From assembly GCF_001704115.1 (NCBI RefSeq), contig NZ_CP016895.1, forward strand, positions 1,922,001 to 1,986,000: DNA of 64,000 bases, given 5' to 3'. This DNA is from Acinetobacter larvae (GTDB lineage: Bacteria > Pseudomonadota > Gammaproteobacteria > Pseudomonadales > Moraxellaceae). The position numbers were made by a program, and so were the translations under genes. Positions 1 through 64,000 of this stretch are shown in pieces (position 1 is the first letter of the stretch; each line of letters begins with the position of its first letter). Under the pieces are notes generated by a model, which made no database searches, had not been told where the DNA came from, and saw nothing but the letters and a program-made list of their open reading frames with translations.

Positions 1-380
1 TCGACATTGAGCACATTGGCAATACTTTGCCGCATACTCAAATTGTGTGCGGCCAATTTAGGGCGCTCACAGGCAACGGTAATATCAGCATTATTCAGCT
101 GATAACCACGATCTAAAATCAATTGATAAACATGTTGTAATAACTTACGGCTGTCTGCGCCTTTAAATTGCGGATCAGTATCGGGAAAGTGCTGACCGAT
201 ATCGCCCAAAGCCAATGCACCCAGTAAGGCATCACTTAAGGCGTGTAATACCACATCACCATCAGAATGCGCTTTCAAACCATGGGTATGTGCGATTTTT
301 ATGCCCGCTAAAGTAATAAAATCGCCGTCAGTAAAGGCATGTACATCGATCCCCTGACCAATACGAATGGGTAACATCAT
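1..380 (-). CDS. ispF: 2-C-methyl-D-erythritol 2,4-cyclodiphosphate synthase, cut by window edge
   Basis: Reading leftward from an ATG at 380, the first residues are MMLPIRIGQGIDVHAF and later H-SDGDVVLHALSDALLGALALGDIG, the hallmark metal-binding and active-site region of IspF. The enzyme closes CDP-ME 2-phosphate into the cyclic diphosphate MEcPP in the non-mevalonate isoprenoid pathway and acts in the cytosol. About 126 codons are visible out of a usual ~160, so the C-terminus lies outside the window. No partner (ispD) is visible. The reading frame is intact over the visible part. Confidence 0.95.
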   Translation of the reverse strand, partial: MMLPIRIGQGIDVHAFTDGDFITLAGIKIAHTHGLKAHSDGDVVLHALSDALLGALALGDIGQHFPDTDPQFKGADSRKLLQHVYQLILDRGYQLNNADITVACERPKLAAHNLSMRQSIANVLNV

Positions 381-508
381 AGAATGCTCCTTTTTAAATT
401 GATTATTGCCCTATAACCTTGTAATCATACTTTCTCTTTCGCTATAGTAAGTACGCAACATTAATGAAAGTATAAGCGATCATGCTGTTAAAAACTGATT
501 ATCCGTCT

Positions 509-1135
509 ATGAAAAAGATTTTTAGCCTATTTTTTGTCGCTAGTTTAGGATTCGCAACCCATTCAACCTATGCAGCTTCATGTAAACTGGGTGATCAGAT
601 AGTACAAGATCAACCCCTTTGCATCGCAGACTTAGACTTACAGCGTAAAGCGCTCAATGAACAGTTACTCGCTGCCAGCTTGGTCAGTGATGCACCAAAT
701 CAACTTTTACGTGATAGCCAAAGCGCATGGTTGCAGCGTGTACGTCAATGTAAAAGCTTGACTTGCCGCAAGCAACAATTTGAACAGCGTGTTGATGAAC
801 TTAATTTTTATACCTCAATGAATCAAAGTATGACCCTACATTATTTTAAATTTAATCAGGGCAATCTCAGCTATCCTGCGATTCAGTTACGTATTCATCA
901 GCTCAATAAAAACCGTATCAAAATTGAGGGGTTTTCCTATCAAAATCCCAATAATCTCCCGGAACAGCAAGTGATTAATCTCACGGCGTATACCACACCT
1001 GAACAAAAACAACGTATTCGTGATAATGATTCAGGCTGCCAATACCAATTACAATTTGACAAAGCACTACTACAGATCAAATCCGAGCAAAAGAGCTGTA
1101 ATCGTTTTGTTGGCTATTATCGTCTTTATGATTAG
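509..1135 (+). CDS. secreted LprI-like hypothetical protein
   Basis: The product begins with a clear Sec signal peptide (MKKIFSLFFVASLGF...THSTYAA) followed by a mature part whose first ~90 residues carry Cys and a pattern of the kind 'SAWLQRVRQCKSLTCRKQQF', reminiscent of the LprI/DUF1311 lysozyme-inhibitor-like family. Four more conserved-looking Cys could form disulphides in the periplasm. The remaining ~100 residues are not recognised. An in-frame ATG at 482 would add nine residues before the signal peptide; 509 is preferred because it gives a compact n-region, but neither start has a strong ribosome-binding site. Stands alone, divergent from ispF. The family link is by motif resemblance only. 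Confidence 0.7.
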   Translation: MKKIFSLFFVASLGFATHSTYAASCKLGDQIVQDQPLCIADLDLQRKALNEQLLAASLVSDAPNQLLRDSQSAWLQRVRQCKSLTCRKQQFEQRVDELNFYTSMNQSMTLHYFKFNQGNLSYPAIQLRIHQLNKNRIKIEGFSYQNPNNLPEQQVINLTAYTTPEQKQRIRDNDSGCQYQLQFDKALLQIKSEQKSCNRFVGYYRLYD

Positions 1136-1157
1136 CCACTACGCTCACGGAAGCAAG

Positions 1158-1189
1158 CCCAGTCATACACTCTATTGTATATGACTGGG
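1158..1189. terminator. 10-bp hairpin downstream of the LprI-like gene
   Basis: CCCAGTCATA (1158-1167) pairs perfectly with TATGACTGGG (1180-1189) around a 12-nt loop, 22 bp after the stop at 1135. No T-run follows, so it may be a processed or factor-assisted end rather than a canonical intrinsic terminator. Confidence 0.45.
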
Positions 1190-1269
1190 ATGACTAGGCT
1201 TTGATCATCGCTTTAAAAATACACCGGACATAAAGATAAGTATTTGATTGAATGGAGCATAGGTAAAAT

Positions 1270-1653
1270 ATGACCAATGATAGTCACAACGGTTTGAGTC
1301 ACAATGGCAAACATTATGCTTGTCCCATGAGTATGGCAATGGATCTCATTGGGGGAAAATGGAAAGGGATTATTTTATATCATCTCAATCAACAGGCTTT
1401 ACGCTTTAGTCAACTTCGTCAACAAATTCCAAGTATTACAGAGACAGCGCTGAGTAGCCAATTAAAACAACTCGAACAAGATGGACTGATTAGTCGTACG
1501 GTTTATGGCGATAAACCACCGATCAAAGTAGTCTATGCACTAACAGATTTTGGAGACAGTTTTAAACCAGTATTGCAAGCGATCGTAGCGTGGTCAGAAC
1601 AACTCACAGCCTTACATCAAGCGCAGGCATCGACTAAAACCAGCTCAAGCTAA
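1270..1653 (+). CDS. HxlR-family winged-helix transcriptional regulator
   Basis: A 127-residue protein with the HxlR signature: a conserved Cys (Cys18, in YACPMSMAMDLIGGKWKG) followed by a winged helix (LRFSQLRQQIPSITETALSSQLKQLEQDGLISR and the beta-wing VYGDKPPIKVVYALT). The conserved Cys is the redox- or electrophile-sensing residue in characterised members such as HypR and QorR; whether it senses here is inference. The ATG at 1270 has a GGAG-like sequence upstream. It stands alone; the usual divergent oxidoreductase target is not adjacent, so its regulon is unknown. Confidence 0.9.
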   Translation: MTNDSHNGLSHNGKHYACPMSMAMDLIGGKWKGIILYHLNQQALRFSQLRQQIPSITETALSSQLKQLEQDGLISRTVYGDKPPIKVVYALTDFGDSFKPVLQAIVAWSEQLTALHQAQASTKTSSS

Positions 1654-1663
1654 ACTTCCCTAT

Positions 1664-1702
1664 CCATCCATCACAGTAGCACCATCCATCACAGTAGCAC
1701 CA
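1664..1702. repeat. 18-bp tandem repeat, 2.2 copies
   Basis: The unit CCATCCATCACAGTAGCA occurs at 1664-1681 and 1682-1699 and continues as CCA. Copies are identical, so the duplication is recent. It lies 11 bp after the HxlR stop codon. Confidence 0.85.
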
Positions 1703-2060
1703 TGCAACACCCGCCCGCAAAGACTCACATCTGATCAATCCATTGTTAAATAAACGTGCTTTTTTTAATCAAAACGCAATGTGATCTATATAAATCAATT
1801 ACTTACAATAGAAAATAACCCACAAAATTTGTGGATAATTCTTGGGATAAATATTTTAAATCGAAGCTTGAGCTTAAAATCTTAGCACCGATGCACAATT
1901 TTGATTGCGTACATCGGTGCCAGAGTGCTGCCAAGAATCATATTGCCAAGACAATGCTACAGTTCTATGAAAAACAATACCTTATTTAAACTATCCGCTA
2001 TCAGTTTGGCTTTTGGCTTGCGAAAGGCTAAGACTATCAATTAATCTAGTTTTGCTTTTT

Positions 2061-2076
2061 ATGCAACATCTTGCAT
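2061..2076. promoter_or_regulatory. candidate PadR operator
   Basis: ATGCAA-CATC-TTGCAT is a perfect 6-bp inverted repeat with a 4-bp spacer, about 37 bp upstream of the PadR start. PadR dimers bind such palindromes and usually autoregulate; assignment to this regulator is inference from position and symmetry. Confidence 0.4.
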
Positions 2077-2112
2077 AATTCTATATTCCATTCTATCTAG
2101 ATCGCATTGTCT

Positions 2113-2673
2113 ATGTCTTTAAGTTATACCTTACTTACCAGCCTACTTGAAAAACCAAGTAGTGGCATTGAGCTGGCGCGTCGATTTGATAAGTCAATGG
2201 GCTATTTTTGGCATGCGACACATCAACAGATCTATCGTGAACTCAATCAGATGCTAAAGCTGGGTTGGATTTCCACTTTAGAATCTGCCGATTATCAAGG
2301 GCGTAAAAAAACCTATCAAGTTGAAGCCAGTGGACGTCAAGCCCTTGCCGAATGGCTATTACAACAAAGTCAGCCTGCACAACTCCGTGAAGAGCTAATG
2401 GTCAGGTTACGTGCAGAAGCACAATTAAAGCAGCACCACATCATGCCAGAATTACAACGGCATTTGGCTTTACATCAGCAAAATTTGGCAACCTATCAAC
2501 TGATCTATCAACGTGACTTTGCACAGGCTAGTGCCACAGATCGAACCTTACTCATTCATCGTATGATCTTACAATTAGGCATCAACTTAGAGCAGACGTG
2601 GATTGATTGGCTGCAATTGTTTATTCCACAATTACAGCACATTGATCAGCCCCAAAAGTGTGACAACAATTGA
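2113..2673 (+). CDS. PadR-family transcriptional regulator
   Basis: The N-terminal ~85 residues form a PadR winged helix (SLSYTLLTSLLEKPSSGIEL..., then a wing with YQGRKKTYQVEASGRQAL), and the C-terminal half is a Glu/Gln-rich helical region typical of the Vir/AphA C-terminal dimerisation domain. Total ~186 residues is normal for the long PadR subfamily. An in-frame TTG at 2107 could extend it by two residues; neither start has an obvious ribosome-binding site. The stop is 10 bp before the hydrolase start at 2684, so the two are almost certainly cotranscribed and the hydrolase is a likely target. A palindrome upstream (2061-2076) may mediate autoregulation. Confidence 0.88.
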   Translation: MSLSYTLLTSLLEKPSSGIELARRFDKSMGYFWHATHQQIYRELNQMLKLGWISTLESADYQGRKKTYQVEASGRQALAEWLLQQSQPAQLREELMVRLRAEAQLKQHHIMPELQRHLALHQQNLATYQLIYQRDFAQASATDRTLLIHRMILQLGINLEQTWIDWLQLFIPQLQHIDQPQKCDNN

Positions 2674-2683
2674 GCATATCTAT

Positions 2684-3601
2684 ATGACAACGTATATTAT
2701 GGCAGATGGTGAAAGTTTATTTGTCAGAGAGTTAGGGCAAGGACGTCCCGTCTTGATTCTGTCTGGTTTAGGCATGAAAAGCTATCATTGGCTGCCGTAT
2801 ATTCTGCCTTATCATCGCCAATTTCGTTTTATTATTCCGGAGTGGCGTGGCTTCGGGCGATCACAAACTTGCCAAATTCCTGGCGATTTAGATGCGATCA
2901 GTAGCCATTGGCGCGACGTCACTAGCCTATTAGCCCAATTACCAACACAAGATTATACAGTCATGGCCTATTCAATGGGCGCAACCGTAGCCATGCATGG
3001 CATGCACTATGCCAATTTCGGTCAGCAAATCAATGCTTATTTACATATCGACCAAAGCCCCAAGATTGTCACAGATCAGCACTGGTCTTATGGTCTATTT
3101 GCACAGCAACACACGCTGTTTAAACAACGTTTAGCCGCTTTGGCGGACTGTTTAACTCGCGCAACCTTGCACGCCAAAACCCTAATGCAATTGCAACACC
3201 CCATCAAAGCACAGCTATTACAACGCTGGTTCGAGTTGGTACAATGGCAAGGCAATAATCGTATCGCACCTTTTTTATTTAAGCTGGCTCAAAAACGCGA
3301 TCAATTACAACAGTATTTACTGCCCTTACAGCGTTTGGATTATATGGCTTGGTATGTCAACACCTATTTAGAGCATAACGAAGATTATCGAGAAGCACTC
3401 TGTCAGCTTGATTGCCCGACTACATTTTTTATTGGGCAACAGTCCAATTTGTATCCCTACCAAGGGCAACTGAATATTGCCCAGCAATTGCAACAGGCAC
3501 AAAGCATCATCTTTGAGAAATCAGGACATACGCCGTTGTTATCGGAACCACTAAAATTTGCTTTGGAGCTGCGTAAATTTTTGCAGACGCCTGCTGGTTA
3601 A
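2684..3601 (+). CDS. alpha/beta-fold hydrolase
   Basis: The product (305 residues) has an alpha/beta hydrolase layout: strand plus oxyanion loop (RPVLILSGLGMKSYHW), the EWRGFGRS turn, a nucleophile elbow AYSMGA, and a C-terminal catalytic His in EKSGHTPLL. The elbow is A-x-S-x-G rather than G-x-S-x-G, and the acid residue is not obvious (FFIGQQSNLYPY where G-x-x-D is common), so the acid may come from elsewhere. Start ATG 2684 is chosen because the protein N-terminus MTTYIMADGESLFVRE fits the family; an upstream start at 2603 would overlap the PadR gene by 70 bp. Substrate unknown. Probably an operon with the PadR gene. Confidence 0.85.
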   Translation: MTTYIMADGESLFVRELGQGRPVLILSGLGMKSYHWLPYILPYHRQFRFIIPEWRGFGRSQTCQIPGDLDAISSHWRDVTSLLAQLPTQDYTVMAYSMGATVAMHGMHYANFGQQINAYLHIDQSPKIVTDQHWSYGLFAQQHTLFKQRLAALADCLTRATLHAKTLMQLQHPIKAQLLQRWFELVQWQGNNRIAPFLFKLAQKRDQLQQYLLPLQRLDYMAWYVNTYLEHNEDYREALCQLDCPTTFFIGQQSNLYPYQGQLNIAQQLQQAQSIIFEKSGHTPLLSEPLKFALELRKFLQTPAG

Positions 3602-3658
3602 AGCAATAGCATTGGTGTTAGGATGATTTCATCCTCAACTTTTGTGGTTAATTTCAAT

Positions 3659-4096
3659 ATGAATATCCTGCATTCTTTTGCACTGATTGCCGGTGCCGTG
3701 TTATTGAGTGCTTGTCAAAGCCAAGCTAACCGCCCCACTCAATCACCTTTAATCGGTAAAGCCAACCCCGCCAGTGAATATTGTATTGCTCAACAAGGTC
3801 GTTTAGAGATTGTGCAAAAAACAGAAGGTGCAATCGGCTTATGTCACTTGACTGATGGTCAGGTCATCGAAGAATGGCAATTGTTTCGTAGCGCGCACAC
3901 TTGCCAAGCTGAAGCAGCACAGCTGTTAATTGGACAAAATAATCTCTCTGATGCAGAAATTCAACAACGAACTCACGCGCAACAGGTGCGACGCACTACT
4001 CCTGATGGTGCAGTGACCAGCGACTATAGCGCGCAACGTGTTACCGTTACTGTTGATCCCAAAACACAAAAAATTGTACATGCCAATTGTGGTTAG
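3659..4096 (+). CDS. DUF333-domain lipoprotein
   Basis: The N-terminus has a lipoprotein signal peptide with lipobox LLSAC (lipidated Cys at residue 19), then a DUF333 module (ASEYCIAQQGRLEIV...GLCHLTDGQVIEEWQLFRS), a family often annotated 'putative hemolysin' without experimental basis. The rest is polar with a second pair of Cys. An ATG at 3623 would add 12 residues ahead of the signal peptide and is less likely. The cellular role is unknown; it is expected to be anchored in the inner leaflet of the outer membrane. Follows the hydrolase by 57 bp, so cotranscription is possible. Confidence 0.75.
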   Translation: MNILHSFALIAGAVLLSACQSQANRPTQSPLIGKANPASEYCIAQQGRLEIVQKTEGAIGLCHLTDGQVIEEWQLFRSAHTCQAEAAQLLIGQNNLSDAEIQQRTHAQQVRRTTPDGAVTSDYSAQRVTVTVDPKTQKIVHANCG

Positions 4097-4235
4097 TTTG
4101 TCTATAGACCAACGTAAATACAGCCATACGGTTTTGCTGGATACAGCGCGAGCAAAACTCAGCAGATCAGGAAAGTTTTCAAGAAGCTTCGCGCTTTGAT
4201 TTAATCTGCCAGTCTAAACCGATCCCAGCCCTCAA

Positions 4236-5063
4236 CTAAACGCGCTTTTGTGCCAGACTAATGCGGTCATTACCACCATAATCTTGCCGACTATCAATCT
4301 GCTGATAACCGCATTGTGCAAATAGCGCACGTACCGCGGCAGCTTGGTCATAACCATGTTCAACAATCAACCAAGCATCTTTGGCTAACCAATGCCAGCC
4401 TTCAACAATAATCTGCTCTAGATCCGCCATACCGGCTTTACCTGCGACCAAAGCATGCTGTGGCTCTGCCTGCAAAGCTTGGACATGTGGATCCGCCGGG
4501 TCAATATAAGGTGGATTGGAAACAATCAAATCAAAGCGTGCATCAGCGACACCAGACAATGCCTGATACCATGCACCACAGACAAACTCAACGTTTTTTA
4601 GCGCATGTTGCGCAGCATTGTGCTGAGCAACAGCTAAGGTTGCTGGATATAAATCACTGGCTGTCAGTTGCCAAGCAGGTCGCTCGCTGGCTAGCGCCAA
4701 AGCAATGGCACCACTGCCTGTACCCAAATCCAATACCCGTGCCTGTGCTGCTAAGTCCAGCATTAAGGCACTTTCAACCAATACTTCAGTATCTGGTCTC
4801 GGCACTAAAGTATCTGCAGTGACCTTTAAATCTAAAGTCCAAAATGGCTGAGAACCCGTGACATATGCCAGAGGCTCGCCCGCTTCAATCCGTGCCAGCG
4901 CTTGCAGATAATGTTGCTGTTGATCTGCCGTGAGGCTTTGTGTGGCATAAAGTCGCAACTGTAGATGCGGCATATCCAAAATATGGGCCAATAACCAAGC
5001 ATTTTCTTGACGCTCATAACTGTCAGCATCGCCACGTAGCGCCAAGGCTTCAGCAATATTCAT
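4236..5063 (-). CDS. prmC: peptide chain release factor N(5)-glutamine methyltransferase
   Basis: A class I SAM methyltransferase of 275 residues: N-terminal helical bundle, SAM-binding motif VLDLGTGSGAIALALA, and catalytic SNPPYIDP (NPPY), the motif that positions the glutamine amide. PrmC methylates the Gln of the GGQ motif of release factors 1 and 2 in the cytosol. Its start codon overlaps the prfA stop codon by one base (TAATG), so it is translationally coupled to its own substrate's gene, the common proteobacterial arrangement. Confidence 0.96.
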   Translation of the reverse strand: MNIAEALALRGDADSYERQENAWLLAHILDMPHLQLRLYATQSLTADQQQHYLQALARIEAGEPLAYVTGSQPFWTLDLKVTADTLVPRPDTEVLVESALMLDLAAQARVLDLGTGSGAIALALASERPAWQLTASDLYPATLAVAQHNAAQHALKNVEFVCGAWYQALSGVADARFDLIVSNPPYIDPADPHVQALQAEPQHALVAGKAGMADLEQIIVEGWHWLAKDAWLIVEHGYDQAAAVRALFAQCGYQQIDSRQDYGGNDRISLAQKRV

Positions 5064-6151
5064 TAGCCACCATTCTGTTGTGCCAATGATGCCAACTGAT
5101 CGGCCTGATACTCACGATGCAAGCTATCTAACAACTCGGTTAAATCACCTTCCATCACCGACTCTAGTTTATACAAGGTCAAGTTAATACGATGATCGGT
5201 CATACGCCCTTGCGGATAGTTATAAGTTCGAATACGTTCTGAACGGTCACCACTCCCCACCAAATCACGGCGCATTTCTGAAGTTGCACTTTCTTGGGCA
5301 GCACGTTTGGCATTTTCTAAACGAGAAGCCAATAAAGCCATGGCTTTGGCTTTGTTTTTATGCTGCGAGCGTTCATCCTGACATTCCACCACCGTGCCCG
5401 TAGGTAAGTGGGTAATACGCACCGCAGAATCGGTCTTGTTAATATGCTGACCACCAGCACCAGAGGCGCGGTAAGTATCGATGCGTAAATCGGCTGGGTT
5501 AATCTCGACGCTGGTGTCGACATCAATCTCTGGTAAAATCGCAACAGTACATGCTGAGGTATGTACGCGACCTTGCGATTCGGTTGCAGGCACACGTTGT
5601 ACACGATGTGCACCACTTTCAAATTTTAAGCGCCCGTATACCCCCTCGCCATTGATTAAACAAATAACTTCTTTATAACCGCCATGCTCACCTTCATTTT
5701 CAGAAAGCACTTCTATACGCCAACCTTGTGTTTCAGCATATTTGCTATACATACGGAATAAGTCACCAGAGAAAATAGCAGCTTCGTCGCCCCCTGTCCC
5801 TGCACGAATCTCCAAATAGGCAGAGTTGGCATCATTGGGATCTTTCGGAATCATCAGGATATTCAATTCAGCTTCTAATGTCGCAATCAGCGCTTTATTG
5901 TCCTTGATTTCTTCTTGTGCCATATCTTTAAAGTCTGGATCAGACAACATCGCTTCAGCAGTTTCGATATCTGCTTCGGCTTGTTTATATTTATTCCACA
6001 CTTCTGTAATTTCCGTTAAATCATTATGTTCACGGGATAAATTACGGAAGCGTTTATTATCAGAAATCACTTCTACATCGGCAAGCAATGCAGTCAGTTC
6101 CTCATGGCGATCACACAATTGGTCTAATCGTAAGCGTAACGATTCTTTCAT
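5063..6151 (-). CDS. prfA: peptide chain release factor 1
   Basis: A 362-residue class I release factor. The stop-codon-reading PAT tripeptide lies in [15 protein letters not shown] and the peptidyl-hydrolysis GGQ motif in [16 protein letters not shown], both intact. The PxT type identifies RF1 (UAA/UAG) rather than RF2. Length is normal. The first gene of a prfA-prmC operon; the 380-bp gap upstream contains its promoter, shared divergently with the glycine-zipper gene. Confidence 0.97.
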
Positions 6152-6533
6152 TAATATAAGGTCTCAAAACTGAATAATCACCGTCAACTGCGCTAGCGCT
6201 GCAAGCGGCGATAGAATGCATAAAATTGTGCTTAGTGTAACGATTCTAGCGCTTAAATCCTATATCTACAGGTACAAGTTTTCCGCATGATCACCGCTAT
6301 TTGCTAAAAAATAGCTTTAGCTCAACACGCAGCTCCAACATGGCAAGCGCGTATGGCTGCCGATTCTGAAATATTATGTAGCAATTATGGGGAACAATTA
6401 AAACAAGCCATACATTGCGCTACTAAAGCGCATGTTTATAGAGATATGCCTCCATATTATTCCAGCCAGTATTTGTTAAATTGTCGGTCATGGGCAAGTG
6501 AGCCAACAATCAAAACAATGGAGTGCATCATTC
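6152..6533. other. divergent promoter region between prfA and the glycine-zipper gene
   Basis: A 380-bp non-coding stretch containing, presumably, the promoters for both flanking genes. Nothing with gene-like coding character was seen. Small inverted repeats around 6190-6215 (GCGCTAGCGCTGC) are present but have no clear role. Confidence 0.4.
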
Positions 6534-6989
6534 ATGCAAGTTAAAACGATTTTACTCTCTAGCACGATTTTTTTGGGTGCATTATTTAGTAGCCATAGTT
6601 TTGCAGACAATAGTGCACGTGTTGCAGCCACTTCTGCACTGGGTAGTGTGGTGGGTACAGCACTTGGTAAAGAAATGGGCGGCAATACTGGTGCATTAAT
6701 TGGTTCAGCTGTCGGTGGGGCTGGCGGTGCGGCAGTCGCCAGTAAACGTCAAGATCGCAGTTCAGCCGCAATCGGTGGTGGCTTAGGTGGTGCAGGCGGT
6801 TATGCGGCAGGTAAACAAGTCGGCGGCACGACGGGAGGATACATCGGTTCAGCATTGGGCGCTGCTGGTGGTTCAGCGCTCGGCAACAAAATTTCTCAAG
6901 ATAATCGCTATGAAAATTCACGCAATAATGGCTACCGTAAAGGACATTATCGCGGTCATAAATATAATGCACGCGGATATCGTCGTTAA
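6534..6989 (+). CDS. glycine-zipper outer-membrane/envelope protein
   Basis: A 151-residue secreted protein: signal peptide MQVKTILLSSTIFLGALFSSHSFA, then three or four glycine-zipper segments (GSVVGTALGKEMGGNTGALI, GLGGAGGYAAGKQVGGTTGG, GSALGAAGGSALGNK) separated by a short basic stretch, and a basic Tyr/Arg/His-rich tail (YRKGHYRGHKYNARGYRR). Glycine zippers mediate close helix packing in membranes. The ATG at 6534 is preferred because a GGAG at 6520 precedes it and it begins the signal peptide; a GTG at 6498 is in frame. The function is not known. Confidence 0.75.
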   Translation: MQVKTILLSSTIFLGALFSSHSFADNSARVAATSALGSVVGTALGKEMGGNTGALIGSAVGGAGGAAVASKRQDRSSAAIGGGLGGAGGYAAGKQVGGTTGGYIGSALGAAGGSALGNKISQDNRYENSRNNGYRKGHYRGHKYNARGYRR

Positions 6990-7033
6990 AACAGCATCAT
7001 GCCATCCTTTTAAGTTTTGTAGTACCCAGCATT

Positions 7034-7060
7034 GTCTCACCCTCGCGGTGGGGCTTTTTT
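7034..7060 (+). terminator. rho-independent terminator of the glycine-zipper gene
   Basis: CTCACC pairs with GGTGGG (one G-U) around CTCGC, followed by GCTTTTTT, about 45 bp after the stop codon. Confidence 0.75.
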
Positions 7061-7095
7061 ATATGCGTCATTTGATGCCTGGTTTTTCTATGCTG

Positions 7096-7159
7096 GCTTG
7101 GTTTAACATAAGCTTGGTTAAGCCACAGCTTGGTTAAACCTCAACTGGGTTAAATACAG
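7096..7159. repeat. 16-bp tandem repeat, four degenerate copies
   Basis: Units GCTTGGTTTAACATAA (7096), GCTTGGTTAAGCCACA (7112), GCTTGGTTAAACCTCA (7128) and ACTGGGTTAAATACAG (7144) share a core of the form TGGTTAA. They lie between the terminator and the next gene's promoter. Confidence 0.8.
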
Positions 7160-7280
7160 TCTATGCGAGGCACGGTATTGTCATTAAAAAGTGCATCATA
7201 GGCAATATATCGAAAATAAACGATATACAAAGTACTGATCTCGGCGTATGCTCAATCCATGGTTTGATCAAGGAGTTGCC

Positions 7281-8294
7281 ATGCATCCCACCCCGCCACA
7301 ACGATCTGATGTTGCATTTTCGATCTTAGAGTTAGCACCCGTACGTGAGGGTCAAAGCATCCATGATGCACTCACCCAAAGTTTAGAGCTGGCACAACAT
7401 GCTGAAAAGCTTGGTTATCAACGGCTTTGGCTTGCTGAACATCACAATATGGACGGCATTGCCAGCTCGGCTACCGCAGTATTATTGACCTATCTATTAG
7501 CCAATACCCAGCATATTCGTTTAGGCTCAGGCGGAATTATGCTGCCAAATCATGCGCCTCTGGTGGTTGCAGAACAATTCGGTACGCTACAAGCGCTATA
7601 TCCCGGTCGTATCGAATTAGGTTTGGGACGGGCACCCGGCACAGACTCTGTGACCATGCAAGCCCTCCGACGCGGGCGGCGTGAAACTGAGCAGCAGTTT
7701 CCACAAGATGTTAGAGAAATATTAAGCTATTTTGATCAGCCCACAGCAGGACAAGCCATTGTTGCCACGCCAGGGCAAAATAGTCACGTACCTGTTTGGC
7801 TATTGGGTTCTAGTTTATTTAGTGCACAACTGGCTGCTGAATTGGGACTACCCTATTCTTTTGCATCACATTTTGCTCCCCGCATGCTGGCTGCAGCAAT
7901 CGCGTTATATCGAGAAAATTTCAAGCCATCTTCTTATTTAGCTGCACCTTATGTTTCAATGGGTGTGCCTTGTATTGTGGCAGAGAGTGATGCTGAAGCC
8001 CATTATCTAGCCACCACTGCTTACCAACGTATCTTGAGTATGATCCGCGGGCAAAGCATGAAACTCAAAGCACCGGTTGAGTCTATGCAGGGTTTATGCA
8101 ATGCAGCAGAAAAAATGACCATTGATAATTTTTATGCTGTAGCGCAGATTGGGTCTGCTGCAACGGTCAAAGCTGGCTTAGCGCAATTACAAGAGACTTA
8201 TCAAGTCGATGAGTTTATTTTCACCTGTGATGTCTATGATCCGGCGAAACGCCTTAGCAGCTTTGAGCGTCTAATGCAGCTCAAAACCAGCTAA
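7281..8294 (+). CDS. LLM-class flavin-dependent oxidoreductase
   Basis: A luciferase-like monooxygenase of ~337 residues with the usual TIM-barrel landmarks: [55 protein letters not shown] and [10 protein letters not shown]. These match the single-component MsnO8/YvbT-like group. The enzyme likely uses FMNH2 supplied by a reductase; substrate unknown. The ATG at 7281 is chosen over 7248 because a strong AAGGAG Shine-Dalgarno lies just upstream. Monocistronic. Confidence 0.9.
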
Positions 8295-8465
8295 TATTCG
8301 TCATGTTAATCCTAGGATGTTAATTCAGTATATTAATCAAGTTACACGCTTTTAAGTTAAGTCATCAGTCGTGTTGATTTTTAAACTTTTTAAATGATGA
8401 ACATCAAGATAAACATAAAAAAGTTAAGGTCAGTTACGGAGCAGCACTGACCTTAACATGGAAAA

Positions 8466-9086
8466 CTATTGTACGTTAAAGCTTAAAGTCGCTACTAAGT
8501 ACTTGGTTTTATATGGCTTAGCTTGGAATTGTCCAGCTTCTTCTACAGGTTTGCCTGCTTCAAGCACATACTGACCTTTCCAAGGTGTATTGATGGTGAA
8601 CTGCCCTTGTTCATTGGTATAGAATTTTTGTGTCCAACGGTTGTCTGCTACAACTTCAACCTCTTGTTTTGCTAAAGGTTTACCTTGGAAATACACGGTA
8701 AATTGATTGCCATTCGCTTGCGTTGGTACGATTTCAAATTCTGCAACAGGTTGTGTAGAACTACGACCTGTTTTGGCACGGAATTGTGCTAGCATTTCGC
8801 CATGCAATAGATCTTGTTGTACACGCACATCACCTGTGCCTTTAACTTTGTATTCTATAAATTTTTCTTGTACTTGAGGTTTGTAGGTGTTTTTATCTTG
8901 GGTTGCTACGGCAGCATTAAATGATTTTAAAGGACCTTGCTGTGTTTCACTGAGGCTTTCAGCATATTCACCAAAGTACGCACGTACAGTTTGCGCATCA
9001 GGCTGTTCTAACCATAACATATGAGCGTGTGAATTGAATGCGCACAACATCAATGTTGCAAAACCAGCAGTTTGAATAACTTTCAT
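8466..9086 (-). CDS. DUF4198 periplasmic protein
   Basis: The product (206 residues) starts with a signal peptide (MKVIQTAGFATLMLCAFNSHA) followed by HMLWLEQPDAQTVRAYFGEY, the classic start of DUF4198 proteins, and ends with a beta-sandwich-like region (FYTNEQGQFTINTPWKGQYVLEA). The family is often found near metal or TonB transport genes. The start at 9086 has an AGGAT ribosome-binding site and is chosen over one 105 bp upstream. A Fur-box-like sequence about 140 bp upstream suggests iron control. The biochemical role is not established. Confidence 0.85.
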   Translation of the reverse strand: MKVIQTAGFATLMLCAFNSHAHMLWLEQPDAQTVRAYFGEYAESLSETQQGPLKSFNAAVATQDKNTYKPQVQEKFIEYKVKGTGDVRVQQDLLHGEMLAQFRAKTGRSSTQPVAEFEIVPTQANGNQFTVYFQGKPLAKQEVEVVADNRWTQKFYTNEQGQFTINTPWKGQYVLEAGKPVEEAGQFQAKPYKTKYLVATLSFNVQ

Positions 9087-9221
9087 ATATTTATCCTGTA
9101 AAGAAAAATGGTGATGCAGATTTTGATCGGCAAAACCAAGATCATAGCGCCTAAGCAGCACTGCGCGTATTTGAGTACGCAAAATTGCCAAAATTTAACT
9201 TTAGATAACATAGCTTAAATA

Positions 9222-9242
9222 AAATAATAATCAATATCATTT
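9222..9242. promoter_or_regulatory. candidate Fur box upstream of the DUF4198 gene
   Basis: On the minus strand the sequence reads AATGATATTGATTATTATT, resembling tandem GATAAT hexamers of the Fur consensus with a few mismatches. Position relative to the gene fits a promoter. The match is moderate and AT-rich DNA gives false positives. Confidence 0.35.
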
Positions 9243-9464
9243 ATCGATTTTTCAGTCAATTCGTTTAATTTATAGCGTACGACGACTGCCATTACTGCCT
9301 CAAAATGTATCAGAAGGCATTGATTCAGCTGCAATCAGCCACAAAATGGTGCATCTATGTGCGCGACCATAGAAGATGCTAAATTTCTCGCAATCAAGAC
9401 TGAACACAGGGCTCAGTTCTGCTATGCTAAATGCCTATTTGTAAATTTGGCATGGATGAAGCGC

Positions 9465-10676
9465 ATGAGTATTACCATTGGTACTCCCCTCCAATCTTCA
9501 GCATTTAAAGTCTTATTATTAGGTTCCGGTGAACTCGGCAAAGAAGTTGTGATTTCATTACAACGTTTAGGCGTAGAAGTCCACGCAGCAGACCGTTATG
9601 CCGATGCGCCTGCAATGCAAGTGGCGCATTTTCATTACTGCTTAGACATGACTGACCCCAGTGCTCTGAAAAAATTAATTGATAACATTCAACCGCATTT
9701 AATTGTGCCAGAAATAGAAGCCATCGCCACTGAGGTTTTGCTTGAGGTCGAACAGGCCCAACTAGCAACAGTGATTCCCTCAGCCAAAGCGGTTAATCTG
9801 ACCATGCACCGTGAAGGCATACGCTTATTGGCCGCAGAAGAACTGGGCTTGGCAACCTCGGCATATCGTTTTGCTGACTCATTGGAAAGCTTCCGTGCAG
9901 CTTGTGATGACATTGGTTATCCTAATTTTGTTAAACCGGTGATGTCATCTTCGGGGAAAGGTCAATCACAAGTGAAATCCTTTGCTGAAGTCGATGCCGC
10001 ATGGCAACATGCACAGACTGCTGGGCGCGTACAAGGCTGTAAAGTCATTGTCGAAGCAAAAATTGATTTTGATTTTGAAATTACCTTACTCACGGTGCGT
10101 GCCAAAAACCCAGAAACTGGCGCGATTGAAACCCATTTCTGCGACCCGATTGGCCATCGTCAAGACGGCGGTGATTATGTCGAAAGCTGGCAACCACAAG
10201 CCATGACAGCAATTGCATTGGCAGAAGCGCAGCGCATTGCCGACAAAGTCACCACAGCACTCGGTGGTTGTGGTGTATTTGGGGTAGAACTGTTTGTAAA
10301 GGGTGATCAAGTCTGGTTTAGCGAAGTTTCACCGCGCCCACATGACACCGGTTTGGTCACACTCGCTTCACAATACCAAAGTGAATTTGAATTACATGCA
10401 CGCGCCATTCTGGGACTTCCTGTCAATACCGCACGCCATAGTACCGCAGCCAGTGCGGTAATCTATGCTGGTGTAGATGGCACAAACCTTGCTTTTGCCG
10501 ACCTACAACTGGCATTGCAAGATCCACGTACAGACCTGCGTTTATTTGCTAAACCCGAGGGCTTTCAAAAACGCCGTATGGGTGTGGTCACTGCACGTGC
10601 CGAAAACACAGATCAAGCACGGCAATTGGCTGCACAAGCAGCTGCTTTGGTTTCGGTCAAAGCGCCATCCGCATAA
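9465..10676 (+). CDS. purT: formate-dependent phosphoribosylglycinamide formyltransferase
   Basis: An ATP-grasp enzyme of ~403 residues: N-terminal [20 protein letters not shown], the ATP-grasp core ([41 protein letters not shown]) and the PurT C-terminal lid. PurT makes formyl-GAR from GAR, formate and ATP in purine synthesis, an alternative to folate-dependent PurN. The ATG at 9465 aligns with the family start (MSITIGTPL); the long upstream extension to 9357 does not resemble PurT and is disregarded. The 378-bp region upstream also contains the Fur-like site of the divergent DUF4198 gene. Monocistronic. Confidence 0.95.
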
Positions 10677-10964
10677 ATGACTTTGCGCTAAGCTATAGCG
10701 TATAGGAGTATAGCTAGCACACTGAATCATTTTCATGATCTGTTACTGCAAGACTGTCGGTGGTTTTGCAGTAGCCCTGTAATCGGCTTTGGCTCAACAT
10801 GAGATACTTGACACGATACTCAACATGAAAGTACGCGGCGCAATAGCCATAAAAGTCTATATTGTCTTGCGCGCTGGAATCTTCCGTCAAGTACACAAGT
10901 ATATTGGGTATAGCTAGGCATTTAACCGATTTATCTATCAGACCTTTTGTAGGACTCCTGGGAC

Positions 10965-13637
10965 ATGACGATCAAGACTGTAGCGCTACGTGATTTTTTA
11001 ACAACAGCTGATGATATTCAAGCGATTACACCTTGGCGTATACAAGTTGAGCAACAACTTGAACAGGCATTTGATCAAAAGACTCCGATCCGCGATATTT
11101 TATTGGCACGAACACAATCCATCGATGAGGCTCTAAGCTTGCTGTGGCAACATGCTCAATTGGATGACAGTTTGGCATTGTTTGCGGTCGGTGGTTATGG
11201 TCGCCGTGAAATGCTGCCCTGTTCTGATGTTGATATTATGATTTTATCAGAGCAAGAACTGAGTACGACGCAACAACAGCAGGTCTCCGACTTTATTTCG
11301 ACTTTATGGGATGTTGGGCATTTCAAACCCGGCACCAGTGTCCGCACCATTCAAAGCTGTTTTGAGCAAGCCACCCAAGACCTCACCATTGCAACAACGC
11401 TGATTGAAGCACGCTTGATTTGTGGCAACCCTCATTTAGCCAAATGGCCACGTCGTGTTGTTTCACAAACTTGGACAGACAAAACCTTTTATGACGCAAA
11501 AATGCAAGAACAAGCTAAGCGTCACGCACAGCATAATAATACTGAAAGCAACCTCGAACCTGATATTAAAAATGCGCCAGGCGGTATACGAGATATTAAC
11601 CAAATCGGCTGGATTGCCAAACGGCATTTCCGCGTCAACCGTATTTATGACTTGGTTCATCTCGGTTTTATTTCTGAATTTGAACTACATGTTTTAGAAG
11701 ATGCTGAAAATTTTCTTTGGGAAATTCGCCATTATCTACACCGTATGACCAAACGTGATGAAAACCGTTTGTTATTTGATTATCAACGTGAAATCGCAGC
11801 AAAATTTGGTTATAGCCGCAGCGAAGAACAACATCCTAATTATCCGATTGAACAATTCATGAAACGCTACTACCGCACTGCGCAGCAGGTCAGCACCCTC
11901 AATGAATTGTTATTGGCATATTTTAGTGAATCGGTGATTGCCCCTCGCTTGCCCAATTACGAACGGCAAATTGAAAATATCAATGCACATTTTAAATTGG
12001 TCGACGGCAAACTGGCCGTTCAGCACCATAAAATCTTTGCTGAAAATCCCAGCTCAATTTTAGAAATTTTTTATATCTTGGCCAATCGCCCAGAGATACA
12101 AGGCATTCGTGCCCGCACGCTGAGATTGCTCATTTTAGCCGCCAAAAGAATCGATCAAGCCTATCGTGATAATCCCCAGCATCAAGCTTTATTCATGCAA
12201 ATTATGCGATCACCTTATCGACTCTATGAAACCTTATTGGCAATGAAACGCTATGGGGTATTGGGCAATTATATTCCAGCCTTTGGTCACATCTTGGGAC
12301 TGATGCAATATGATCTGTTCCATATCTATACCGTAGATGCGCATACCCTGCTATTAATTCGCAATCTCAACCGTTTTAAAGAACCCGAATTTGCCAAAGA
12401 CTATCCCTTGGTCAGTTCGGTTTTCCAACGGTTATTACGTCGTGACATTGTCTTGGTGGCGGCGTTATTTCATGATATTGCCAAAGGTCGTGGTGGTGAT
12501 CATAGTGAGCTCGGTGCCGCAGATGCTTTAGCCTTTTGCCATCAACATGGTTTCAATGAACGTGACAGCAATATTGTTGCTTGGTTAATTCGCAATCATC
12601 TACTGATGTCTTTAACTGCACAGAAAAAAGATATTTCTGATCCAGATGTGGTGAAAGCCTTTTCCGAACAACTCGGTGATATCGAGCATCTCAACTATTT
12701 ATATTGTTTAACTGTTGCTGACATCAATGCCACCAATCCAAAACTCTGGAACAGTTGGCGCTCCTCCCTAATGCGACAACTCTATAGCCATGCACGGGAT
12801 GTGATTCGTATGGGACTCGGACGTCCGGTAGACTATCAGATGCATATTGAAGAAACCAAGTTTTCTGCCAGTGAACTCTTAGTCAATGACTTTTCTTTTG
12901 ATCAAGTCGATCAAGTCTGGCGCGACCTCGGAGAAGAATATTTTCTCAAAGAATCTGCCAATGAAATCGCTTGGCATACCCGTTCAATCTTGGAACATGG
13001 TGATAATCCTGCTCCCTTGGTGATGATCCGCGCACATCGTACGGCTGCGCAAGATGCCGTACAAATCTTTATTTATACACAAGATAAACCCAATTTATTT
13101 GCCACCACAGTGGCTATTCTTGATCGTATGAATCTCGATGTACAAGATGCACGCATTATCACGGCTGAAAAAGCTTTTAGCCTAGATACTTATGTGGTTC
13201 TAGACCGTTTTGGAACCCTATTGACTGACCCTGAGCGTAAAGACCATGTACAACAAGCGCTGGTGCAAGCACTCAGTCATTCAGATCAATACCCAGGTGT
13301 AATGGAACGCCGTATTCCACGCCAATTACGTCATTTTGAAATTGAAAATAAAGTCGAGATCAGCCGGCTAGATGATCTACAGCAACATCAAGTTGAAATC
13401 GCAACACTCGATCAGCCGGGTCTCTTGGCTAAAATCGGTGGGCTCTTTATGATGCAAGGCCTCGATATTCATTCTGCACGCATCGCAACATTAGGAGAAC
13501 GGGCAGAAGATATCTTCTTTGTCACCAAACAACATGCCCAAATGATGAGTGATGCAGAAGCACAACGCTTTGCTGAACAGCTTAAGGCTGCACTCGATGA
13601 GGCATCACAACAAATTGTACAACCGCATGAGCACTAG
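10965..13637 (+). CDS. glnD: bifunctional uridylyltransferase/uridylyl-removing enzyme GlnD
   Basis: An 890-residue protein with all GlnD parts: nucleotidyltransferase ([20 protein letters not shown]), the central helical region ([18 protein letters not shown]), an HD phosphohydrolase ([19 protein letters not shown]) and two C-terminal ACT domains (near residues 700 and 815). GlnD senses glutamine and uridylylates or deuridylylates PII proteins to set nitrogen status. Directly followed by dapC, as in pseudomonads. The start at 10965 has GGACTCCTGGGAC upstream and matches family length. Confidence 0.97.
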
Positions 13638-13780
13638 GATTTCGTGCAACGGCTGTGTAATATGAGCAATGAAATTTAACGTCATCGCAGCATGATCTGG
13701 TGCATCTCAGCTACTCGCCCTGCACCTGGTCATGTCTTTGATGGCGTTATGCGTACTTTATAACGACTGGTAAACTTGTC

Positions 13781-14950
13781 ATGAACTCAAGCTTAGACTT
13801 ATTGCATCCCTATCCATTTGAAAAACTCAATACACTCTTTCAAGACCTTACCGTCGCAGATCTACCACTGATTTCTTTGGCCATTGGTGAACCCAAGCAT
13901 CCGGCACCCGCCTTTGTCCAGCAAGCCATTCAAGACAATTTTAAGCATTTATCGACTTATCCCAATAGCAAAGGCTTGCCTGAATTACGTCAAAGTATTG
14001 CCAACTGGTTAAGTCGCCGTTTTAACTTGCAACACATAGATGCCGAGCAAAATATTTTACCGGTATCCGGTACACGTGAAGCAATCTTTTCTTTTGTACA
14101 AGCCACAGTATCACGTGAAAAAGCCCCGTATGTGGTCATGCCCAATCCTTTTTATCAAATTTATGAAGGGGCGGCGTTATTGGCTGGTGCTCAGCCCTAT
14201 TTTATTGATTGCACTGCTGAAAATGCTTATATCGGTGACTTTGATAGTGTTCCTGCTGAAGTTTGGCAAAGTACTGCGATTTTATTTGTCTGCACACCAG
14301 GCAATCCCACTGGAGCGGTTTTATCCAAACAACAGTTTAAGCAACTGATTGCCTTGTCTGATCAATATGATTTTGTTATTGCCTCAGATGAATGCTATTC
14401 AGAACTTTGGTTTGATCAAGCCCCAACAGGTTTACTTGAAGTCTGTGCTGAAATTGGTCGACATGACTATAAAAACTGTATTGTTTTCCATTCCTTATCT
14501 AAGCGTTCTAACTTACCGGGCATGCGCTCCGGCTTTGTGGCAGGTGATGCAGCGCTGCTAAAACCCTATTTGAAATACCGCACCTATCACGGGGCGGCAA
14601 TGCCAGTACAACATCAACTCGCTTCCATTGCGGCATGGAATGATGAACAGCATGTCGAAGACAATCGAGTATTGTATCGCCGTAAATTTGATTTATTTCA
14701 ACAAGAACTGTCTCACCTTTTAGCCCTTAAAAAACCAGATGCAGGTTTTTACTATTGGCTCAACGTTGATGATGACGAAGCCTTTGCCAAAATGTTAATG
14801 CAAAAGGCACATATTAAAGTTTTGCCTGGTCGTTATTTATCTCGTGATACAGCCAATGGTAATCCAGGTCAGCAGCATGTCCGTATGGCATTGGTGGCTG
14901 GACTCGATGAATGTGAACAAGTCATTGCACGACTCAAAGCGATTTTATAA
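13781..14950 (+). CDS. dapC: succinyldiaminopimelate transaminase
   Basis: A fold-type I PLP aminotransferase of 389 residues: LAIGEPKHPAPAFV at the N-terminus, FVCTPGNPTGAVLS, SDECYSELWF, and the PLP-Schiff-base lysine in HSLSKRSNLPGMRSGF. The sequence pattern and the position right after glnD match DapC of gammaproteobacteria, which converts N-succinyl-amino-ketopimelate to succinyl-LL-diaminopimelate for lysine and peptidoglycan synthesis. The gap to glnD is 143 bp, so it may have its own promoter. ArgD-type side activity cannot be excluded. Confidence 0.9.
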   Translation: MNSSLDLLHPYPFEKLNTLFQDLTVADLPLISLAIGEPKHPAPAFVQQAIQDNFKHLSTYPNSKGLPELRQSIANWLSRRFNLQHIDAEQNILPVSGTREAIFSFVQATVSREKAPYVVMPNPFYQIYEGAALLAGAQPYFIDCTAENAYIGDFDSVPAEVWQSTAILFVCTPGNPTGAVLSKQQFKQLIALSDQYDFVIASDECYSELWFDQAPTGLLEVCAEIGRHDYKNCIVFHSLSKRSNLPGMRSGFVAGDAALLKPYLKYRTYHGAAMPVQHQLASIAAWNDEQHVEDNRVLYRRKFDLFQQELSHLLALKKPDAGFYYWLNVDDDEAFAKMLMQKAHIKVLPGRYLSRDTANGNPGQQHVRMALVAGLDECEQVIARLKAIL

Positions 14951-15044
14951 TCAGTAACATAATCGCGCACAAGAATCCACTGCTTGCTCTAGCCCACGCT
15001 AGAGCACTGCAAATCAAATCATTTGAAAAGGTCAATGCTACGAA

Positions 15045-15656
15045 TTAGCTGCACAACATCAGCCCCGCAAAAATAGTAAAACATAGTGCAGCCAGCGCGT
15101 GTAAATACACTGCATACTGTTGTAAATAGCGCATGCATTGCGGCAAGCTCAGTAGCCTCAACAACAGTAAATTCCAGAACAGCACTACACTGACCATCCA
15201 CACGGATAGACTGGCATGTTGCCACCCCGTCAGCTCCTGATAGAACATCAAAATTAAGCTGCTATAAAACAAGATATTTTTGGGATTAAACAAACTAGAC
15301 TGCAATCCAAGTGCCAACAGCTTCCAGCTCTGCCGTACAGCCATTGGCTGCTCAAACTGCCATTGTAGCGGTGGCTGCTGTGTCGCTTGTATACAACGCC
15401 AAGCCAAATACAGCATATAAGCTGCTGCAATATATTGAATATCCTGTATAACATCTGGATTCAGCTGTTGTAAGTCGTGCATGCACAAATAAATAAACAG
15501 CAATACCACGGCATTACCAAGCGCGATGCCCAAACAGACCCAAGCCGCGGCATGGCGTCCTTGTCTGAGTAAAGTGGTTAAGATCAGAAAAAAATCAGGT
15601 CCCGGCGATAACAAGGCAACAAAGTGCGTAACAGCAATGAGTAAAAATAGCGTCAT
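15045..15656 (-). CDS. LysE/RhtB-family amino-acid exporter
   Basis: A 203-residue inner-membrane protein with about six hydrophobic segments and the LysE start (THFVALLSPGPDFFLILTTLLRQGR), including the conserved SPGP motif. It should export amino acids or related small molecules. It is 59 bp downstream of an AraC-type regulator on the same strand, so the pair is probably a regulator-exporter unit. The substrate is unknown. Confidence 0.9.
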   Translation of the reverse strand: MTLFLLIAVTHFVALLSPGPDFFLILTTLLRQGRHAAAWVCLGIALGNAVVLLFIYLCMHDLQQLNPDVIQDIQYIAAAYMLYLAWRCIQATQQPPLQWQFEQPMAVRQSWKLLALGLQSSLFNPKNILFYSSLILMFYQELTGWQHASLSVWMVSVVLFWNLLLLRLLSLPQCMRYLQQYAVYLHALAALCFTIFAGLMLCS

Positions 15657-15715
15657 CTATCACTCCAACAAAAATCAGAGCTGACTATAGACAAGGGCTA
15701 GTCGATATTCTTGTA

Positions 15716-16564
15716 TTAAATTGCAGCCTTATATCCTTGCTGATATTGCTTAGGCGTTACTCCTGTGTGCGCCTTAAAAACACGATGAAAATGACTTTGG
15801 TCGCTAAAACCCAACTGATACGCGACTTCAATTACCGGCTGCCCTTGCTGGAGGGCTTGTCGTGCCAGCTGTACACAACGGTTCAACTGATAGGCATGCG
15901 GGCTCAAACCCAAATAATGTTTAAATAAGCGAATCAAGGCAAATCGACTACATTGCGCAGTTTCGGCAAGCTCAGCCAAGGATAAAACATGATCGGCCTG
16001 ATCAATCTGGAACAATAATTGCTCCAATAGACCATGCTCATTTTTAAAATAATGACTATTCGACCAAGTAAAATCGCTGAGTAGAATTTGACTTAATGCC
16101 TCAATTAAAAGCTGCTCCTTGGCGGCAATGCTAAGATTACGATCAAATAGAGCAGCATTTAATTGACTAAACACACGGTAATGCTGTGGGTTGCTTAATA
16201 TTTGTGGTGTGAAATAAGGAATATGCTGCTGTAGCGGTTGTTGCAAATGTTCTTGTAATAATTGTGCTAACCAGACCACATCCAGATGCATCATCTGGTA
16301 ACTCCAATGCTGCTCAGGCAACGGATTACAGCTATGTTGCACATGTGCTGGAATAGTCACCAAACAGCCCGGCTCAATCACAGTCTCTACATGTAAATAA
16401 CTACTAAACCGGCTCTGCCCAGCATCAACGGCGCCTATAGAAAAAGTGCCATGACTATGTGCTTGATAACAAATACGACTTTGGCATGCCCGTCGTGTTT
16501 CCACATAAGGCATCCGCGGGTCGTAGAAAAACTCAGCTTCTATAGCAGCTGAAGAATTGAACAT
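15716..16564 (-). CDS. AraC-family transcriptional regulator
   Basis: A 282-residue protein with an N-terminal AraC-type cupin sensor (YQAHSHGTFSIGAVDAG, GCLVTIPAHVQHSCNP) and two C-terminal helix-turn-helix motifs (LSLAELAETAQCSRFALIRLFK and PVIEVAYQLGFSDQSHFHRVFK, ending THTGVTPKQYQQ). It probably controls the LysE exporter gene that follows. The effector is unknown. The start codon has a weak ribosome-binding site (GGAATC). Confidence 0.92.
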   Translation of the reverse strand: MFNSSAAIEAEFFYDPRMPYVETRRACQSRICYQAHSHGTFSIGAVDAGQSRFSSYLHVETVIEPGCLVTIPAHVQHSCNPLPEQHWSYQMMHLDVVWLAQLLQEHLQQPLQQHIPYFTPQILSNPQHYRVFSQLNAALFDRNLSIAAKEQLLIEALSQILLSDFTWSNSHYFKNEHGLLEQLLFQIDQADHVLSLAELAETAQCSRFALIRLFKHYLGLSPHAYQLNRCVQLARQALQQGQPVIEVAYQLGFSDQSHFHRVFKAHTGVTPKQYQQGYKAAI

Positions 16565-16702
16565 GACTTAGATTCCAGTTCTAGGCAATTTAAGCCTATG
16601 CGCTTCAAGGGTACATTCTTTCAGTTTAGATGCTTTGAGACCACACTCGTTAAAGTCATGTGCTTTAAGATTTTTCATCACACCATCATCACAAACATCG
16701 CC

Positions 16703-17188
16703 TTATGGCTCAGCCAAAGCTTTTTCAATATCAGCGGCAATCGCTTCTGGTTTCGTGGTCGGTGCATAACGCTCAATGACTTCACCTTTTTTATTGATTA
16801 AAAATTTGGTGAAATTCCATTTAATGCCATTGCCCAAAACACCTTTACTGTTATTGGTCAAATAACGAAAAATCACATGCGCTTCAGGTCCTTTCACATC
16901 AATCTTGGCAAACATTGGAAAACTCACACCATAGTTTTTTTGACAAAATGCGCCGATTTCTTCGTTACTCGCTGGGTCTTGCCCACCAAATTGATTACAT
17001 GGAAAACCCAATACCACAAAACCTTGTGATTGATAGTGTTGATAAAGCTTTTCTAAGCCTGCGAGCTGTGAGGTAAAACCACACTTGCTGGCAGTATTTA
17101 CGATCAAAAGCACCTGCCCTTGGTAGTCGGCAAAAGATTGGTTTTGACCATCCAGCCGTTCAGCGTCAAATTGATAAATACTGGTCAT
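16703..17188 (-). CDS. glutathione/thioredoxin-dependent peroxidase (BtuE/Gpx family)
   Basis: A 161-residue glutathione-peroxidase fold. Peroxidatic Cys36 lies in NTASKCGFT; the partner Gln is in FPCNQFGGQDP and the Trp/Asn in KWNFTKFLI, completing the catalytic tetrad. Bacterial members such as BtuE usually accept thioredoxin as well as glutathione and reduce lipid or hydrogen peroxides in the cytosol. A GGATCC-containing leader with an AAGGAT ribosome-binding site precedes the ATG. Monocistronic. Confidence 0.93.
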   Translation of the reverse strand: MTSIYQFDAERLDGQNQSFADYQGQVLLIVNTASKCGFTSQLAGLEKLYQHYQSQGFVVLGFPCNQFGGQDPASNEEIGAFCQKNYGVSFPMFAKIDVKGPEAHVIFRYLTNNSKGVLGNGIKWNFTKFLINKKGEVIERYAPTTKPEAIAADIEKALAEP

Positions 17189-17586
17189 AATGAAGGATCC
17201 TTTTTATGCAAACCAGACTGAATCTAAGCATATTTATATTTAAACTAATAGCTTTATTTTCATGAAGTTACAAAAGTTAAGCAATTCTAAATACTGCTTA
17301 AAAATCGAACTTAAATTTGAGTTTCGCAGCAGCCTAGCAGGCTGCATCATCTTAAGGTTATTTTGCCGTTATTTTTTGACGCGATTCTTTCAGCGCGTGC
17401 CGACTCTGTCACGATAATAAAAATACTGAGCACAGGCCAGTAAAACAATTTCAATCTTAAATTATGTGATACAAACCACATTATTATAAAGAAAACTTAC
17501 AATAAGATGATTATTTTAATCTATATTCAAAAACCTTATGGACCATAACTCGATATAAATCACTCAATAACGGAAACAAGTTATCA
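17189..17586. other. divergent intergenic region with a GC-rich hairpin
   Basis: 398 bp between the peroxidase and the DUF481 gene. A perfect hairpin GCAGCCT-AGC-AGGCTGC lies at 17329-17345 with no T-run. Promoters of both genes should be here; no further structure was recognised. Confidence 0.4.
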
Positions 17587-18351
17587 ATGAAAAAATATTC
17601 ATTACTTATGCTCGCAACATTCTCTGGTTTTGCATTTGCAGACATTGCTCCAACACGTGAATATGTTGGAAATATTAATTTATCTCAGGATAAACCTTAT
17701 CGTTTTGAAGGCGATTTAAGTTATTTATTGAATAACACCAAGTCTAAGGGCTCATCGACAAAAAAAGAAAATCTGGCTGCCAATCTACTCTGGCAACGTC
17801 AAGTCGGTGTATGGGGTCAAGAAATACGTGCTGAAGCAGTAAGTGCTAATGATGATGGCGATTCTGGCAAAAATGTAGAACGTTATATGTTATCTGGTAA
17901 AGCACTCCATCGCAGTTCCGATACGCTTTATCAATTTGCCAAGGTACAGTGGGACAAAGACTTATCTAGCAGCTTCGACTATCAGACCAACCTTACTGCG
18001 GGACTCGGCATTGATATTTTAAAAGAGCAAAAGCAAAATTTAACCGCTGAAGCAGGTGCAGGTTATCGTTATAGCAAAGAGCGCTATGCACCTCATAATG
18101 ATTTTAATGAATTAATCGGTACCCTAGGACTGTATTATCAATATCGATTTAACCCTACGCTAAGCTTTAACCAAGACTTAAGCTATGAGTTCGGCGATAA
18201 GTCTCAAGTCTTACGTTCACGTAGTAGTGTCAACGCACACTTGACACAAAGTCTGTCTGGTCTGGTCAGTTATCAACTCAAAGACACCCAAGCAGATATT
18301 GGTAATAACCGCGATTCACTCTTATCGGTCGGTTTAAAATACAGCCACTAA
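17587..18351 (+). CDS. DUF481-family outer-membrane beta-barrel protein
   Basis: A 254-residue secreted protein with signal peptide MKKYSLLMLATFSGFAFA and alternating amphipathic beta strands (YRFEGDLSYLLNNTKSKG, NLAANLLWQRQVGVW, YQYRFNPTLSFNQDLSYEF, SLLSVGLKYSH), characteristic of DUF481/YdiY salt-inducible outer-membrane proteins. The last residues form a barrel-closing strand, although with a terminal His. Role unknown, possibly a small porin-like barrel. Followed by a strong terminator. Confidence 0.85.
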   Translation: MKKYSLLMLATFSGFAFADIAPTREYVGNINLSQDKPYRFEGDLSYLLNNTKSKGSSTKKENLAANLLWQRQVGVWGQEIRAEAVSANDDGDSGKNVERYMLSGKALHRSSDTLYQFAKVQWDKDLSSSFDYQTNLTAGLGIDILKEQKQNLTAEAGAGYRYSKERYAPHNDFNELIGTLGLYYQYRFNPTLSFNQDLSYEFGDKSQVLRSRSSVNAHLTQSLSGLVSYQLKDTQADIGNNRDSLLSVGLKYSH

Positions 18352-18391
18352 GACCTAAGACAAAGCGCTTGATCACATCAAGCCTAAAGTA

Positions 18392-18418
18392 GACTCCAGC
18401 CTAGGGCTGGGGTCTTTT
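18392..18418 (+). terminator. rho-independent terminator after the DUF481 gene
   Basis: GACTCCAGCC (18392-18401) pairs with GGCTGGGGTC (18405-18414, one G-U) around TAG, followed by TTTT. Confidence 0.85.
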
Positions 18419-18451
18419 CACCTGCATATCCTCAATATGCACACATCAACC

Positions 18452-18519
18452 ATTCTGCAATATATTCTGCAATACACTCGGTAGAAGCACACAGTAGAAG
18501 CTCAAAGTAGAAGCTAAAG
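18452..18519. repeat. two adjacent short tandem repeats (12-bp x2, 13-bp x3)
   Basis: ATTCTGCAATAT at 18452 is repeated at 18464 with one change. Then GTAGAAGCACACA (18481), GTAGAAGCTCAAA (18494) and GTAGAAGCTAAAG (18507) follow. They lie between the terminator and the next gene. Confidence 0.75.
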
Positions 18520-18608
18520 CACATCGTAAAAGCGTGCTTTTTTTCTCATCAGCATGTTAAGGTCATTCGATCAGAATCTTTCTAATAATCCAATTCAACA
18601 TGAGGTGT

Positions 18609-19250
18609 ATGATGCAGGAGATCAAACGGGTCTTGGTGGTTGGCGCAACAGGTGCTGTAGGTCAAGAAATTGTAAAAGCGCTGCAACAGCAAGCGCAAAT
18701 AACAGAAATCATTGTGATTACACGGCGTGCTTTTACAGCGCAAAGTGCAAAGATTCGTAACTATATCGTAGACTTCGATGCTTTAGATCAACATGCAGAT
18801 TATTTTAATTGTGATGCCGTCTTTTGCGCGCTGGGTAGCACACGCCAGCAAGCAGGCTCCGATGCAAATTATATCAAGATAGATCACGACTACCCATTAA
18901 AGATTGCCCAATTGGCAAAACAACAAGGTGCTCAACATTTTCTCATGGTCAGTGCGTATGGTGCTTATACCCATTCACACTTCTTTTATAACCGTGTCAA
19001 AGGACAAGTAGAACAGGCTCTCATTGCTCTGCATTTTCCACAATTAACCATTATACGACCCTCAATCTTAATTCGACATCGCGATGATGGGCGACTGGTT
19101 GAAAAGATTACTGCTGGTATTGCACGCTATTTTCCCAAACAGTGGCGTGCAGTGGAAAGCCAGACTGTGGCAGCTGCGTTGGTCAATGCCCTGATCCAGC
19201 CACAAACACCAGGCTTATCTATTATAGAAAATCAGCATTTATTCTCGTAA
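18609..19250 (+). CDS. NAD(P)-binding Rossmann-fold protein (atypical SDR)
   Basis: About 213 residues beginning with a Rossmann nucleotide motif (VLVVGATGAVGQEIVKAL), then FCALGSTRQQAGSDANYIKIDHDYP and HFLMVSAYGAYTHSHFFYNRVKGQVE, matching NAD(P)H-binding atypical SDR proteins of the HTATIP2/YbjT kind. A Y-x-x-x-K-like element (YNRVK) is present. The ATG at 18609 (or 18612) is favoured by the GAGG at 18603; 18600 is also in frame. Substrate unknown. Confidence 0.8.
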   Translation: MMQEIKRVLVVGATGAVGQEIVKALQQQAQITEIIVITRRAFTAQSAKIRNYIVDFDALDQHADYFNCDAVFCALGSTRQQAGSDANYIKIDHDYPLKIAQLAKQQGAQHFLMVSAYGAYTHSHFFYNRVKGQVEQALIALHFPQLTIIRPSILIRHRDDGRLVEKITAGIARYFPKQWRAVESQTVAAALVNALIQPQTPGLSIIENQHLFS

Positions 19251-19319
19251 ATTTTTCAGTAACTTTTTTCAACAACTTATTTTCAGACAATGTTTTAGTC
19301 GATGTTTCAGTCAAAAAAC

Positions 19320-19354
19320 AATAGCGCTTGATTTAAACCATCAAGCGCTATTTT
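19320..19354. terminator. bidirectional rho-independent terminator
   Basis: AATAGCGCTTGA pairs with TCAAGCGCTATT around a 9-nt loop, with A-runs before and TTTT after it, so it can stop transcription from both the SDR gene and, if read through, msrB from the right. Confidence 0.85.
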
Positions 19355-19515
19355 ACTTAAACCGCCTCATTCACTATCAATCACGATAGCTCATGCAAAA
19401 TATTAAAGTTGAAAGCACGTCAAACAATCAAAATGTTATTCCCTGTATCCACGCCCAGCGGGCTTGCTCAAATCTGTAGTCGCGATCAAAATTCACTCCG
19501 TATGCCTTGATCAAG

Positions 19516-19620
19516 GATCGCATTAAAGATCATGTTCTTAAGGGCAATGCTCGTAAAGCCATTGATCTTAATACTAATGACTTTAAGGCTAATGACCTTA
19601 AGGTCAATAATCTTAGGGGT
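19516..19620. repeat. 15-bp periodic degenerate repeat, about seven units
   Basis: Consecutive 15-mers from 19516, for example CATGTTCTTAAGGGC (19531), AATGACTTTAAGGCT (19576), AATGACCTTAAGGTC (19591) and AATAATCTTAGGGGT (19606), share the pattern aatgayctTAAgg. The last unit spans the msrB stop codon (19613-19615). Read on the plus strand the units look like pentapeptide repeats (NDFKA, NDLKV, NNLRG). Confidence 0.75.
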
Positions 19621-20032
19621 AATTATCTTCGTCATTTTTCTCTTGGGTTTTTAAGTCCAAAGAAGTCGAATTCACGCAATAACGTAGCCCTGTTGGCTCT
19701 GGTCCATCTTCAAATACATGCCCCAAGTGTGCATCACAATGATGGCAAACGATTTCTATGCGATGCATACCATGTGAAAGATCTTCATGCTCCTCAATCG
19801 CAGCATTTTCAATGGATCGATAAAAACTCGGCCAACCACAACCACTATCGTATTTGTGCTCTGAAGAAAATAATGGCTCACCGCAACAACGACAAACATA
19901 AATGCCTTGTTGGTGGCTATTCCAGTATTTACCCGTAAATGCCGGTTCAGTACCTTTTTGCCGGGTAATTCGAAATTCCTCAGGCGATAATGCTCTTTGC
20001 CACTCTCGCTCAGTTTTATTGAGTTTTCCCAT
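19613..20032 (-). CDS. msrB: peptide-methionine (R)-S-oxide reductase
   Basis: A 139-residue MsrB: zinc-binding Cys pairs in YVCRCCGEPLF and CHHCDAHLGH, YDSGCGWPSF in the active-site fold, and the catalytic Cys in RYCVNSTSL. It repairs methionine-R-sulfoxide in proteins using thioredoxin. The start at 20032 is fixed by a perfect AAGGAG ribosome-binding site; an upstream ATG at 20068 is not used. The C-terminal end (EKNDEDNYP) runs into a 15-bp repeat array. Divergent from alaA. Confidence 0.95.
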   Translation of the reverse strand: MGKLNKTEREWQRALSPEEFRITRQKGTEPAFTGKYWNSHQQGIYVCRCCGEPLFSSEHKYDSGCGWPSFYRSIENAAIEEHEDLSHGMHRIEIVCHHCDAHLGHVFEDGPEPTGLRYCVNSTSLDLKTQEKNDEDNYP

Positions 20033-20092
20033 GATTAACTCCTTTAAATATTTAACATTCAGTGTCATGCTTCAAGACTTTCATATTTACGC

Positions 20093-20155
20093 TAGAGCGT
20101 GCTAAATTTCTAGTCTAATTTCAATAGAGATTTAGCAAAATACGCTCTATTTTTA
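20093..20155. terminator. long imperfect hairpin with T-run between msrB and alaA
   Basis: TAGAGCGT...GCTAAATTTCT pairs with AGATTTAGC...ACGCTCTA around ~16 nt, followed by TTTTTAT. It looks like a terminator pointing at alaA but lies in the divergent promoter region 30 bp before alaA, so it may instead be a leader attenuator or a relic. Confidence 0.45.
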
Positions 20156-20181
20156 TATCCTCACATCACTGGATGCATCTT

Positions 20182-21417
20182 ATGTCCGTTTTAGGTTATA
20201 CATCACCCCGCGAAATCAAAAAATCATCAAAATTAGAACATGTCTGCTATGACATTCGTGGACCAGTGTTGCGAGCCGCCAACGATATGGAAGAAGCCGG
20301 GCATAAAATTATCAAGCTAAATATTGGCAACCCAGCGCCATTTGGTTTTGAAGCCCCACAAGAAATTATTAATGATGTGGCTTTAAACCTTCCCAATGCG
20401 ATTGGTTATACCGACTCCAAGGGAATTTTTCCAGCACGTAAAGCCGTATGCCAATATTATCAGCAAAAAGGTATCTTAGACCTCAACGTCAAAGATGTTT
20501 ATATTGGTAATGGGGTTTCAGAGCTAATCGTCATGGCCATGCAAGGCTTATTAGATGACGGCGATGAAATGCTGGTTCCAATGCCAGATTACCCACTCTG
20601 GACCGCGGCGATTAATCTCTCTGGTGGTACAGCGATTCACTATAAATGTGATGAAGAAAATAGCTGGTATCCAGACTTGGCCGATATTGAAAGTAAAATT
20701 ACGCCCAATACCCGTGGCTTAGTCATTATTAATCCCAATAATCCAACAGGTTCAGTATATCCGCGTCATATTTTAGAACAATTGGTGCGTCTAGCGAAAA
20801 AATATGATCTGATTTTATTTGCAGATGAGATTTACGACAAAATCATCTATGACGGCATCGAACACGTGTCTATCGCTGCCTTAGCTGGTGATCAACTGTG
20901 TATTACCTTTAATGGTCTATCTAAGTCCTATCGTATTGCTGGCTTTCGTTCAGGCTGGATGGTCATTACTGGTGACAAAAGCCGTGCCGCCGATTATATC
21001 GAAGGCCTAGATATGTTGGCATCCATGCGTCTATGTGCCAATCACCAAGCACAATACGCCATTCAAACTGCGCTTGGCGGTTATCAATCCATTAATGACT
21101 TGATCCGCCCAGGTGGTCGTTTATATGAACAACGCAATATCGCTTGGGAAATGCTCAATGACATCCCTGGTGTAAGTTGTGTTAAACCTGAAGGTGCAAT
21201 GTACTGCTTCCCACGCTTAGACCCGGATGTTTATCCCATCCAAGATGATGAACAGTTAATGCTTGACCTATTGCGTGCCGAAAAAGTGCTTTTGGTCCAA
21301 GGCACCGGTTTTAACTGGCCAACACCAGACCATTTCCGTGTAGTCTTTCTACCAGCTGAAAATGAACTACGTGAAGCCATTCAGCGCCTTAGCCGTTTCT
21401 TGGCCAAAATCCGCTAA
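20182..21417 (+). CDS. alaA: alanine aminotransferase AlaA
   Basis: The ~411-residue protein tracks E. coli AlaA (YfbQ) almost throughout: KSSKLEHVCYDIRGPVLRAA, LKLNIGNPAPFGFEAPQ-like, VIINPNNPTGSVYP, ILFADEIYDKIIYDG, the PLP lysine in FNGLSKSYRIAGFRSGWM, and LVQGTGFNWPTPDHFRVVFLP. It interconverts pyruvate/glutamate and alanine/2-oxoglutarate. An ATG at 20173 lies inside a GGATG that probably serves as the ribosome-binding site for the ATG at 20182. Monocistronic with its own terminator-like hairpin. Confidence 0.95.
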   Translation: MSVLGYTSPREIKKSSKLEHVCYDIRGPVLRAANDMEEAGHKIIKLNIGNPAPFGFEAPQEIINDVALNLPNAIGYTDSKGIFPARKAVCQYYQQKGILDLNVKDVYIGNGVSELIVMAMQGLLDDGDEMLVPMPDYPLWTAAINLSGGTAIHYKCDEENSWYPDLADIESKITPNTRGLVIINPNNPTGSVYPRHILEQLVRLAKKYDLILFADEIYDKIIYDGIEHVSIAALAGDQLCITFNGLSKSYRIAGFRSGWMVITGDKSRAADYIEGLDMLASMRLCANHQAQYAIQTALGGYQSINDLIRPGGRLYEQRNIAWEMLNDIPGVSCVKPEGAMYCFPRLDPDVYPIQDDEQLMLDLLRAEKVLLVQGTGFNWPTPDHFRVVFLPAENELREAIQRLSRFLAKIR

Positions 21418-21467
21418 ATAGATACGCGAAACAAAAGCCAATAAAGACAATCTAAACCCCTCATAAT

Positions 21468-21497
21468 CAGTACCCTGCAATGCAATTGCAGGGTACT
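21468..21497. terminator. 13-bp perfect hairpin after alaA
   Basis: CAGTACCCTGCAA pairs perfectly with TTGCAGGGTACTG around TGCA, about 50 bp after the stop. It lacks a T-run, so termination strength is uncertain. Confidence 0.6.
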
Positions 21498-21624
21498 GTG
21501 CTACTGCAATTTCAACTCATCATCGTTAAAATCTTCGCCTAGAGGCTAGTGCATTCTGATATTTCGCATTATATTGCTATGAGCTATCTTGAATTTATTC
21601 TTGCAACAGCCAATAGCACAATTT

Positions 21625-22763
<1,139 letters not shown>

Positions 22764-22832
22764 GACTGATAGCAAGGCGCTATTTTAAGTGATTTCACTG
22801 CAACGCAGCGAATCTGTCGCAACAGAAAAAAA

Positions 22833-22858
22833 CCTCATCTAAACATGCTTAGATGAGG
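22833..22858 (-). terminator. 10-bp hairpin with leftward T-run
   Basis: CCTCATCTAA pairs with TTAGATGAGG around ACATGC. On the plus strand a run of A precedes it, so on the minus strand the hairpin is followed by TTTTTT: a leftward-acting terminator. No annotated gene is transcribed leftward directly into it. Confidence 0.7.
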
Positions 22859-23069
22859 GCGGTCATTTATTATTGTGGCATAGACAGATTGTTATAAAGC
22901 GGCGCATACATTGCTCAATGGTCCTCGCACACTTCTGACACATTGGGCAATGAGCGCTTATCTTATGAAGAAAAAACTTATTTGCAAAGGCGTCGCCGAA
23001 AAAAGATGACCAACGCCTTGCGATATGCCATCACTATAAAAACAAGTCTTTCTTTTTGATCAGAAAACA
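22859..23069 (-). other. possible small RNA or micro-ORF between two terminators
   Basis: A 210-bp segment enclosed by the leftward terminator at 22833-22858 and the bidirectional one at 23070-23107. It contains an imperfect stem (GCTCAATG near 22912 with CAATGAGC near 22948). On the minus strand there is an 18-codon ORF starting MAYRKALVIFFRRR and another frame reading HCPMCQKCARTIEQC, a zinc-ribbon-like Cys pattern without a clear start. On the plus strand, short overlapping ORFs (MKKKLICKGVAEKR; MTNALRYAITIKTSLSF) also occur. None is convincing alone. Confidence 0.3.
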
Positions 23070-23107
23070 AAAAAACAGCATGTTGCTTTTAAACATGCTG
23101 TTTTTAA
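23070..23107. terminator. bidirectional terminator downstream of the Sel1 gene
   Basis: AACAGCATGTT (23074-23084) pairs with AACATGCTGTT (23092-23102); A-run before and T-run after. It sits 48 bp after the end of the leftward Sel1 gene. Confidence 0.85.
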
Positions 23108-23154
23108 AAGCTATGACTTTTTATAGCGTGATCACGTTATAGCATGATCACGGT

Positions 23155-24138
23155 TTAATCCAGTGCTTCAGCCGCAGCATCTGCCACAGCCTCGGCTGCT
23201 GCTTCATCAGCGTCTTCGCCATCAACTTCTTCTGCGTAGTATTCTTGGTATTGTATAAACTCATCCGCATATTGCTTGGCTTTACGAATATTTTTCTTTA
23301 AACCAAAACCCCCTTCTTCATAGAGCTTTGCCAAAGAATTCAATGCCTGATAATGCCCAAGCTCATTGGCTTGTTCATAATACTTGACCGCAGTTTTATA
23401 ATCTTTGGCAACACCATAACCATTTTCATAGAGGCTAGCGAGATTGGCAGTTGCTAAGGCATGCCCTTGTTCAGACGCAGCTTTATATAAGCGCATTGCT
23501 TCTGCGTAATTTTGTTTTACCCCCTCACCTTGCTCGTACATTACACCAAGATTATTTTGTGCAGCGTCCAGACCTTGATCTGCTGCGAGTTTAAAATAAT
23601 ATACCGCCTTGGCTTTATCAACCGCAGTATAATCCCCGTTGTCATAATGATTGGCCAAATGATATTGGGCATCGGCATAGCCATTATCGGCTGCTTTTTT
23701 CATCCAAAAGATAGCATTTTTGGCATTTGCGGCAACACCTTCTTCGCCTTCTTCATACATGATGCCAAGATTATAAGCCGCCAAGTTATGACCTTTGTTG
23801 GCGGCTTGAGTATACCACTTAACCGCTTCAACATTGTTTTCATCGACCGACTCACCTTCGTCATACATGTAGCCAATAGAATAAATCGCTTCGACTTGAC
23901 CCTGTGCTGCGGCTTTTTTATACCATTTAAATGCTTCGTCTAAGTCCTCATCAACGCCATAGCCTTGATAATACGCTTCGCCAATATTGTATTGCGCATC
24001 GGCATTACCTTGTTTGGCTTTTTGCAACAACTGCTGACTGTACACTTCCGGCTCTACAGCTTCCGTTGCAGCATAAGCCATTGATCCAAACATTGCCCCA
24101 GATAGGCAAATGGCTTGCATAAGTTTTTTTATTGTCAT
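23155..24138 (-). CDS. secreted Sel1-repeat protein, seven repeats
   Basis: The 327-residue product has a signal peptide (MTIKKLMQAICLSGAMFGSMAYA) and seven consecutive Sel1-like repeats of ~36 residues (for example AQYNIGEAYYQGYGVDED... and AQNNLGVMYEQGEGVKQN...), then an acidic Ala/Asp/Glu tail (DGEDADEAAAEAVADAAAEA). Sel1 repeats are helical solenoids that bind other proteins, as in periplasmic signalling and colicin-sensitivity proteins. The ATG at 24138 gives the clean signal peptide; one at 24153 is in frame. The partner is unknown. The gene is divergent from dnaE. Confidence 0.88.
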   Translation of the reverse strand: MTIKKLMQAICLSGAMFGSMAYAATEAVEPEVYSQQLLQKAKQGNADAQYNIGEAYYQGYGVDEDLDEAFKWYKKAAAQGQVEAIYSIGYMYDEGESVDENNVEAVKWYTQAANKGHNLAAYNLGIMYEEGEEGVAANAKNAIFWMKKAADNGYADAQYHLANHYDNGDYTAVDKAKAVYYFKLAADQGLDAAQNNLGVMYEQGEGVKQNYAEAMRLYKAASEQGHALATANLASLYENGYGVAKDYKTAVKYYEQANELGHYQALNSLAKLYEEGGFGLKKNIRKAKQYADEFIQYQEYYAEEVDGEDADEAAAEAVADAAAEALD

Positions 24139-24372
24139 GAAGTCTCTACACATGAATGGTTTAGATAAGTTCGTTTATCTTATGGGTATTTTCAGAATTT
24201 GAAAAGTAGTGCCATTCAGTTTTTGAATTTAAACAATACAGCTAAAATCCTCACACCCACTTGACGTGTTATTTTTTAATCTACCCAGCGTTTTTCTCCC
24301 AGTCTTATCCCGCAATACTACGATATTTACCCAAACAAACAGCAGAAAGCGGTGTTTGCTGTAGTTAACGCT

Positions 24373-24412
24373 GCCGCCATGCTACAGAGCATGCTAAAAT
24401 AGCGGCGGTTTT
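24373..24412 (+). promoter_or_regulatory. terminator-like hairpin in the dnaE leader
   Basis: CCGCC (24374-24378) can pair with GGCGG (24404-24408) with inner stems ATGCT/AGCAT and GCTA/TAGC, followed by TTTATTTT, ending 17 bp before the dnaE start. No rightward gene lies upstream, so it would act within dnaE's own leader, as an attenuator or translation control. Function is inference. Confidence 0.45.
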
Positions 24413-24428
24413 ATTTTAGGGTTTTCTC

Positions 24429-27400
24429 ATGCAGTTTGTTCACTTAGGCATTCATACTGAATTTTCGATTACTGAATCGATCGTCAGAATACCTGAATTG
24501 ATTAAAGTCGCAGCTGCGGAACAGATGCCGGCGCTGGCGATTACTGATTTGAGCAACTTGCATGCCGCAGTCAAGTTTAATAAAGCCTGTGTCGGTGCAG
24601 GAATCAAACCAATCTTTGGTAGTACCATTCGCTTAAATGATCCCGAACACAAAGCCACCTTATATGCCATTAACAATGACGGCTGGCGGGCACTGACCGA
24701 GATTGTTTCTGATGGCTTTATTAAAGGGCAACAACAAGGTATTCCCTGTGTCGATAAATCATGGATTTTAGAAAAGTCTGAACACCTGATTGTATTATTG
24801 GGCATGCACAGTGATGTGGGCAAAATGCTCTGTTCTTCTAATCCACAAAAAGCGGAACCTTTATTAGAAGCGTGGATTGAAAAGTTTGGCAATCGGGTTT
24901 ATTTTGCCATTACCCGCACCCAACGCCCACAAGAAGAAGATTTTATTCAACATGCCTTACATTATGCTGCTCAGTATCAAATTGGGGTGGTTGCGCATAA
25001 TGACGTACATTTTATTAAGCCAGAAGATTATGAAGCGCACGAAGCGCGCGTCTGTATTGCCGACGGTTATGTCTTAGCCGATCAACGCCGTCCACAAAAC
25101 TATACGGCAGAACAGTATTTTAAAACAGCCGAACAAATGGCTGAACTTTTTGCAGATATTCCTACAGCCATCAGCAACAGCTACGCCATTGCCCAGCGTT
25201 GTACCGTCAATCTCAAGCTCGGAACCTATTATCTCCCCGACTATCCTATTCCAGAAGGTCATACCATTGACACCTTCTTTGAGCACATCTCACAACAAGG
25301 GCTAGAAGAACGTTTATTACAACTTTATCCGCTCGAAAAACGTGCTGAAGATTGGGCTGAGGTGCGTAAACCTTATGATGAGCGTTTGGCCTATGAGATT
25401 AATATCATTAACTCCATGGGTTTTCCGGGTTACTTTCTCATCGTCATGGACTTTATCCAGTGGTCGAAAAATAATGGCGTACCTGTTGGTCCTGGTCGTG
25501 GTTCTGGTGCCGGTTCGTTGGTCGCCTTTAGCTTAAAAATTACCGACCTTGACCCATTGCGTTATGATCTACTCTTTGAACGTTTCTTAAACCCAGAACG
25601 GGTCTCAATGCCCGACTTCGATGTCGACTTCTGTATTGCTGGACGTGACCGGGTAATCGATTATGTCTCACGCCATTATGGTCGTGATGCGGTCTCACAG
25701 ATTGCAACCTTCGGGACCATGGCAGCCAAAGGTGCTATTCGAGATGTTGCCCGTGTCTTGGGTAAATCTTATGGTCTGGCGGATCGTATTTCGAAAATGG
25801 TTCCCACCAAACCGTTGGGCGTCGATCTACGAACGGCCATCGATATGGAGCCACAGCTTAAAGACATTGTCACCAATCCATCCAACCCAGATTATGACGA
25901 TGCTGCTGAAATTTGGGAAATGGCGCTTAAACTCGAAGGCATTACCCGAAATACCGGTAAACATGCTGGTGGTGTGGTGATTTCACCGTCTAAAATTACC
26001 GACTTCTCTGCGGTACTGTGTGATGAAGATGGTACCAACCGTGTTGCCCAATTCGATAAAGACGATGTAGAAGCTGCTGGGCTGGTCAAGTTTGACTTCT
26101 TGGGGCTAAGAAACCTGACTGTCATCGAAGATGCACTCCAGAATATCAATAAACGCCTTCCAACCGAACACGCATTACGCATTGAGCACATCCCGCTTGA
26201 TGACGCAGCAGCGTACCGAATCTTTGCTGAAGCCAATACCACTGCGGTATTCCAGTTTGAATCCGTCGGTATGAAACGCATGCTCAAAGAAGCACGCCCA
26301 AGCAAATTTGAAGAAATTATTGCCTTCGTTTCTTTATACCGCCCCGGTCCGATGGATCTCATCCCAGACTTTATTCACCGTATGCACGGCGGTGAGTTCG
26401 AGTACTTACATCCTTTGCTAGAAGGCGTATTAGAACCCACTTACGGCATTATGGTTTACCAAGAACAGGTGATGCAGGCAGCGCAGTACTGTGCGGGTTA
26501 TACCCTTGGGGGTGCGGATTTATTACGCCGTGCGATGGGGAAAAAGAAACCCGAAGAAATGGTTAAGCAGCGGCAGATTTTTATTGAAGGGGCTGCCAAA
26601 AAAGATATCGATGAAGCGACAGCAAACCATATCTTTGACTATATGGAAAAATTCGCCGGCTATGGTTTTAACAAATCACATGCCGCCGCCTATGCGCTGG
26701 TTGCCTATCAAACTGCTTGGCTAAAAGCACATTATGCGGCCGAATTTATGTCGGCGGTTATGTCATCGGAAATGCAAAACACAGACAGTGTGGTGTTTCT
26801 TATCGATGACTGTCGTAGTAACGGCCTAGCGGTACTGCCACCTTCGGTCAATTTATCTTTATATCGTTTCCACGCCATAGATGCGCAAACCATTGTATAT
26901 GGTTTAGGTGCGATTAAAGGCGTTGGCGAACAAGCCATGCAATCCGTGATTGAGTCACGCCAACAAGATGGTGAATTCAAAGATTTATTTGATTTCTGTC
27001 ACCGTATTGACCTCAAAAAAATCAATAAACGGACTTTAGAAGCCTTGATTCGCGCCGGTGCATTGGATTGTTTGGGTGCTGAGCGTTCAACCCTAATGGC
27101 GGAACTGCCTGAAGCGGTACAAGCCGCAGACCAAGCACGGCAAAACCGCGAAACGGGCATCATGGACTTATTTGGTGAAGTTGCAGAAGTGCAACGTAAG
27201 CCGATGAAACCAGTGAAGCCGTGGAGTGATGAAGTTCGGTTAAAAGGTGAAAAAGACACCTTAGGACTTTATCTCACGGGTCACCCTATCGATGTCTATA
27301 AAGCAGAGTTAAAAGCTTTTATTCCGCATAAAATTAATGAACTCAGCCCAACGCGTCGCGGGGTAACCACTGTTTTTGCTGGTTATGTGGTTGATGTCGC

Positions 27401-28004
27401 CAACTTCCCCAACCGTATCATGATCACCCTCGATGATGGTACAGCGCGTATAGAAATTTCTGCCAACCACGAACGTTTTCAACGTTTTAAAGACATCATT
27501 CAAAATGACAAACTGGTCGTCATTGAAGGTGAAATCTATGAGCGTGAAGGCTATGAACGCCCGATGGGTCGTTTGACCAAAGCCTTTAGCCTCAATGAAA
27601 TTCGACAAAAACGTGCAACACACATTGCGATCCAGCTCACAGCGGATCATCTTCATGCCCAGTTGGCACAAGAATTAGCCAAGATCTTGGCACCTTATCA
27701 TCAGGTCGATGATAATCGCCATATTCCGATTTTGCTCCATCTGGACTTTGAGTATGCCACGGCCGATTTACAACTCAGCCAACGCTGTCTGGTTGCACCT
27801 TTAGATGCGCTATTGGCACAATTAAGAGACTACTTCGGTAAAGACAATATTTATGTTGAATACCAAGTAAAATCCAAAGCAGCACAACCGCAGCGGCAAA
27901 GCTATCCAGCACAGACCTTCGATCATAGCCAAGATATCGATCAGGCACTGGATCAATATCAACAATCGCTTGAGGCGCAAGATATGCCACAATATAGCGA
28001 ATAG
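24429..28004 (+). CDS. dnaE: DNA polymerase III alpha subunit
   Basis: A 1191-residue replicative polymerase. N-terminal PHP domain (FVHLGIHTEFSITES), pol3 catalytic palm (GPGRGSGAGSLVAF; catalytic Asp residues in PDFDVDF at about residues 394-400), the beta-clamp and HhH regions (FDFLGLRNLTVIED, FNKSHAAAYALVAYQTAWLKAHY), and a C-terminal OB domain (VTTVFAGYVVDVANFPNR). Length is normal for DnaE1. The ATG at 24429 has an AGGG ribosome-binding site. Leader contains a terminator-like hairpin. Confidence 0.98.
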   Translation: MQFVHLGIHTEFSITESIVRIPELIKVAAAEQMPALAITDLSNLHAAVKFNKACVGAGIKPIFGSTIRLNDPEHKATLYAINNDGWRALTEIVSDGFIKGQQQGIPCVDKSWILEKSEHLIVLLGMHSDVGKMLCSSNPQKAEPLLEAWIEKFGNRVYFAITRTQRPQEEDFIQHALHYAAQYQIGVVAHNDVHFIKPEDYEAHEARVCIADGYVLADQRRPQNYTAEQYFKTAEQMAELFADIPTAISNSYAIAQRCTVNLKLGTYYLPDYPIPEGHTIDTFFEHISQQGLEERLLQLYPLEKRAEDWAEVRKPYDERLAYEINIINSMGFPGYFLIVMDFIQWSKNNGVPVGPGRGSGAGSLVAFSLKITDLDPLRYDLLFERFLNPERVSMPDFDVDFCIAGRDRVIDYVSRHYGRDAVSQIATFGTMAAKGAIRDVARVLGKSYGLADRISKMVPTKPLGVDLRTAIDMEPQLKDIVTNPSNPDYDDAAEIWEMALKLEGITRNTGKHAGGVVISPSKITDFSAVLCDEDGTNRVAQFDKDDVEAAGLVKFDFLGLRNLTVIEDALQNINKRLPTEHALRIEHIPLDDAAAYRIFAEANTTAVFQFESVGMKRMLKEARPSKFEEIIAFVSLYRPGPMDLIPDFIHRMHGGEFEYLHPLLEGVLEPTYGIMVYQEQVMQAAQYCAGYTLGGADLLRRAMGKKKPEEMVKQRQIFIEGAAKKDIDEATANHIFDYMEKFAGYGFNKSHAAAYALVAYQTAWLKAHYAAEFMSAVMSSEMQNTDSVVFLIDDCRSNGLAVLPPSVNLSLYRFHAIDAQTIVYGLGAIKGVGEQAMQSVIESRQQDGEFKDLFDFCHRIDLKKINKRTLEALIRAGALDCLGAERSTLMAELPEAVQAADQARQNRETGIMDLFGEVAEVQRKPMKPVKPWSDEVRLKGEKDTLGLYLTGHPIDVYKAELKAFIPHKINELSPTRRGVTTVFAGYVVDVANFPNRIMITLDDGTARIEISANHERFQRFKDIIQNDKLVVIEGEIYEREGYERPMGRLTKAFSLNEIRQKRATHIAIQLTADHLHAQLAQELAKILAPYHQVDDNRHIPILLHLDFEYATADLQLSQRCLVAPLDALLAQLRDYFGKDNIYVEYQVKSKAAQPQRQSYPAQTFDHSQDIDQALDQYQQSLEAQDMPQYSE

Positions 28005-28026
28005 CGAAGCTCCACCTAATCCCAGT

Positions 28027-28098
28027 GATCTAAAAACGATCTAAATGATCAGCGCTAAAGTAAGGATCAGCAAAATAATGATCAGTAAAGTCGTGATC
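28027..28098. repeat. degenerate repeat with six GATC sites in 72 bp
   Basis: GATC occurs at 28027, 28038, 28047, 28065, 28080 and 28095. The surrounding sequence is a decayed repeat of ~16 bp (for example ATGATCAGCGCTAAAGTA and ATGATCAGTAAAGTC). It lies between dnaE and trmJ. Confidence 0.7.
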
Positions 28099-28138
28099 GG
28101 CACAGTGAACATCGCTCACCCCAAGATTTAGGACAATT

Positions 28139-29008
28139 ATGCAAGAACCACACAATACTGCAGTCAATACCGCCTTGCAGCAGATTCGTATCGTCATGGT
28201 CAATACCACGCTTGCCGCCAATATTGGTAGCGCATTACGGGCAATGAAAACCATGGGCTTATCACGGCTGGTTTTGGTCGCACCGAAAAACTTTCCGCAT
28301 CCAGATATCGATGCCTTGGCAGCAGGTGCAGCAGATCTGATTGAACACATCGAAGTGGTGGAAACGCTACAACAAGCCATTGCCGATTGCCATCTGGTTT
28401 TTGGCACCAGCGCCAGAAGCCGCACCATTCCTTGGCCCTTACTTGAAGCAAGACCGGCTGCAGCGCTTGCCATTAACGCCATGGCAGAAAAACAACAGCA
28501 AATCGCAGTGATATTCGGTCGTGAAGACCGCGGGCTCACCAATGAAGAACTCGCCCTTGCCCACTACCATCTCACCATTCCGGTCAATCACGACTATGGT
28601 GTGCTCAATGTTGCGCAAGCCATTCAGATTATTTGCTATGAAATGCGTATGGCTGAACTGGCACGGCAACATGCAATCACCCCAGCAGCACAGCCAGATT
28701 CACAACAACAAATGCCACTACTGGGCAACACAACGCAGATGCAATGGGATGAACCTCTGGTTGATCAAGCACAAATGCAACAGTTTTACCCGCATTTAGA
28801 AAAAATGTTGGTCGATATTGAGTTTATGGACCCCAATAACCCAAGATTATTGCCTTTGCGCTTGCGCCGCCTTTTTGGACGTATACAATTAGATCGTATG
28901 GAATATCATTTACTACGCGGCGTATTCACGCGAGTACAAGCCTTAAGTCATGGCACTTGGAAAAAATCAACCCCGCAAGAGAAAGACAACGCATGCTCAA
29001 ACAGCTGA
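28139..29008 (+). CDS. trmJ: tRNA (cytidine/uridine-32-2'-O)-methyltransferase TrmJ
   Basis: A SPOUT (SpoU) methyltransferase of 289 residues with the three family motifs: [38 protein letters not shown] and [15 protein letters not shown], plus a C-terminal helical extension ([20 protein letters not shown]) typical of TrmJ. It 2'-O-methylates position 32 of tRNA. Its 3' end overlaps the cysE start by 16 bp, so the two are translationally coupled. Confidence 0.92.
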
Positions 29009-29898
29009 AAGAAGATATTCAAGCCGTATTTGCACGTGACCCAGCGGCACGTAACAGCTTTGAAGTCCTAAGTACTTATCCTGGCATTCACGCCTTGATG
29101 ATGCACCGTGTCGCGCATCGACTATGGCGTAAAGAATGTAAAACCTCTGCACGGATATTATCTTCATTCAATCGCATGGTCACGGGCATTGAGATTCATC
29201 CTGGTGCTGAAATCGGTAAACGCTTTTTTATCGATCACGGTATGGGTGTGGTGATTGGTGAAACAGCAAAAATTGGTGATGATGTCACGTTGTATCATGG
29301 GGTTACCCTTGGTGGCACCACATGGAATAAAGGCAAACGCCATCCTACGCTAGAAGATGGTGTGGTCGTTGGTGCGGGGGCTAAAATCCTCGGTCCCTTT
29401 ACCGTTGGCGCAGGGGCGAAGATTGGTTCCAATGCCGTCGTCACCAAAGCCGTGCCTGCCGGTGCAACAGCCGTGGGCAACCCAGCGCGTTTCATTCTCA
29501 AAGAACAAGCCAAAGATCAGATCAAAGAACAAGCCAAAGACCACATCAGCGAGCAGGTCAAAGACGCAAACCGGGCCCCTTGCCCCACAGTCTCGCCAAT
29601 TCCCCATACTGCGGAACAACATGCGGCGGAGCAACAACGTCGAGATTATGCGGCCAGTATTGGTTTTGAACCTTATGCAGCAACCCACGATTTGTCTGAC
29701 CCAGTCTTGCAAGGTTTAGCGGTATTACTCGATCGTCTACACAGCAATGAACGACAAATCCAATTTTTATGCCAACGCTTAAGCCAGCTAGACCCCAGTT
29801 TTCAGCAAGATGACCCAGAAAAACTCACTGCTGCAGAGCATGATATTTTGGAAAACTTACGCCGTGAATGTCAGGCACAAAATAGCTCCAGCCCTTAA
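28993..29898 (+). CDS. cysE: serine O-acetyltransferase with linker repeat
   Basis: The first ~165 residues are a complete short-form Cys[21 protein letters not shown], helical domain, and a left-handed beta-helix with hexapeptide repeats ([60 protein letters not shown]). It makes O-acetylserine for cysteine synthesis. After the core comes a Lys/Glu-rich linker made of ~2.7 copies of [12 protein letters not shown] octapeptides and a ~100-residue C-terminal extension. The ATG at 28993 is the family start; 28957 is in frame but deep inside trmJ. Overlaps trmJ by 16 bp. Confidence 0.92.
29500..29571. repeat. in-frame 24-bp tandem repeat inside cysE
   Basis: Units at 29500-29523 and 29524-29547 start AAAGAACAAGCCAAAGA and differ at two bases; a third, diverged partial unit follows (AGCGAGCAGGTCAAAGAC). 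They encode [16 protein letters not shown] and SEQVKD. The unit length keeps frame. Confidence 0.85.
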
Positions 29899-30258
29899 TG
29901 CGCTTAATTTTCAGACAAATAACAACAAACTGACTGGACAGTGGTGCAAAAGCATTTGATCCACTGTCTATTCATTTTAAATAATGTATTATTGCTCACA
30001 CTATTATTGCCTATTACTTCTGATACAGACTAGAATTGTCACAGCATATCGAGTAATTGCAAAAATCGAGCAATAGCAAAAACTGCATACGATAGACAGA
30101 GAGATGCAACGGGATGGCCGAAAAACACCATAAATGAAATTACTCAGGTGTTCAGTGTATTAATTTTAATAACATCAGGCATTTCAAGTTGCATGTCCTA
30201 ATGACTTTTTTTAGACTGGTATGCGGTAAATTCTTTACTTTTTACAACAAATTATTGG
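29899..30258. other. intergenic region after cysE
   Basis: 360 bp. Contains a hairpin (GACAGTGG at 29937-29944 with CCACTGTC at 29961-29968) followed by a weak T-rich stretch, likely the cysE terminator, and a 17-bp tandem duplication (ATCGAGTAATTGCAAAA at 30048, ATCGAGCAATAGCAAAA at 30065). No coding potential seen. Confidence 0.5.
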
Positions 30259-31173
30259 ATGAAGGATATGACTCTAAAGCCCTTGGCATTGACATTACTC
30301 GCAGCATCCCTGCTTTCTGCCTGTAATGCCCCAAGTATTAGCAAACACACGCCAACCAATAACAACGACCCTATCGTTTTTACTGAGCCTGATTTATCTC
30401 CTCCGTTCTATGCACTGAATCCATTTGATTATGATCAACCGCCTGTGTTTGAACTTGAATTGGTAAAAGCTGCCGCAGCGCCGGTCCAAAAAATGGAAGT
30501 GACTGATCCTAGTGGTAAAAAAATCATTCTAGAGACCAATAAGTTAATTATCCCCACCATCAATAGCAACAGCCGCAACATAAAATATGCTGTTTTGGCG
30601 GGTCAAAATGAAATCGACATTACTGCGATTGATGACTTCTTACAAATGGTTGAAGGCAAAGCACGTCATTACCCACCAAATTTCACCGATCGTCAAGAAC
30701 GCTATGGTTTTGAAAGTAAATTAAAAGAAGTCTCTGCTGAACTCGATCAATTGGCTGGACGCCCGAATGCATCATTTGATGTGTTAATTCGTGCATTCAA
30801 AGCCAGCATCTTAGGGCGTAACCTAGACTTAGGCCCAGCTTATACCACCAAGTCGTTGAACTATGCTCAGCGGATCTTAAAAATGAACAAAGATGATCCT
30901 GAAGCCAATTTATGGTTCGGTTTCTCGTTGTCTGAAGGTGGTGGTCAGCGTGAAGCGATTCCTTATTTAGATCGTGCAATGAAAGCAGGTGTACAAGAAG
31001 CATATCTGTCTGCTGCCAATAACTACATCTATATGGAACAAAAGAAAAATGCGATTCAGACTTTAAAAAATTATAAAGTCAAATATCCATCCGAGGCAGA
31101 AGTCGTCGACCGTCTATTGAGTGAAATCGATAAAAAAGGTCGCTATAACGTCTGGCAAGTGCTTAAAAACTAA
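30259..31173 (+). CDS. TPR-like lipoprotein
   Basis: A ~304-residue lipoprotein with lipobox LLSAC and Cys at residue 22. The middle is not recognised; the C-terminal ~90 residues (YAQRILKMNKDDPEANLWFGF, REAIPYLDRAMKAGVQEAYLSA, MEQKKNAIQTLKNYKVKYPSE) read as two to three tetratricopeptide repeats, a protein-binding scaffold. In-frame ATGs at 30259 and 30268 give equivalent signal peptides. Possibly involved in envelope assembly, but this is unproven. Confidence 0.75.
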   Translation: MKDMTLKPLALTLLAASLLSACNAPSISKHTPTNNNDPIVFTEPDLSPPFYALNPFDYDQPPVFELELVKAAAAPVQKMEVTDPSGKKIILETNKLIIPTINSNSRNIKYAVLAGQNEIDITAIDDFLQMVEGKARHYPPNFTDRQERYGFESKLKEVSAELDQLAGRPNASFDVLIRAFKASILGRNLDLGPAYTTKSLNYAQRILKMNKDDPEANLWFGFSLSEGGGQREAIPYLDRAMKAGVQEAYLSAANNYIYMEQKKNAIQTLKNYKVKYPSEAEVVDRLLSEIDKKGRYNVWQVLKN

Positions 31174-31248
31174 GTCGTACAGTCCATTATGCAGACTGAC
31201 ATGCGAGCCACAATCAACATATCAGTCGCATCAAAAGTCAGTCACATC

Positions 31249-31284
31249 AAAAAGCGCCTAGAGTTCAAACTTTAGGCGCTTTTT
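31249..31284. terminator. rho-independent terminator after the TPR lipoprotein
   Basis: AAAAGCGCCTA pairs with TAGGCGCTTTT around ~13 nt, with a T-run, 75 bp after the stop. Confidence 0.85.
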
Positions 31285-31368
31285 ATATCGATGATGATTC
31301 AGATAATGGCTGATCAAGGTCTATGTTGTCGCAGTGCTGACCTGATCTCACCCTCTCCCGCAATGCGG

Positions 31369-31842
31369 TTAAGGCGAAACACGGCGTAGGATGGCAAAAC
31401 ACTTATCCGCTTTTTCATTGTTACAGAACTGAATGGTTTTGGCATCATCCCAACGGATGTAATATTGCGATACTTCACCAGTCTGGTCTTCTTGCATGCC
31501 AGAGCAATCTTTTAAATTATTATCATATTGAATTTCCATCAACAACACCGGTGCCTTGCTTAAGGTATTGTCGGGTGAAGGAATATACTGATAAATCCCG
31601 GTAGACCATTCTTTGGCACTATGAATGACAACTTCGTTATTGGCACGGAAATTATAGTACTCCGTACATTTTTTATTTTTATCCTGAATGGTCATGCCCC
31701 ACAATCCTAAAATTTCTGGGCGAGTCTCAATGGTAATGGGTGTCGCATTTGTGGCAACAGCGACAGGTTGTGGTGTTTCAGCTGCATGTGTGCCAACAGC
31801 AGCCAAGCTTAAAACAGTAGATATTAAGATGATTTTATTCAT
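31369..31842 (-). CDS. secreted protein of unknown function
   Basis: A 157-residue protein with a Sec signal peptide (MNKIILISTVLSLAAVGTHAA) and a mature domain of ~125 residues (LGLWGMTIQDKNKKCTEYYNF, CFAILRRVSP), four Cys residues suggesting two disulphides. The pattern 'GxWxM...C.EYYxF' resembles small lipocalin-like periplasmic proteins but no family is assigned. It lies downstream of the efflux operon on the same strand, after a ~200-bp gap, so cotranscription is unlikely. Confidence 0.65.
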   Translation of the reverse strand: MNKIILISTVLSLAAVGTHAAETPQPVAVATNATPITIETRPEILGLWGMTIQDKNKKCTEYYNFRANNEVVIHSAKEWSTGIYQYIPSPDNTLSKAPVLLMEIQYDNNLKDCSGMQEDQTGEVSQYYIRWDDAKTIQFCNNEKADKCFAILRRVSP

Positions 31843-31952
31843 AATTTATCAGGATCAACTCTAGATTTATACAGTATAAATTAGCATAGCTTAGGACTAT
31901 AGCATGTAAAAATAACTTTTAAAGAACAAATCAAAGCAATCCACTTAAAGTT

Positions 31953-31995
31953 GCAAAATTCACGTTCATCCTCAACGGGAGCGCGCGAATTTTGC
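31953..31995. terminator. inverted repeat downstream of the efflux operon
   Basis: GCAAAATTC (31953-31961) and GAATTTTGC (31987-31995) form a perfect 9-bp stem with a 25-nt loop, 45 bp after the last efflux gene. No clear T-run; possible operon end. Confidence 0.35.
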
Positions 31996-32039
31996 AGTCC
32001 AGTAGATCAGTCTTGCTAAAGCGAAAAGGCAGCGGTCTG

Positions 32040-33437
32040 TTACTGCGTCCAACCCGTGCCTAATGCCGCCAGAAGCTGTACCGTATTGTGCATTTGCTGC
32101 TGTTGCAATTGTAAGCTCTGCTGTTCATTGTTTAAACGCAGATTCTGAGCAGTCACCACTTCCAAATAACTCACCAAGCCCGCCTGATAACGGCGTGTGA
32201 CCACCCCCTCATTTTCAATTGCCAAATCCAATAACTGCTGCTGTTGTTGTGCTTGCTGCGCTAAGCTTGATGAACGCAGCAAGGCATCCTCAACCTCTTG
32301 CCATCCGGTCAAGATGCTCTGTTTATACGCTGCAAGTTTTTCTTGATAATTTGCCTCAGCTTGCGCGATGTCAGCTTGGCGTTTACCAGCATCAAAAATA
32401 TTGGCTACGGTACTTAAACCAACCGACCATAGATAATTCGGCGATTGTAATAAGTGGCTGAACGTGGTGCTATTCAGCGCAGCATTCACCCCAATATTGA
32501 CATCGGGTAACCATGCAGTTTGTGCTAAGCCTAATTCGGCATGGAGCGCCGCCAATTGTCGTTCAGCCCGAATCACATCTGGGCGTTGACTCAAGATACG
32601 ACTCGGAATTTGCTGTGGAATCTGTGGCAATTTAAATTGGTAAGCACTGCGATTCAACTGAAAATCAACCACAGCTTGCCCTAACAATACAGCCAAAACG
32701 TTTTCCTGCAAGCTGCGCTCACGCTGTAATTCAGTTTGTTGAATAGCAACTTGTTTGGCCTGCGTTTCGGCTTGAATCACATCGGCACGGGCAATAAAAC
32801 CCGCTTGGTATTGGTTATTTAAAATCGTGACTGAACGTTGATAACTTTTAGCAGTTTGATCAAGCACCGCCAAACGTAAGTCCAAAGTCCGTATATTCCA
32901 ATACGCATCTGCGGCAAGTAATTGCTGATTTAAGCGAATCGCAGCGAGATCTGCCGCTGCAGCGATGAGATTGGCTTGTTGCCCCTCAATCGCTTTGGCA
33001 ACGCGCCCCCACAAATCGGGTACCCAACTGGCTTGAATGCCAGCACTAAATTGATTATCTGCGCCTTGGTGTTTGACGCCACTGCGCTTCGCATCGCCGG
33101 TTACATCAATACGTGCCGAGCGTCGCGCGCGCTCAGCATCGAGCAATGCAGCCGCCGAACGATAACGCGCCTGAGCTTGTTGTAAACTCAGGTTGTCCTG
33201 ATTAAGCTGTTGCATCAACTGACTGAGCACTGGATCTTGGTAGAGCTGCCACCAATCCCCCTCAGTGACCACATCCGCACTCGACACCCAATTTAAATCG
33301 GCATATTTATAGCGTTGTGCGCTGTCGATGCTGGGCACAACATAGTCGGCGGGCTTAAGCTCTAAACTCGATTGACATGCGCTCAATAACATGCTGCCAC
33401 TCAGTACAATACTGAGCTGAATTACTGAATATTTCAT
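32040..33437 (-). CDS. RND efflux outer-membrane lipoprotein (NodT/TolC family)
   Basis: A 465-residue outer-membrane efflux channel: lipobox LLSAC (residues ~17-21), two OEP repeats with long helical heptads (LNQDNLSLQQAQARYRSA..., ISQRPDVIRAERQLAALHA, NIFDAGKRQADIAQAEANYQ) and a final coiled region. Last gene of the tripartite efflux operon, 12 bp after the second permease. It forms the exit duct across the outer membrane for the RND pumps. Confidence 0.93.
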   Translation of the reverse strand: MKYSVIQLSIVLSGSMLLSACQSSLELKPADYVVPSIDSAQRYKYADLNWVSSADVVTEGDWWQLYQDPVLSQLMQQLNQDNLSLQQAQARYRSAAALLDAERARRSARIDVTGDAKRSGVKHQGADNQFSAGIQASWVPDLWGRVAKAIEGQQANLIAAAADLAAIRLNQQLLAADAYWNIRTLDLRLAVLDQTAKSYQRSVTILNNQYQAGFIARADVIQAETQAKQVAIQQTELQRERSLQENVLAVLLGQAVVDFQLNRSAYQFKLPQIPQQIPSRILSQRPDVIRAERQLAALHAELGLAQTAWLPDVNIGVNAALNSTTFSHLLQSPNYLWSVGLSTVANIFDAGKRQADIAQAEANYQEKLAAYKQSILTGWQEVEDALLRSSSLAQQAQQQQQLLDLAIENEGVVTRRYQAGLVSYLEVVTAQNLRLNNEQQSLQLQQQQMHNTVQLLAALGTGWTQ

Positions 33438-33449
33438 AACTAATGCCCA

Positions 33450-36400
33450 TTAATCTCGCTGAAGTGGCTGCGGTTTTCGCAGCAGTTTTTTGCTGCGCTG
33501 TGCGATATTTTCAAAGATTAAAAACATAATCGGTGTGGTATATAAAGTGAGTAACTGTCCCAAAATTAAACCGCCGACAATCACAACACCCAGTGGCTGA
33601 CGCATTTCTGCCCCCTCGCCCCAGCTCAACGCCAAGGGAATTGCCCCAAGTAATGCAGCAGCATTGGTCATTAAAATGGGTCTAAAGCGTAATCTTGCCG
33701 CACTCAACACGGCTTCGACACTGGACTTTCCTGCGCGCTGTTGCAATAAAGCAAAGTCAATCAATAAAATGGCATTCTTCACCACAATCCCAATCAAGAG
33801 GAACATGCCCAATAAAGCGATTAAGGTAAAGTGAATATTAAATAACCATAAAATGAGCAGTGCTCCTACGGCGGCGGCGGGAATGGTCGATAAAATGGTA
33901 AAGGGATGCACCACACTTTCGTAAGTTACGCCCAGTACAATAAAGATCAAAATAATCACCGCCACAATTAACATCGGTGTAGACAAGCCTGTTTGTAAGC
34001 TTTCACTCTCTGCATCACGATCTGTGGTAATAAAGATCTGATTGGGGAGCATTAAATCAGGCAAGATACTGCGAATGGCGGCATCCGCCTGTTCATAGCT
34101 ATATCCGTCTTTCACCACATAACCAATACCCATGGCAGCATACTGATTACGTCGATGCACACGATCATTACTAATGCCATAAGACCATGTAGCAAAGTTA
34201 TTTAACGGCACAAAGCCACCGGTCAAATTCGGCACCCGCACATCCGCCAAAGACTCCGGATGTTCGGTAAAATGTTTATCGATTTCCATCACCACATGAA
34301 ACTGATTGGTCTGATCATAAATGGTCGAAATCTGTCGTTGTGAAAATGAGTTATTCAGCACACTCGCAATACTCGATAAATCTACACCCAAGCGCTTCGC
34401 GGCTTCACGGTCAATATCCAGCACCACATGCTGTGCCCCCTCATCGCCTTGGGTTTCTACTTCTTCCAGCTCTGGCAAGGTCTTCATCGCCTCTGCAACT
34501 TTAGGCACCCACTGACGTAATAAAGTCACATCATCGGACTGTAGCAATAACAAATATTCTTGGGCATTGGCACTGCCAAAAGGATCATCCAATTGTAAGT
34601 CCTGCACCACGCGCGCAGAGAAGACTGAACCGGCTTGCCAAGGTGCATTGCGTTTAATCCGCTCGACGACCTCATGCGTCGATAGACTGTCACGTTCTGC
34701 CTTGGGTTTTAAGCTCACCATAAAGAAAGAGTTGGTCAATCCCGTTTCGCCCCCAGCAATACCAATCACATCCTGTACCGCAGGGTCTGTCAATAAATAC
34801 TGGTTAAATGCATAGATTTTCGGCTGCATCACTTGAAATGAAAAACCATCATCACCGCGAATAAAGCCCTCAACCCGCCCCGTATCTTGCTCCGGCAAGA
34901 CGCGTTTGGGCAAAGTATTGTACAGATAGACCGATGCACTCATCGCAGCAATCCAGCAGACCACCACCACATAACTGTGTTTGGTAATCCAGCGTAGTGA
35001 ACGCATATAGCGATCCGTTAAAGCCTGTAACAGTGCATGACTCGACCGATACAGCCTTTGATGTTGATAGGCCGACAAGGGCTTTAAAAATCGTGCCGAT
35101 AAACTTGGGGTTAAAATCAAAGAAACAAATACCGAGGTACAGACCACAAATACCAAGGTCAGCGAAAACTCGCGGAATAAACGCTCGATCACCCCGCCCA
35201 TAAACAGCACTGAAATGAAAATCACAATCAAAGCTAGGTTCATGGCAATCAAGGTAAAACCGACTTCACGTATGCCTTGCAATGCCGCAGCCAAGGGTTG
35301 AAGCCCTTGCTCAATATTACGTTCTATATTTTCCAGCACCACAATGGCATCATCCACCACCAGTCCTGTGGCAACAATAATCGCCATAATCGACAGATTA
35401 TTAAGGGAAAAACCTGCCAAATAAATCAAAGCACAAACACCGATGAGGGTAACGCCCATGGCGATGGTTGGAATAATGGCACTTTGCAAACGCCCCAACA
35501 TCAAAGCCACGACCACAATCACCAACAACATAGAAAATAACAAAGTATGCCGTGCTTCATCCAAACTGGACCGAATTACATTGGAACCATCCATGACCAC
35601 GGTCAATTCAGCATCGGCAGGAATTAGGCTTCTCAGACTCGGCAAACGTTTATTAATTTCATCAATGGTGGCAACTGTATTGGCATTGGGTTGTCGGCTG
35701 ATCCCTAAGATCACCGCGGGTTTACCATTGTGATAGCCATTGACGTAGCGGTTTTCAACCGAATCTTCAACTTGTGCAATATCCTTTAAACGTACTGCCG
35801 CATTGGGACGTTGTACCACCACCAATTCGGCAAAGTCATCGGCATCTTTTAAGTTGGCAGATAATTCAACCTGCCAGCGTGTTTGCTCCAGCTCCACCAC
35901 GCCCAAGGCTTGAATGACATTACTTTGCACCAGCGCCTCTCGCACTTGCTCCAAAGAGACACCTTGTGAAATCAACGCATTGGGATTGAGGGTAATGCGT
36001 ACCGCAGGCATAGATGCACCATCTACACTGACTTTGCCCACACCGCGAATTTGTGCCAAATTGGGTTGTAACTGATGGCTGGCGATTTCATATAATTTGG
36101 CTGCAGATAAGTTTTTGGAACTCAATGCCAGATAATAAATCGCCTTTTGACTGGGATTGATCTTAAAGTATTGCGGTGGGCTGGGCATCCCCGAGGGCAA
36201 CTGCGACATCGCGGCATTAATGGCAGCCTGCACTTCACGTGCTGCTTCATTGATATCGGTTTTTAAGTCAAAATGTAGCACCACCTGAGTCGAGTTCTGG
36301 TTACTGGAGGAATTAATCGCTTTGACCCCAGACACGCCCATCATGGCGCGCTCCAAAGGCGTTGCCACCGTCGCCGACATACTCTCGGGGCTGGCACCAG

Positions 36401-36554
36401 GCAGACTCGCCTGCACCACAATGGTTGGAATATCTGCTACCGGTAAAGCCGCCACAGGAAGTCTGAAATAAGCCAAAATCCCTAATAAAATAATAGCCAC
36501 GCCCAATAAGAAGCTGGCGATTGGACGCTGAATAAAGGTCGCGATAAAGTTCAA
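33450..36554 (-). CDS. mdtC: RND efflux permease, MdtC/MuxC type
   Basis: A 1034-residue HAE1-family permease with twelve predicted membrane helices and two large periplasmic loops. It begins MNFIATFIQRPIASFLLGVA and has the proton-relay helix segment GLVVDDAIVVLENIERNIEQ and the second-half counterpart GIVVKNAILLIDFALLQQRAG. Second of two unequal permeases, overlapping the first by 4 bp (ATGA). In MdtABC/MuxABC systems the two permeases form a heterotrimer that exports beta-lactams, bile-salt-like compounds, novobiocin or siderophore-like substrates. The symbol is by architecture; specificity here is unknown. Confidence 0.88.
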   Translation of the reverse strand: MNFIATFIQRPIASFLLGVAIILLGILAYFRLPVAALPVADIPTIVVQASLPGASPESMSATVATPLERAMMGVSGVKAINSSSNQNSTQVVLHFDLKTDINEAAREVQAAINAAMSQLPSGMPSPPQYFKINPSQKAIYYLALSSKNLSAAKLYEIASHQLQPNLAQIRGVGKVSVDGASMPAVRITLNPNALISQGVSLEQVREALVQSNVIQALGVVELEQTRWQVELSANLKDADDFAELVVVQRPNAAVRLKDIAQVEDSVENRYVNGYHNGKPAVILGISRQPNANTVATIDEINKRLPSLRSLIPADAELTVVMDGSNVIRSSLDEARHTLLFSMLLVIVVVALMLGRLQSAIIPTIAMGVTLIGVCALIYLAGFSLNNLSIMAIIVATGLVVDDAIVVLENIERNIEQGLQPLAAALQGIREVGFTLIAMNLALIVIFISVLFMGGVIERLFREFSLTLVFVVCTSVFVSLILTPSLSARFLKPLSAYQHQRLYRSSHALLQALTDRYMRSLRWITKHSYVVVVCWIAAMSASVYLYNTLPKRVLPEQDTGRVEGFIRGDDGFSFQVMQPKIYAFNQYLLTDPAVQDVIGIAGGETGLTNSFFMVSLKPKAERDSLSTHEVVERIKRNAPWQAGSVFSARVVQDLQLDDPFGSANAQEYLLLLQSDDVTLLRQWVPKVAEAMKTLPELEEVETQGDEGAQHVVLDIDREAAKRLGVDLSSIASVLNNSFSQRQISTIYDQTNQFHVVMEIDKHFTEHPESLADVRVPNLTGGFVPLNNFATWSYGISNDRVHRRNQYAAMGIGYVVKDGYSYEQADAAIRSILPDLMLPNQIFITTDRDAESESLQTGLSTPMLIVAVIILIFIVLGVTYESVVHPFTILSTIPAAAVGALLILWLFNIHFTLIALLGMFLLIGIVVKNAILLIDFALLQQRAGKSSVEAVLSAARLRFRPILMTNAAALLGAIPLALSWGEGAEMRQPLGVVIVGGLILGQLLTLYTTPIMFLIFENIAQRSKKLLRKPQPLQRD

Positions 36555-39500
36555 GAGGCGACTCCCGCTTGATCCGAATCAGGCTGCTTTTTTCGTGTTT
36601 GTAAGCGATCAAAGAACAAATACACCACAGGTGTGGTAAATAAAGTCAAGACCTGACTCACAATCAAGCCCCCCACCATCACGATGCCCAATGGCTGACG
36701 TAACTCTGCCCCAGAACCAGCTGCCAGCATCAAGGGAATCGCGCCCACCAATGCTGCCAAAGTGGTCATTAAAATCGGGCGGAAACGCAACAATGCAGCT
36801 TGATAAATGGCTTGCTCCGGTGCCAGCCCGTCATTGCGCTGTGCTGCCAAAGCAAAATCGACCATCATAATGCCGTTCTTTTTGACCAGACCAATCAGCA
36901 AAATAATCCCAATCAAGGCAATCATGTCTAATGGTCGATCTAAAATCAGCAATGCCAACAGCGCACCAATCGCAGCTGAGGGTAAAGTCGACAAAATCGT
37001 TACCGGATGAATAAAGCTCTCGTATAGCATACCCAACACGATGTACATGGTGACAATGGCTGCCACCACCAACCAGAAGGTATGTTGCATTGAGTTTTCA
37101 AATGCAGCAGCCGCACCTTGTAATTGTATCTGCACATCCGCAGGCAATTGCAGTTGTTGCTCGACTTGCTGAATGATCGCCAAAGCTTCACCCAAAGAAA
37201 CCCCTTTGGCCAGATTGAAAGAAATGGCATTGGCAGGAAACTGTGACTGCTGCTGTAAAATAATCGGTGCACGCTTTTGTGCAATACTTGCCACCGAACT
37301 CAATAACACCGTTTCCCCAGCTTTGTTATGAATATAAGTCTGATTCAGTGCTTCGATGCCTTGGGTCAACTCAGGTGCCAGCTCTAACACAATACGATAT
37401 TGGTTAGACTGGGTATAGAGCGTAGCGATTTGTCGCTGTGCAAATAAATTTTGCAAAGCCAAACTAATGTCTTCAATACTCAGCCCCAATCGCGCTGCCG
37501 CATCGCGATTGATATCGATATAAGCCTGTAAAGCATGCCCTTCATCCTCACTGCTCACATCAGCAAACTCAGCATGTTCACGCAAAGCCTCGACAATTTG
37601 TGGAGTCCATTGCTGTAACTGTAGCGCTTGCGGTGCCGTAACACTCATTTGGTATTGGGTACGACTGATTTTGTCTTCGATACTCAGTTCTTGTACCGGT
37701 TGCATCCAACCTTTTATGCCTTGCACTTGACTAAATTTAGCGCGTAAATCCGTCATGACTGCTTCAGCGCTTTCACGTTCGTTATGCGGTTTTAAGTTAA
37801 TTAAAATCCGCCCACTGCTGAGCTTAGGATTATTGGCATCAACCCCAATAAAAGACGACAAACTAGCCACGGCAGGATTTTCTAAAATCTTATCGGCTAA
37901 ACGATGCTGACTTTCACTCATGGCTTGGAACGAAATATCATCCGGTGCTTCAGTCACCACCTGAATCACACCACTGTCTTGTACTGGGAAAAAGCCTTTG
38001 GGAATAAACCAATACAATACACCAGCCAAAACCACTGTACTGAGCATCACCGTCATGGTCAGTGCTTGATGCTTCAGCACCCAATGCAGCATTTTGCCAT
38101 AGCCATTGACTATAGCATCCAGATTCCATTTCGAAGCGGCTTTTTGCTCGGTCTGTTCTTTGGACTTAGGCTGATCTTTGAGTAAATAAGCACACATCAT
38201 TGGGGTGAGCGTTAGCGACACCAACAAGGACAAAGCAATAGCGGCAGCCAGAGTGACGGCAAACTCATGGAACAACCGTCCCACCACATCACCCATAAAC
38301 AGTAAAGGAATCAAAACCGCAATAAGAGATACTGTGAGTGAAATTAAGGTGAAACCAATTTCATGTGCCCCCTTAAGCGCGGCATTGAGTAAGCTCTCAC
38401 CCTGCTCGCGATGTCGGGCAATATTTTCCAGCATCACAATGGCATCATCGACCACAAAACCTGTGGCAATGGTCAGTGCCATTAAGGTTAGGTTATTGAC
38501 TGAGAAACCCAAGAAATACATCAGTACAAAGGTTCCGATGATCGATAAAGGTACCGCAATACTTGGAATGAGCGTAGCAGACAAGTTACGTAAAAATAAG
38601 AAAGTCACCATCACCACGAGGCACACAGCAAAGACCAATTCTTTTTGTACATCCTTGACTGCACTACGAATACTATCGGTACGGTCGGTTAATACCCGAA
38701 TTTCAACATTGTCGGGTAAGTTTTTCTGCAATTCAGGTAAGATCGCTTTGATTTGATCAGCCACTTGAATCACGTTGGCATTGGGCTGACGTTGTACATT
38801 AACCAAAATCGCAGACTGACTATCGGCCCAAGCCGCCATATAACGGTCTTCACTGCCTTCAATAATTTTAGCCACATCCTTTAAACGAATGGGCGCACTG
38901 TCTTGCCAGCGTAAAATCAAGTTTTCATAATCCGTAATACTGCGAATCTGATCATTGGCGTCCAGCATGGTAGAACGATAAGGTCCATCAAAACTACCTT
39001 TGGGTTGATTGGCATTGGCTGCACGAATCGCGCTCCGCACATCTTCGGCACTCAACTTATAAGCTGCCAATGCACTCGGGTTCATCTGTACCCGAATCGC
39101 AGGGCGCTGCCCCCCCGCCAAACTGACCATCCCCACGCCAGTCAACTGCGATAGTTTTTGCGCCACACGGGTATCAACCATGTCATAGACTTCGGTCAAG
39201 GGCAGACTCTTCGAGCTGATTGCCAAAGTCATCACTGGCACATCTGCCGGGTTGACCTTACGGTAAATTGGCGGTGTGGGTAAATCATTGGGTAGTAAAC
39301 TACCAGCGGTACTCAGTGCAGACTGTACTTCTTGCTCGACCACGCCCAGCTCAGCGCTCAACTCAAATTGCAAGGTAATGACAGAAGCCCCAACCGAACT
39401 GGTCGATGACATCTGTTTCAGCCCGGATATTTTCCCCATTTCCCGTTCCAGCGGTGCGGTGATCGTACGCTGCACCGTATCTGGATTGGCACCAGGTTGA

Positions 39501-39649
39501 AAGCTAAAAACTTGAATAATAGGATAATCGACTTGTGGCAATGCCGATACAGGCAGCATCCGCCAGACCAACAAACCACTGACCAACAACGCCAGCATCA
39601 ACAAGGTGGTGGCAACAGGTCGAAGGATAAAGAAACGAGAAATATTCAT
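36551..39649 (-). CDS. mdtB: RND efflux permease, MdtB/MuxB type
   Basis: A 1032-residue HAE1 permease starting MNISRFFILRPVATTLLMLA, with the proton-relay sequence GFVVDDAIVMLENIARHREQG and GLVKKNGIMMVDFALAAQRN in the second half. N-terminal features fit MdtB/MuxB rather than MdtC. Three bp separate it from the adaptor stop, and it overlaps the next permease by 4 bp, so translation is coupled. Together with the adjacent adaptor and outer-membrane lipoprotein it completes a tripartite pump. Confidence 0.88.
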   Translation of the reverse strand: MNISRFFILRPVATTLLMLALLVSGLLVWRMLPVSALPQVDYPIIQVFSFQPGANPDTVQRTITAPLEREMGKISGLKQMSSTSSVGASVITLQFELSAELGVVEQEVQSALSTAGSLLPNDLPTPPIYRKVNPADVPVMTLAISSKSLPLTEVYDMVDTRVAQKLSQLTGVGMVSLAGGQRPAIRVQMNPSALAAYKLSAEDVRSAIRAANANQPKGSFDGPYRSTMLDANDQIRSITDYENLILRWQDSAPIRLKDVAKIIEGSEDRYMAAWADSQSAILVNVQRQPNANVIQVADQIKAILPELQKNLPDNVEIRVLTDRTDSIRSAVKDVQKELVFAVCLVVMVTFLFLRNLSATLIPSIAVPLSIIGTFVLMYFLGFSVNNLTLMALTIATGFVVDDAIVMLENIARHREQGESLLNAALKGAHEIGFTLISLTVSLIAVLIPLLFMGDVVGRLFHEFAVTLAAAIALSLLVSLTLTPMMCAYLLKDQPKSKEQTEQKAASKWNLDAIVNGYGKMLHWVLKHQALTMTVMLSTVVLAGVLYWFIPKGFFPVQDSGVIQVVTEAPDDISFQAMSESQHRLADKILENPAVASLSSFIGVDANNPKLSSGRILINLKPHNERESAEAVMTDLRAKFSQVQGIKGWMQPVQELSIEDKISRTQYQMSVTAPQALQLQQWTPQIVEALREHAEFADVSSEDEGHALQAYIDINRDAAARLGLSIEDISLALQNLFAQRQIATLYTQSNQYRIVLELAPELTQGIEALNQTYIHNKAGETVLLSSVASIAQKRAPIILQQQSQFPANAISFNLAKGVSLGEALAIIQQVEQQLQLPADVQIQLQGAAAAFENSMQHTFWLVVAAIVTMYIVLGMLYESFIHPVTILSTLPSAAIGALLALLILDRPLDMIALIGIILLIGLVKKNGIMMVDFALAAQRNDGLAPEQAIYQAALLRFRPILMTTLAALVGAIPLMLAAGSGAELRQPLGIVMVGGLIVSQVLTLFTTPVVYLFFDRLQTRKKQPDSDQAGVAS

Positions 39650-39652
39650 AAT

Positions 39653-40858
39653 TTATCCGGTGCGCACAGCACTCGCAGCAGTTTGCGTATCATCTTGTAC
39701 AATTTGAGCTTCTTTGCCTTCAGAAAGTCGGTCGATTCCTTCTAATACCACCCGTTCATTTGCATTAATCCCTGATAATACTTGGGTTTTCCCTTGTGAG
39801 CTGAGACCAAGTTTTAACATGCGGATTTCGGCTTTATTGTCTTTATTGATGATATAAACATAATCGCCTTTGGCACCGCGTTGAATGGCATCACTCGGAA
39901 CCTGAACGGCATTTTGAATGGTTTGCGCATTTAAACGTACATTGACAAATTGGTTGGGAAATAACACATCATCGTTATTCTCAAACACCGCCTTGAGCTT
40001 CAGTGTCCCCGTCGTCAAATCAATTTGATTATCTAAAGCTTGTACACGCCCCACAGCCAGTTGTTTGCTTTCACTACGATCCCAAGCAGATACCGTTAAT
40101 GCCTGTAATTTATTTTGTGCACGGACGACATCTAAGTAATTTTCCGCTACTGCAAACTGGACATAAATCGGATGGACTTGGGTAATGCTCAGCAATGCGG
40201 TGCTGTCATTGGCTTGTACCAAGTTGCCCACATCTTTTTGTCTAAAGCCTGCACGCCCCGCAACAGGTGCATAAATCTTGGTATAAGAAAGCTGTAACTT
40301 GGCTGCATCAACCTGTGCTTGATTGGCCTGAATCTGACCTTTGAGTTGATTGACGGTTGCCTGTTGTTGATCTAACTGCTGCTTGGCAATAGAGTCTTGT
40401 TTATACAACAGTTGATAACGCGATAATTCAGTCTGCGCATGATTGAGTTGAGCGATATTTTGCTGCAAATTACCTTGTGCTTGCGCCAAAGCCACTTGAA
40501 AAGGTGCTGGATCAATTTGGGCGAGCAGCTGCCCTTTGTTGACCTGCTGACCTTCTTGAAAATACAACTGCTGCAATACGCCAGACACCTGACTTTGGAC
40601 ATTGACCACTTGTGCGGGAACCACAGTACCAATAGCCTTGATTTGTAATTGCATATCACCACGCACCACGGGCGTCACCCGAACAGGTACTGGCTTCGCC
40701 CATTGACTATAACTTTGTGGTTTTTGCGCTTTGGACTTTTGCCAATAATTCCAAGCCAGCGCCGCCAAGCCAATGAGCAACAAAATGGCAATCAACCATT
40801 TTAGTTTGCCACGACGTGACGACGTTTGAGGTTCAAGGTTTAGGGGTTGCTCGCTCAT
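39653..40858 (-). CDS. mdtA: RND efflux periplasmic adaptor (MFP)
   Basis: A 401-residue membrane-fusion protein: N-terminal transmembrane anchor (LKWLIAILLLIGLAALAWNY), biotinyl-lipoyl hairpin (VNVQSQVSGVLQQLYFQEGQ, GQLLAQIDPAPFQVALAQA), a long coiled coil (QLNHAQTELSRYQLLYKQDS), a returning half (APVAGRAGFRQKDVGNLV) and a beta-barrel. First gene of the operon adaptor-permease-permease-outer-membrane lipoprotein, the layout of mdtABC/muxABC-opmB. No linked two-component system was seen, so regulation is unclear. Confidence 0.9.
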   Translation of the reverse strand: MSEQPLNLEPQTSSRRGKLKWLIAILLLIGLAALAWNYWQKSKAQKPQSYSQWAKPVPVRVTPVVRGDMQLQIKAIGTVVPAQVVNVQSQVSGVLQQLYFQEGQQVNKGQLLAQIDPAPFQVALAQAQGNLQQNIAQLNHAQTELSRYQLLYKQDSIAKQQLDQQQATVNQLKGQIQANQAQVDAAKLQLSYTKIYAPVAGRAGFRQKDVGNLVQANDSTALLSITQVHPIYVQFAVAENYLDVVRAQNKLQALTVSAWDRSESKQLAVGRVQALDNQIDLTTGTLKLKAVFENNDDVLFPNQFVNVRLNAQTIQNAVQVPSDAIQRGAKGDYVYIINKDNKAEIRMLKLGLSSQGKTQVLSGINANERVVLEGIDRLSEGKEAQIVQDDTQTAASAVRTG

Positions 40859-40866
40859 TACAGCCT

Positions 40867-41220
40867 CTATGTAAAAATTCTAAATAACTGAAGCCCTAAG
40901 GCAAAAATAACCGTGATCTGGGCGATATACCACACCCAACGTGGTCGATAAGACTGTATAAAAATAATAGCGCCGACCATCATGGTCGCTAGACCGCAAC
41001 TCGCAGTTAAACCAACGGCAAGCCCCCATGCGGCAACGCTTGCAAAGATTGACCCAGCCAAAAGCAGCCATGCTAGACCATAGCTCATACGAGACCATTG
41101 AGCAGACAGTGGCTGTTTTAGGGTCAGTTTGGCATTACGTTCCATGGCCAAATTAAATGCCATCATCGCTAGATACATACAACTGAGGGCAGTCAATATA
41201 TTCATCAGCTCAATACTCAT
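40867..41220 (-). CDS. DUF3325-family small membrane protein
   Basis: A 117-residue protein with three or four membrane helices (ILTALSCMYLAMMAFNLAM, YGLAWLLLAGSIFASVAAWGLAV, MMVGAIIFIQSYRP, IAQITVIFALGLQLFRIF). Its start overlaps the PepSY gene stop by 4 bp (ATGA). DUF3325 proteins occur in DUF3649-PepSY-DUF3325 iron-linked operons. It may assist the PepSY protein; function not proven. Only 8 bp before the adaptor gene mdtA, so efflux genes could be read through from the iron operon. Confidence 0.8.
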   Translation of the reverse strand: MSIELMNILTALSCMYLAMMAFNLAMERNAKLTLKQPLSAQWSRMSYGLAWLLLAGSIFASVAAWGLAVGLTASCGLATMMVGAIIFIQSYRPRWVWYIAQITVIFALGLQLFRIFT

Positions 41221-42902
41221 GATTCATCCTCAGAGGTCTTTGAACTAACAACATTTTTTGCTGCAGGCACGCGTTTTTTCGGTTGCGGTTTTTGTAAAAT
41301 AACAGCACGTTTGCGCCAAACGGCGTATGTCGCCCAAGCCAATAACAAACCGAACAAGAAAAAGCCGATATCAACACTGGCCAGCGCATAATCGCCATGT
41401 GCTAAGGTAACGCCTAAATGTCGCGCTGAGGTCAATACGTTCAAAATCGGCAAGAATAAATATGCCACTGCCGCCAGGCACAAAATTTCCAACCAAGCAC
41501 GCACGATTGGTCGACATAGCGCATAGATAAAGCACAACAATAAGCAGATATACATGCTGTGTACTTCCCACGCAGCACGCTCGGCAAAGTTTGCAGGAAT
41601 CAGACGATTAGCCCAGAAATATACGGCAATTGCCAAGGGTAAACCAGCAACTAAAGCAATATTGAGGCGTTCGACCAAAGCATGACCAAAAGTCATTTTG
41701 CCAGCCTTAATTTGTTTTGGACGACGCTTCACCGTCCAGAGCACCAAGCCCGTTGCAATCATGGCTGTACCCAACAAACCTGTAATGACATACAACACAC
41801 GCAGCAAGGGTGCAGCAAAGCTTCCTTCATGTAAACCCAAGACTGTACTACCGAATTGCATCGCAGCACGATCTTGATTAGATTGACCTTCTTGAATCTG
41901 TTGTCCCGTCGTTAAATTGAACTGTAACGAATCCCGACTACGAGCAACCTTGTCCGTATTGATCTTATAAAACTCAATTTTGGCCGGATCATTCGATTTG
42001 CTCGGATAAAGATTGATACTGCTGATTTGCTGTGGCCCCCATTGCTGCTGCACTTGCTGCAAAATCGGCATGATTTCCACAAACTGTTTAGCACTCTGTC
42101 CCAAGGGCTGAATTTTCTGCTGGTTTTGCTGAGAACTATAACGATTGCTCTGATACAACTCAGCATAATAACGATCACGCCCTTGATCACCAAAGCCATA
42201 GACCATTGGCATGCCCAGTGGCATATAGGCATTCAAGAAGAAGATCAAACCACTATAAGTGATCATGATATAAAAAGGTAAGGCAATGACACTCAACACA
42301 TTGTGCACATCTAGCCATGAGCGTTGCCCTTTTGCGGGTCTAAATGTAAAGAAATCTTTGAAGATTTTTTTGTGGGTAATCACGCCAGTGATAATCGCCA
42401 CAAACATAAACATGGTACATATGCCTACAATGCGGATCGCCCAATCATAGGGTAAATAATGCAGTGCATAATGCATCCGATACAAAGTAAAGCCGCCGCC
42501 TGTTTCTCGGGCTTTGACTTGGTCGGCTAAAGCCTGTCCAGTCTGTAGATCTAAAGCTTGTTGTTGATAACGCCCATAGCGCTGCCCCTCTTCCGCAGGC
42601 ATCGACCAGTTCACCGCAAACTCATCCTGACCACGATGCTTGCTCATGATACTGATGCCCCAGCGTTCAGCCTGTTGTGCTTGCGGATCAGTTTGCAAAA
42701 ACTGATAGGCCTTGCTCAACTGTTGTTCAACACTGGGAATATCATTACTGAGCAAAGCACGTTCTGGCTGCATCCAACGTGTCAGTTCAACTTGCACATA
42801 ACCTGCAGTACCCGTTAAAAATACAAAAAATAGTACCCAACCGACCACCAAGCCAGTCCAAGTATGCAACCATGCCATACATTGGCGAAATCCTTCCTTC
42901 AT
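41217..42902 (-). CDS. PepSY-associated membrane protein (PiuB-like)
   Basis: About 561 residues with four or five membrane helices and PepSY-type periplasmic regions: start MKEGFRQCMAWLHTWTGLVV, conserved HYALHYLPYDWAIRIVGI, DVHNVLSVIALPFYIMITYSG, LHEGSFAAPLLRVLYVITG. Such proteins (PiuB family) are thought to take part in reductive iron release or siderophore uptake in the inner membrane. Start fixed at 42902 by its ATGA overlap with the DUF3649 stop; the longer ORF to 43025 is inside that gene. Middle gene of a tightly overlapping three-gene operon. Confidence 0.9.
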   Translation of the reverse strand: MKEGFRQCMAWLHTWTGLVVGWVLFFVFLTGTAGYVQVELTRWMQPERALLSNDIPSVEQQLSKAYQFLQTDPQAQQAERWGISIMSKHRGQDEFAVNWSMPAEEGQRYGRYQQQALDLQTGQALADQVKARETGGGFTLYRMHYALHYLPYDWAIRIVGICTMFMFVAIITGVITHKKIFKDFFTFRPAKGQRSWLDVHNVLSVIALPFYIMITYSGLIFFLNAYMPLGMPMVYGFGDQGRDRYYAELYQSNRYSSQQNQQKIQPLGQSAKQFVEIMPILQQVQQQWGPQQISSINLYPSKSNDPAKIEFYKINTDKVARSRDSLQFNLTTGQQIQEGQSNQDRAAMQFGSTVLGLHEGSFAAPLLRVLYVITGLLGTAMIATGLVLWTVKRRPKQIKAGKMTFGHALVERLNIALVAGLPLAIAVYFWANRLIPANFAERAAWEVHSMYICLLLCFIYALCRPIVRAWLEILCLAAVAYLFLPILNVLTSARHLGVTLAHGDYALASVDIGFFLFGLLLAWATYAVWRKRAVILQKPQPKKRVPAAKNVVSSKTSEDES

Positions 42903-43210
42903 GCTGCCCCCCACAACTTCAGCAGCCAAACCAAGCAACCCAATCCCCCGATGAGCAAAATACTTAGACCGATACAATGTCGAATTTTCTTGATCGTAAA
43001 CATGCTCATAATAAAAACCAGCCAAATAATAAAACTCAATAAAGTGGCACTATAGGTTGCAATTGCCAGCTGAGTTGGGAAGAACAATGCGATTGCAGGG
43101 ATCGATAGATTGGCAATGATAAAACCCGCTATACTTGCCAGTAAAATGCGTGTTAAAACCTGCAATCGATAACCCAATTGATGCGGTGTATCAGCGTTTT
43201 TAAGCTTCAT
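42899..43210 (-). CDS. DUF3649-family small membrane protein
   Basis: A 103-residue protein with three hydrophobic segments (ILLASIAGFIIANLSIPAI, LAIATYSATLLSFIIWLVFI, CIGLSILLIGGLGCLVWLL). DUF3649 proteins are found upstream of PepSY/PiuB genes and called 'iron transporter' in databases. Stop codon overlaps the PepSY start (ATGA). First gene of the operon; its promoter region contains the Fur box shared with the divergent fecI gene. Confidence 0.8.
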   Translation of the reverse strand: MKLKNADTPHQLGYRLQVLTRILLASIAGFIIANLSIPAIALFFPTQLAIATYSATLLSFIIWLVFIMSMFTIKKIRHCIGLSILLIGGLGCLVWLLKLWGAA

Positions 43211-43342
43211 TAAAACTATTCACTCGATTAAGCACAGTAACGGCGTACTGCGAACATCCATTGCTATTTACTACTTAGACGGTTGAAAAGATGAAAAAGC
43301 TCAAATTAAATGTTGCGATTTGTAACTTCTCTCATTGCATAT

Positions 43343-43361
43343 GATAATGATTATTATTAAA
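43343..43361. promoter_or_regulatory. Fur box between the PepSY operon and fecI
   Basis: GATAATGATTATTATTAAA matches the 19-bp Fur consensus at about 16 positions. It lies 130 bp from the DUF3649 start and 80 bp from the sigma-factor start, so iron-loaded Fur could repress both divergent transcripts. Confidence 0.75.
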
Positions 43362-43440
43362 ATTCATAGTAAAAAAACCATATTTGCGCATTTATTTTAT
43401 ATTTTGGGGGAACGGTCAATCATGCGGGTGAGGAAAGTTT

Positions 43441-43953
43441 ATGAATATCGATGTTGATAAGCAACTTTGGTTCAGTCAAATTTATCAAACACATCAGAGT
43501 AACTTACTGGCGTGGTTTAAACACAAATTACAGCAACACCATCAATCTGAAGACCTAAGCCAAGAGGTTTTTTATCGGGCGCTCAAAAGTGACTATCATT
43601 TTCAGTTGATCAAAGAGCCACGTGCATGGCTGATGGGCATTGCAAAACATGTGATTATTGACCATTGGCGCCGTCAGCATATCGAGCGCTTATATCTAGA
43701 AGCCTTAGCACAGCTTCCTGAGCAATTCTATCCTTCGGTTGAGCATGAACTGTGTATTCGAGAAACACTCTATCAAGTACATCTGGTGTTAGAAAAAATC
43801 CCCCAGCGGGCTGCACGGGTATTTTTATTGTCGCAATTGGATGGGCTCAGTTATAAAGAGATCGCCGCACAATTGACCATTTCAGAGGCAACGGTCAAAA
43901 GAGATATGAAACAAGCTTTCTTAGCCTGCATAAGTCTTTATAATGAAGCGTAA
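43441..43953 (+). CDS. ECF sigma factor, FecI type
   Basis: A 170-residue sigma-70 family ECF factor with region 2 (WFKHKLQQHHQSEDLSQEVFYRALKS, EPRAWLMGIAKHVIIDHWRRQ) and region 4 (IPQRAARVFLLSQLDGLSYKEIAAQLTIS). FecI-type factors drive outer-membrane receptor genes when the receptor binds its siderophore, through the anti-sigma factor encoded next. Upstream Fur box. Probably the regulator of the receptor at 45087. Confidence 0.93.
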   Translation: MNIDVDKQLWFSQIYQTHQSNLLAWFKHKLQQHHQSEDLSQEVFYRALKSDYHFQLIKEPRAWLMGIAKHVIIDHWRRQHIERLYLEALAQLPEQFYPSVEHELCIRETLYQVHLVLEKIPQRAARVFLLSQLDGLSYKEIAAQLTISEATVKRDMKQAFLACISLYNEA

Positions 43954-43974
43954 TTTTATTTTAACGACTGCTTG

Positions 43975-44934
43975 ATGATGCCGAACAACTCAGCCCTTCC
44001 TACGCAAATCTTAGAACAAGCTGCAGATTGGATGGTGCTGTTGCACGCTGGAGATTTGAGCGAACAGCAATACCAGCAGTTTCTAAACTGGCAAGCGGCT
44101 GACCCACGCCATGCTCAAGCGATTCAGTATATTGAAAAAATGACTGCTGGTCTCGCACAACTTCCCGCACATTTTCAACCTGAGCAACTGCTAGAAGCCA
44201 AACATAGTTTTCATCAAATCAAGAAAAATATCGTATTCGGTCTTGCTGGGCTCTGTCTACTCGGTGGCACACTCTACCTCATACCTTGGGATAAATGGCA
44301 GGCAGATCAATATAGTGCGGTGGGGGAAATTAAAAGAATAAACTTAGCGGATGGTTCACAACTGATTTTGGCGAGTAACAGTTATATCAATATTCACTTT
44401 GACCAACAACAACGGCAAATTGAACTCATCTCTGGTGAAATTTACATCCAAACAGCCAAAGATCCACAACATCGCCCCTTTGTGGTCCGTACAGATCATG
44501 GTGATGTCACCGCACTCGGCACCCAATTTACAGTAAGACAAGATGATCGTGCCGTACAAAGTCAAGTCCATGTTTATCAGCATGCTGTGGCGATTCAACC
44601 CAAGCAACAACCGCACAGTCAGCGCATTGGCGCCGGACAATACGCACAATATGATGAACATCATGTCTCTACAGTACGTCAACTAAAAAACCAGCAACCT
44701 TATTGGACACAGCAATTGTTGGTGGTAGAACATTGGCCTTTAGACAAAGTACTCACCGAGCTCTATCGCTATAAGAAAGGCACGTATCTGCTTGATCCAC
44801 GCTTGGCAAAAATACCTGTATCGGGGGTATTCTCCCTCAAAGATATTGAACAAAGTCTGGAAGTACTCGCCTATCAGGAAAACCTAAGCTTAAACTTCTA
44901 TAGCCCCTATTTGTTACGTGTCCAACAAAAATGA
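43975..44934 (+). CDS. FecR-family anti-sigma/sigma regulator
   Basis: About 319 residues: N-terminal cytoplasmic DUF4880-like sigma-binding part (EQAADWMVLLHAGDLSEQQYQQFLNWQAADPRHAQA), one transmembrane segment (NIVFGLAGLCLLGGTLYLI), then the periplasmic FecR domain (FVVRTDHGDVTALGTQFTVRQD). It relays the state of the TonB receptor's STN domain to the sigma factor. An upstream TTG at 43972 and a second ATG at 43978 are alternatives. It follows fecI by ~20 bp, clearly an operon. Confidence 0.93.
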   Translation: MMPNNSALPTQILEQAADWMVLLHAGDLSEQQYQQFLNWQAADPRHAQAIQYIEKMTAGLAQLPAHFQPEQLLEAKHSFHQIKKNIVFGLAGLCLLGGTLYLIPWDKWQADQYSAVGEIKRINLADGSQLILASNSYINIHFDQQQRQIELISGEIYIQTAKDPQHRPFVVRTDHGDVTALGTQFTVRQDDRAVQSQVHVYQHAVAIQPKQQPHSQRIGAGQYAQYDEHHVSTVRQLKNQQPYWTQQLLVVEHWPLDKVLTELYRYKKGTYLLDPRLAKIPVSGVFSLKDIEQSLEVLAYQENLSLNFYSPYLLRVQQK

Positions 44935-45086
44935 TGGCTCAAAGCAGCAAAACATTCGTTATAAAATATTTACTTTAAATACCATATAAACAAATACTTA
45001 AACCAAAGCACCAATCAAGATCTAAAAAAAATTGAACCAAAATTAAAAATTTTTGAGCTGTTTTTCACTTTGCTTCGACTTAGCAT

Positions 45087-47636
45087 ATGAAAGTACATGA
45101 TATGAGCAAACTCATGAAACAACGTCAAAACACAACAACATTAGCCATTGCGATTCGTGCGGTCTTATCGGGTCTACCGCTTGCAATGCTCTGTATCACA
45201 ACAAATGCCAGTTATGCGGCAACTGTACAAACTATTTCTATCAGCAACAGCACTTTAGATAAAGCCTTACAACAATTAGCGATTCAGACCGGTAGCACAC
45301 TGAGTTATGATGCAAACCGTTTGGCTAAATTGCAGAGCCCCCAGCTACAAGGGCAATATTCTGTTGAACAAGCGCTGCAGCTTCTCTTAGAACCGCATCA
45401 ATTACGTTGGGTACGGCTCAATAATGGCGGTTATAGCATTCAGCCCATACCAAACCATGCCAATCAAATCGTACAACTTGAAACCATCAACCTAACAGCT
45501 CAGCAAAAAAATGCAGCGCAATCCAATGCAGTAACGACTGACAGTGATGTTGCGGCACTGCCAACCATTACCTTGTCTGCCCGCTCTGCCCTCACCACCG
45601 AAGGTACTGGGCTTTATACCGCACAAGCAACCACAGCATCCAATGGTCTAGCCCTCAGCCTGAAGCAAACACCGCAATTGGTCAGTGTTTTGACACGACA
45701 ACAAATGGAAGATCAGAACATTAGTTTACTTACCGAAGTCGCCAGTCAAACGGCTGGGCTGTCTTTAAACCAAGTGGGTACTGCAGGTACTGACAGCTCC
45801 CATATCTATGCGCGTGGGAAAAAAGTAGATAACTATCTATTAGATGGTGTCAAACTCTTAAACTCTTATAGCAGCATTTTCCAAAGTCAGGACATGGCAT
45901 TATTTGACCGTGTAGAAGTCGTGCGTGGTGCAAATGGCTTAATGACAGGTGCAGGTTCAGCCAGTGCCAGTATGAACATGGTGCGTAAAAAACCTTTTGA
46001 AGATTTAAAAGCATCCGTCACGCTAAGTGCTGGTTCATGGGATAAATACCGCAGTGAAGTTGATGTATCTAGCCCACTCAATGCCGAGGGGACGGTGCGT
46101 GGGCGCATGGTACTCGCCTATCAAACAGCTAATTCCTATATCGACCGCGCTGATGAAGAACGTAAAATTGCTTATGCTGTGGTTGAAGCAGACTTGACAC
46201 CACAAACCAAAGCCAGTTTAGGTGCTAGTTTTCAGCAGATTTATTTACATGGTATCGCCAGTCGTGGGCTACCTTCGTATTATCAAGATGGTGCTTTAAT
46301 TGACTGGTCACGTTCCCGTTCTGCCGCAGCAGACTGGACCTATTCAGATCGCAGTACCACCGCCTACTTCGCCGATATCGAACATCACTTCAATGAACGC
46401 TGGAGCTTAAAAGGTGTGGTATCGCGTACTATTACCGATTCAGATGAAGTGGTTGGTTATGCCTACAACACAGATGGCGTAGAACGTGAAACCGGTAAAG
46501 GCGTAATCATGTACGCGACACGTTGGGTGTATAAACCCACACAAGATTTATTTAACCTCACCTTAAATGGCTCTTTTGATCTTTGGAATCAAAGCCATGA
46601 TATCGTTATGGGCACAACTTATAGTAAAAGTGAAAGTCAGCGCCCAAGTTATAGTGGCTGGAATAATAATTTCACTTGGGACAGCCACATTGATGATATC
46701 TTTAGCTGGGATGGTCGCCGTCCAGCTCGTCCAGAAACCATGATCAGTGGTTGGTATGGTACCAATGAACATAATTTATCGGCCTTTAGTACGGTACGCT
46801 TTAAAATTATTGACCCATTGGCCGTTATTTTAGGTGCACGTGTTGAAAACTGGGATCGTAAAATCTCAAGTTATGATCAGAAGACCGATCAACTTGACAT
46901 CAAAAAACTCAAAGAAACCGGTAAAGTGACGCCCTATTTTGGCATCACCTATGATCTCACAGATCATTGGACTGCATATGCCAGCTATACCAATATTTTT
47001 GCGCCACAAAACTATAAAAATGAAGCTGGCGACTATTTAGATCCATTGCTGGGTAACAGTACCGAACTGGGGATCAAAGGTGAGTTTTTTGATAATCAAC
47101 TCAATATTGGTGCAGCAATCTATCAGACTAAAGAAGACAACTTGGCCGTTGCGATCACGGATGTCAAAGCACCAGACGGTTCACAAGCTTATCGTGCAGA
47201 ATCTGGTAGTAAAAGTCGCGGTTTTGAAGTTGAAGCCACAGGAAAAATCAGTAATGCATGGCAAATTTCCAGCAGTTTTAGTCGTAATCTTAGCGAAGAT
47301 AATAAAGGTGACTCACTCAATAGCCAGATTCCTAAAAATACTGCCAAGTTATTTAGTACCTACCAATTGCCATACTTTGACGATGCATTAACCATTGGTG
47401 CTGGTGTACGCTGGCAAAGTCAAATCTATAATGACAATCAAGGACCATTTAAAACACGTTTTACCCAAGGCAGTTACGCGTTGGTCGACCTCATGGCGCG
47501 TTATAAAGTCTCAGACAGTTTAGTCCTTAACCTTAATGTCAATAATCTGTTCAATGAAAAATATTATCTCACAGCTGGCAATAGCTATTATGGCGCTCCG
47601 ACCAATTTTAATGTTGCATTAAAATATAACTGGTAA
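45087..47636 (+). CDS. TonB-dependent siderophore receptor with STN domain
   Basis: An 849-residue outer-membrane receptor: signal peptide ending SYAATV, an STN signalling domain (SISNSTLDKALQQLAIQTGS to about residue 130), a plug (RQQMEDQNISLLTEVASQ, VEVVRGANGLMTGAGSAS) and a 22-stranded barrel ending NVALKYNW. Motifs resemble FhuE/FpvA-type ferric-siderophore receptors. Needs TonB energy. The STN domain and preceding fecI-fecR pair indicate ligand-induced autoregulation. In-frame ATGs at 45102 and 45114 are possible starts. Ligand unknown. Confidence 0.95.
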   Translation: MKVHDMSKLMKQRQNTTTLAIAIRAVLSGLPLAMLCITTNASYAATVQTISISNSTLDKALQQLAIQTGSTLSYDANRLAKLQSPQLQGQYSVEQALQLLLEPHQLRWVRLNNGGYSIQPIPNHANQIVQLETINLTAQQKNAAQSNAVTTDSDVAALPTITLSARSALTTEGTGLYTAQATTASNGLALSLKQTPQLVSVLTRQQMEDQNISLLTEVASQTAGLSLNQVGTAGTDSSHIYARGKKVDNYLLDGVKLLNSYSSIFQSQDMALFDRVEVVRGANGLMTGAGSASASMNMVRKKPFEDLKASVTLSAGSWDKYRSEVDVSSPLNAEGTVRGRMVLAYQTANSYIDRADEERKIAYAVVEADLTPQTKASLGASFQQIYLHGIASRGLPSYYQDGALIDWSRSRSAAADWTYSDRSTTAYFADIEHHFNERWSLKGVVSRTITDSDEVVGYAYNTDGVERETGKGVIMYATRWVYKPTQDLFNLTLNGSFDLWNQSHDIVMGTTYSKSESQRPSYSGWNNNFTWDSHIDDIFSWDGRRPARPETMISGWYGTNEHNLSAFSTVRFKIIDPLAVILGARVENWDRKISSYDQKTDQLDIKKLKETGKVTPYFGITYDLTDHWTAYASYTNIFAPQNYKNEAGDYLDPLLGNSTELGIKGEFFDNQLNIGAAIYQTKEDNLAVAITDVKAPDGSQAYRAESGSKSRGFEVEATGKISNAWQISSSFSRNLSEDNKGDSLNSQIPKNTAKLFSTYQLPYFDDALTIGAGVRWQSQIYNDNQGPFKTRFTQGSYALVDLMARYKVSDSLVLNLNVNNLFNEKYYLTAGNSYYGAPTNFNVALKYNW

Positions 47637-47662
47637 AGCCTGAAGCTGTTTTAACTTCTCCA

Positions 47663-47698
47663 CCATAAAATCAGGCGAACTGTCGTTTGATTTTATGG
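47663..47698 (+). terminator. rho-independent terminator after the receptor gene
   Basis: CCATAAAATCA (47663-47673) pairs with TGATTTTATGG (47688-47698), followed by TTTATG, 27 bp after the stop. Confidence 0.75.
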
Positions 47699-47748
47699 TT
47701 TATGATTCTAAATTTAACAATCTGCAAATAACTTACTTTTAAACAGCA

Positions 47749-47790
47749 CAAGGCTTTGTTAAACTTCAATTGAAGCCTTGATATTTTTTA
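47749..47790. terminator. second terminator before the CRISPR array
   Basis: CAAGGCTT (47749) pairs with AAGCCTTG (47773) followed by ATATTTTTT. It separates the receptor transcript from the array. Confidence 0.7.
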
Positions 47791-47892
47791 AAATAAAATC
47801 AAAAGCTTACAAAATATCTTTTCATTGAAGTATTTTGACTCATTAACAAGCTAAATATTGAATAAATAGAGTGTAATTTGATTTATATTCCA
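47791..47892 (+). promoter_or_regulatory. putative CRISPR leader
   Basis: About 100 bp of AT-rich sequence immediately upstream of the first repeat in the orientation expected for type I-F arrays (repeats running GTTCA...GAAG left to right). It begins after the second terminator. Whether it carries a promoter or integration signals is not shown. Confidence 0.4.
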
Positions 47893-48100
47893 GTTCACCA
47901 TCGCACTGATGGTTTAGAAGAGTACGTCACATCGAAACCTCTCATGAGTATCGTTCACCATCGCACTGATGGTTTAGAAGAAATCAACGACCATCCCTTC
48001 ATGACCTACGTGGTTCACCATCGCACTGATGGTTTAGAAGGTATCTTGTTCATTCAATTTTGATGAGCTTGGGTTCACCATCGCACTGATGGTTTAGAAG
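47893..48100 (+). CRISPR. orphan mini-CRISPR array, type I-F-like: 4 repeats, 3 spacers
   Basis: Four identical 28-bp repeats at 47893-47920, 47953-47980, 48013-48040 and 48073-48100, each starting GTTCACCATC and ending GGTTTAGAAG, are separated by three different 32-bp spacers (47921-47952, 47981-48012, 48041-48072). The 28/32 spacing, the GTTCA start, the AGAA-type end and a short internal palindrome (ACCATC-GCACT-GATGGT) match type I-F. Unlike typical I-F repeats the last base is G in every copy and the stem sequence is different. No cas gene is in the window. An ORF reading through the repeats (HHRTDGLEE) is an artefact. Confidence 0.92.
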
Positions 48101-48171
48101 AAACGTAACATTTTTCTATAATGAGATTATATGTTTACCTTCTAGCAAAATATTGCTTAGGCTATTTATAA

Positions 48172-48282
48172 TCACTGCTGTAAATATTGAATCACAGCAT
48201 CTAAACGCGCATAAAACCCTTGATGTTTACGCCACAGCAGATGATAAGCAAAGGTCCAATCCAGCAAGGTGCATAGCCAAAT
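48172..48282 (-). pseudogene. C-terminal remnant, glutathione-S-transferase-like
   Basis: Read leftward from 48282 the frame gives IWLCTLLDWTFAYHLLWRKH... ending VIQYLQQ and a stop at 48172-48174, 36 codons. The ADIW-L-LDW type pattern resembles the C-terminus of glutathione S-transferases. An in-frame TAG immediately precedes it and no N-terminal part is found, so it is a decayed fragment. Identification is by pattern only. Confidence 0.4.
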
Positions 48283-48638
48283 CTATGGTCTATATGCAAA
48301 TCGACAAAGCAACCTGTAAATGGGTCTGTAAATGCAATTATGGATGCTGTGCAATGGTTTTGCTCATAGCCGAATGGCTTCAATGGCGTTATTCAGCCTC
48401 TTTACTAAAACTGCAACAATCTATCGTTTTTACAAAAAGTTCTATGCCTTTGAAACACTCAGCACACACAAACTTCTGCTTTGCTGTGCACGCAACATCA
48501 TTCTAAATTCTAAACTTTAACACTGCATGTAATGACCAGCTGAGAATACCTTTCTGCACAAAGTGCCATCCATGTAAATCATACAATCACAGTAAATTTA
48601 ACTTTTTGATAGATTTTAAGTATTAAAGCTTATAGGCT

Positions 48639-48657
48639 AATGAGAATGGTTTTTATT
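48639..48657. promoter_or_regulatory. weak Fur-box-like site upstream of the siderophore-interacting protein gene
   Basis: AATGAGAATGGTTTTTATT lies ~20 bp before the start at 48677. It resembles a degenerate Fur site and fits the gene's function; the match is imperfect. Confidence 0.3.
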
Positions 48658-48676
48658 TATAAGCTGGAGTCCACTA

Positions 48677-49486
48677 ATGAGCGCGAACTTTCAAAGTACT
48701 TTTATTCAAGTTAAAGAGAAAATTTACCTCAGCCCCAATTATGTTCGAATCATCTTTCATTGCGAAGATGTGCACCAGTTTAGTCAAACTACAATTGGCG
48801 ATAATAACAAACTCTTTATTCCCGATGCGACACAATCACAGATTGAATTACCTCAATTTGACTTTGAGCAACGCAAATGGAGAGTAGAGCATCCAGAATG
48901 CATGCCACATATCCGAACCTATACCCACCGTGCAATAGACTTGCTCGAAAACACCTTAACCATAGAGTTCGCCATGCATGGCACAGATACGCTAACTTGT
49001 CGATGGGTTGATCAAGCTCAAGTTGGCGATCAGATTGGCATTACCATGGGAAAACAGCCTAGAGAATTGGTCCCCGCAGCTTTATCACATTATTTAATCA
49101 TTACTGACCCAACAGGTCTTGCTGTCACACAAGCCATTTTAGAAAGTCTAGATCATCATGCTAAAGCTTATGTGATTGCAGAAACGCCCAGCGATGCAGA
49201 TCGCATCCCATTGCAAAGTAAAGCTGAGCTCAAAACAATCTGGTTAAATAATGACAATCCATTACAACATAGTTTATTAGCAGATTGCCTAACGCAACAT
49301 CCAGAGCTTATTCAATTGCCTGCTCCGCGCTTTGCACATATTACAGCCGAATTACAAGCCGTGCGCGCGTGCCGAAATATTTTACGTCAGCACAGTGACT
49401 GGAGTAAACAAGACTGCTATGCCTGTGCTTATTGGCAAATTGGTAAAAAAGACAGTGAACGTTTATCTAAACGCGTTGATGATTAA
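48677..49486 (+). CDS. siderophore-interacting protein (ferric-siderophore reductase)
   Basis: A 269-residue flavoprotein of the SIP/ViuB family: FAD-binding part with PHIRTYTHRAIDLLENTLTI (R-x-Y-T/S pattern) and GDQIGITMGKQPREL, and the NAD(P)H-like C-terminal part (HYLIITDPTGLAVTQAILE, CRNILRQHSDW... ACAYWQIGKKDSE). It reduces Fe(III)-siderophore in the cytosol to release iron. The start has a CTGGAG ribosome-binding site. Functionally it completes the iron locus, but the mini-CRISPR and a gene relic lie between it and the receptor. Confidence 0.93.
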   Translation: MSANFQSTFIQVKEKIYLSPNYVRIIFHCEDVHQFSQTTIGDNNKLFIPDATQSQIELPQFDFEQRKWRVEHPECMPHIRTYTHRAIDLLENTLTIEFAMHGTDTLTCRWVDQAQVGDQIGITMGKQPRELVPAALSHYLIITDPTGLAVTQAILESLDHHAKAYVIAETPSDADRIPLQSKAELKTIWLNNDNPLQHSLLADCLTQHPELIQLPAPRFAHITAELQAVRACRNILRQHSDWSKQDCYACAYWQIGKKDSERLSKRVDD

Positions 49487-49719
49487 TTCCTGCATAGTGA
49501 AATAGTCTGCATTATTTTGCATCATGATTACAGCCTCGAACTTGGACGAGTGTGGATGCAGCACTGAATGTCTGGCTTATTGCATACGATGATTTAACTG
49601 CCCCTCTATATTGCAGTGCAATTTCACCTACAAGCGCTATTCTTATAATATTAAAGCTAGCGGTGGCTCCGATGTTTTGAACAACTAAAAGTCTTTTTAT
49701 AAGTGATATTCTGCTTTAG

Positions 49720-50524
49720 TTAAGCTACCTGTTTTTGTTTAGGTAACTGGTCATAGTAAAACTCATTCGGTGTTAATTTGTCTAGACTCGAATGAGGTCG
49801 TTTGTGATTATAAAAATCAATGTACAGCTTTAATTGCCATCTTGCATCAGCAACATTGCTGTACGCCTTGAGATAAACCTCCTCATATTTAACACTTCGC
49901 CATAAGCGTTCAACCATGACATTATCTATCCAACGGCCTTTGCCATCCATACTGATTTTAATCTCATGTGTTGTAAGAACACTGATAAATGCATCACTGG
50001 TGAATTGACTCCCTTGATCCGTATTAAATATTTCTGGGGCACCATATTTTTGAATAGCTTCATTTAAAGCCTCAATACAAAAATCTGACTCCATGCTAAT
50101 CGATACTCGATGTGCCAACACTTTACGACTGTGCCAGTCTAAAATCGCGCATAAGTACACAAATCCTTTCGCCATTGGGATATAGGTGATGTCGGTTGCC
50201 CAGACCTGATTGCTATGCGTAATTTCAAGCCCCCTAAGTAAATAAGGGTACTTTCGATAAGCCTTATTTGGCTTACTCAAATTAGGCTTGCGATACAGCA
50301 CACGTATCCCCCATTTTTTTCATCAGTGTCCGAGTATGACGTCGGCCAATATGATGACCTTCTCCTCGCAATAGATCACGCATCATTCGGCTCCCTGCAA
50401 AGGGGTACATGAGATGTAACTCATCAATACGACGCATCAGCTTTAAATCTGAATCGCTTGTTGGTTTAGGGCGGTAGTAATAGCTACCACGAGAGACCTT
50501 CAGTAACTTGGCTTGCCTAGTCAC
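49720..50524 (-). pseudogene. IS3 transposase orfB, frameshifted
   Basis: DDE integrase-like transposase. The 5' part (MTRQAKLLKVSRGSYYYRPK to KKMGDTC) and the 3' part (YRKPNLSKPNKAYRKYPYLL to the C-terminus, with ATDITYIP and NTDQGSQFTS) are complete but in different frames because of one extra G in a run of five at 50308-50312. Copy 2 has four G and an intact 267-residue product. Copy 1 also differs at several codons, so it is not a very recent duplicate. Confidence 0.9.
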
Positions 50525-50547
50525 TGAAAGCTGCTGTGAATCGTCTA

Positions 50548-50865
50548 TTAACTTTTGTGGTTGAAGCGGCCCAGTTTCTTCAACACACTTTCTAAAAAAT
50601 CAATTTCCAAAGCTTGTTCACCAATTTTAGCATGTAGCTTTTTTAAATCGACTTGCGGCTCTGTGTCCTTTTTAGGGTTTGCAAAGGCTTGTGCTGACGC
50701 AGCGATGAGTTGATTCTTCCAGTCTATAATTTGGTTCTGATGAATATCAAAGTCAGCACTTAGCTCAGCAAGTGTTTTTTCACCTTTGATTGCAGCAAGT
50801 GCTACCTTTGCTTTAAAGTCATCTGAATGATTTCTTCTTGGTCTACGCGCCATGAAATGCTCCAT
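50548..50865 (-). CDS. IS3-family transposase orfA (copy 1)
   Basis: A 105-residue helix-turn-helix protein (ARRPRRNHSDDFKAKVALAA, LAELSADFDIHQNQIIDWKN) with a C-terminal leucine-zipper-like part (LHAKIGEQALEIDFLESVLKKL). In this family orfA and orfB are joined by a -1 frameshift. The sequence equals that of copy 2. Intact, but its orfB partner is broken. Confidence 0.9.
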   Translation of the reverse strand: MEHFMARRPRRNHSDDFKAKVALAAIKGEKTLAELSADFDIHQNQIIDWKNQLIAASAQAFANPKKDTEPQVDLKKLHAKIGEQALEIDFLESVLKKLGRFNHKS

Positions 50866-50936
50866 TTTTAGATGTCTCCCACATCGTTTAGGGAGCAGTT
50901 TATCACTTATACGTGTTGTTCAAATTTCCTGGGCCA

Positions 50937-51094
50937 CTTCTGAAAGTAATGACTTCTTGCAAATAAATTTGGCTTGTTTCTAGCATTAAAGGCATCTCTA
51001 ATATTGATACTTCCCTCAGCTCTTTGCGATGGATAATTTGAAGGCAGTGGATTTCTGGAATATCTCATACTTGCACCACAAGGTGAACAAAAAC
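50937..51094 (-). pseudogene. toxin-tail fragment of an orphan Rhs protein
   Basis: Minus-strand frame CSPCGASMRYSRNPLPSN... to ARSHYFQ continues in frame the Rhs segment at 52462-52978 once the IS256-family element and one copy of its 9-bp duplication are removed (junction codon T+CA). It is the variable C-terminal region after the Rhs core, and IS3 copy 1 truncates it at 50936. The toxin type is not recognised. Confidence 0.6.
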
Positions 51095-52461
51095 GAGTTA
51101 TAGTCATTTCTGGTGTATGAGAAAATCAGGTAGCGTATCCTAAGTACAGTTCTTGCCGGAACAAAGCACAAAGGACACGCTATGAAAAATTCTAAACTAT
51201 CCGTGGTTGAACAGCCACAACAAATTGAAACAGATCCACTTTCTGCCTTGCTCAGAAGTGGTGCTCGTGCGCTGATTGCTCAAGCTGTCGAGGCTGAGCT
51301 AGACGTTCTTTTACACCAACATCAAGACCTACTGCTAGATGATGGGCGTAAAGCTGTGGTCCGTAATGGCTATCTACCTGAACGCACGATCCAAACAGGC
51401 ATTGGCGATGTGGAAATCAAGGTTCCTAAAGTCCGAGATCGTAGTGGTTCCGGTATTCATTTCAATAGCTTATTACTGCCACCATATTTAAAGCGAACAC
51501 GGTCTGTAGAGGAGCTACTGCCTTGGCTTTACTTAAAAGGTATCTCCACAGGTGATTACCAAGAAGCATTGTCTGCCTTACTTGGAGAACATGCTCAAGG
51601 TCTGTCCTCGAATACGATTAGCCGTTTAAAAGCACGGTGGCAAGACGAACATCGGCAATGGTCACGACGAGACTTAAGCACTGAACACTATGTCTATATT
51701 TGGGCAGATGGTATCTACAGTAATATCCGACTAGATCAGGATAAGCTTTGCTTACTGGTGATTATGGGGGTGACAGCTCAAGGTAAAAAAGAACTACTCG
51801 CCATAGATGATGGTTATCGAGAGTCCACAGCGAGCTGGGTCACGGTCTTGCAAGAACTAAAGCAGCGAGGTCTAACAAAAGCACCAAAGCTTGCAATAGG
51901 TGATGGCGCTTTAGGCTTCTGGAATGCGCTGAGCCAACAGTTTCCCACAACCAAACATCAACGCTGTTGGGTGCATAAGACAGCAAATGTACTCAACGCC
52001 CTGCCTAAGTCAATGCAGTCGAAAGTAAAGGCTGACTTGCATAATATTTGGATGGCTGCAACACGGGAGCAGGCAGAAAGCCTTTGATGATACAGTGTCT
52101 TTGCACAGTGCTAAATATCCAAAAGCGATGGAAAAGCTCAGGAAAGATCGTGATGTTTTACTGATTTTTTATGATTTTCCGGCAGAGCATTGGCAGCATA
52201 TACGGACCAGCAATCCAATTGAATCGACCTTTGCGACAGTGAGGTTGAGAACGAACAAATGTCGCAATTGCGGGAGCAGAGAGACAGTATTGGTGATGGT
52301 ATTTAAGTTGATACAAAGCGCTGAGAAACGTTGGCGCAGAATACGAGGATTTGAGAAGCTACAGCTTGTAATTGATCAAGTCAGATTTATTGATGGTGTG
52401 CAAGAACAGTTAGATCGGGACGCTGCCTAATGGAGCCATACACCAGATTTGACTATATCTC
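51095..52461 (+). mobile_element. IS256-family insertion sequence with 9-bp target duplication
   Basis: A 1367-bp element with ~25-bp inverted ends (left GAGTTATAGTCATTTCTGGT, right complement GAGATATAGTCAAATCTGGT). It is flanked by a perfect direct duplication AACAAAAAC at 51086-51094 and 52462-52470, a length expected for IS256 elements. It inserted in the Rhs tip gene. Its transposase is frameshifted. Confidence 0.92.
51182..52430 (+). pseudogene. IS256-family (mutator-type) transposase, frameshifted
   Basis: Residues 1-301 contain the N-terminal domain and DDE core (YVYIWADGIYSNIRLDQDK, LAIGDGALGFWNAL, HQRCWVHKTANVLNALPKS). The frame then shifts at about 52075 (GCAGAAAGCCTTTGA, ending in a stop), and the last third (SLHSAKYPKAMEKLRKDRDV, RTSNPIESTFATVRLRTNK) continues in another frame to 52430. 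Family programmed frameshifting is not known here, so the gene is probably inactive. Confidence 0.88.
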
Positions 52462-52978
52462 AACAAAAACACCTTTCTCTCATAGATTGTCTTGGTAATG
52501 TTGTAATCGTTCTCGCACCGCCGACGCCTCTTAATTCCATCGGATCAATCCAAACATTTGGATTACTCACATAAGCCGAAGTATTTAACCCACCATTCAA
52601 TCCAATCGGGTCTTTCCCAATATATCGTGCACTATACGGTTCATAATAACGGTAGCGGTTATAATGTAATCCTGTTTCTACATCATAATATTGCCCTTGG
52701 AAATGAATATTGGTTTGTTCCAATAGATTATCACTGGCTTTAATCTCTAAGGCTTGGTCCCATGTATTAAAACAAATATCCTAAACAGACTCACCAAGTT
52801 CATTGCTTAACACCTGTGGCGTACCAATTTGATCGCAGTGATAAAATAAAGTACGTTCCAGTTCTGCACGTAGAGTCATAACGAATATTTTGACCGCAAC
52901 CGGTTCGATATAGCAGATTAATTGATGAGTTGTATTATAACCATATTCACGATGATGACCATTTTCATCGAAAGCCTT
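52462..52978 (-). pseudogene. orphan Rhs core tip with in-frame stop
   Basis: The frame reads FYHCDQIGTPQVLSNELGES, then a TAG at 52781-52783, then NTWDQALEI..., FQGQYYDVETGLHYNRYRYY and the Rhs end motif YIGKDPIGLNGGLNTSAYVS...NVWIDPMEL. These are the hyperconserved final repeats and DPxG-like boundary of Rhs proteins, after which a variable toxin begins (fragment at 50937-51094). No N-terminal Rhs barrel exists in the window. Such promoterless tips act as reservoirs of toxin ends; this one is dead. Directly upstream lies a gene that may be immunity-like. Confidence 0.85.
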
Positions 52979-53357
52979 CTATAAAAATATCAAAACACTT
53001 TTCTTATTAAAATCTTAGCGGTTTGTTTTGATATTTCTCATCTATCGTAATCCCTAACTTGCGATATTTATCTTCTTCACTCTGGCGCTGTAATTCCCAT
53101 TTCTTTAAATCCTCTCTTAGATAGTTTTTCCATTCTTTACGCCGTACAGCTTCTTCAACATCATATTTAAAATAATAGTATGCTAAAGGGCTTATTAAAC
53201 GAATTTCAGCACCACCATAATAAGATGAATAATAGTTCACCTGAATAATAACACCATTTTTTTCAAAGAAATACATATTACGCGACATCTTATCAAGCAA
53301 TGGGTAGTAATATGACCATTTCTCAAAAGAGTCCAAATAAAATGGATCTAAAAAATA

Positions 53358-54303
53358 GACTTCCTTCATAAATTAAAAAATACACAGCTGTTTGATTACC
53401 AACTATACAGCTAAAAATCTAATTCTTAGCGATAATATCTCAATGAGATATAAAGACGTTAAAAAGTTACCTGATGATAAGTTTCGCAGACTTACAGGCA
53501 TTAGTTGGTCCACATTTAATTTAATGATGGATGAATTAAGAGTTCAATTACCAGTCAATACTGGCAAGGGTCGCCCTCCAAAATTGCCCTTAGAAGACCG
53601 TCTTCTCTTGTGTTTAGAGTATTGGCGGGAATATAGAACGCTATTCCATGTCGGCATGAATTATGGTGTTTCAGAAACCAGTGCACTCCGAACCACCCGT
53701 AAGATTGAAGATATTCTGATTAAATCAGGGAAATTTAGTCTACCCAAACAAATGCCTGATCGAGAAGAAGCTAATTGGGATGTTGTTGTCGTTGACGCAA
53801 CAGAGATTTTCGTGCAACGTCCAAAAAAAACAGAAAAAATGGTATAGCGGCAAAAAGAAACGTCACACGATTAAATTTCAAGTTTCAATGCACTATATGA
53901 CCGGTAAAATACTGAGTGTTTGTTGCGATAAAGGTAGAGTTCATGATTTTAAGATATTTAATAAAAGTATTAAATATCTTAAATTTAAACCATTTTTTAT
54001 AGTTGACAAGGGCTATTTAGGTATAGAAAAACTTGGATTTGGTTGCTTGGTTCCTTTTAAGGCTAAAAGAGGGTGTGCTCTAGATAAGCAGCTGAAAAAA
54101 TTCAATAAAGAAATCAGCCGTAGACGAATTGGTATTGAGCATGTTTTTGGAAGAATGAAAATCTTTAAAATCTTATCCTGTGTGTACAGAAATCGGCGAA
54201 AAAGAATAAATTTAAGATTCAATTTATTAGCAGGTATATATAACCTTGAGTGGGCGGGAGATCAAAAAGATGGCTGTTTAAAAAATGATTAATGAAGGAA
54301 GTC
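53358..54303 (+). mobile_element. IS5-family insertion sequence
   Basis: A 946-bp element with 12-bp perfect inverted termini (GACTTCCTTCAT at 53358 and ATGAAGGAAGTC at 54292-54303), with further partial matches inward. TA lies on both sides (53356-53357 and 54304-54305), which may be a 2-bp target duplication or part of the ends. Encodes a two-frame DDE transposase. Confidence 0.85.
53443..54292 (+). CDS. IS5-family transposase in two frames
   Basis: Frame one (53443-53847) holds MRYKDVKKLPDDKFRRLTGI... DVVVVDATEIFVQRPKK; frame two (53780-54292) holds KKWYSGKKKRHTIKFQ, FFIVDKGYLGIEKLG and RRRIGIEHVFGRMK. The switch occurs at a run of eight A (53823-53830) followed by CAGAAAAAATGG. The change is +1, as from one extra A, so it is either a mutation or slippage at poly-A. 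Active-site residues appear conserved. Confidence 0.8.
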
Positions 54304-54649
54304 TAATATCTCCCTGTGTTTTAAGATTATGATTGAGCAACTCATAAGAGTCTTTACCCGTAATTCTTGGCTTATCAAGATCAATAAAAAAATTCCATCC
54401 ATTCTTTTTAGCTTGATCTAAAATTTGACGAAAACATTGATAAGATTTTTTAGCTTCATCTTCTTCTTTATTCTCCCTACCGCATTCAAAACTAACCTCA
54501 TTCATACCAAAATCTGGATGATTATCATCACTAATCGCTAGTAAATCAGATATATCACGCATTTGTAAGATTTAGAAGTGGCCCAGGAAATTTGAACAAC
54601 ACGTATAAGTGATAAACTGCCCCCTAAACGATGTGGGAAACATCTAAAA

Positions 54650-54967
54650 ATGGAGCATTTCATGGCGCGTAGACCAAGAAGAAATCATTCAGATGACTTT
54701 AAAGCAAAGGTAGCACTTGCTGCAATCAAAGGTGAAAAAACACTTGCTGAGCTAAGTGCTGACTTTGATATTCATCAGAACCAAATTATAGACTGGAAGA
54801 ATCAACTCATCGCTGCGTCAGCACAAGCCTTTGCAAACCCTAAAAAGGACACAGAGCCGCAAGTCGATTTAAAAAAGCTACATGCTAAAATTGGTGAACA
54901 AGCTTTGGAAATTGATTTTTTAGAAAGTGTGTTGAAGAAACTGGGCCGCTTCAACCACAAAAGTTAA
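54650..54967 (+). CDS. IS3-family transposase orfA (copy 2)
   Basis: A 105-residue product identical to that of copy 1, with an N-terminal helix-turn-helix and a C-terminal coiled segment. The ATG at 54650 or 54662 (MARRPRRN) could be the start. orfB lies in the -1 frame just downstream. Confidence 0.92.
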   Translation: MEHFMARRPRRNHSDDFKAKVALAAIKGEKTLAELSADFDIHQNQIIDWKNQLIAASAQAFANPKKDTEPQVDLKKLHAKIGEQALEIDFLESVLKKLGRFNHKS

Positions 54968-54990
54968 TAGACGATTCACAGCAGCTTTCA

Positions 54991-55794
54991 GTGACTAGGC
55001 AAGCCAAGTTACTGAAGGTCTCTCGTGGTAGCTATTACTACCGCCCTAAACCAACAAGCGATTCAGATTTAAAGCTGATGCGTCGTATTGATGAGTTACA
55101 TCTCATGTACCCCTTTGCAGGGAGCCGAATGATGCGTGATCTATTGCGAGGAGAAGGTCATCATATTGGCCGACGTCATACTCGGACACTGATGAAAAAA
55201 ATGGGGATACGTGTGCTGTATCGCAAGCCTAATTTGAGTAAGCCAAATAAGGCTCATCGAAAGTACCCTTATTTACTTAGGGGGCTTGAAATTACGCATA
55301 GCAATCAGGTCTGGGCAACCGACATCACCTATATCCCAATGGCGAAAGGATTTGTGTACTTATGCGCGATTTTAGACTGGCACAGTCGTAAAGTGTTGGC
55401 ACATCGAGTATCGATTAGCATGGGGTCAGATTTTTGTATTGAGGCTTTAAATGAAGTTATTCAAAAATATGGTGCCCCAGAAATATTTAATACGGATCAA
55501 GGGAGTCAATTCACCAGTGATGCATTTATCAGTGTTCTTACAACACATGAGATTAAAATCAGTATGGATGGCAAAGGTCGTTGGATAGATAATGTCATGG
55601 TTGAACGCTTATGGCGAAGTGTTAAATATGAGGAGGTTTATCTCAAAGCGTACAGCAATGTTGCTGATGCAAGATGCCAATTAAAGCTGTACATTGATTT
55701 TTATAATCACAAACGACCTCATTCGAGTCTAGACAAATTAACACCGAATGAGTTTTACTATAACCAGTTACCTAAACAAAAACAGGTAGCTTAA
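54991..55794 (+). CDS. IS3-family transposase orfB (copy 2)
   Basis: A 267-residue integrase-core transposase with a complete DDE triad: first Asp in VWATDITYIP, second in FNTDQGSQFTSDAF, and the Glu in NVMVERLWRSVKYEEVYLKA. Frame relation to orfA is -1, consistent with programmed frameshifting making the OrfAB fusion; the frame is open upstream of the GTG at 54991. This copy can supply transposase for copy 1. Confidence 0.93.
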   Translation: MTRQAKLLKVSRGSYYYRPKPTSDSDLKLMRRIDELHLMYPFAGSRMMRDLLRGEGHHIGRRHTRTLMKKMGIRVLYRKPNLSKPNKAHRKYPYLLRGLEITHSNQVWATDITYIPMAKGFVYLCAILDWHSRKVLAHRVSISMGSDFCIEALNEVIQKYGAPEIFNTDQGSQFTSDAFISVLTTHEIKISMDGKGRWIDNVMVERLWRSVKYEEVYLKAYSNVADARCQLKLYIDFYNHKRPHSSLDKLTPNEFYYNQLPKQKQVA

Positions 55795-55850
55795 CTAAAG
55801 CAGAATATCACTTATAAAAAGACTTTTAGTTGTTCAAAACATCGGAGCCA

Positions 55851-56005
55851 CATTAATATTAATATTTGAGGGTATTGGTTATGATGACTTAGAGAATTCA
55901 GTTGTGGGCTTGATAGACACTGGTTATAACTATGAGTTAAGTCGTTATATACATGCTAAAGCTCCCAAATATTTTGATTTCAAATATAAGCTTGGATATG
56001 AATAA
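55851..56005 (+). pseudogene. 3' fragment of an unknown gene truncated by IS3 copy 2
   Basis: Directly after the IS the frame LILIFEGIGYDDLENSVVGL... to DFKYKLGYE runs 50 codons to a stop at 56003-56005. It has coding-like composition but no start, so it is the end of a gene whose 5' part was lost. It could be another immunity or Rhs-related remnant; no family recognised. Confidence 0.5.
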
Positions 56006-56141
56006 GGTCCACAAATACTCATTTTTCTAGCTCAAGAGTTTTGAACTAGTATCTTTAACCCAGCGCACTTCCCCCCTCTTTTTCATAAGATATGGTCTTA
56101 AGATCAGGGATTAGTGCGCTTATTTTTTGTCTGGAGGAAGA
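56006..56141. other. left boundary region of the integrase island
   Basis: 136 bp with a separated inverted repeat (AGCGCACT near 56069 and AGTGCGCT near 56112) followed by TATTTTTT, just before the integrase. It could be a terminator or part of an attachment site; no second copy was found in the window. Confidence 0.35.
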
Positions 56142-57353
56142 ATGACTCACCGAAGTCTCCATGATTTTCATTCACAAACTAATAGATTGGTTGTTAATAG
56201 CCCAATTATATTTGATGTGAATAGTCTTGTAATACCTGAAGGAAAATCTAAAGTCGAATACTCAGTTCCTTATCAACAATCCTTAAAAGTGGTTGTCTCT
56301 AAAGTCAGTAAAACATTTATGTTCAGAGGTGTTTATCAAGGAAAGAAAATCAGCAAGGTCCTTGGCAAATATCCTGATCTCACGTTAGATCAGGCGATTA
56401 ATATTGTTCTAACATTTCTCGCGAAAATGAAGCAAGGCATTAATCCAATTGCAGAATTGGAGCATTTTGAAAATGTAGCGACATTAAGTGATTTCTTTTA
56501 CAAAACTTACTTGCCTCTTGCCAAGCTCAACAAAAAGTCTTGGAAAGATGATATCTCAAGATTCAAAAATCATATTGAGCCCATCTTAGGTGCTATTCAG
56601 CTGAATAAAATCACCGCTGCAATGTTAAGTGACTTAATGTTGACGGTAAAAGGAGAAAATCGATCTAATGCCACAGTGAACCGTTCTAGAGCTCTACTCA
56701 GTAGCATGTTCAATCTCGCCTTTGAGCGTGAACTGATTGATATTAGCCCAATGAGTCGAGTAAAAAAATTTGTAGAGCAAAATCATATTGAGCGCTATTT
56801 ATCTGAAGATGAACTCAAGCGCTTAATGAAGGTTCTTGCAAATCATGCCTACTATGGAATTGATAATCAAATCATTGTCGGCATTGTAGAAATGCTACTG
56901 CTAACAGGAGCACGTAAAGGTGAAGTGCTTAACTTAAAATGGAGTGATCTTGATGAGGTTAATCACCTTTGGAAACTCAATGAGAATAAGTCTGGTAAAC
57001 CACGCATTATTCAGTTGAATAGCCAAGCACAGCAAACCATACGAAAGATGTCACGCAAATATCCGTATGTCTTTGCAAATCCAGCAACCGCTTTGCCATA
57101 TAACGATATACGTAAAACTTTTCAAAATATTCTGCAAGCAGCACAAATTGAAAATTTTCGTATCCATGACCTTAGACATAACTTTGCCAGCATGGCTGTT
57201 AACAATGGTTGCGATATCTATGTTGTTCAGCATTTGCTAGGACATACTTCGCCGACAACCACACAACGTTATGCCCACCTACGTCAGGACACTCTACGTA
57301 ATGCTTCAGAGATGTTAGCTGAACGTATCAACGAAGCTCGCCCTAATACCTAA
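56142..57353 (+). CDS. tyrosine site-specific integrase
   Basis: A ~403-residue phage-type integrase. Arm-binding N-terminus, SAM-like core-binding domain (TLSDFFYKTYLPLAKLNKKS), and a catalytic domain with the full set: Arg258 (LTGARKGEVLNLKW), His342-x-x-Arg345 (IHDLRHNFAS), His368 (LLGHTSPTTT) and nucleophile Tyr377 (QRYAHL). The ATG at 56142 is chosen for its GGAGGAAG ribosome-binding site rather than the TTG at 56127. It begins an AT-rich module and is 60 bp ahead of the helicase gene, so the two may be expressed together. Confidence 0.93.
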   Translation: MTHRSLHDFHSQTNRLVVNSPIIFDVNSLVIPEGKSKVEYSVPYQQSLKVVVSKVSKTFMFRGVYQGKKISKVLGKYPDLTLDQAINIVLTFLAKMKQGINPIAELEHFENVATLSDFFYKTYLPLAKLNKKSWKDDISRFKNHIEPILGAIQLNKITAAMLSDLMLTVKGENRSNATVNRSRALLSSMFNLAFERELIDISPMSRVKKFVEQNHIERYLSEDELKRLMKVLANHAYYGIDNQIIVGIVEMLLLTGARKGEVLNLKWSDLDEVNHLWKLNENKSGKPRIIQLNSQAQQTIRKMSRKYPYVFANPATALPYNDIRKTFQNILQAAQIENFRIHDLRHNFASMAVNNGCDIYVVQHLLGHTSPTTTQRYAHLRQDTLRNASEMLAERINEARPNT

Positions 57354-57412
57354 ACTTTAACTCACATTTTACAGAGCATATGGCGTAAAGCGATATGCTC
57401 TAAGGATTCGTC

Positions 57413-59276
57413 ATGCTTAAAAAATCATATGTATTGGAACAAGATCAATATTTGGCTGATTTGAACTTAAAAACTCCAGCTTCTCAATTTACGTTCTTGG
57501 TCGCGCCAACTGGAGTTGGCAAGACAACTTATACAATGGAAGAACTCAGACATCAATTTGAATTGGTAGTCATTTTAGTTCCTACTCAAAACAAAGTCTC
57601 TGAGCTGAAAAACCATTATGGTACTGTCACTTCAAAATATTTATTTTTTTATGGTAACCATAGCCCCGATGAGAGTGTTCGTAACTTCAAAGGTGTCATT
57701 GTTGCGACTTATGATAAGTTTGACAAAATTATGGGGCTTATGACGCCATCACAAAAATCAAAGGCGTTGTTAGTCGTTGATGAAGCACATAAACTTTATT
57801 CAGCAGGGTCATTTCGAGATGATGCACTCACACCTGTGCTTTGGCATTTGAAAAATAGAACTATACCCTCAGCACTATGTCTCACTGCAACTAAAACTGA
57901 TGAACTCTTTAATCAATTAAAGATTAAAATTGATCATGAATATGTTGTTGAACATAGTGACCCCATAGTACGAAATATTGAAGTCATTTCTTTACTCAAA
58001 GGTGACCAATATACCAGTATTGCTGTCATTGAAAAAAGGATTAAGCAGCTTAAGAAAGAGTATGAAAAACTGCCTAAAAATCACCCTCGTAAGACTATAC
58101 TTGTACGTGTCAACTCACGAGAGAAATGCCATAATTTTAGATGCTATTTTGAAAAAAAATATAAGCTTAAATGCTTAGTGGTACATAGTAAGTCTAAAAA
58201 TGACTCTGAAGTTCGAGAAATTTTTGAGTCACAAAAAATTCCTCAAGGTATTGATATCGTCTTTACCACTTCTATTATGGATGAGGCGGTCAATCTAAAT
58301 AATGAGCAAGTTGAAATAGATTCAGTATTTGTGATAGGTAAACAGGCGCATGTTGAAGAGTTAGTCCAATTCATTGGAAGACTTCGTTTGGCAAATGTCC
58401 CTTGCTGTATTTTATTGCATACTGAGATTTTACAGACAAACCAAGATATTGAAACAGTTCACCAAAAACACCTAAAAATGATGGATGAATTTATCACTAG
58501 GGTATACCAAATTGGTGAAGGACTTTCTCGTTTGGTTCATGATTATAAATTTTATCAAAATGAAGAAAAGATTCAAAACATCTATGACATAATCAATCGT
58601 ATGAACGAGAGTTTCAAAGATTGGTTTGATTGCAAACTATTTACAGTCTATAACTGTAAGTCAATTCAAAATATTGCCAGTTTAGTATCTACACTCTACC
58701 AAATGGATACAGGACATATTTACAGTAGCTTTGAATATCTTGCATGGCGCATCAAGAAATTTCTACCTAATAGTGAAATTACTTTCATCGAAAATGATGA
58801 GCTTGAAACACCCCAACATGTCAAAGACTTCTTTGATGAACAAAAAAACCTGTCTGATCAAGCCTACGCAAATAGCATAGATTTGGGAATCAGCATGTTT
58901 CTTGATGAGTTTCAGTCTTCTACCTTTAAGCCCAAGACCTTAAAGGAAATTTCAGATAAGTTCATTCAGACCAAACAAAAAAACGAAGACTATATAGATG
59001 ATCTGGTGTTATTCGCTGGTGATGATATTCCGCACCATGAGCAAACTGCTAGGGTATTAAATGAAACGATCTATTTGGCACAACATATCTCTAACCTGCA
59101 TGACATCAAAGAGATTTTGATTCAGAAAAGATTTAGTGAGATTTCCAAGGTAGCTGAAGCATATGCAAAAAATGAATTTGTAAGGCATATGTTACGAAAG
59201 TTCTATGGCCGAACCCCTGAGAAGTATTTATGCGATGGGCATAAAATTACTGGTTCACAGGCAAGTACATTACTTA
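57413..59276 (+). pseudogene. SF2 (DEAD/DEAH-like) helicase, 5' part, interrupted by an IS982-family element
   Basis: The first 621 codons hold a phage-type SF2 helicase: Walker A APTGVGKT (31-38), DEAH box VVDEAH (121-126), motif III LTAT (157-160) and motif VI QFIGRLR (319-325), followed by ~300 residues of helical C-terminal sequence. An IS982-family element interrupts codon 622; the frame otherwise runs into the IS to a stop at 59350. Without the IS and one TACTTA duplication the frame continues into 60260-60600, giving 734 residues. The truncated product keeps all helicase motifs and might still be active. Lies 60 bp after the integrase. Confidence 0.85.
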
Positions 59277-60253
59277 ACCTGAGTTCGATGAAAAACGTTC
59301 AACCTTTCAGCATATTTTTGAAAGTTGGCTTATTCGGATTTAAACAATAAGCCACTACAGCAGCCATAATATTTACCATGAAATTATTCACAGAACGATG
59401 ACGCGAATGGTCAAGTTGATGTAAGTTTTTTAACTGATCATTCACCGTTTCTATTAATCCTCTTCTGCCAAGCAATTGTTTTTCTTCTTCAGTTCGGAGT
59501 GGCTTGTTTTTCATATTCTTACGTGATGGAGTCAATATTTTTAATCCTCTTGCTGCTAAAGCCTCTGTCTTAGCTTTGCTTAAATAGCCTTTATCTCCTA
59601 ATAAAATGCCTTTTAATTCTTTGGTTAAAGACTCTAGTACAGCAATATCATGGATATTCCCTGATGTTACTTTAATATTAATAATTCACCTAAGTTATTG
59701 ATAACCATGTGTAATTTAAAACCATAGAACCACCCAGTACTACTTTTTCCACGATTCGCTAAGCCTTTAAATACGCGGTTTCTTTTAATTCTAAGATTAT
59801 GACAAACTACAAGTTTGGTTGAATCAATAATACTAATTCCTGTATCAGTTCCTTTAACCTGATGAAAAAAGCTACTCAAAGCTTGTAAACAACGTGGCAT
59901 GATTTCAATAAAACGATTATAGCTCAGCAGCTTAGGAAATGCTGATTTCCAAAAAGGGATGACCATGTGGCAGTAAAAATATTTAAAGAATCTAAAACCT
60001 GATTGGTGAAATAAGATAACAATTGTCATGATCTCAGATAAACTTAAAGCTGACTTTTGAACTGGCTTATTTTGCTCAGGAATAAGAGCTTTCTCTAGAG
60101 ATTCGTTAAATATTTTGCAAAAATCATCCACTTTACAGAATAATTCGGTAATATGATCCATAGAAAAGCCTTGTGTTTTAACTTTTGTCTTAAGAACCAA
60201 TAAGTTATAAACATTAAGGCTTTTTTTCTACTTTTTTTATGTCGAACTCAGGT
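59277..60253 (-). mobile_element. IS982-family insertion sequence with 6-bp target duplication
   Basis: A 977-bp element with inverted termini ACCTGAGTTCGATGAAAAA (from 59277) and, complement, ACCTGAGTTCGACATAAAAA (ending 60253). TACTTA is duplicated at 59271-59276 and 60254-60259. It is inserted in the helicase gene in antisense orientation. Its transposase is frameshifted. Confidence 0.9.
59299..60161 (-). pseudogene. IS982-family transposase, frameshifted
   Basis: N-terminal part MDHITELFCKVDDFCKIFNE, middle TDTGISIIDSTKLVVCHNLR and TGWFYGFKLHMVINNLGELL, then a stop in TTAAAGTAACATCAGG at ~59676 where deletion of one A shifts the frame; the rest (GLIETVNDQLKNLHQLDHSR to FKNMLKG) is in another frame down to 59299. 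The family and DDE residues are recognisable but the enzyme is probably dead. Confidence 0.85.
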
Positions 60254-60259
60254 TACTTA

Positions 60260-60600
60260 CCAATACCATTAAAGCTGTGCAGAAACACACCTATCTCCCA
60301 ATGCATACAATCATCAAAGAACGACTGATCAAAGGGATGCATTATAATTACAAAACAGATGAAATCGAGGTAGCAGCAGGAAAAGCGTTGAACTTTATTG
60401 CGACTTATTTTGAAGTCAAAGATCGTAATAAGAACAAACCTGAAAAACGTTATCTCGAATTTCATGGTATTGCTGTAGGTGGTTTTGAGTATTTACATAT
60501 ACACGATCTACAAAATGCCTTTATAGCAACAAAAGTAGATTTTGAGCTGAATGGTAAACGATACGCTCCCTATAGTGGTCAGGTCATCAAACGCAAGTAA
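60260..60600 (+). pseudogene. SF2 helicase, displaced 3' end
   Basis: The frame continuing from codon 622 of the helicase reads TNTIKAVQKHTYLPMHTIIK... RYLEFHGIAVGGFEYLHIHD... GQVIKRK and stops at 60600, about 113 codons. The reading frame across the excised IS982 element is exact. A GTG at 60277 may still initiate translation of this part on its own (107 codons). Confidence 0.85.
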
Positions 60601-60657
60601 TCACATTATGCGTGGGTCAAAAGCCTTGTAACTCTAACCAAGTTATCTTTATATCCC

Positions 60658-60715
60658 AGCAAATGTCCACAATCCCGATATTTTCCGCTCTCGCGTTTGA
60701 GGTGAGGCTCGAGCC
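60658..60715. repeat. ~58-bp direct repeat, left copy
   Basis: Starts AGCAAATGTCCACAATCCC and ends GTTTGAGGTGAGGCTCGAGCC-like; the right copy is at 63225-63282 and matches at about 52 of 58 positions. The two bracket the ATPase-HNH gene pair. Confidence 0.8.
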
Positions 60716-60738
60716 GAAGATATCGGGATTCTACACAA
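60664..60738. repeat. large palindrome (two facing terminal-repeat-like sequences)
   Basis: TGTCCACAATCCCGATATTT faces, on the other strand from 60738, TGTGTAGAATCCCGATATCT; about 18 of 22 positions pair. They are separated by ~30 bp. It could be a hairpin, an IS end pair or a recombination site. Confidence 0.55.
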
Positions 60739-61031
60739 TGTTGCATCATTACAGTGGGGGGATTTTTTTTTGAATGACAAAAGCTGTACTCGTATTTGGT
60801 GGCATCGGCTTGTGAGGAAACTGTAGGGGGAGTTTTGTTATTTTTGAGAAATTATTCTGTTACAACTATTATAATGATCACGCCAGCTAATAAGAAAAAA
60901 TCATGCTGAAAGTGAATAAATCCTTTAAAAACAAGTGACTTTAATATTATTTCTTGTTATCTTGGAATTTAAATAGCTTTCAGTCAACTAATTGTTAATT
61001 GAAACTTAAATGATTTGTTTTTAAAGATGAC

Positions 61032-62429
61032 ATGAGACATATAGAAATGGCTTTTCGAGTTAATGATTTTCTATTCAAAAATCAAAATATAATATTAGCA
61101 AAAGACCACCAATTTAATTCAGAACATACTTTTTCATTAATTACTGGTATGAATGCTATAGGAAAAAGTAGATTACTCACAAGTATTATACAGTCATACT
61201 TAATTTATAGTAAAAAATATGAAATGTATGACGTTGATAGTATTTTGATTGATCACCCGATTCAAATGCCAAATAAGATTATTGCAATAACAAATGCTTT
61301 AAGCGATAAGTTCCCAGAAAAGAATAGTAAATCCCGCATATATGAATATTTTGGTAATAAATCCAATGGCAGTATTATCTATGATAGATACGCCTCTATC
61401 AAACAGCTAATGATGAGAGATGATCTTAATTATGATTGTATTTGTCATACTTTTTACTATCTAGGTTTTTTACCTTTCTTAAAGATAACTCTTTCACACA
61501 CATTGAAAAAAAATACTCTATCACCACTTGAGTTAATAGAAATTCACGAAAGATATTATTCACTTTTTGATAATGTCAATTTCACTTTAAACACAGAAAG
61601 CCCTTCTGAAAATGAGCAACTCTTTTTTTATACATTAAGAAAAATTTATTTTAGAAAAAAGAGTATAAAGCAAAGTGAATTCAATCTTATCTATAATATT
61701 TTTTTCGGAAATAATCATGTAAAATTTAAAAAATTTGATATTAATCATTATTATTCTTACAGATCTCGCACATCTGCTTTTTCACATGAAGAGATAAAAA
61801 TACTTTTAGAGAATAATATCTTAAGAATTACAGACGTAAATTTGCTAATGTACTCAGAAGAAATTCCAAGCCCTTTAAATATAAATAAACTAACTGATGA
61901 TTTCATTAGCTTCAGCAATCTGAGTTCAGGACAGCAAGCCTTATTAAATATTTTTATAAGCTTATCAAGCTGTATTGAGGATAATAGTTTAATATGTATA
62001 GATGAACCTGAAATAAGTTTACACCCAGAATGGCAAATGGATTTCATAATACAACTTCAAGAGTTATTTTTAGACTATAAAGGTTGTCACTTCATAATTG
62101 CAACACATTCACCTCAAATTGTTTCGGGTCTTAGTTCAGAATCAGGATATATTATTGACTTGGAAAAAAATATTACATTTTCAAAAGAAGAATATTCAAA
62201 AAAATCTGCTGATTTTCAGTTGGCAAAGATATTTAATTCACCAGGATATAATAATGAATATTTAATTAGAGTAGCGTTAACCATCTTATCTAAAATTTCA
62301 AAAAAAATAGAGCTCAACGAATTAGATACAGAGAATCTTAATCTTTTAAATAGTATATTATGTGATTTACCTACAGATGATCCTGTATCATTTCTTATTG
62401 AGCAAATAAATGCATTGGTGAAACTATAA
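61032..62429 (+). CDS. AAA/ABC-type ATPase, Septu PtuA-like
   Basis: A 465-residue ATPase with Walker A GMNAIGKS (39-46), ABC-type signature LSSGQQ (297-302), Walker B/D-loop ICIDEPEISL (321-330) and switch THSPQI (358-363). This is the AAA_21/OLD-like ATPase fold used in several phage-defence systems. The HNH nuclease gene begins 2 bp after its stop, the layout of Septu (PtuA ATPase with PtuB HNH). An ATG at 61047 is an alternative start. AT-rich, unlike the core genome. Retron-Septu hybrids need a reverse transcriptase, which is absent. Confidence 0.85.
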   Translation: MRHIEMAFRVNDFLFKNQNIILAKDHQFNSEHTFSLITGMNAIGKSRLLTSIIQSYLIYSKKYEMYDVDSILIDHPIQMPNKIIAITNALSDKFPEKNSKSRIYEYFGNKSNGSIIYDRYASIKQLMMRDDLNYDCICHTFYYLGFLPFLKITLSHTLKKNTLSPLELIEIHERYYSLFDNVNFTLNTESPSENEQLFFYTLRKIYFRKKSIKQSEFNLIYNIFFGNNHVKFKKFDINHYYSYRSRTSAFSHEEIKILLENNILRITDVNLLMYSEEIPSPLNINKLTDDFISFSNLSSGQQALLNIFISLSSCIEDNSLICIDEPEISLHPEWQMDFIIQLQELFLDYKGCHFIIATHSPQIVSGLSSESGYIIDLEKNITFSKEEYSKKSADFQLAKIFNSPGYNNEYLIRVALTILSKISKKIELNELDTENLNLLNSILCDLPTDDPVSFLIEQINALVKL

Positions 62430-62430
62430 T

Positions 62431-63087
62431 ATGAAATATTACAATTATACCAATGAGGAGCAATCAATTATTGATACTTATGATATGGTTGATCATAATT
62501 TTTGGTCAATTAAGGTAAAAGAGCTTGCTCCATTACGTTTAAATTTAAGAAATCATTATTTAGCCCAACAAAAAAATCGATGCTGTTATTGTAAAATGCT
62601 TAAGCAAGAAAAGCATGGTTGTACTTGGGATGTTGAGCACATTGTACCAAAAGCATTATTTCCATCATTTTTATTTGAAAAACAAAATCTCAGTCTTTCA
62701 TGTAAGGAATGTAATGATGAAAAATCAGATAAATCTGTTTTTTCCAATCACTCATACAAATATAAGAAATATCCTAAGGAATCAGATAAATATTCTATTA
62801 TTCATCCTCATTTTGATAAGTATAGTGAGCATATGCGTATTCTTCAGAGCCCAAGTGGTAAAATCATGCATATTCCTATTACGAATAAAGGTAAAACCGT
62901 TTTTAATCACTGTAATTTACTTCGTTTCACTATGCAGTTTTATGATGCAGAAGAGATAAATGAAGAATTACTTATTTCCTTTTCAGATTATATTGATTCT
63001 CACTCAAGTCTATCTCATGAAAGTGCTAAAGCATTTTTCGTGGCAGCACTACCCCGAAATTTACCGCCAAAATATTTGGATTGCTAA
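62431..63087 (+). CDS. HNH endonuclease, Septu PtuB-like
   Basis: A 218-residue HNH nuclease: zinc Cys in RCCYCK (51-54) and SCKECND (91-96), and the catalytic core WDVEHIVPKA (His70). The C-terminal ~110 residues are not recognised. The start is 2 bp after the ATPase stop, so the pair is co-translated. In Septu the ATPase binds the HNH protein and restrains it until infection, when it cleaves nucleic acid; that mode is known from the family, not seen here. Confidence 0.85.
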   Translation: MKYYNYTNEEQSIIDTYDMVDHNFWSIKVKELAPLRLNLRNHYLAQQKNRCCYCKMLKQEKHGCTWDVEHIVPKALFPSFLFEKQNLSLSCKECNDEKSDKSVFSNHSYKYKKYPKESDKYSIIHPHFDKYSEHMRILQSPSGKIMHIPITNKGKTVFNHCNLLRFTMQFYDAEEINEELLISFSDYIDSHSSLSHESAKAFFVAALPRNLPPKYLDC

Positions 63088-63141
63088 TTTTCATAATCAC
63101 TTATATTAATAAAATTTTAAGTATTCGCTGAATACAATAGT

Positions 63142-63224
63142 GGTTCAAAAATTTGAACAGTACATATAAAGTGATAAGCTACTCTCTAAATGATGTAGGA
63201 AACATCAGAATTTGGAGCATTTCA
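63142..63224 (+). mobile_element. relic of the left end of an IS3-family element
   Basis: TGGTTCAAAAATTTGAACAG... TAAAGTGATAAGCTACTCTC ... GGAGCATTTCA aligns through about 83 bp with the first part of IS3 copies 1 and 2 (TGGCCCAGGAAATTTGAACAAC ... GGAGCATTTCATGGCG), with many changes, and stops at the orfA start. A solo, diverged IS end, immediately followed by the right 58-bp repeat. Confidence 0.75.
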
Positions 63225-63282
63225 AGCAAATGTCCACAATCCCAATATTTTCTGCTTTTGCGTTTGAGGTGAGGCACGAACC
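63225..63282. repeat. ~58-bp direct repeat, right copy
   Basis: Starts AGCAAATGTCCACAATCCC and matches the left copy (60658-60715) at ~52 positions. It fits exactly between the IS3 end relic on the left and a second IS orfA relic on the right, which fixes its limits. Confidence 0.8.
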
Positions 63283-63429
63283 TAATTTTTGGGCGATAGC
63301 CACCATAGATTCATGCGAGTTTGACAGTGCATAATCAATTGTTTGCTGTTTAGATTCTGGACTAAAGCGTTTAGCCATTTTTACATCTCCAAAGTACGTT
63401 ACGTTATCTTTAGAGGGACAGCATGTCCA
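63283..63429 (-). pseudogene. 5' fragment of another IS3-family orfA
   Basis: Read leftward from an ATG at ~63379: MAKRFSPESKQQTIDYALSN...AIAQKLG, the helix-turn-helix of an IS3-family OrfA different from copies 1 and 2. It breaks off at the 58-bp repeat. Its upstream end TGGACATGCTGTCCC (ending 63429) looks like the element's inverted repeat. Confidence 0.75.
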
Positions 63430-63666
63430 CTATTTTGGCTAGGATCATGGCATGCAGAATTTACAAAAAGATCTACCTAATATCCAAATATAAAACCCTG
63501 ATGAATTATATGTAGATTACCCATAATAATCATCAGAAATAATTTTAAATTTTATAATGGTATACTTAATAAAAAATTAATAAAAGTTAATATTTTAAAC
63601 TTCAATAAATACTAGTAACAAATACTCACCAAATAATGATTTTAAAATAAATAATTATGTTTAATA

Positions 63667-64000
63667 ATGAAGAATTTAAACTATACAAGCAATTTAATTA
63701 TGAATAAAAGTTACATGACAAATTTTGGTATTGAGACAGGTAATGATAATTTTATTTTCATTACTTCTCACTCTTTAGATCATAAGTTTCCAGAAATTTA
63801 CGATAAAAAAATAGATGAATGCCATATTTATTGTGTTGTCGACTGTCCAAGAATATCTTTTATTCCTGATTCTCTTGAATATGAAATTTTAGATAATACA
63901 ATCACATATATCGTGTCTTTAGAATATAGAGTTAATGGAAAGAAGAAAATAGTTCATTTTAAAGATGAATTAGAAATCGAATCAAATATAAAAAAAGTGA
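63667..64000 (+). CDS. unknown protein, cut by window edge
   Basis: An open frame from ATG 63667 (or 63700, MNKSYMTNFGIETGNDNFIF) runs off the right edge after 111 codons. It continues with ITSHSLDHKFPEIYDKKIDE, CHIYCVVDCPRISFIPDSLE and a charged beta-rich stretch. No family is recognised. AT-rich as the rest of the island. It may belong to a further accessory module. Confidence 0.6.
   Translation, partial: MKNLNYTSNLIMNKSYMTNFGIETGNDNFIFITSHSLDHKFPEIYDKKIDECHIYCVVDCPRISFIPDSLEYEILDNTITYIVSLEYRVNGKKKIVHFKDELEIESNIKKV

Follow-up and report, generated by a model that had tools for sequence, protein, structure and literature searches.

A genuine type I-F CRISPR unit, made up of a leader, repeats and spacers, is confirmed in the Acinetobacter larvae chromosome, between a TonB-dependent receptor gene and a siderophore-interacting reductase gene. 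As judged by sequence comparison, it belongs to the branch of type I-F known in Acinetobacter as I-Fa. In our view this is quite probably an anti-phage I-Fa array that was once functional, that has been left behind by the cas genes of its chromosome and that now most likely lies dormant. Its interest is that of a CRISPR memory that no longer sits with its cas genes and in which one spacer nevertheless has a definable phage-integrase target. All positions given below without further specification refer to the window, i.e. the whole stretch of 64,000 nucleotides that was analysed.

Anatomy of the array

A repeat search placed four identical 28-nt repeats on the forward strand, at 47893..47920, 47953..47980, 48013..48040 and 48073..48100, with a spacing of 60/60/60 nt between their starts; the fourth is the last intact copy. 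They are separated by three spacers of 32 nt each, on the same strand: spacer 1, which is proximal to the leader (47921..47952), spacer 2 (47981..48012) and spacer 3 (48041..48072). The repeat is palindromic and predicted to form a small hairpin, and the unit thus shows the combination of 28-nt palindromic repeats and 32-nt spacers that is characteristic of type I-F arrays. The array is therefore real and type I-F-like, as first described. When up to three mismatches were allowed, the repeat occurred at only these four places in the chromosome (3,741,098 bases, one contig), and the reversed repeat, used as a control pattern, gave no match. Similarly, a DNA query covering 47500-48700 matched the chromosome at the place of the array only. 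Rfam returned no match in the window.

An AT-rich leader of the branch, homologous to the leaders that follow cas1 in relatives, is found directly upstream of the first repeat, as expected for an I-Fa array (approximately 47791..47892, forward strand). Compared with shuffled sequences, the similarity exceeded z = 4 for 17 of the 23 leaders compared, two further rows having been skipped for masked bases, and the best alignment had 79 identical bases out of 94. The six leaders below this threshold include those of plasmid pM3-1-68 and of a cas-free array of the genus (L053). The leader block was also recovered in a genus-wide DNA search. Receptor gene and leader are separated by a terminator-like hairpin (47662..47699, forward strand), which fits with the array being a separate unit; this hairpin is the only one found, and shuffled sequences contain 0.7 on average.

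The end of the array is less clear-cut than the preliminary description had it. That description stressed the absence of a decayed terminal repeat. The four copies are indeed identical, but a probable decayed fifth repeat follows on the same strand at 48133..48160, in the exact 60-nt register. It matches 8 of the 10 initial bases of the repeat, and at least 8 matches are found at 78 of the 127,944 window positions, among which are the four intact repeats. Over its full length it matches at 14 of 28 positions, with at least 14 matches at 603 of the 127,944 window positions. Among the 24 rows compared in relatives, 13 end in an intact repeat and 11 in a changed one; masked bases or the end of the stretch cut off four of the intact-end rows, and in two of the 13 a further decayed copy comes after. 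Because these ends are so mixed, an intact last repeat says little about recent activity, and together with the decayed fifth repeat this leaves the suggested recent activity with a sign that is weak either way. The identity of the four repeats gives no sign of long decay, which counts against regarding the array as a relic. Further into the gap that follows the array, a 20-nt imperfect inverted repeat (75%), with arms 119 nt apart, spans 48193-48351 and is perhaps a decayed gene or a small mobile element; the stretch at about 48182-48220 matches another genome of the genus (G008) at 88% in the genus DNA search.

Kinship of the repeat within the genus

The repeat was found within three mismatches in five of 175 genus genomes including that of A. 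larvae, i.e. in four of the 174 others. One of these (G017) has a single copy, and the remaining ones (G029, G075 and G157) have many. The repeats of G075 and G157, both of which have cas loci, differ from that of the window at 2 of 28 positions, and the G075 repeat has the same hairpin loop. Twenty loci of the genus, picked by leader, repeat or Csy4 matches, were fetched for comparison. The array repeats of 11 of them combine a CCATC/GATGG stem with a final G, and eight of these 11 adjoin csy2-csy3-csy4-cas1. Another eight of the 20 have a TCATC/GATGA stem and a final A; L064 has a single copy only. The stem and final G, initially considered unusual for type I-F, are thus ordinary among these loci; a type I-F repeat may look odd and yet be normal for its branch, which calls for caution. 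The preliminary description would have been weakened had no relative possessed a compatible I-F Cas6; the relatives with near-identical repeats do have Csy4.

Csy4 is present in 71 of the 175 genus genomes, and 18 of these form a low-scoring subgroup (62-95 bits). Loci from 15 of the 18 genomes were fetched, and in every one of them csy2-csy3-csy4-cas1 is followed by the leader and the array. The name I-Fa is used here on the basis of the gene order given in PMC7192602, where cas1 comes last in the operon of the A. baylyi I-Fa system, unlike in the I-Fb system of A. baumannii. The I-Fb repeat printed in PMC4338279 differs from that of the window. A search for the exact repeat in GTDB genome_contigs gave no matches, records of the own genome possibly being excluded, and a literature search by the repeat sequence, and by a related repeat of the branch, gave none either.

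Spacer 2 points to a family of phage integrase genes

With up to three mismatches allowed, the three spacers matched nothing but the array itself in the 175 genus genomes, its own included. Similarly, IMG/VR contained no match to any of the three spacers when bases 1-26 were used as the query, with bases 6, 12 and 18 left open. A phage search with spacer 2 gave 15 records, the best two of which represent a single lineage, Acinetobacter phage Ab105-2phi and a derivative. The match lies in the tyrosine-integrase gene of Ab105-2phi, with 26 of 32 bases identical, a 5' flanking CC and an E value of 0.9. In the integrase frame, the spacer reads NQRPSLHDLR, which we take to be the HxLR region of tyrosine recombinases.

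A search with a degenerate pattern derived from this peptide retrieved 19 IMG/VR contigs, with 24-28 of 32 bases identical to the spacer and three contigs at 28. As the pattern pre-selects the peptide, the identity of these contigs is not independent evidence of significance; what the matches show is that a target family exists. The ten residues are identical in eight of the 19 contigs, all mismatches inside those codons thus being silent, and three of these eight are at 28/32. Reading frames were tested for ten of the 19 contigs, and all ten match Phage_integrase. The matches are preceded by a 5' CC in 15 of 19 cases, the four without it including one of the three at 28/32; CC is common to related integrase genes through descent. 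Small pieces of one contig (L087; 1-3% of the query) match six phage records, all from Acinetobacter phages, and another contig (L083) matches no phage record. CC has been reported as the PAM of the sister subtype I-Fb (PMC4338279). Taken as sequence matches, these data support the view that spacer 2 is directed against a phage integrase gene family with the I-F PAM CC.

For spacer 2, an origin in mobile DNA with a 5' CC is supported; the phage and IMG/VR searches yielded no persuasive target for either spacer 1 or spacer 3. For spacer 1, reverse translation of one of its four open frames gave no IMG/VR match. For spacer 3, two phage matches were inspected, at 22/32 and 20/32, both without CC, and were judged to be due to chance.

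Cas genes in the chromosome, in relatives and on plasmids

The array was first described as an orphan, with no cas gene in 64 kb, and this holds: when nine cas proteins, taken from the systems of two plasmids, were compared with the window by tblastn, none matched at E 1e-4. Chromosome-wide profile searches for Csy4 (PF09618), Cas1 (PF01867) and Csy3 (PF09615) gave no match either, and the same three profiles recognise Csy4, Cas1 and Csy3 of plasmid pANC7974.1, which served as a positive control. The profile searches covered these three proteins in the chromosome. A related Cas1 protein used as a query also had no match in the chromosome, a result that has no positive control and shows nothing alone. 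With Csy4, Csy3 and Cas1 absent, the chromosome does not hold a complete I-F system (csy1-4, cas1 and cas2/3). The proposal that the array uses cas genes located elsewhere thus fails for the chromosome in so far as these three are concerned, and a supply from a plasmid is less likely than dormancy.

Arrays without a cas match in the same stretch occur in four of the 20 fetched loci (L053, L055, L057 and L063), and the corresponding genomes have Csy4 elsewhere. L063 starts where its contig does and could belong to the array in L062, which leaves three clear cas-free arrays. On the plasmid side, Acinetobacter plasmid pANC7974.1 carries csy2, csy3, csy4 and cas1f of the branch and an array whose repeat is five mismatches away from that of the window. 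Plasmid pM3-1-68 has a similar repeat, also with five mismatches; its cas proteins are distant (about 26-31% identity to the branch for Csy3) and its leader is unrelated, and it therefore lends weak support to a plasmid-borne source of cas genes.

I-Fa loci of relatives contain paired degenerate repeats flanked by cas3 and csy2, at about 4531-4615 in L056, at 11726-11810 in L061 and at about 16291-16384 in L052. They are positioned like creA of the Acinetobacter CreTA module (PMC10097628).

A stranded array, probably dormant

The array probably once worked as a trans-acting satellite array or as the end of a full locus. Transcription would have started from its own leader, and the cognate Cas6f/Csy4 would have cut the transcript in the repeat hairpin. 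Bound to Csy1-3, the resulting crRNAs would have directed Cas2/3 against phage DNA bearing a 5' CC PAM, spacer 2 representing the memory of a prophage integrase gene. As the cas genes are gone from the chromosome, dormancy is the most likely present state of the array. The array could be a relic, or it might be reusable should cas genes arrive. Past function, cas loss and present dormancy are what we infer from the array, its relatives and its chromosome.

The closest known counterpart is the I-Fa system of A. baylyi ADP1, with which the window array shares a 28-nt repeat, 32-nt spacers and a leader homologous to those found after cas1. Unlike that system, it has only three spacers and its chromosome is devoid of Csy4, Csy3 and Cas1. 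ADP1 has three arrays, two of which (21 and 6 spacers) are located away from the operon (PMC7192602). Orphan I-F arrays have also been reported in the A. calcoaceticus-baumannii complex, and six of ten adjoin transposases (IS3, IS5, IS6), ammonium transporters or glutamate genes (PMC11035748). Like them, the window array is small and without cas genes, and it has transposase genes 1.6-6 kb downstream; its repeat differs from the commonest repeat printed for them in that source. Stranded or satellite I-F arrays are thus a kind already described for Acinetobacter, and the window array adds one more.

Alternative explanations

An array that still works in trans would share its identity and its anti-phage role with the dormant array that we favour, and the two readings overlap to that extent. 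It would be served by I-F cas genes that reside either on a plasmid absent from the one-contig assembly or in further strains of the species. The branch cas genes and related-repeat array of pANC7974.1, the two arrays that ADP1 maintains off its operon and the undecayed state of the four repeats all speak for such a satellite. We nevertheless regard it as unlikely, if clearly the strongest of the competing explanations, and the plasmid records contained no match to the intergenic region (47637-48676) at E 1e-5. It is also conceivable, at a considerably lower probability, that the array is under selection in a cas-free chromosome because I-F Cas proteins brought in by plasmids or other mobile elements take up its transcripts. 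If so, the host would provide the guides and the visiting element the machinery.

We find it very improbable that the array serves, as had been proposed, as a regulatory solo guide, for example one that acts on the adjoining iron-uptake genes. The idea draws on the position of the array, which has a FecI/FecR-type receptor locus on one side and a siderophore reductase gene on the other, and on the existence of CRISPR-like regulatory RNAs in Acinetobacter I-F systems such as CreA (PMC10097628). However, the spacers have no chromosomal match within three mismatches outside the array, their matches elsewhere in the window do not exceed 20/32, and the window contains only three matches that combine CC with the seed (at 697, 27415 and 34882), which reach 11-15/32 overall. 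Furthermore, the chromosome has no Csy4 or Csy3 to carry such a guide. CreA of I-F CreTA is likewise a short repeat-spacer unit linked to type I-F; according to PMC10097628, its two repeats are degenerate, and it is located between cas3 and csy1 with a partial target nearby. In contrast, the four window repeats are intact, and neither a partial CC-flanked target nor linked cas genes were found close to them.

Least credible of all is that the array guides an I-F3 CRISPR-associated transposon or is a phage-borne mini-array, both of which had been suggested. The chromosome does have a Tn7-like element, which encodes a TniQ-domain protein, the single TniQ match in the chromosome. This protein is the TnsD of a Tn7 that lies beside a glmS-like gene within 3693000-3712000 of the chromosome, 1.73 Mb away from the array, with matches to TnsA, TnsC, TnsD and TnsE, a Mu-type transposase in the place of TnsB and type I restriction genes as cargo. 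The best repeat-like sequence at this element matches 17/28, and Csy3 and Csy4 are absent from the chromosome, so that TniQ, Cas8/5-7-6f and an array are not united in one Tn7-like element. As for a phage origin, the exact repeat gave no match in the viral contigs of IMG/VR, and the matches of the array to phage records are at chance level.

Genomic surroundings

The array is preceded by genes for an ECF sigma factor, FecR and a TonB-dependent receptor with an STN domain (45087..47636, forward strand), which together form a FecI/FecR-type receptor locus. It is followed by the gene for the siderophore-interacting reductase (48677..49486, forward strand) and then by the transposase genes. Receptor and reductase genes are neighbours and not parts of the array. 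The reductase had been presented as the receptor's own partner, a pairing that is not conserved in the loci examined: none of the 13 receptor-side loci from the genus DNA search has a reductase homologue within about 1.5 kb after the receptor. Close reductases (67% identity) are found in two named genomes, those of A. guillouiae and A. calcoaceticus JUb89. The A. guillouiae reductase locus has no match to the window receptor, and in JUb89 the only receptor match is a distant one (23.5% identity), located about 1.2 kb past the reductase.

Beyond the reductase gene, two very similar elements, presumably IS3-like, lie in opposite orientation at 49720-50865 and 54650-55794. They enclose a Mutator-type transposase gene (51182-52430), another DDE transposase gene (53392-54292) and, at 52460-52723, an apparent Rhs C-terminal fragment recognised by eye. 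Further on, genes for a phage-type integrase (56127-57353) and a DEAD-box helicase (57413-59350) precede a Septu-type defence pair, PtuA/PtuB according to PADLOC models, at 61032-63087, about 13 kb downstream of the array.
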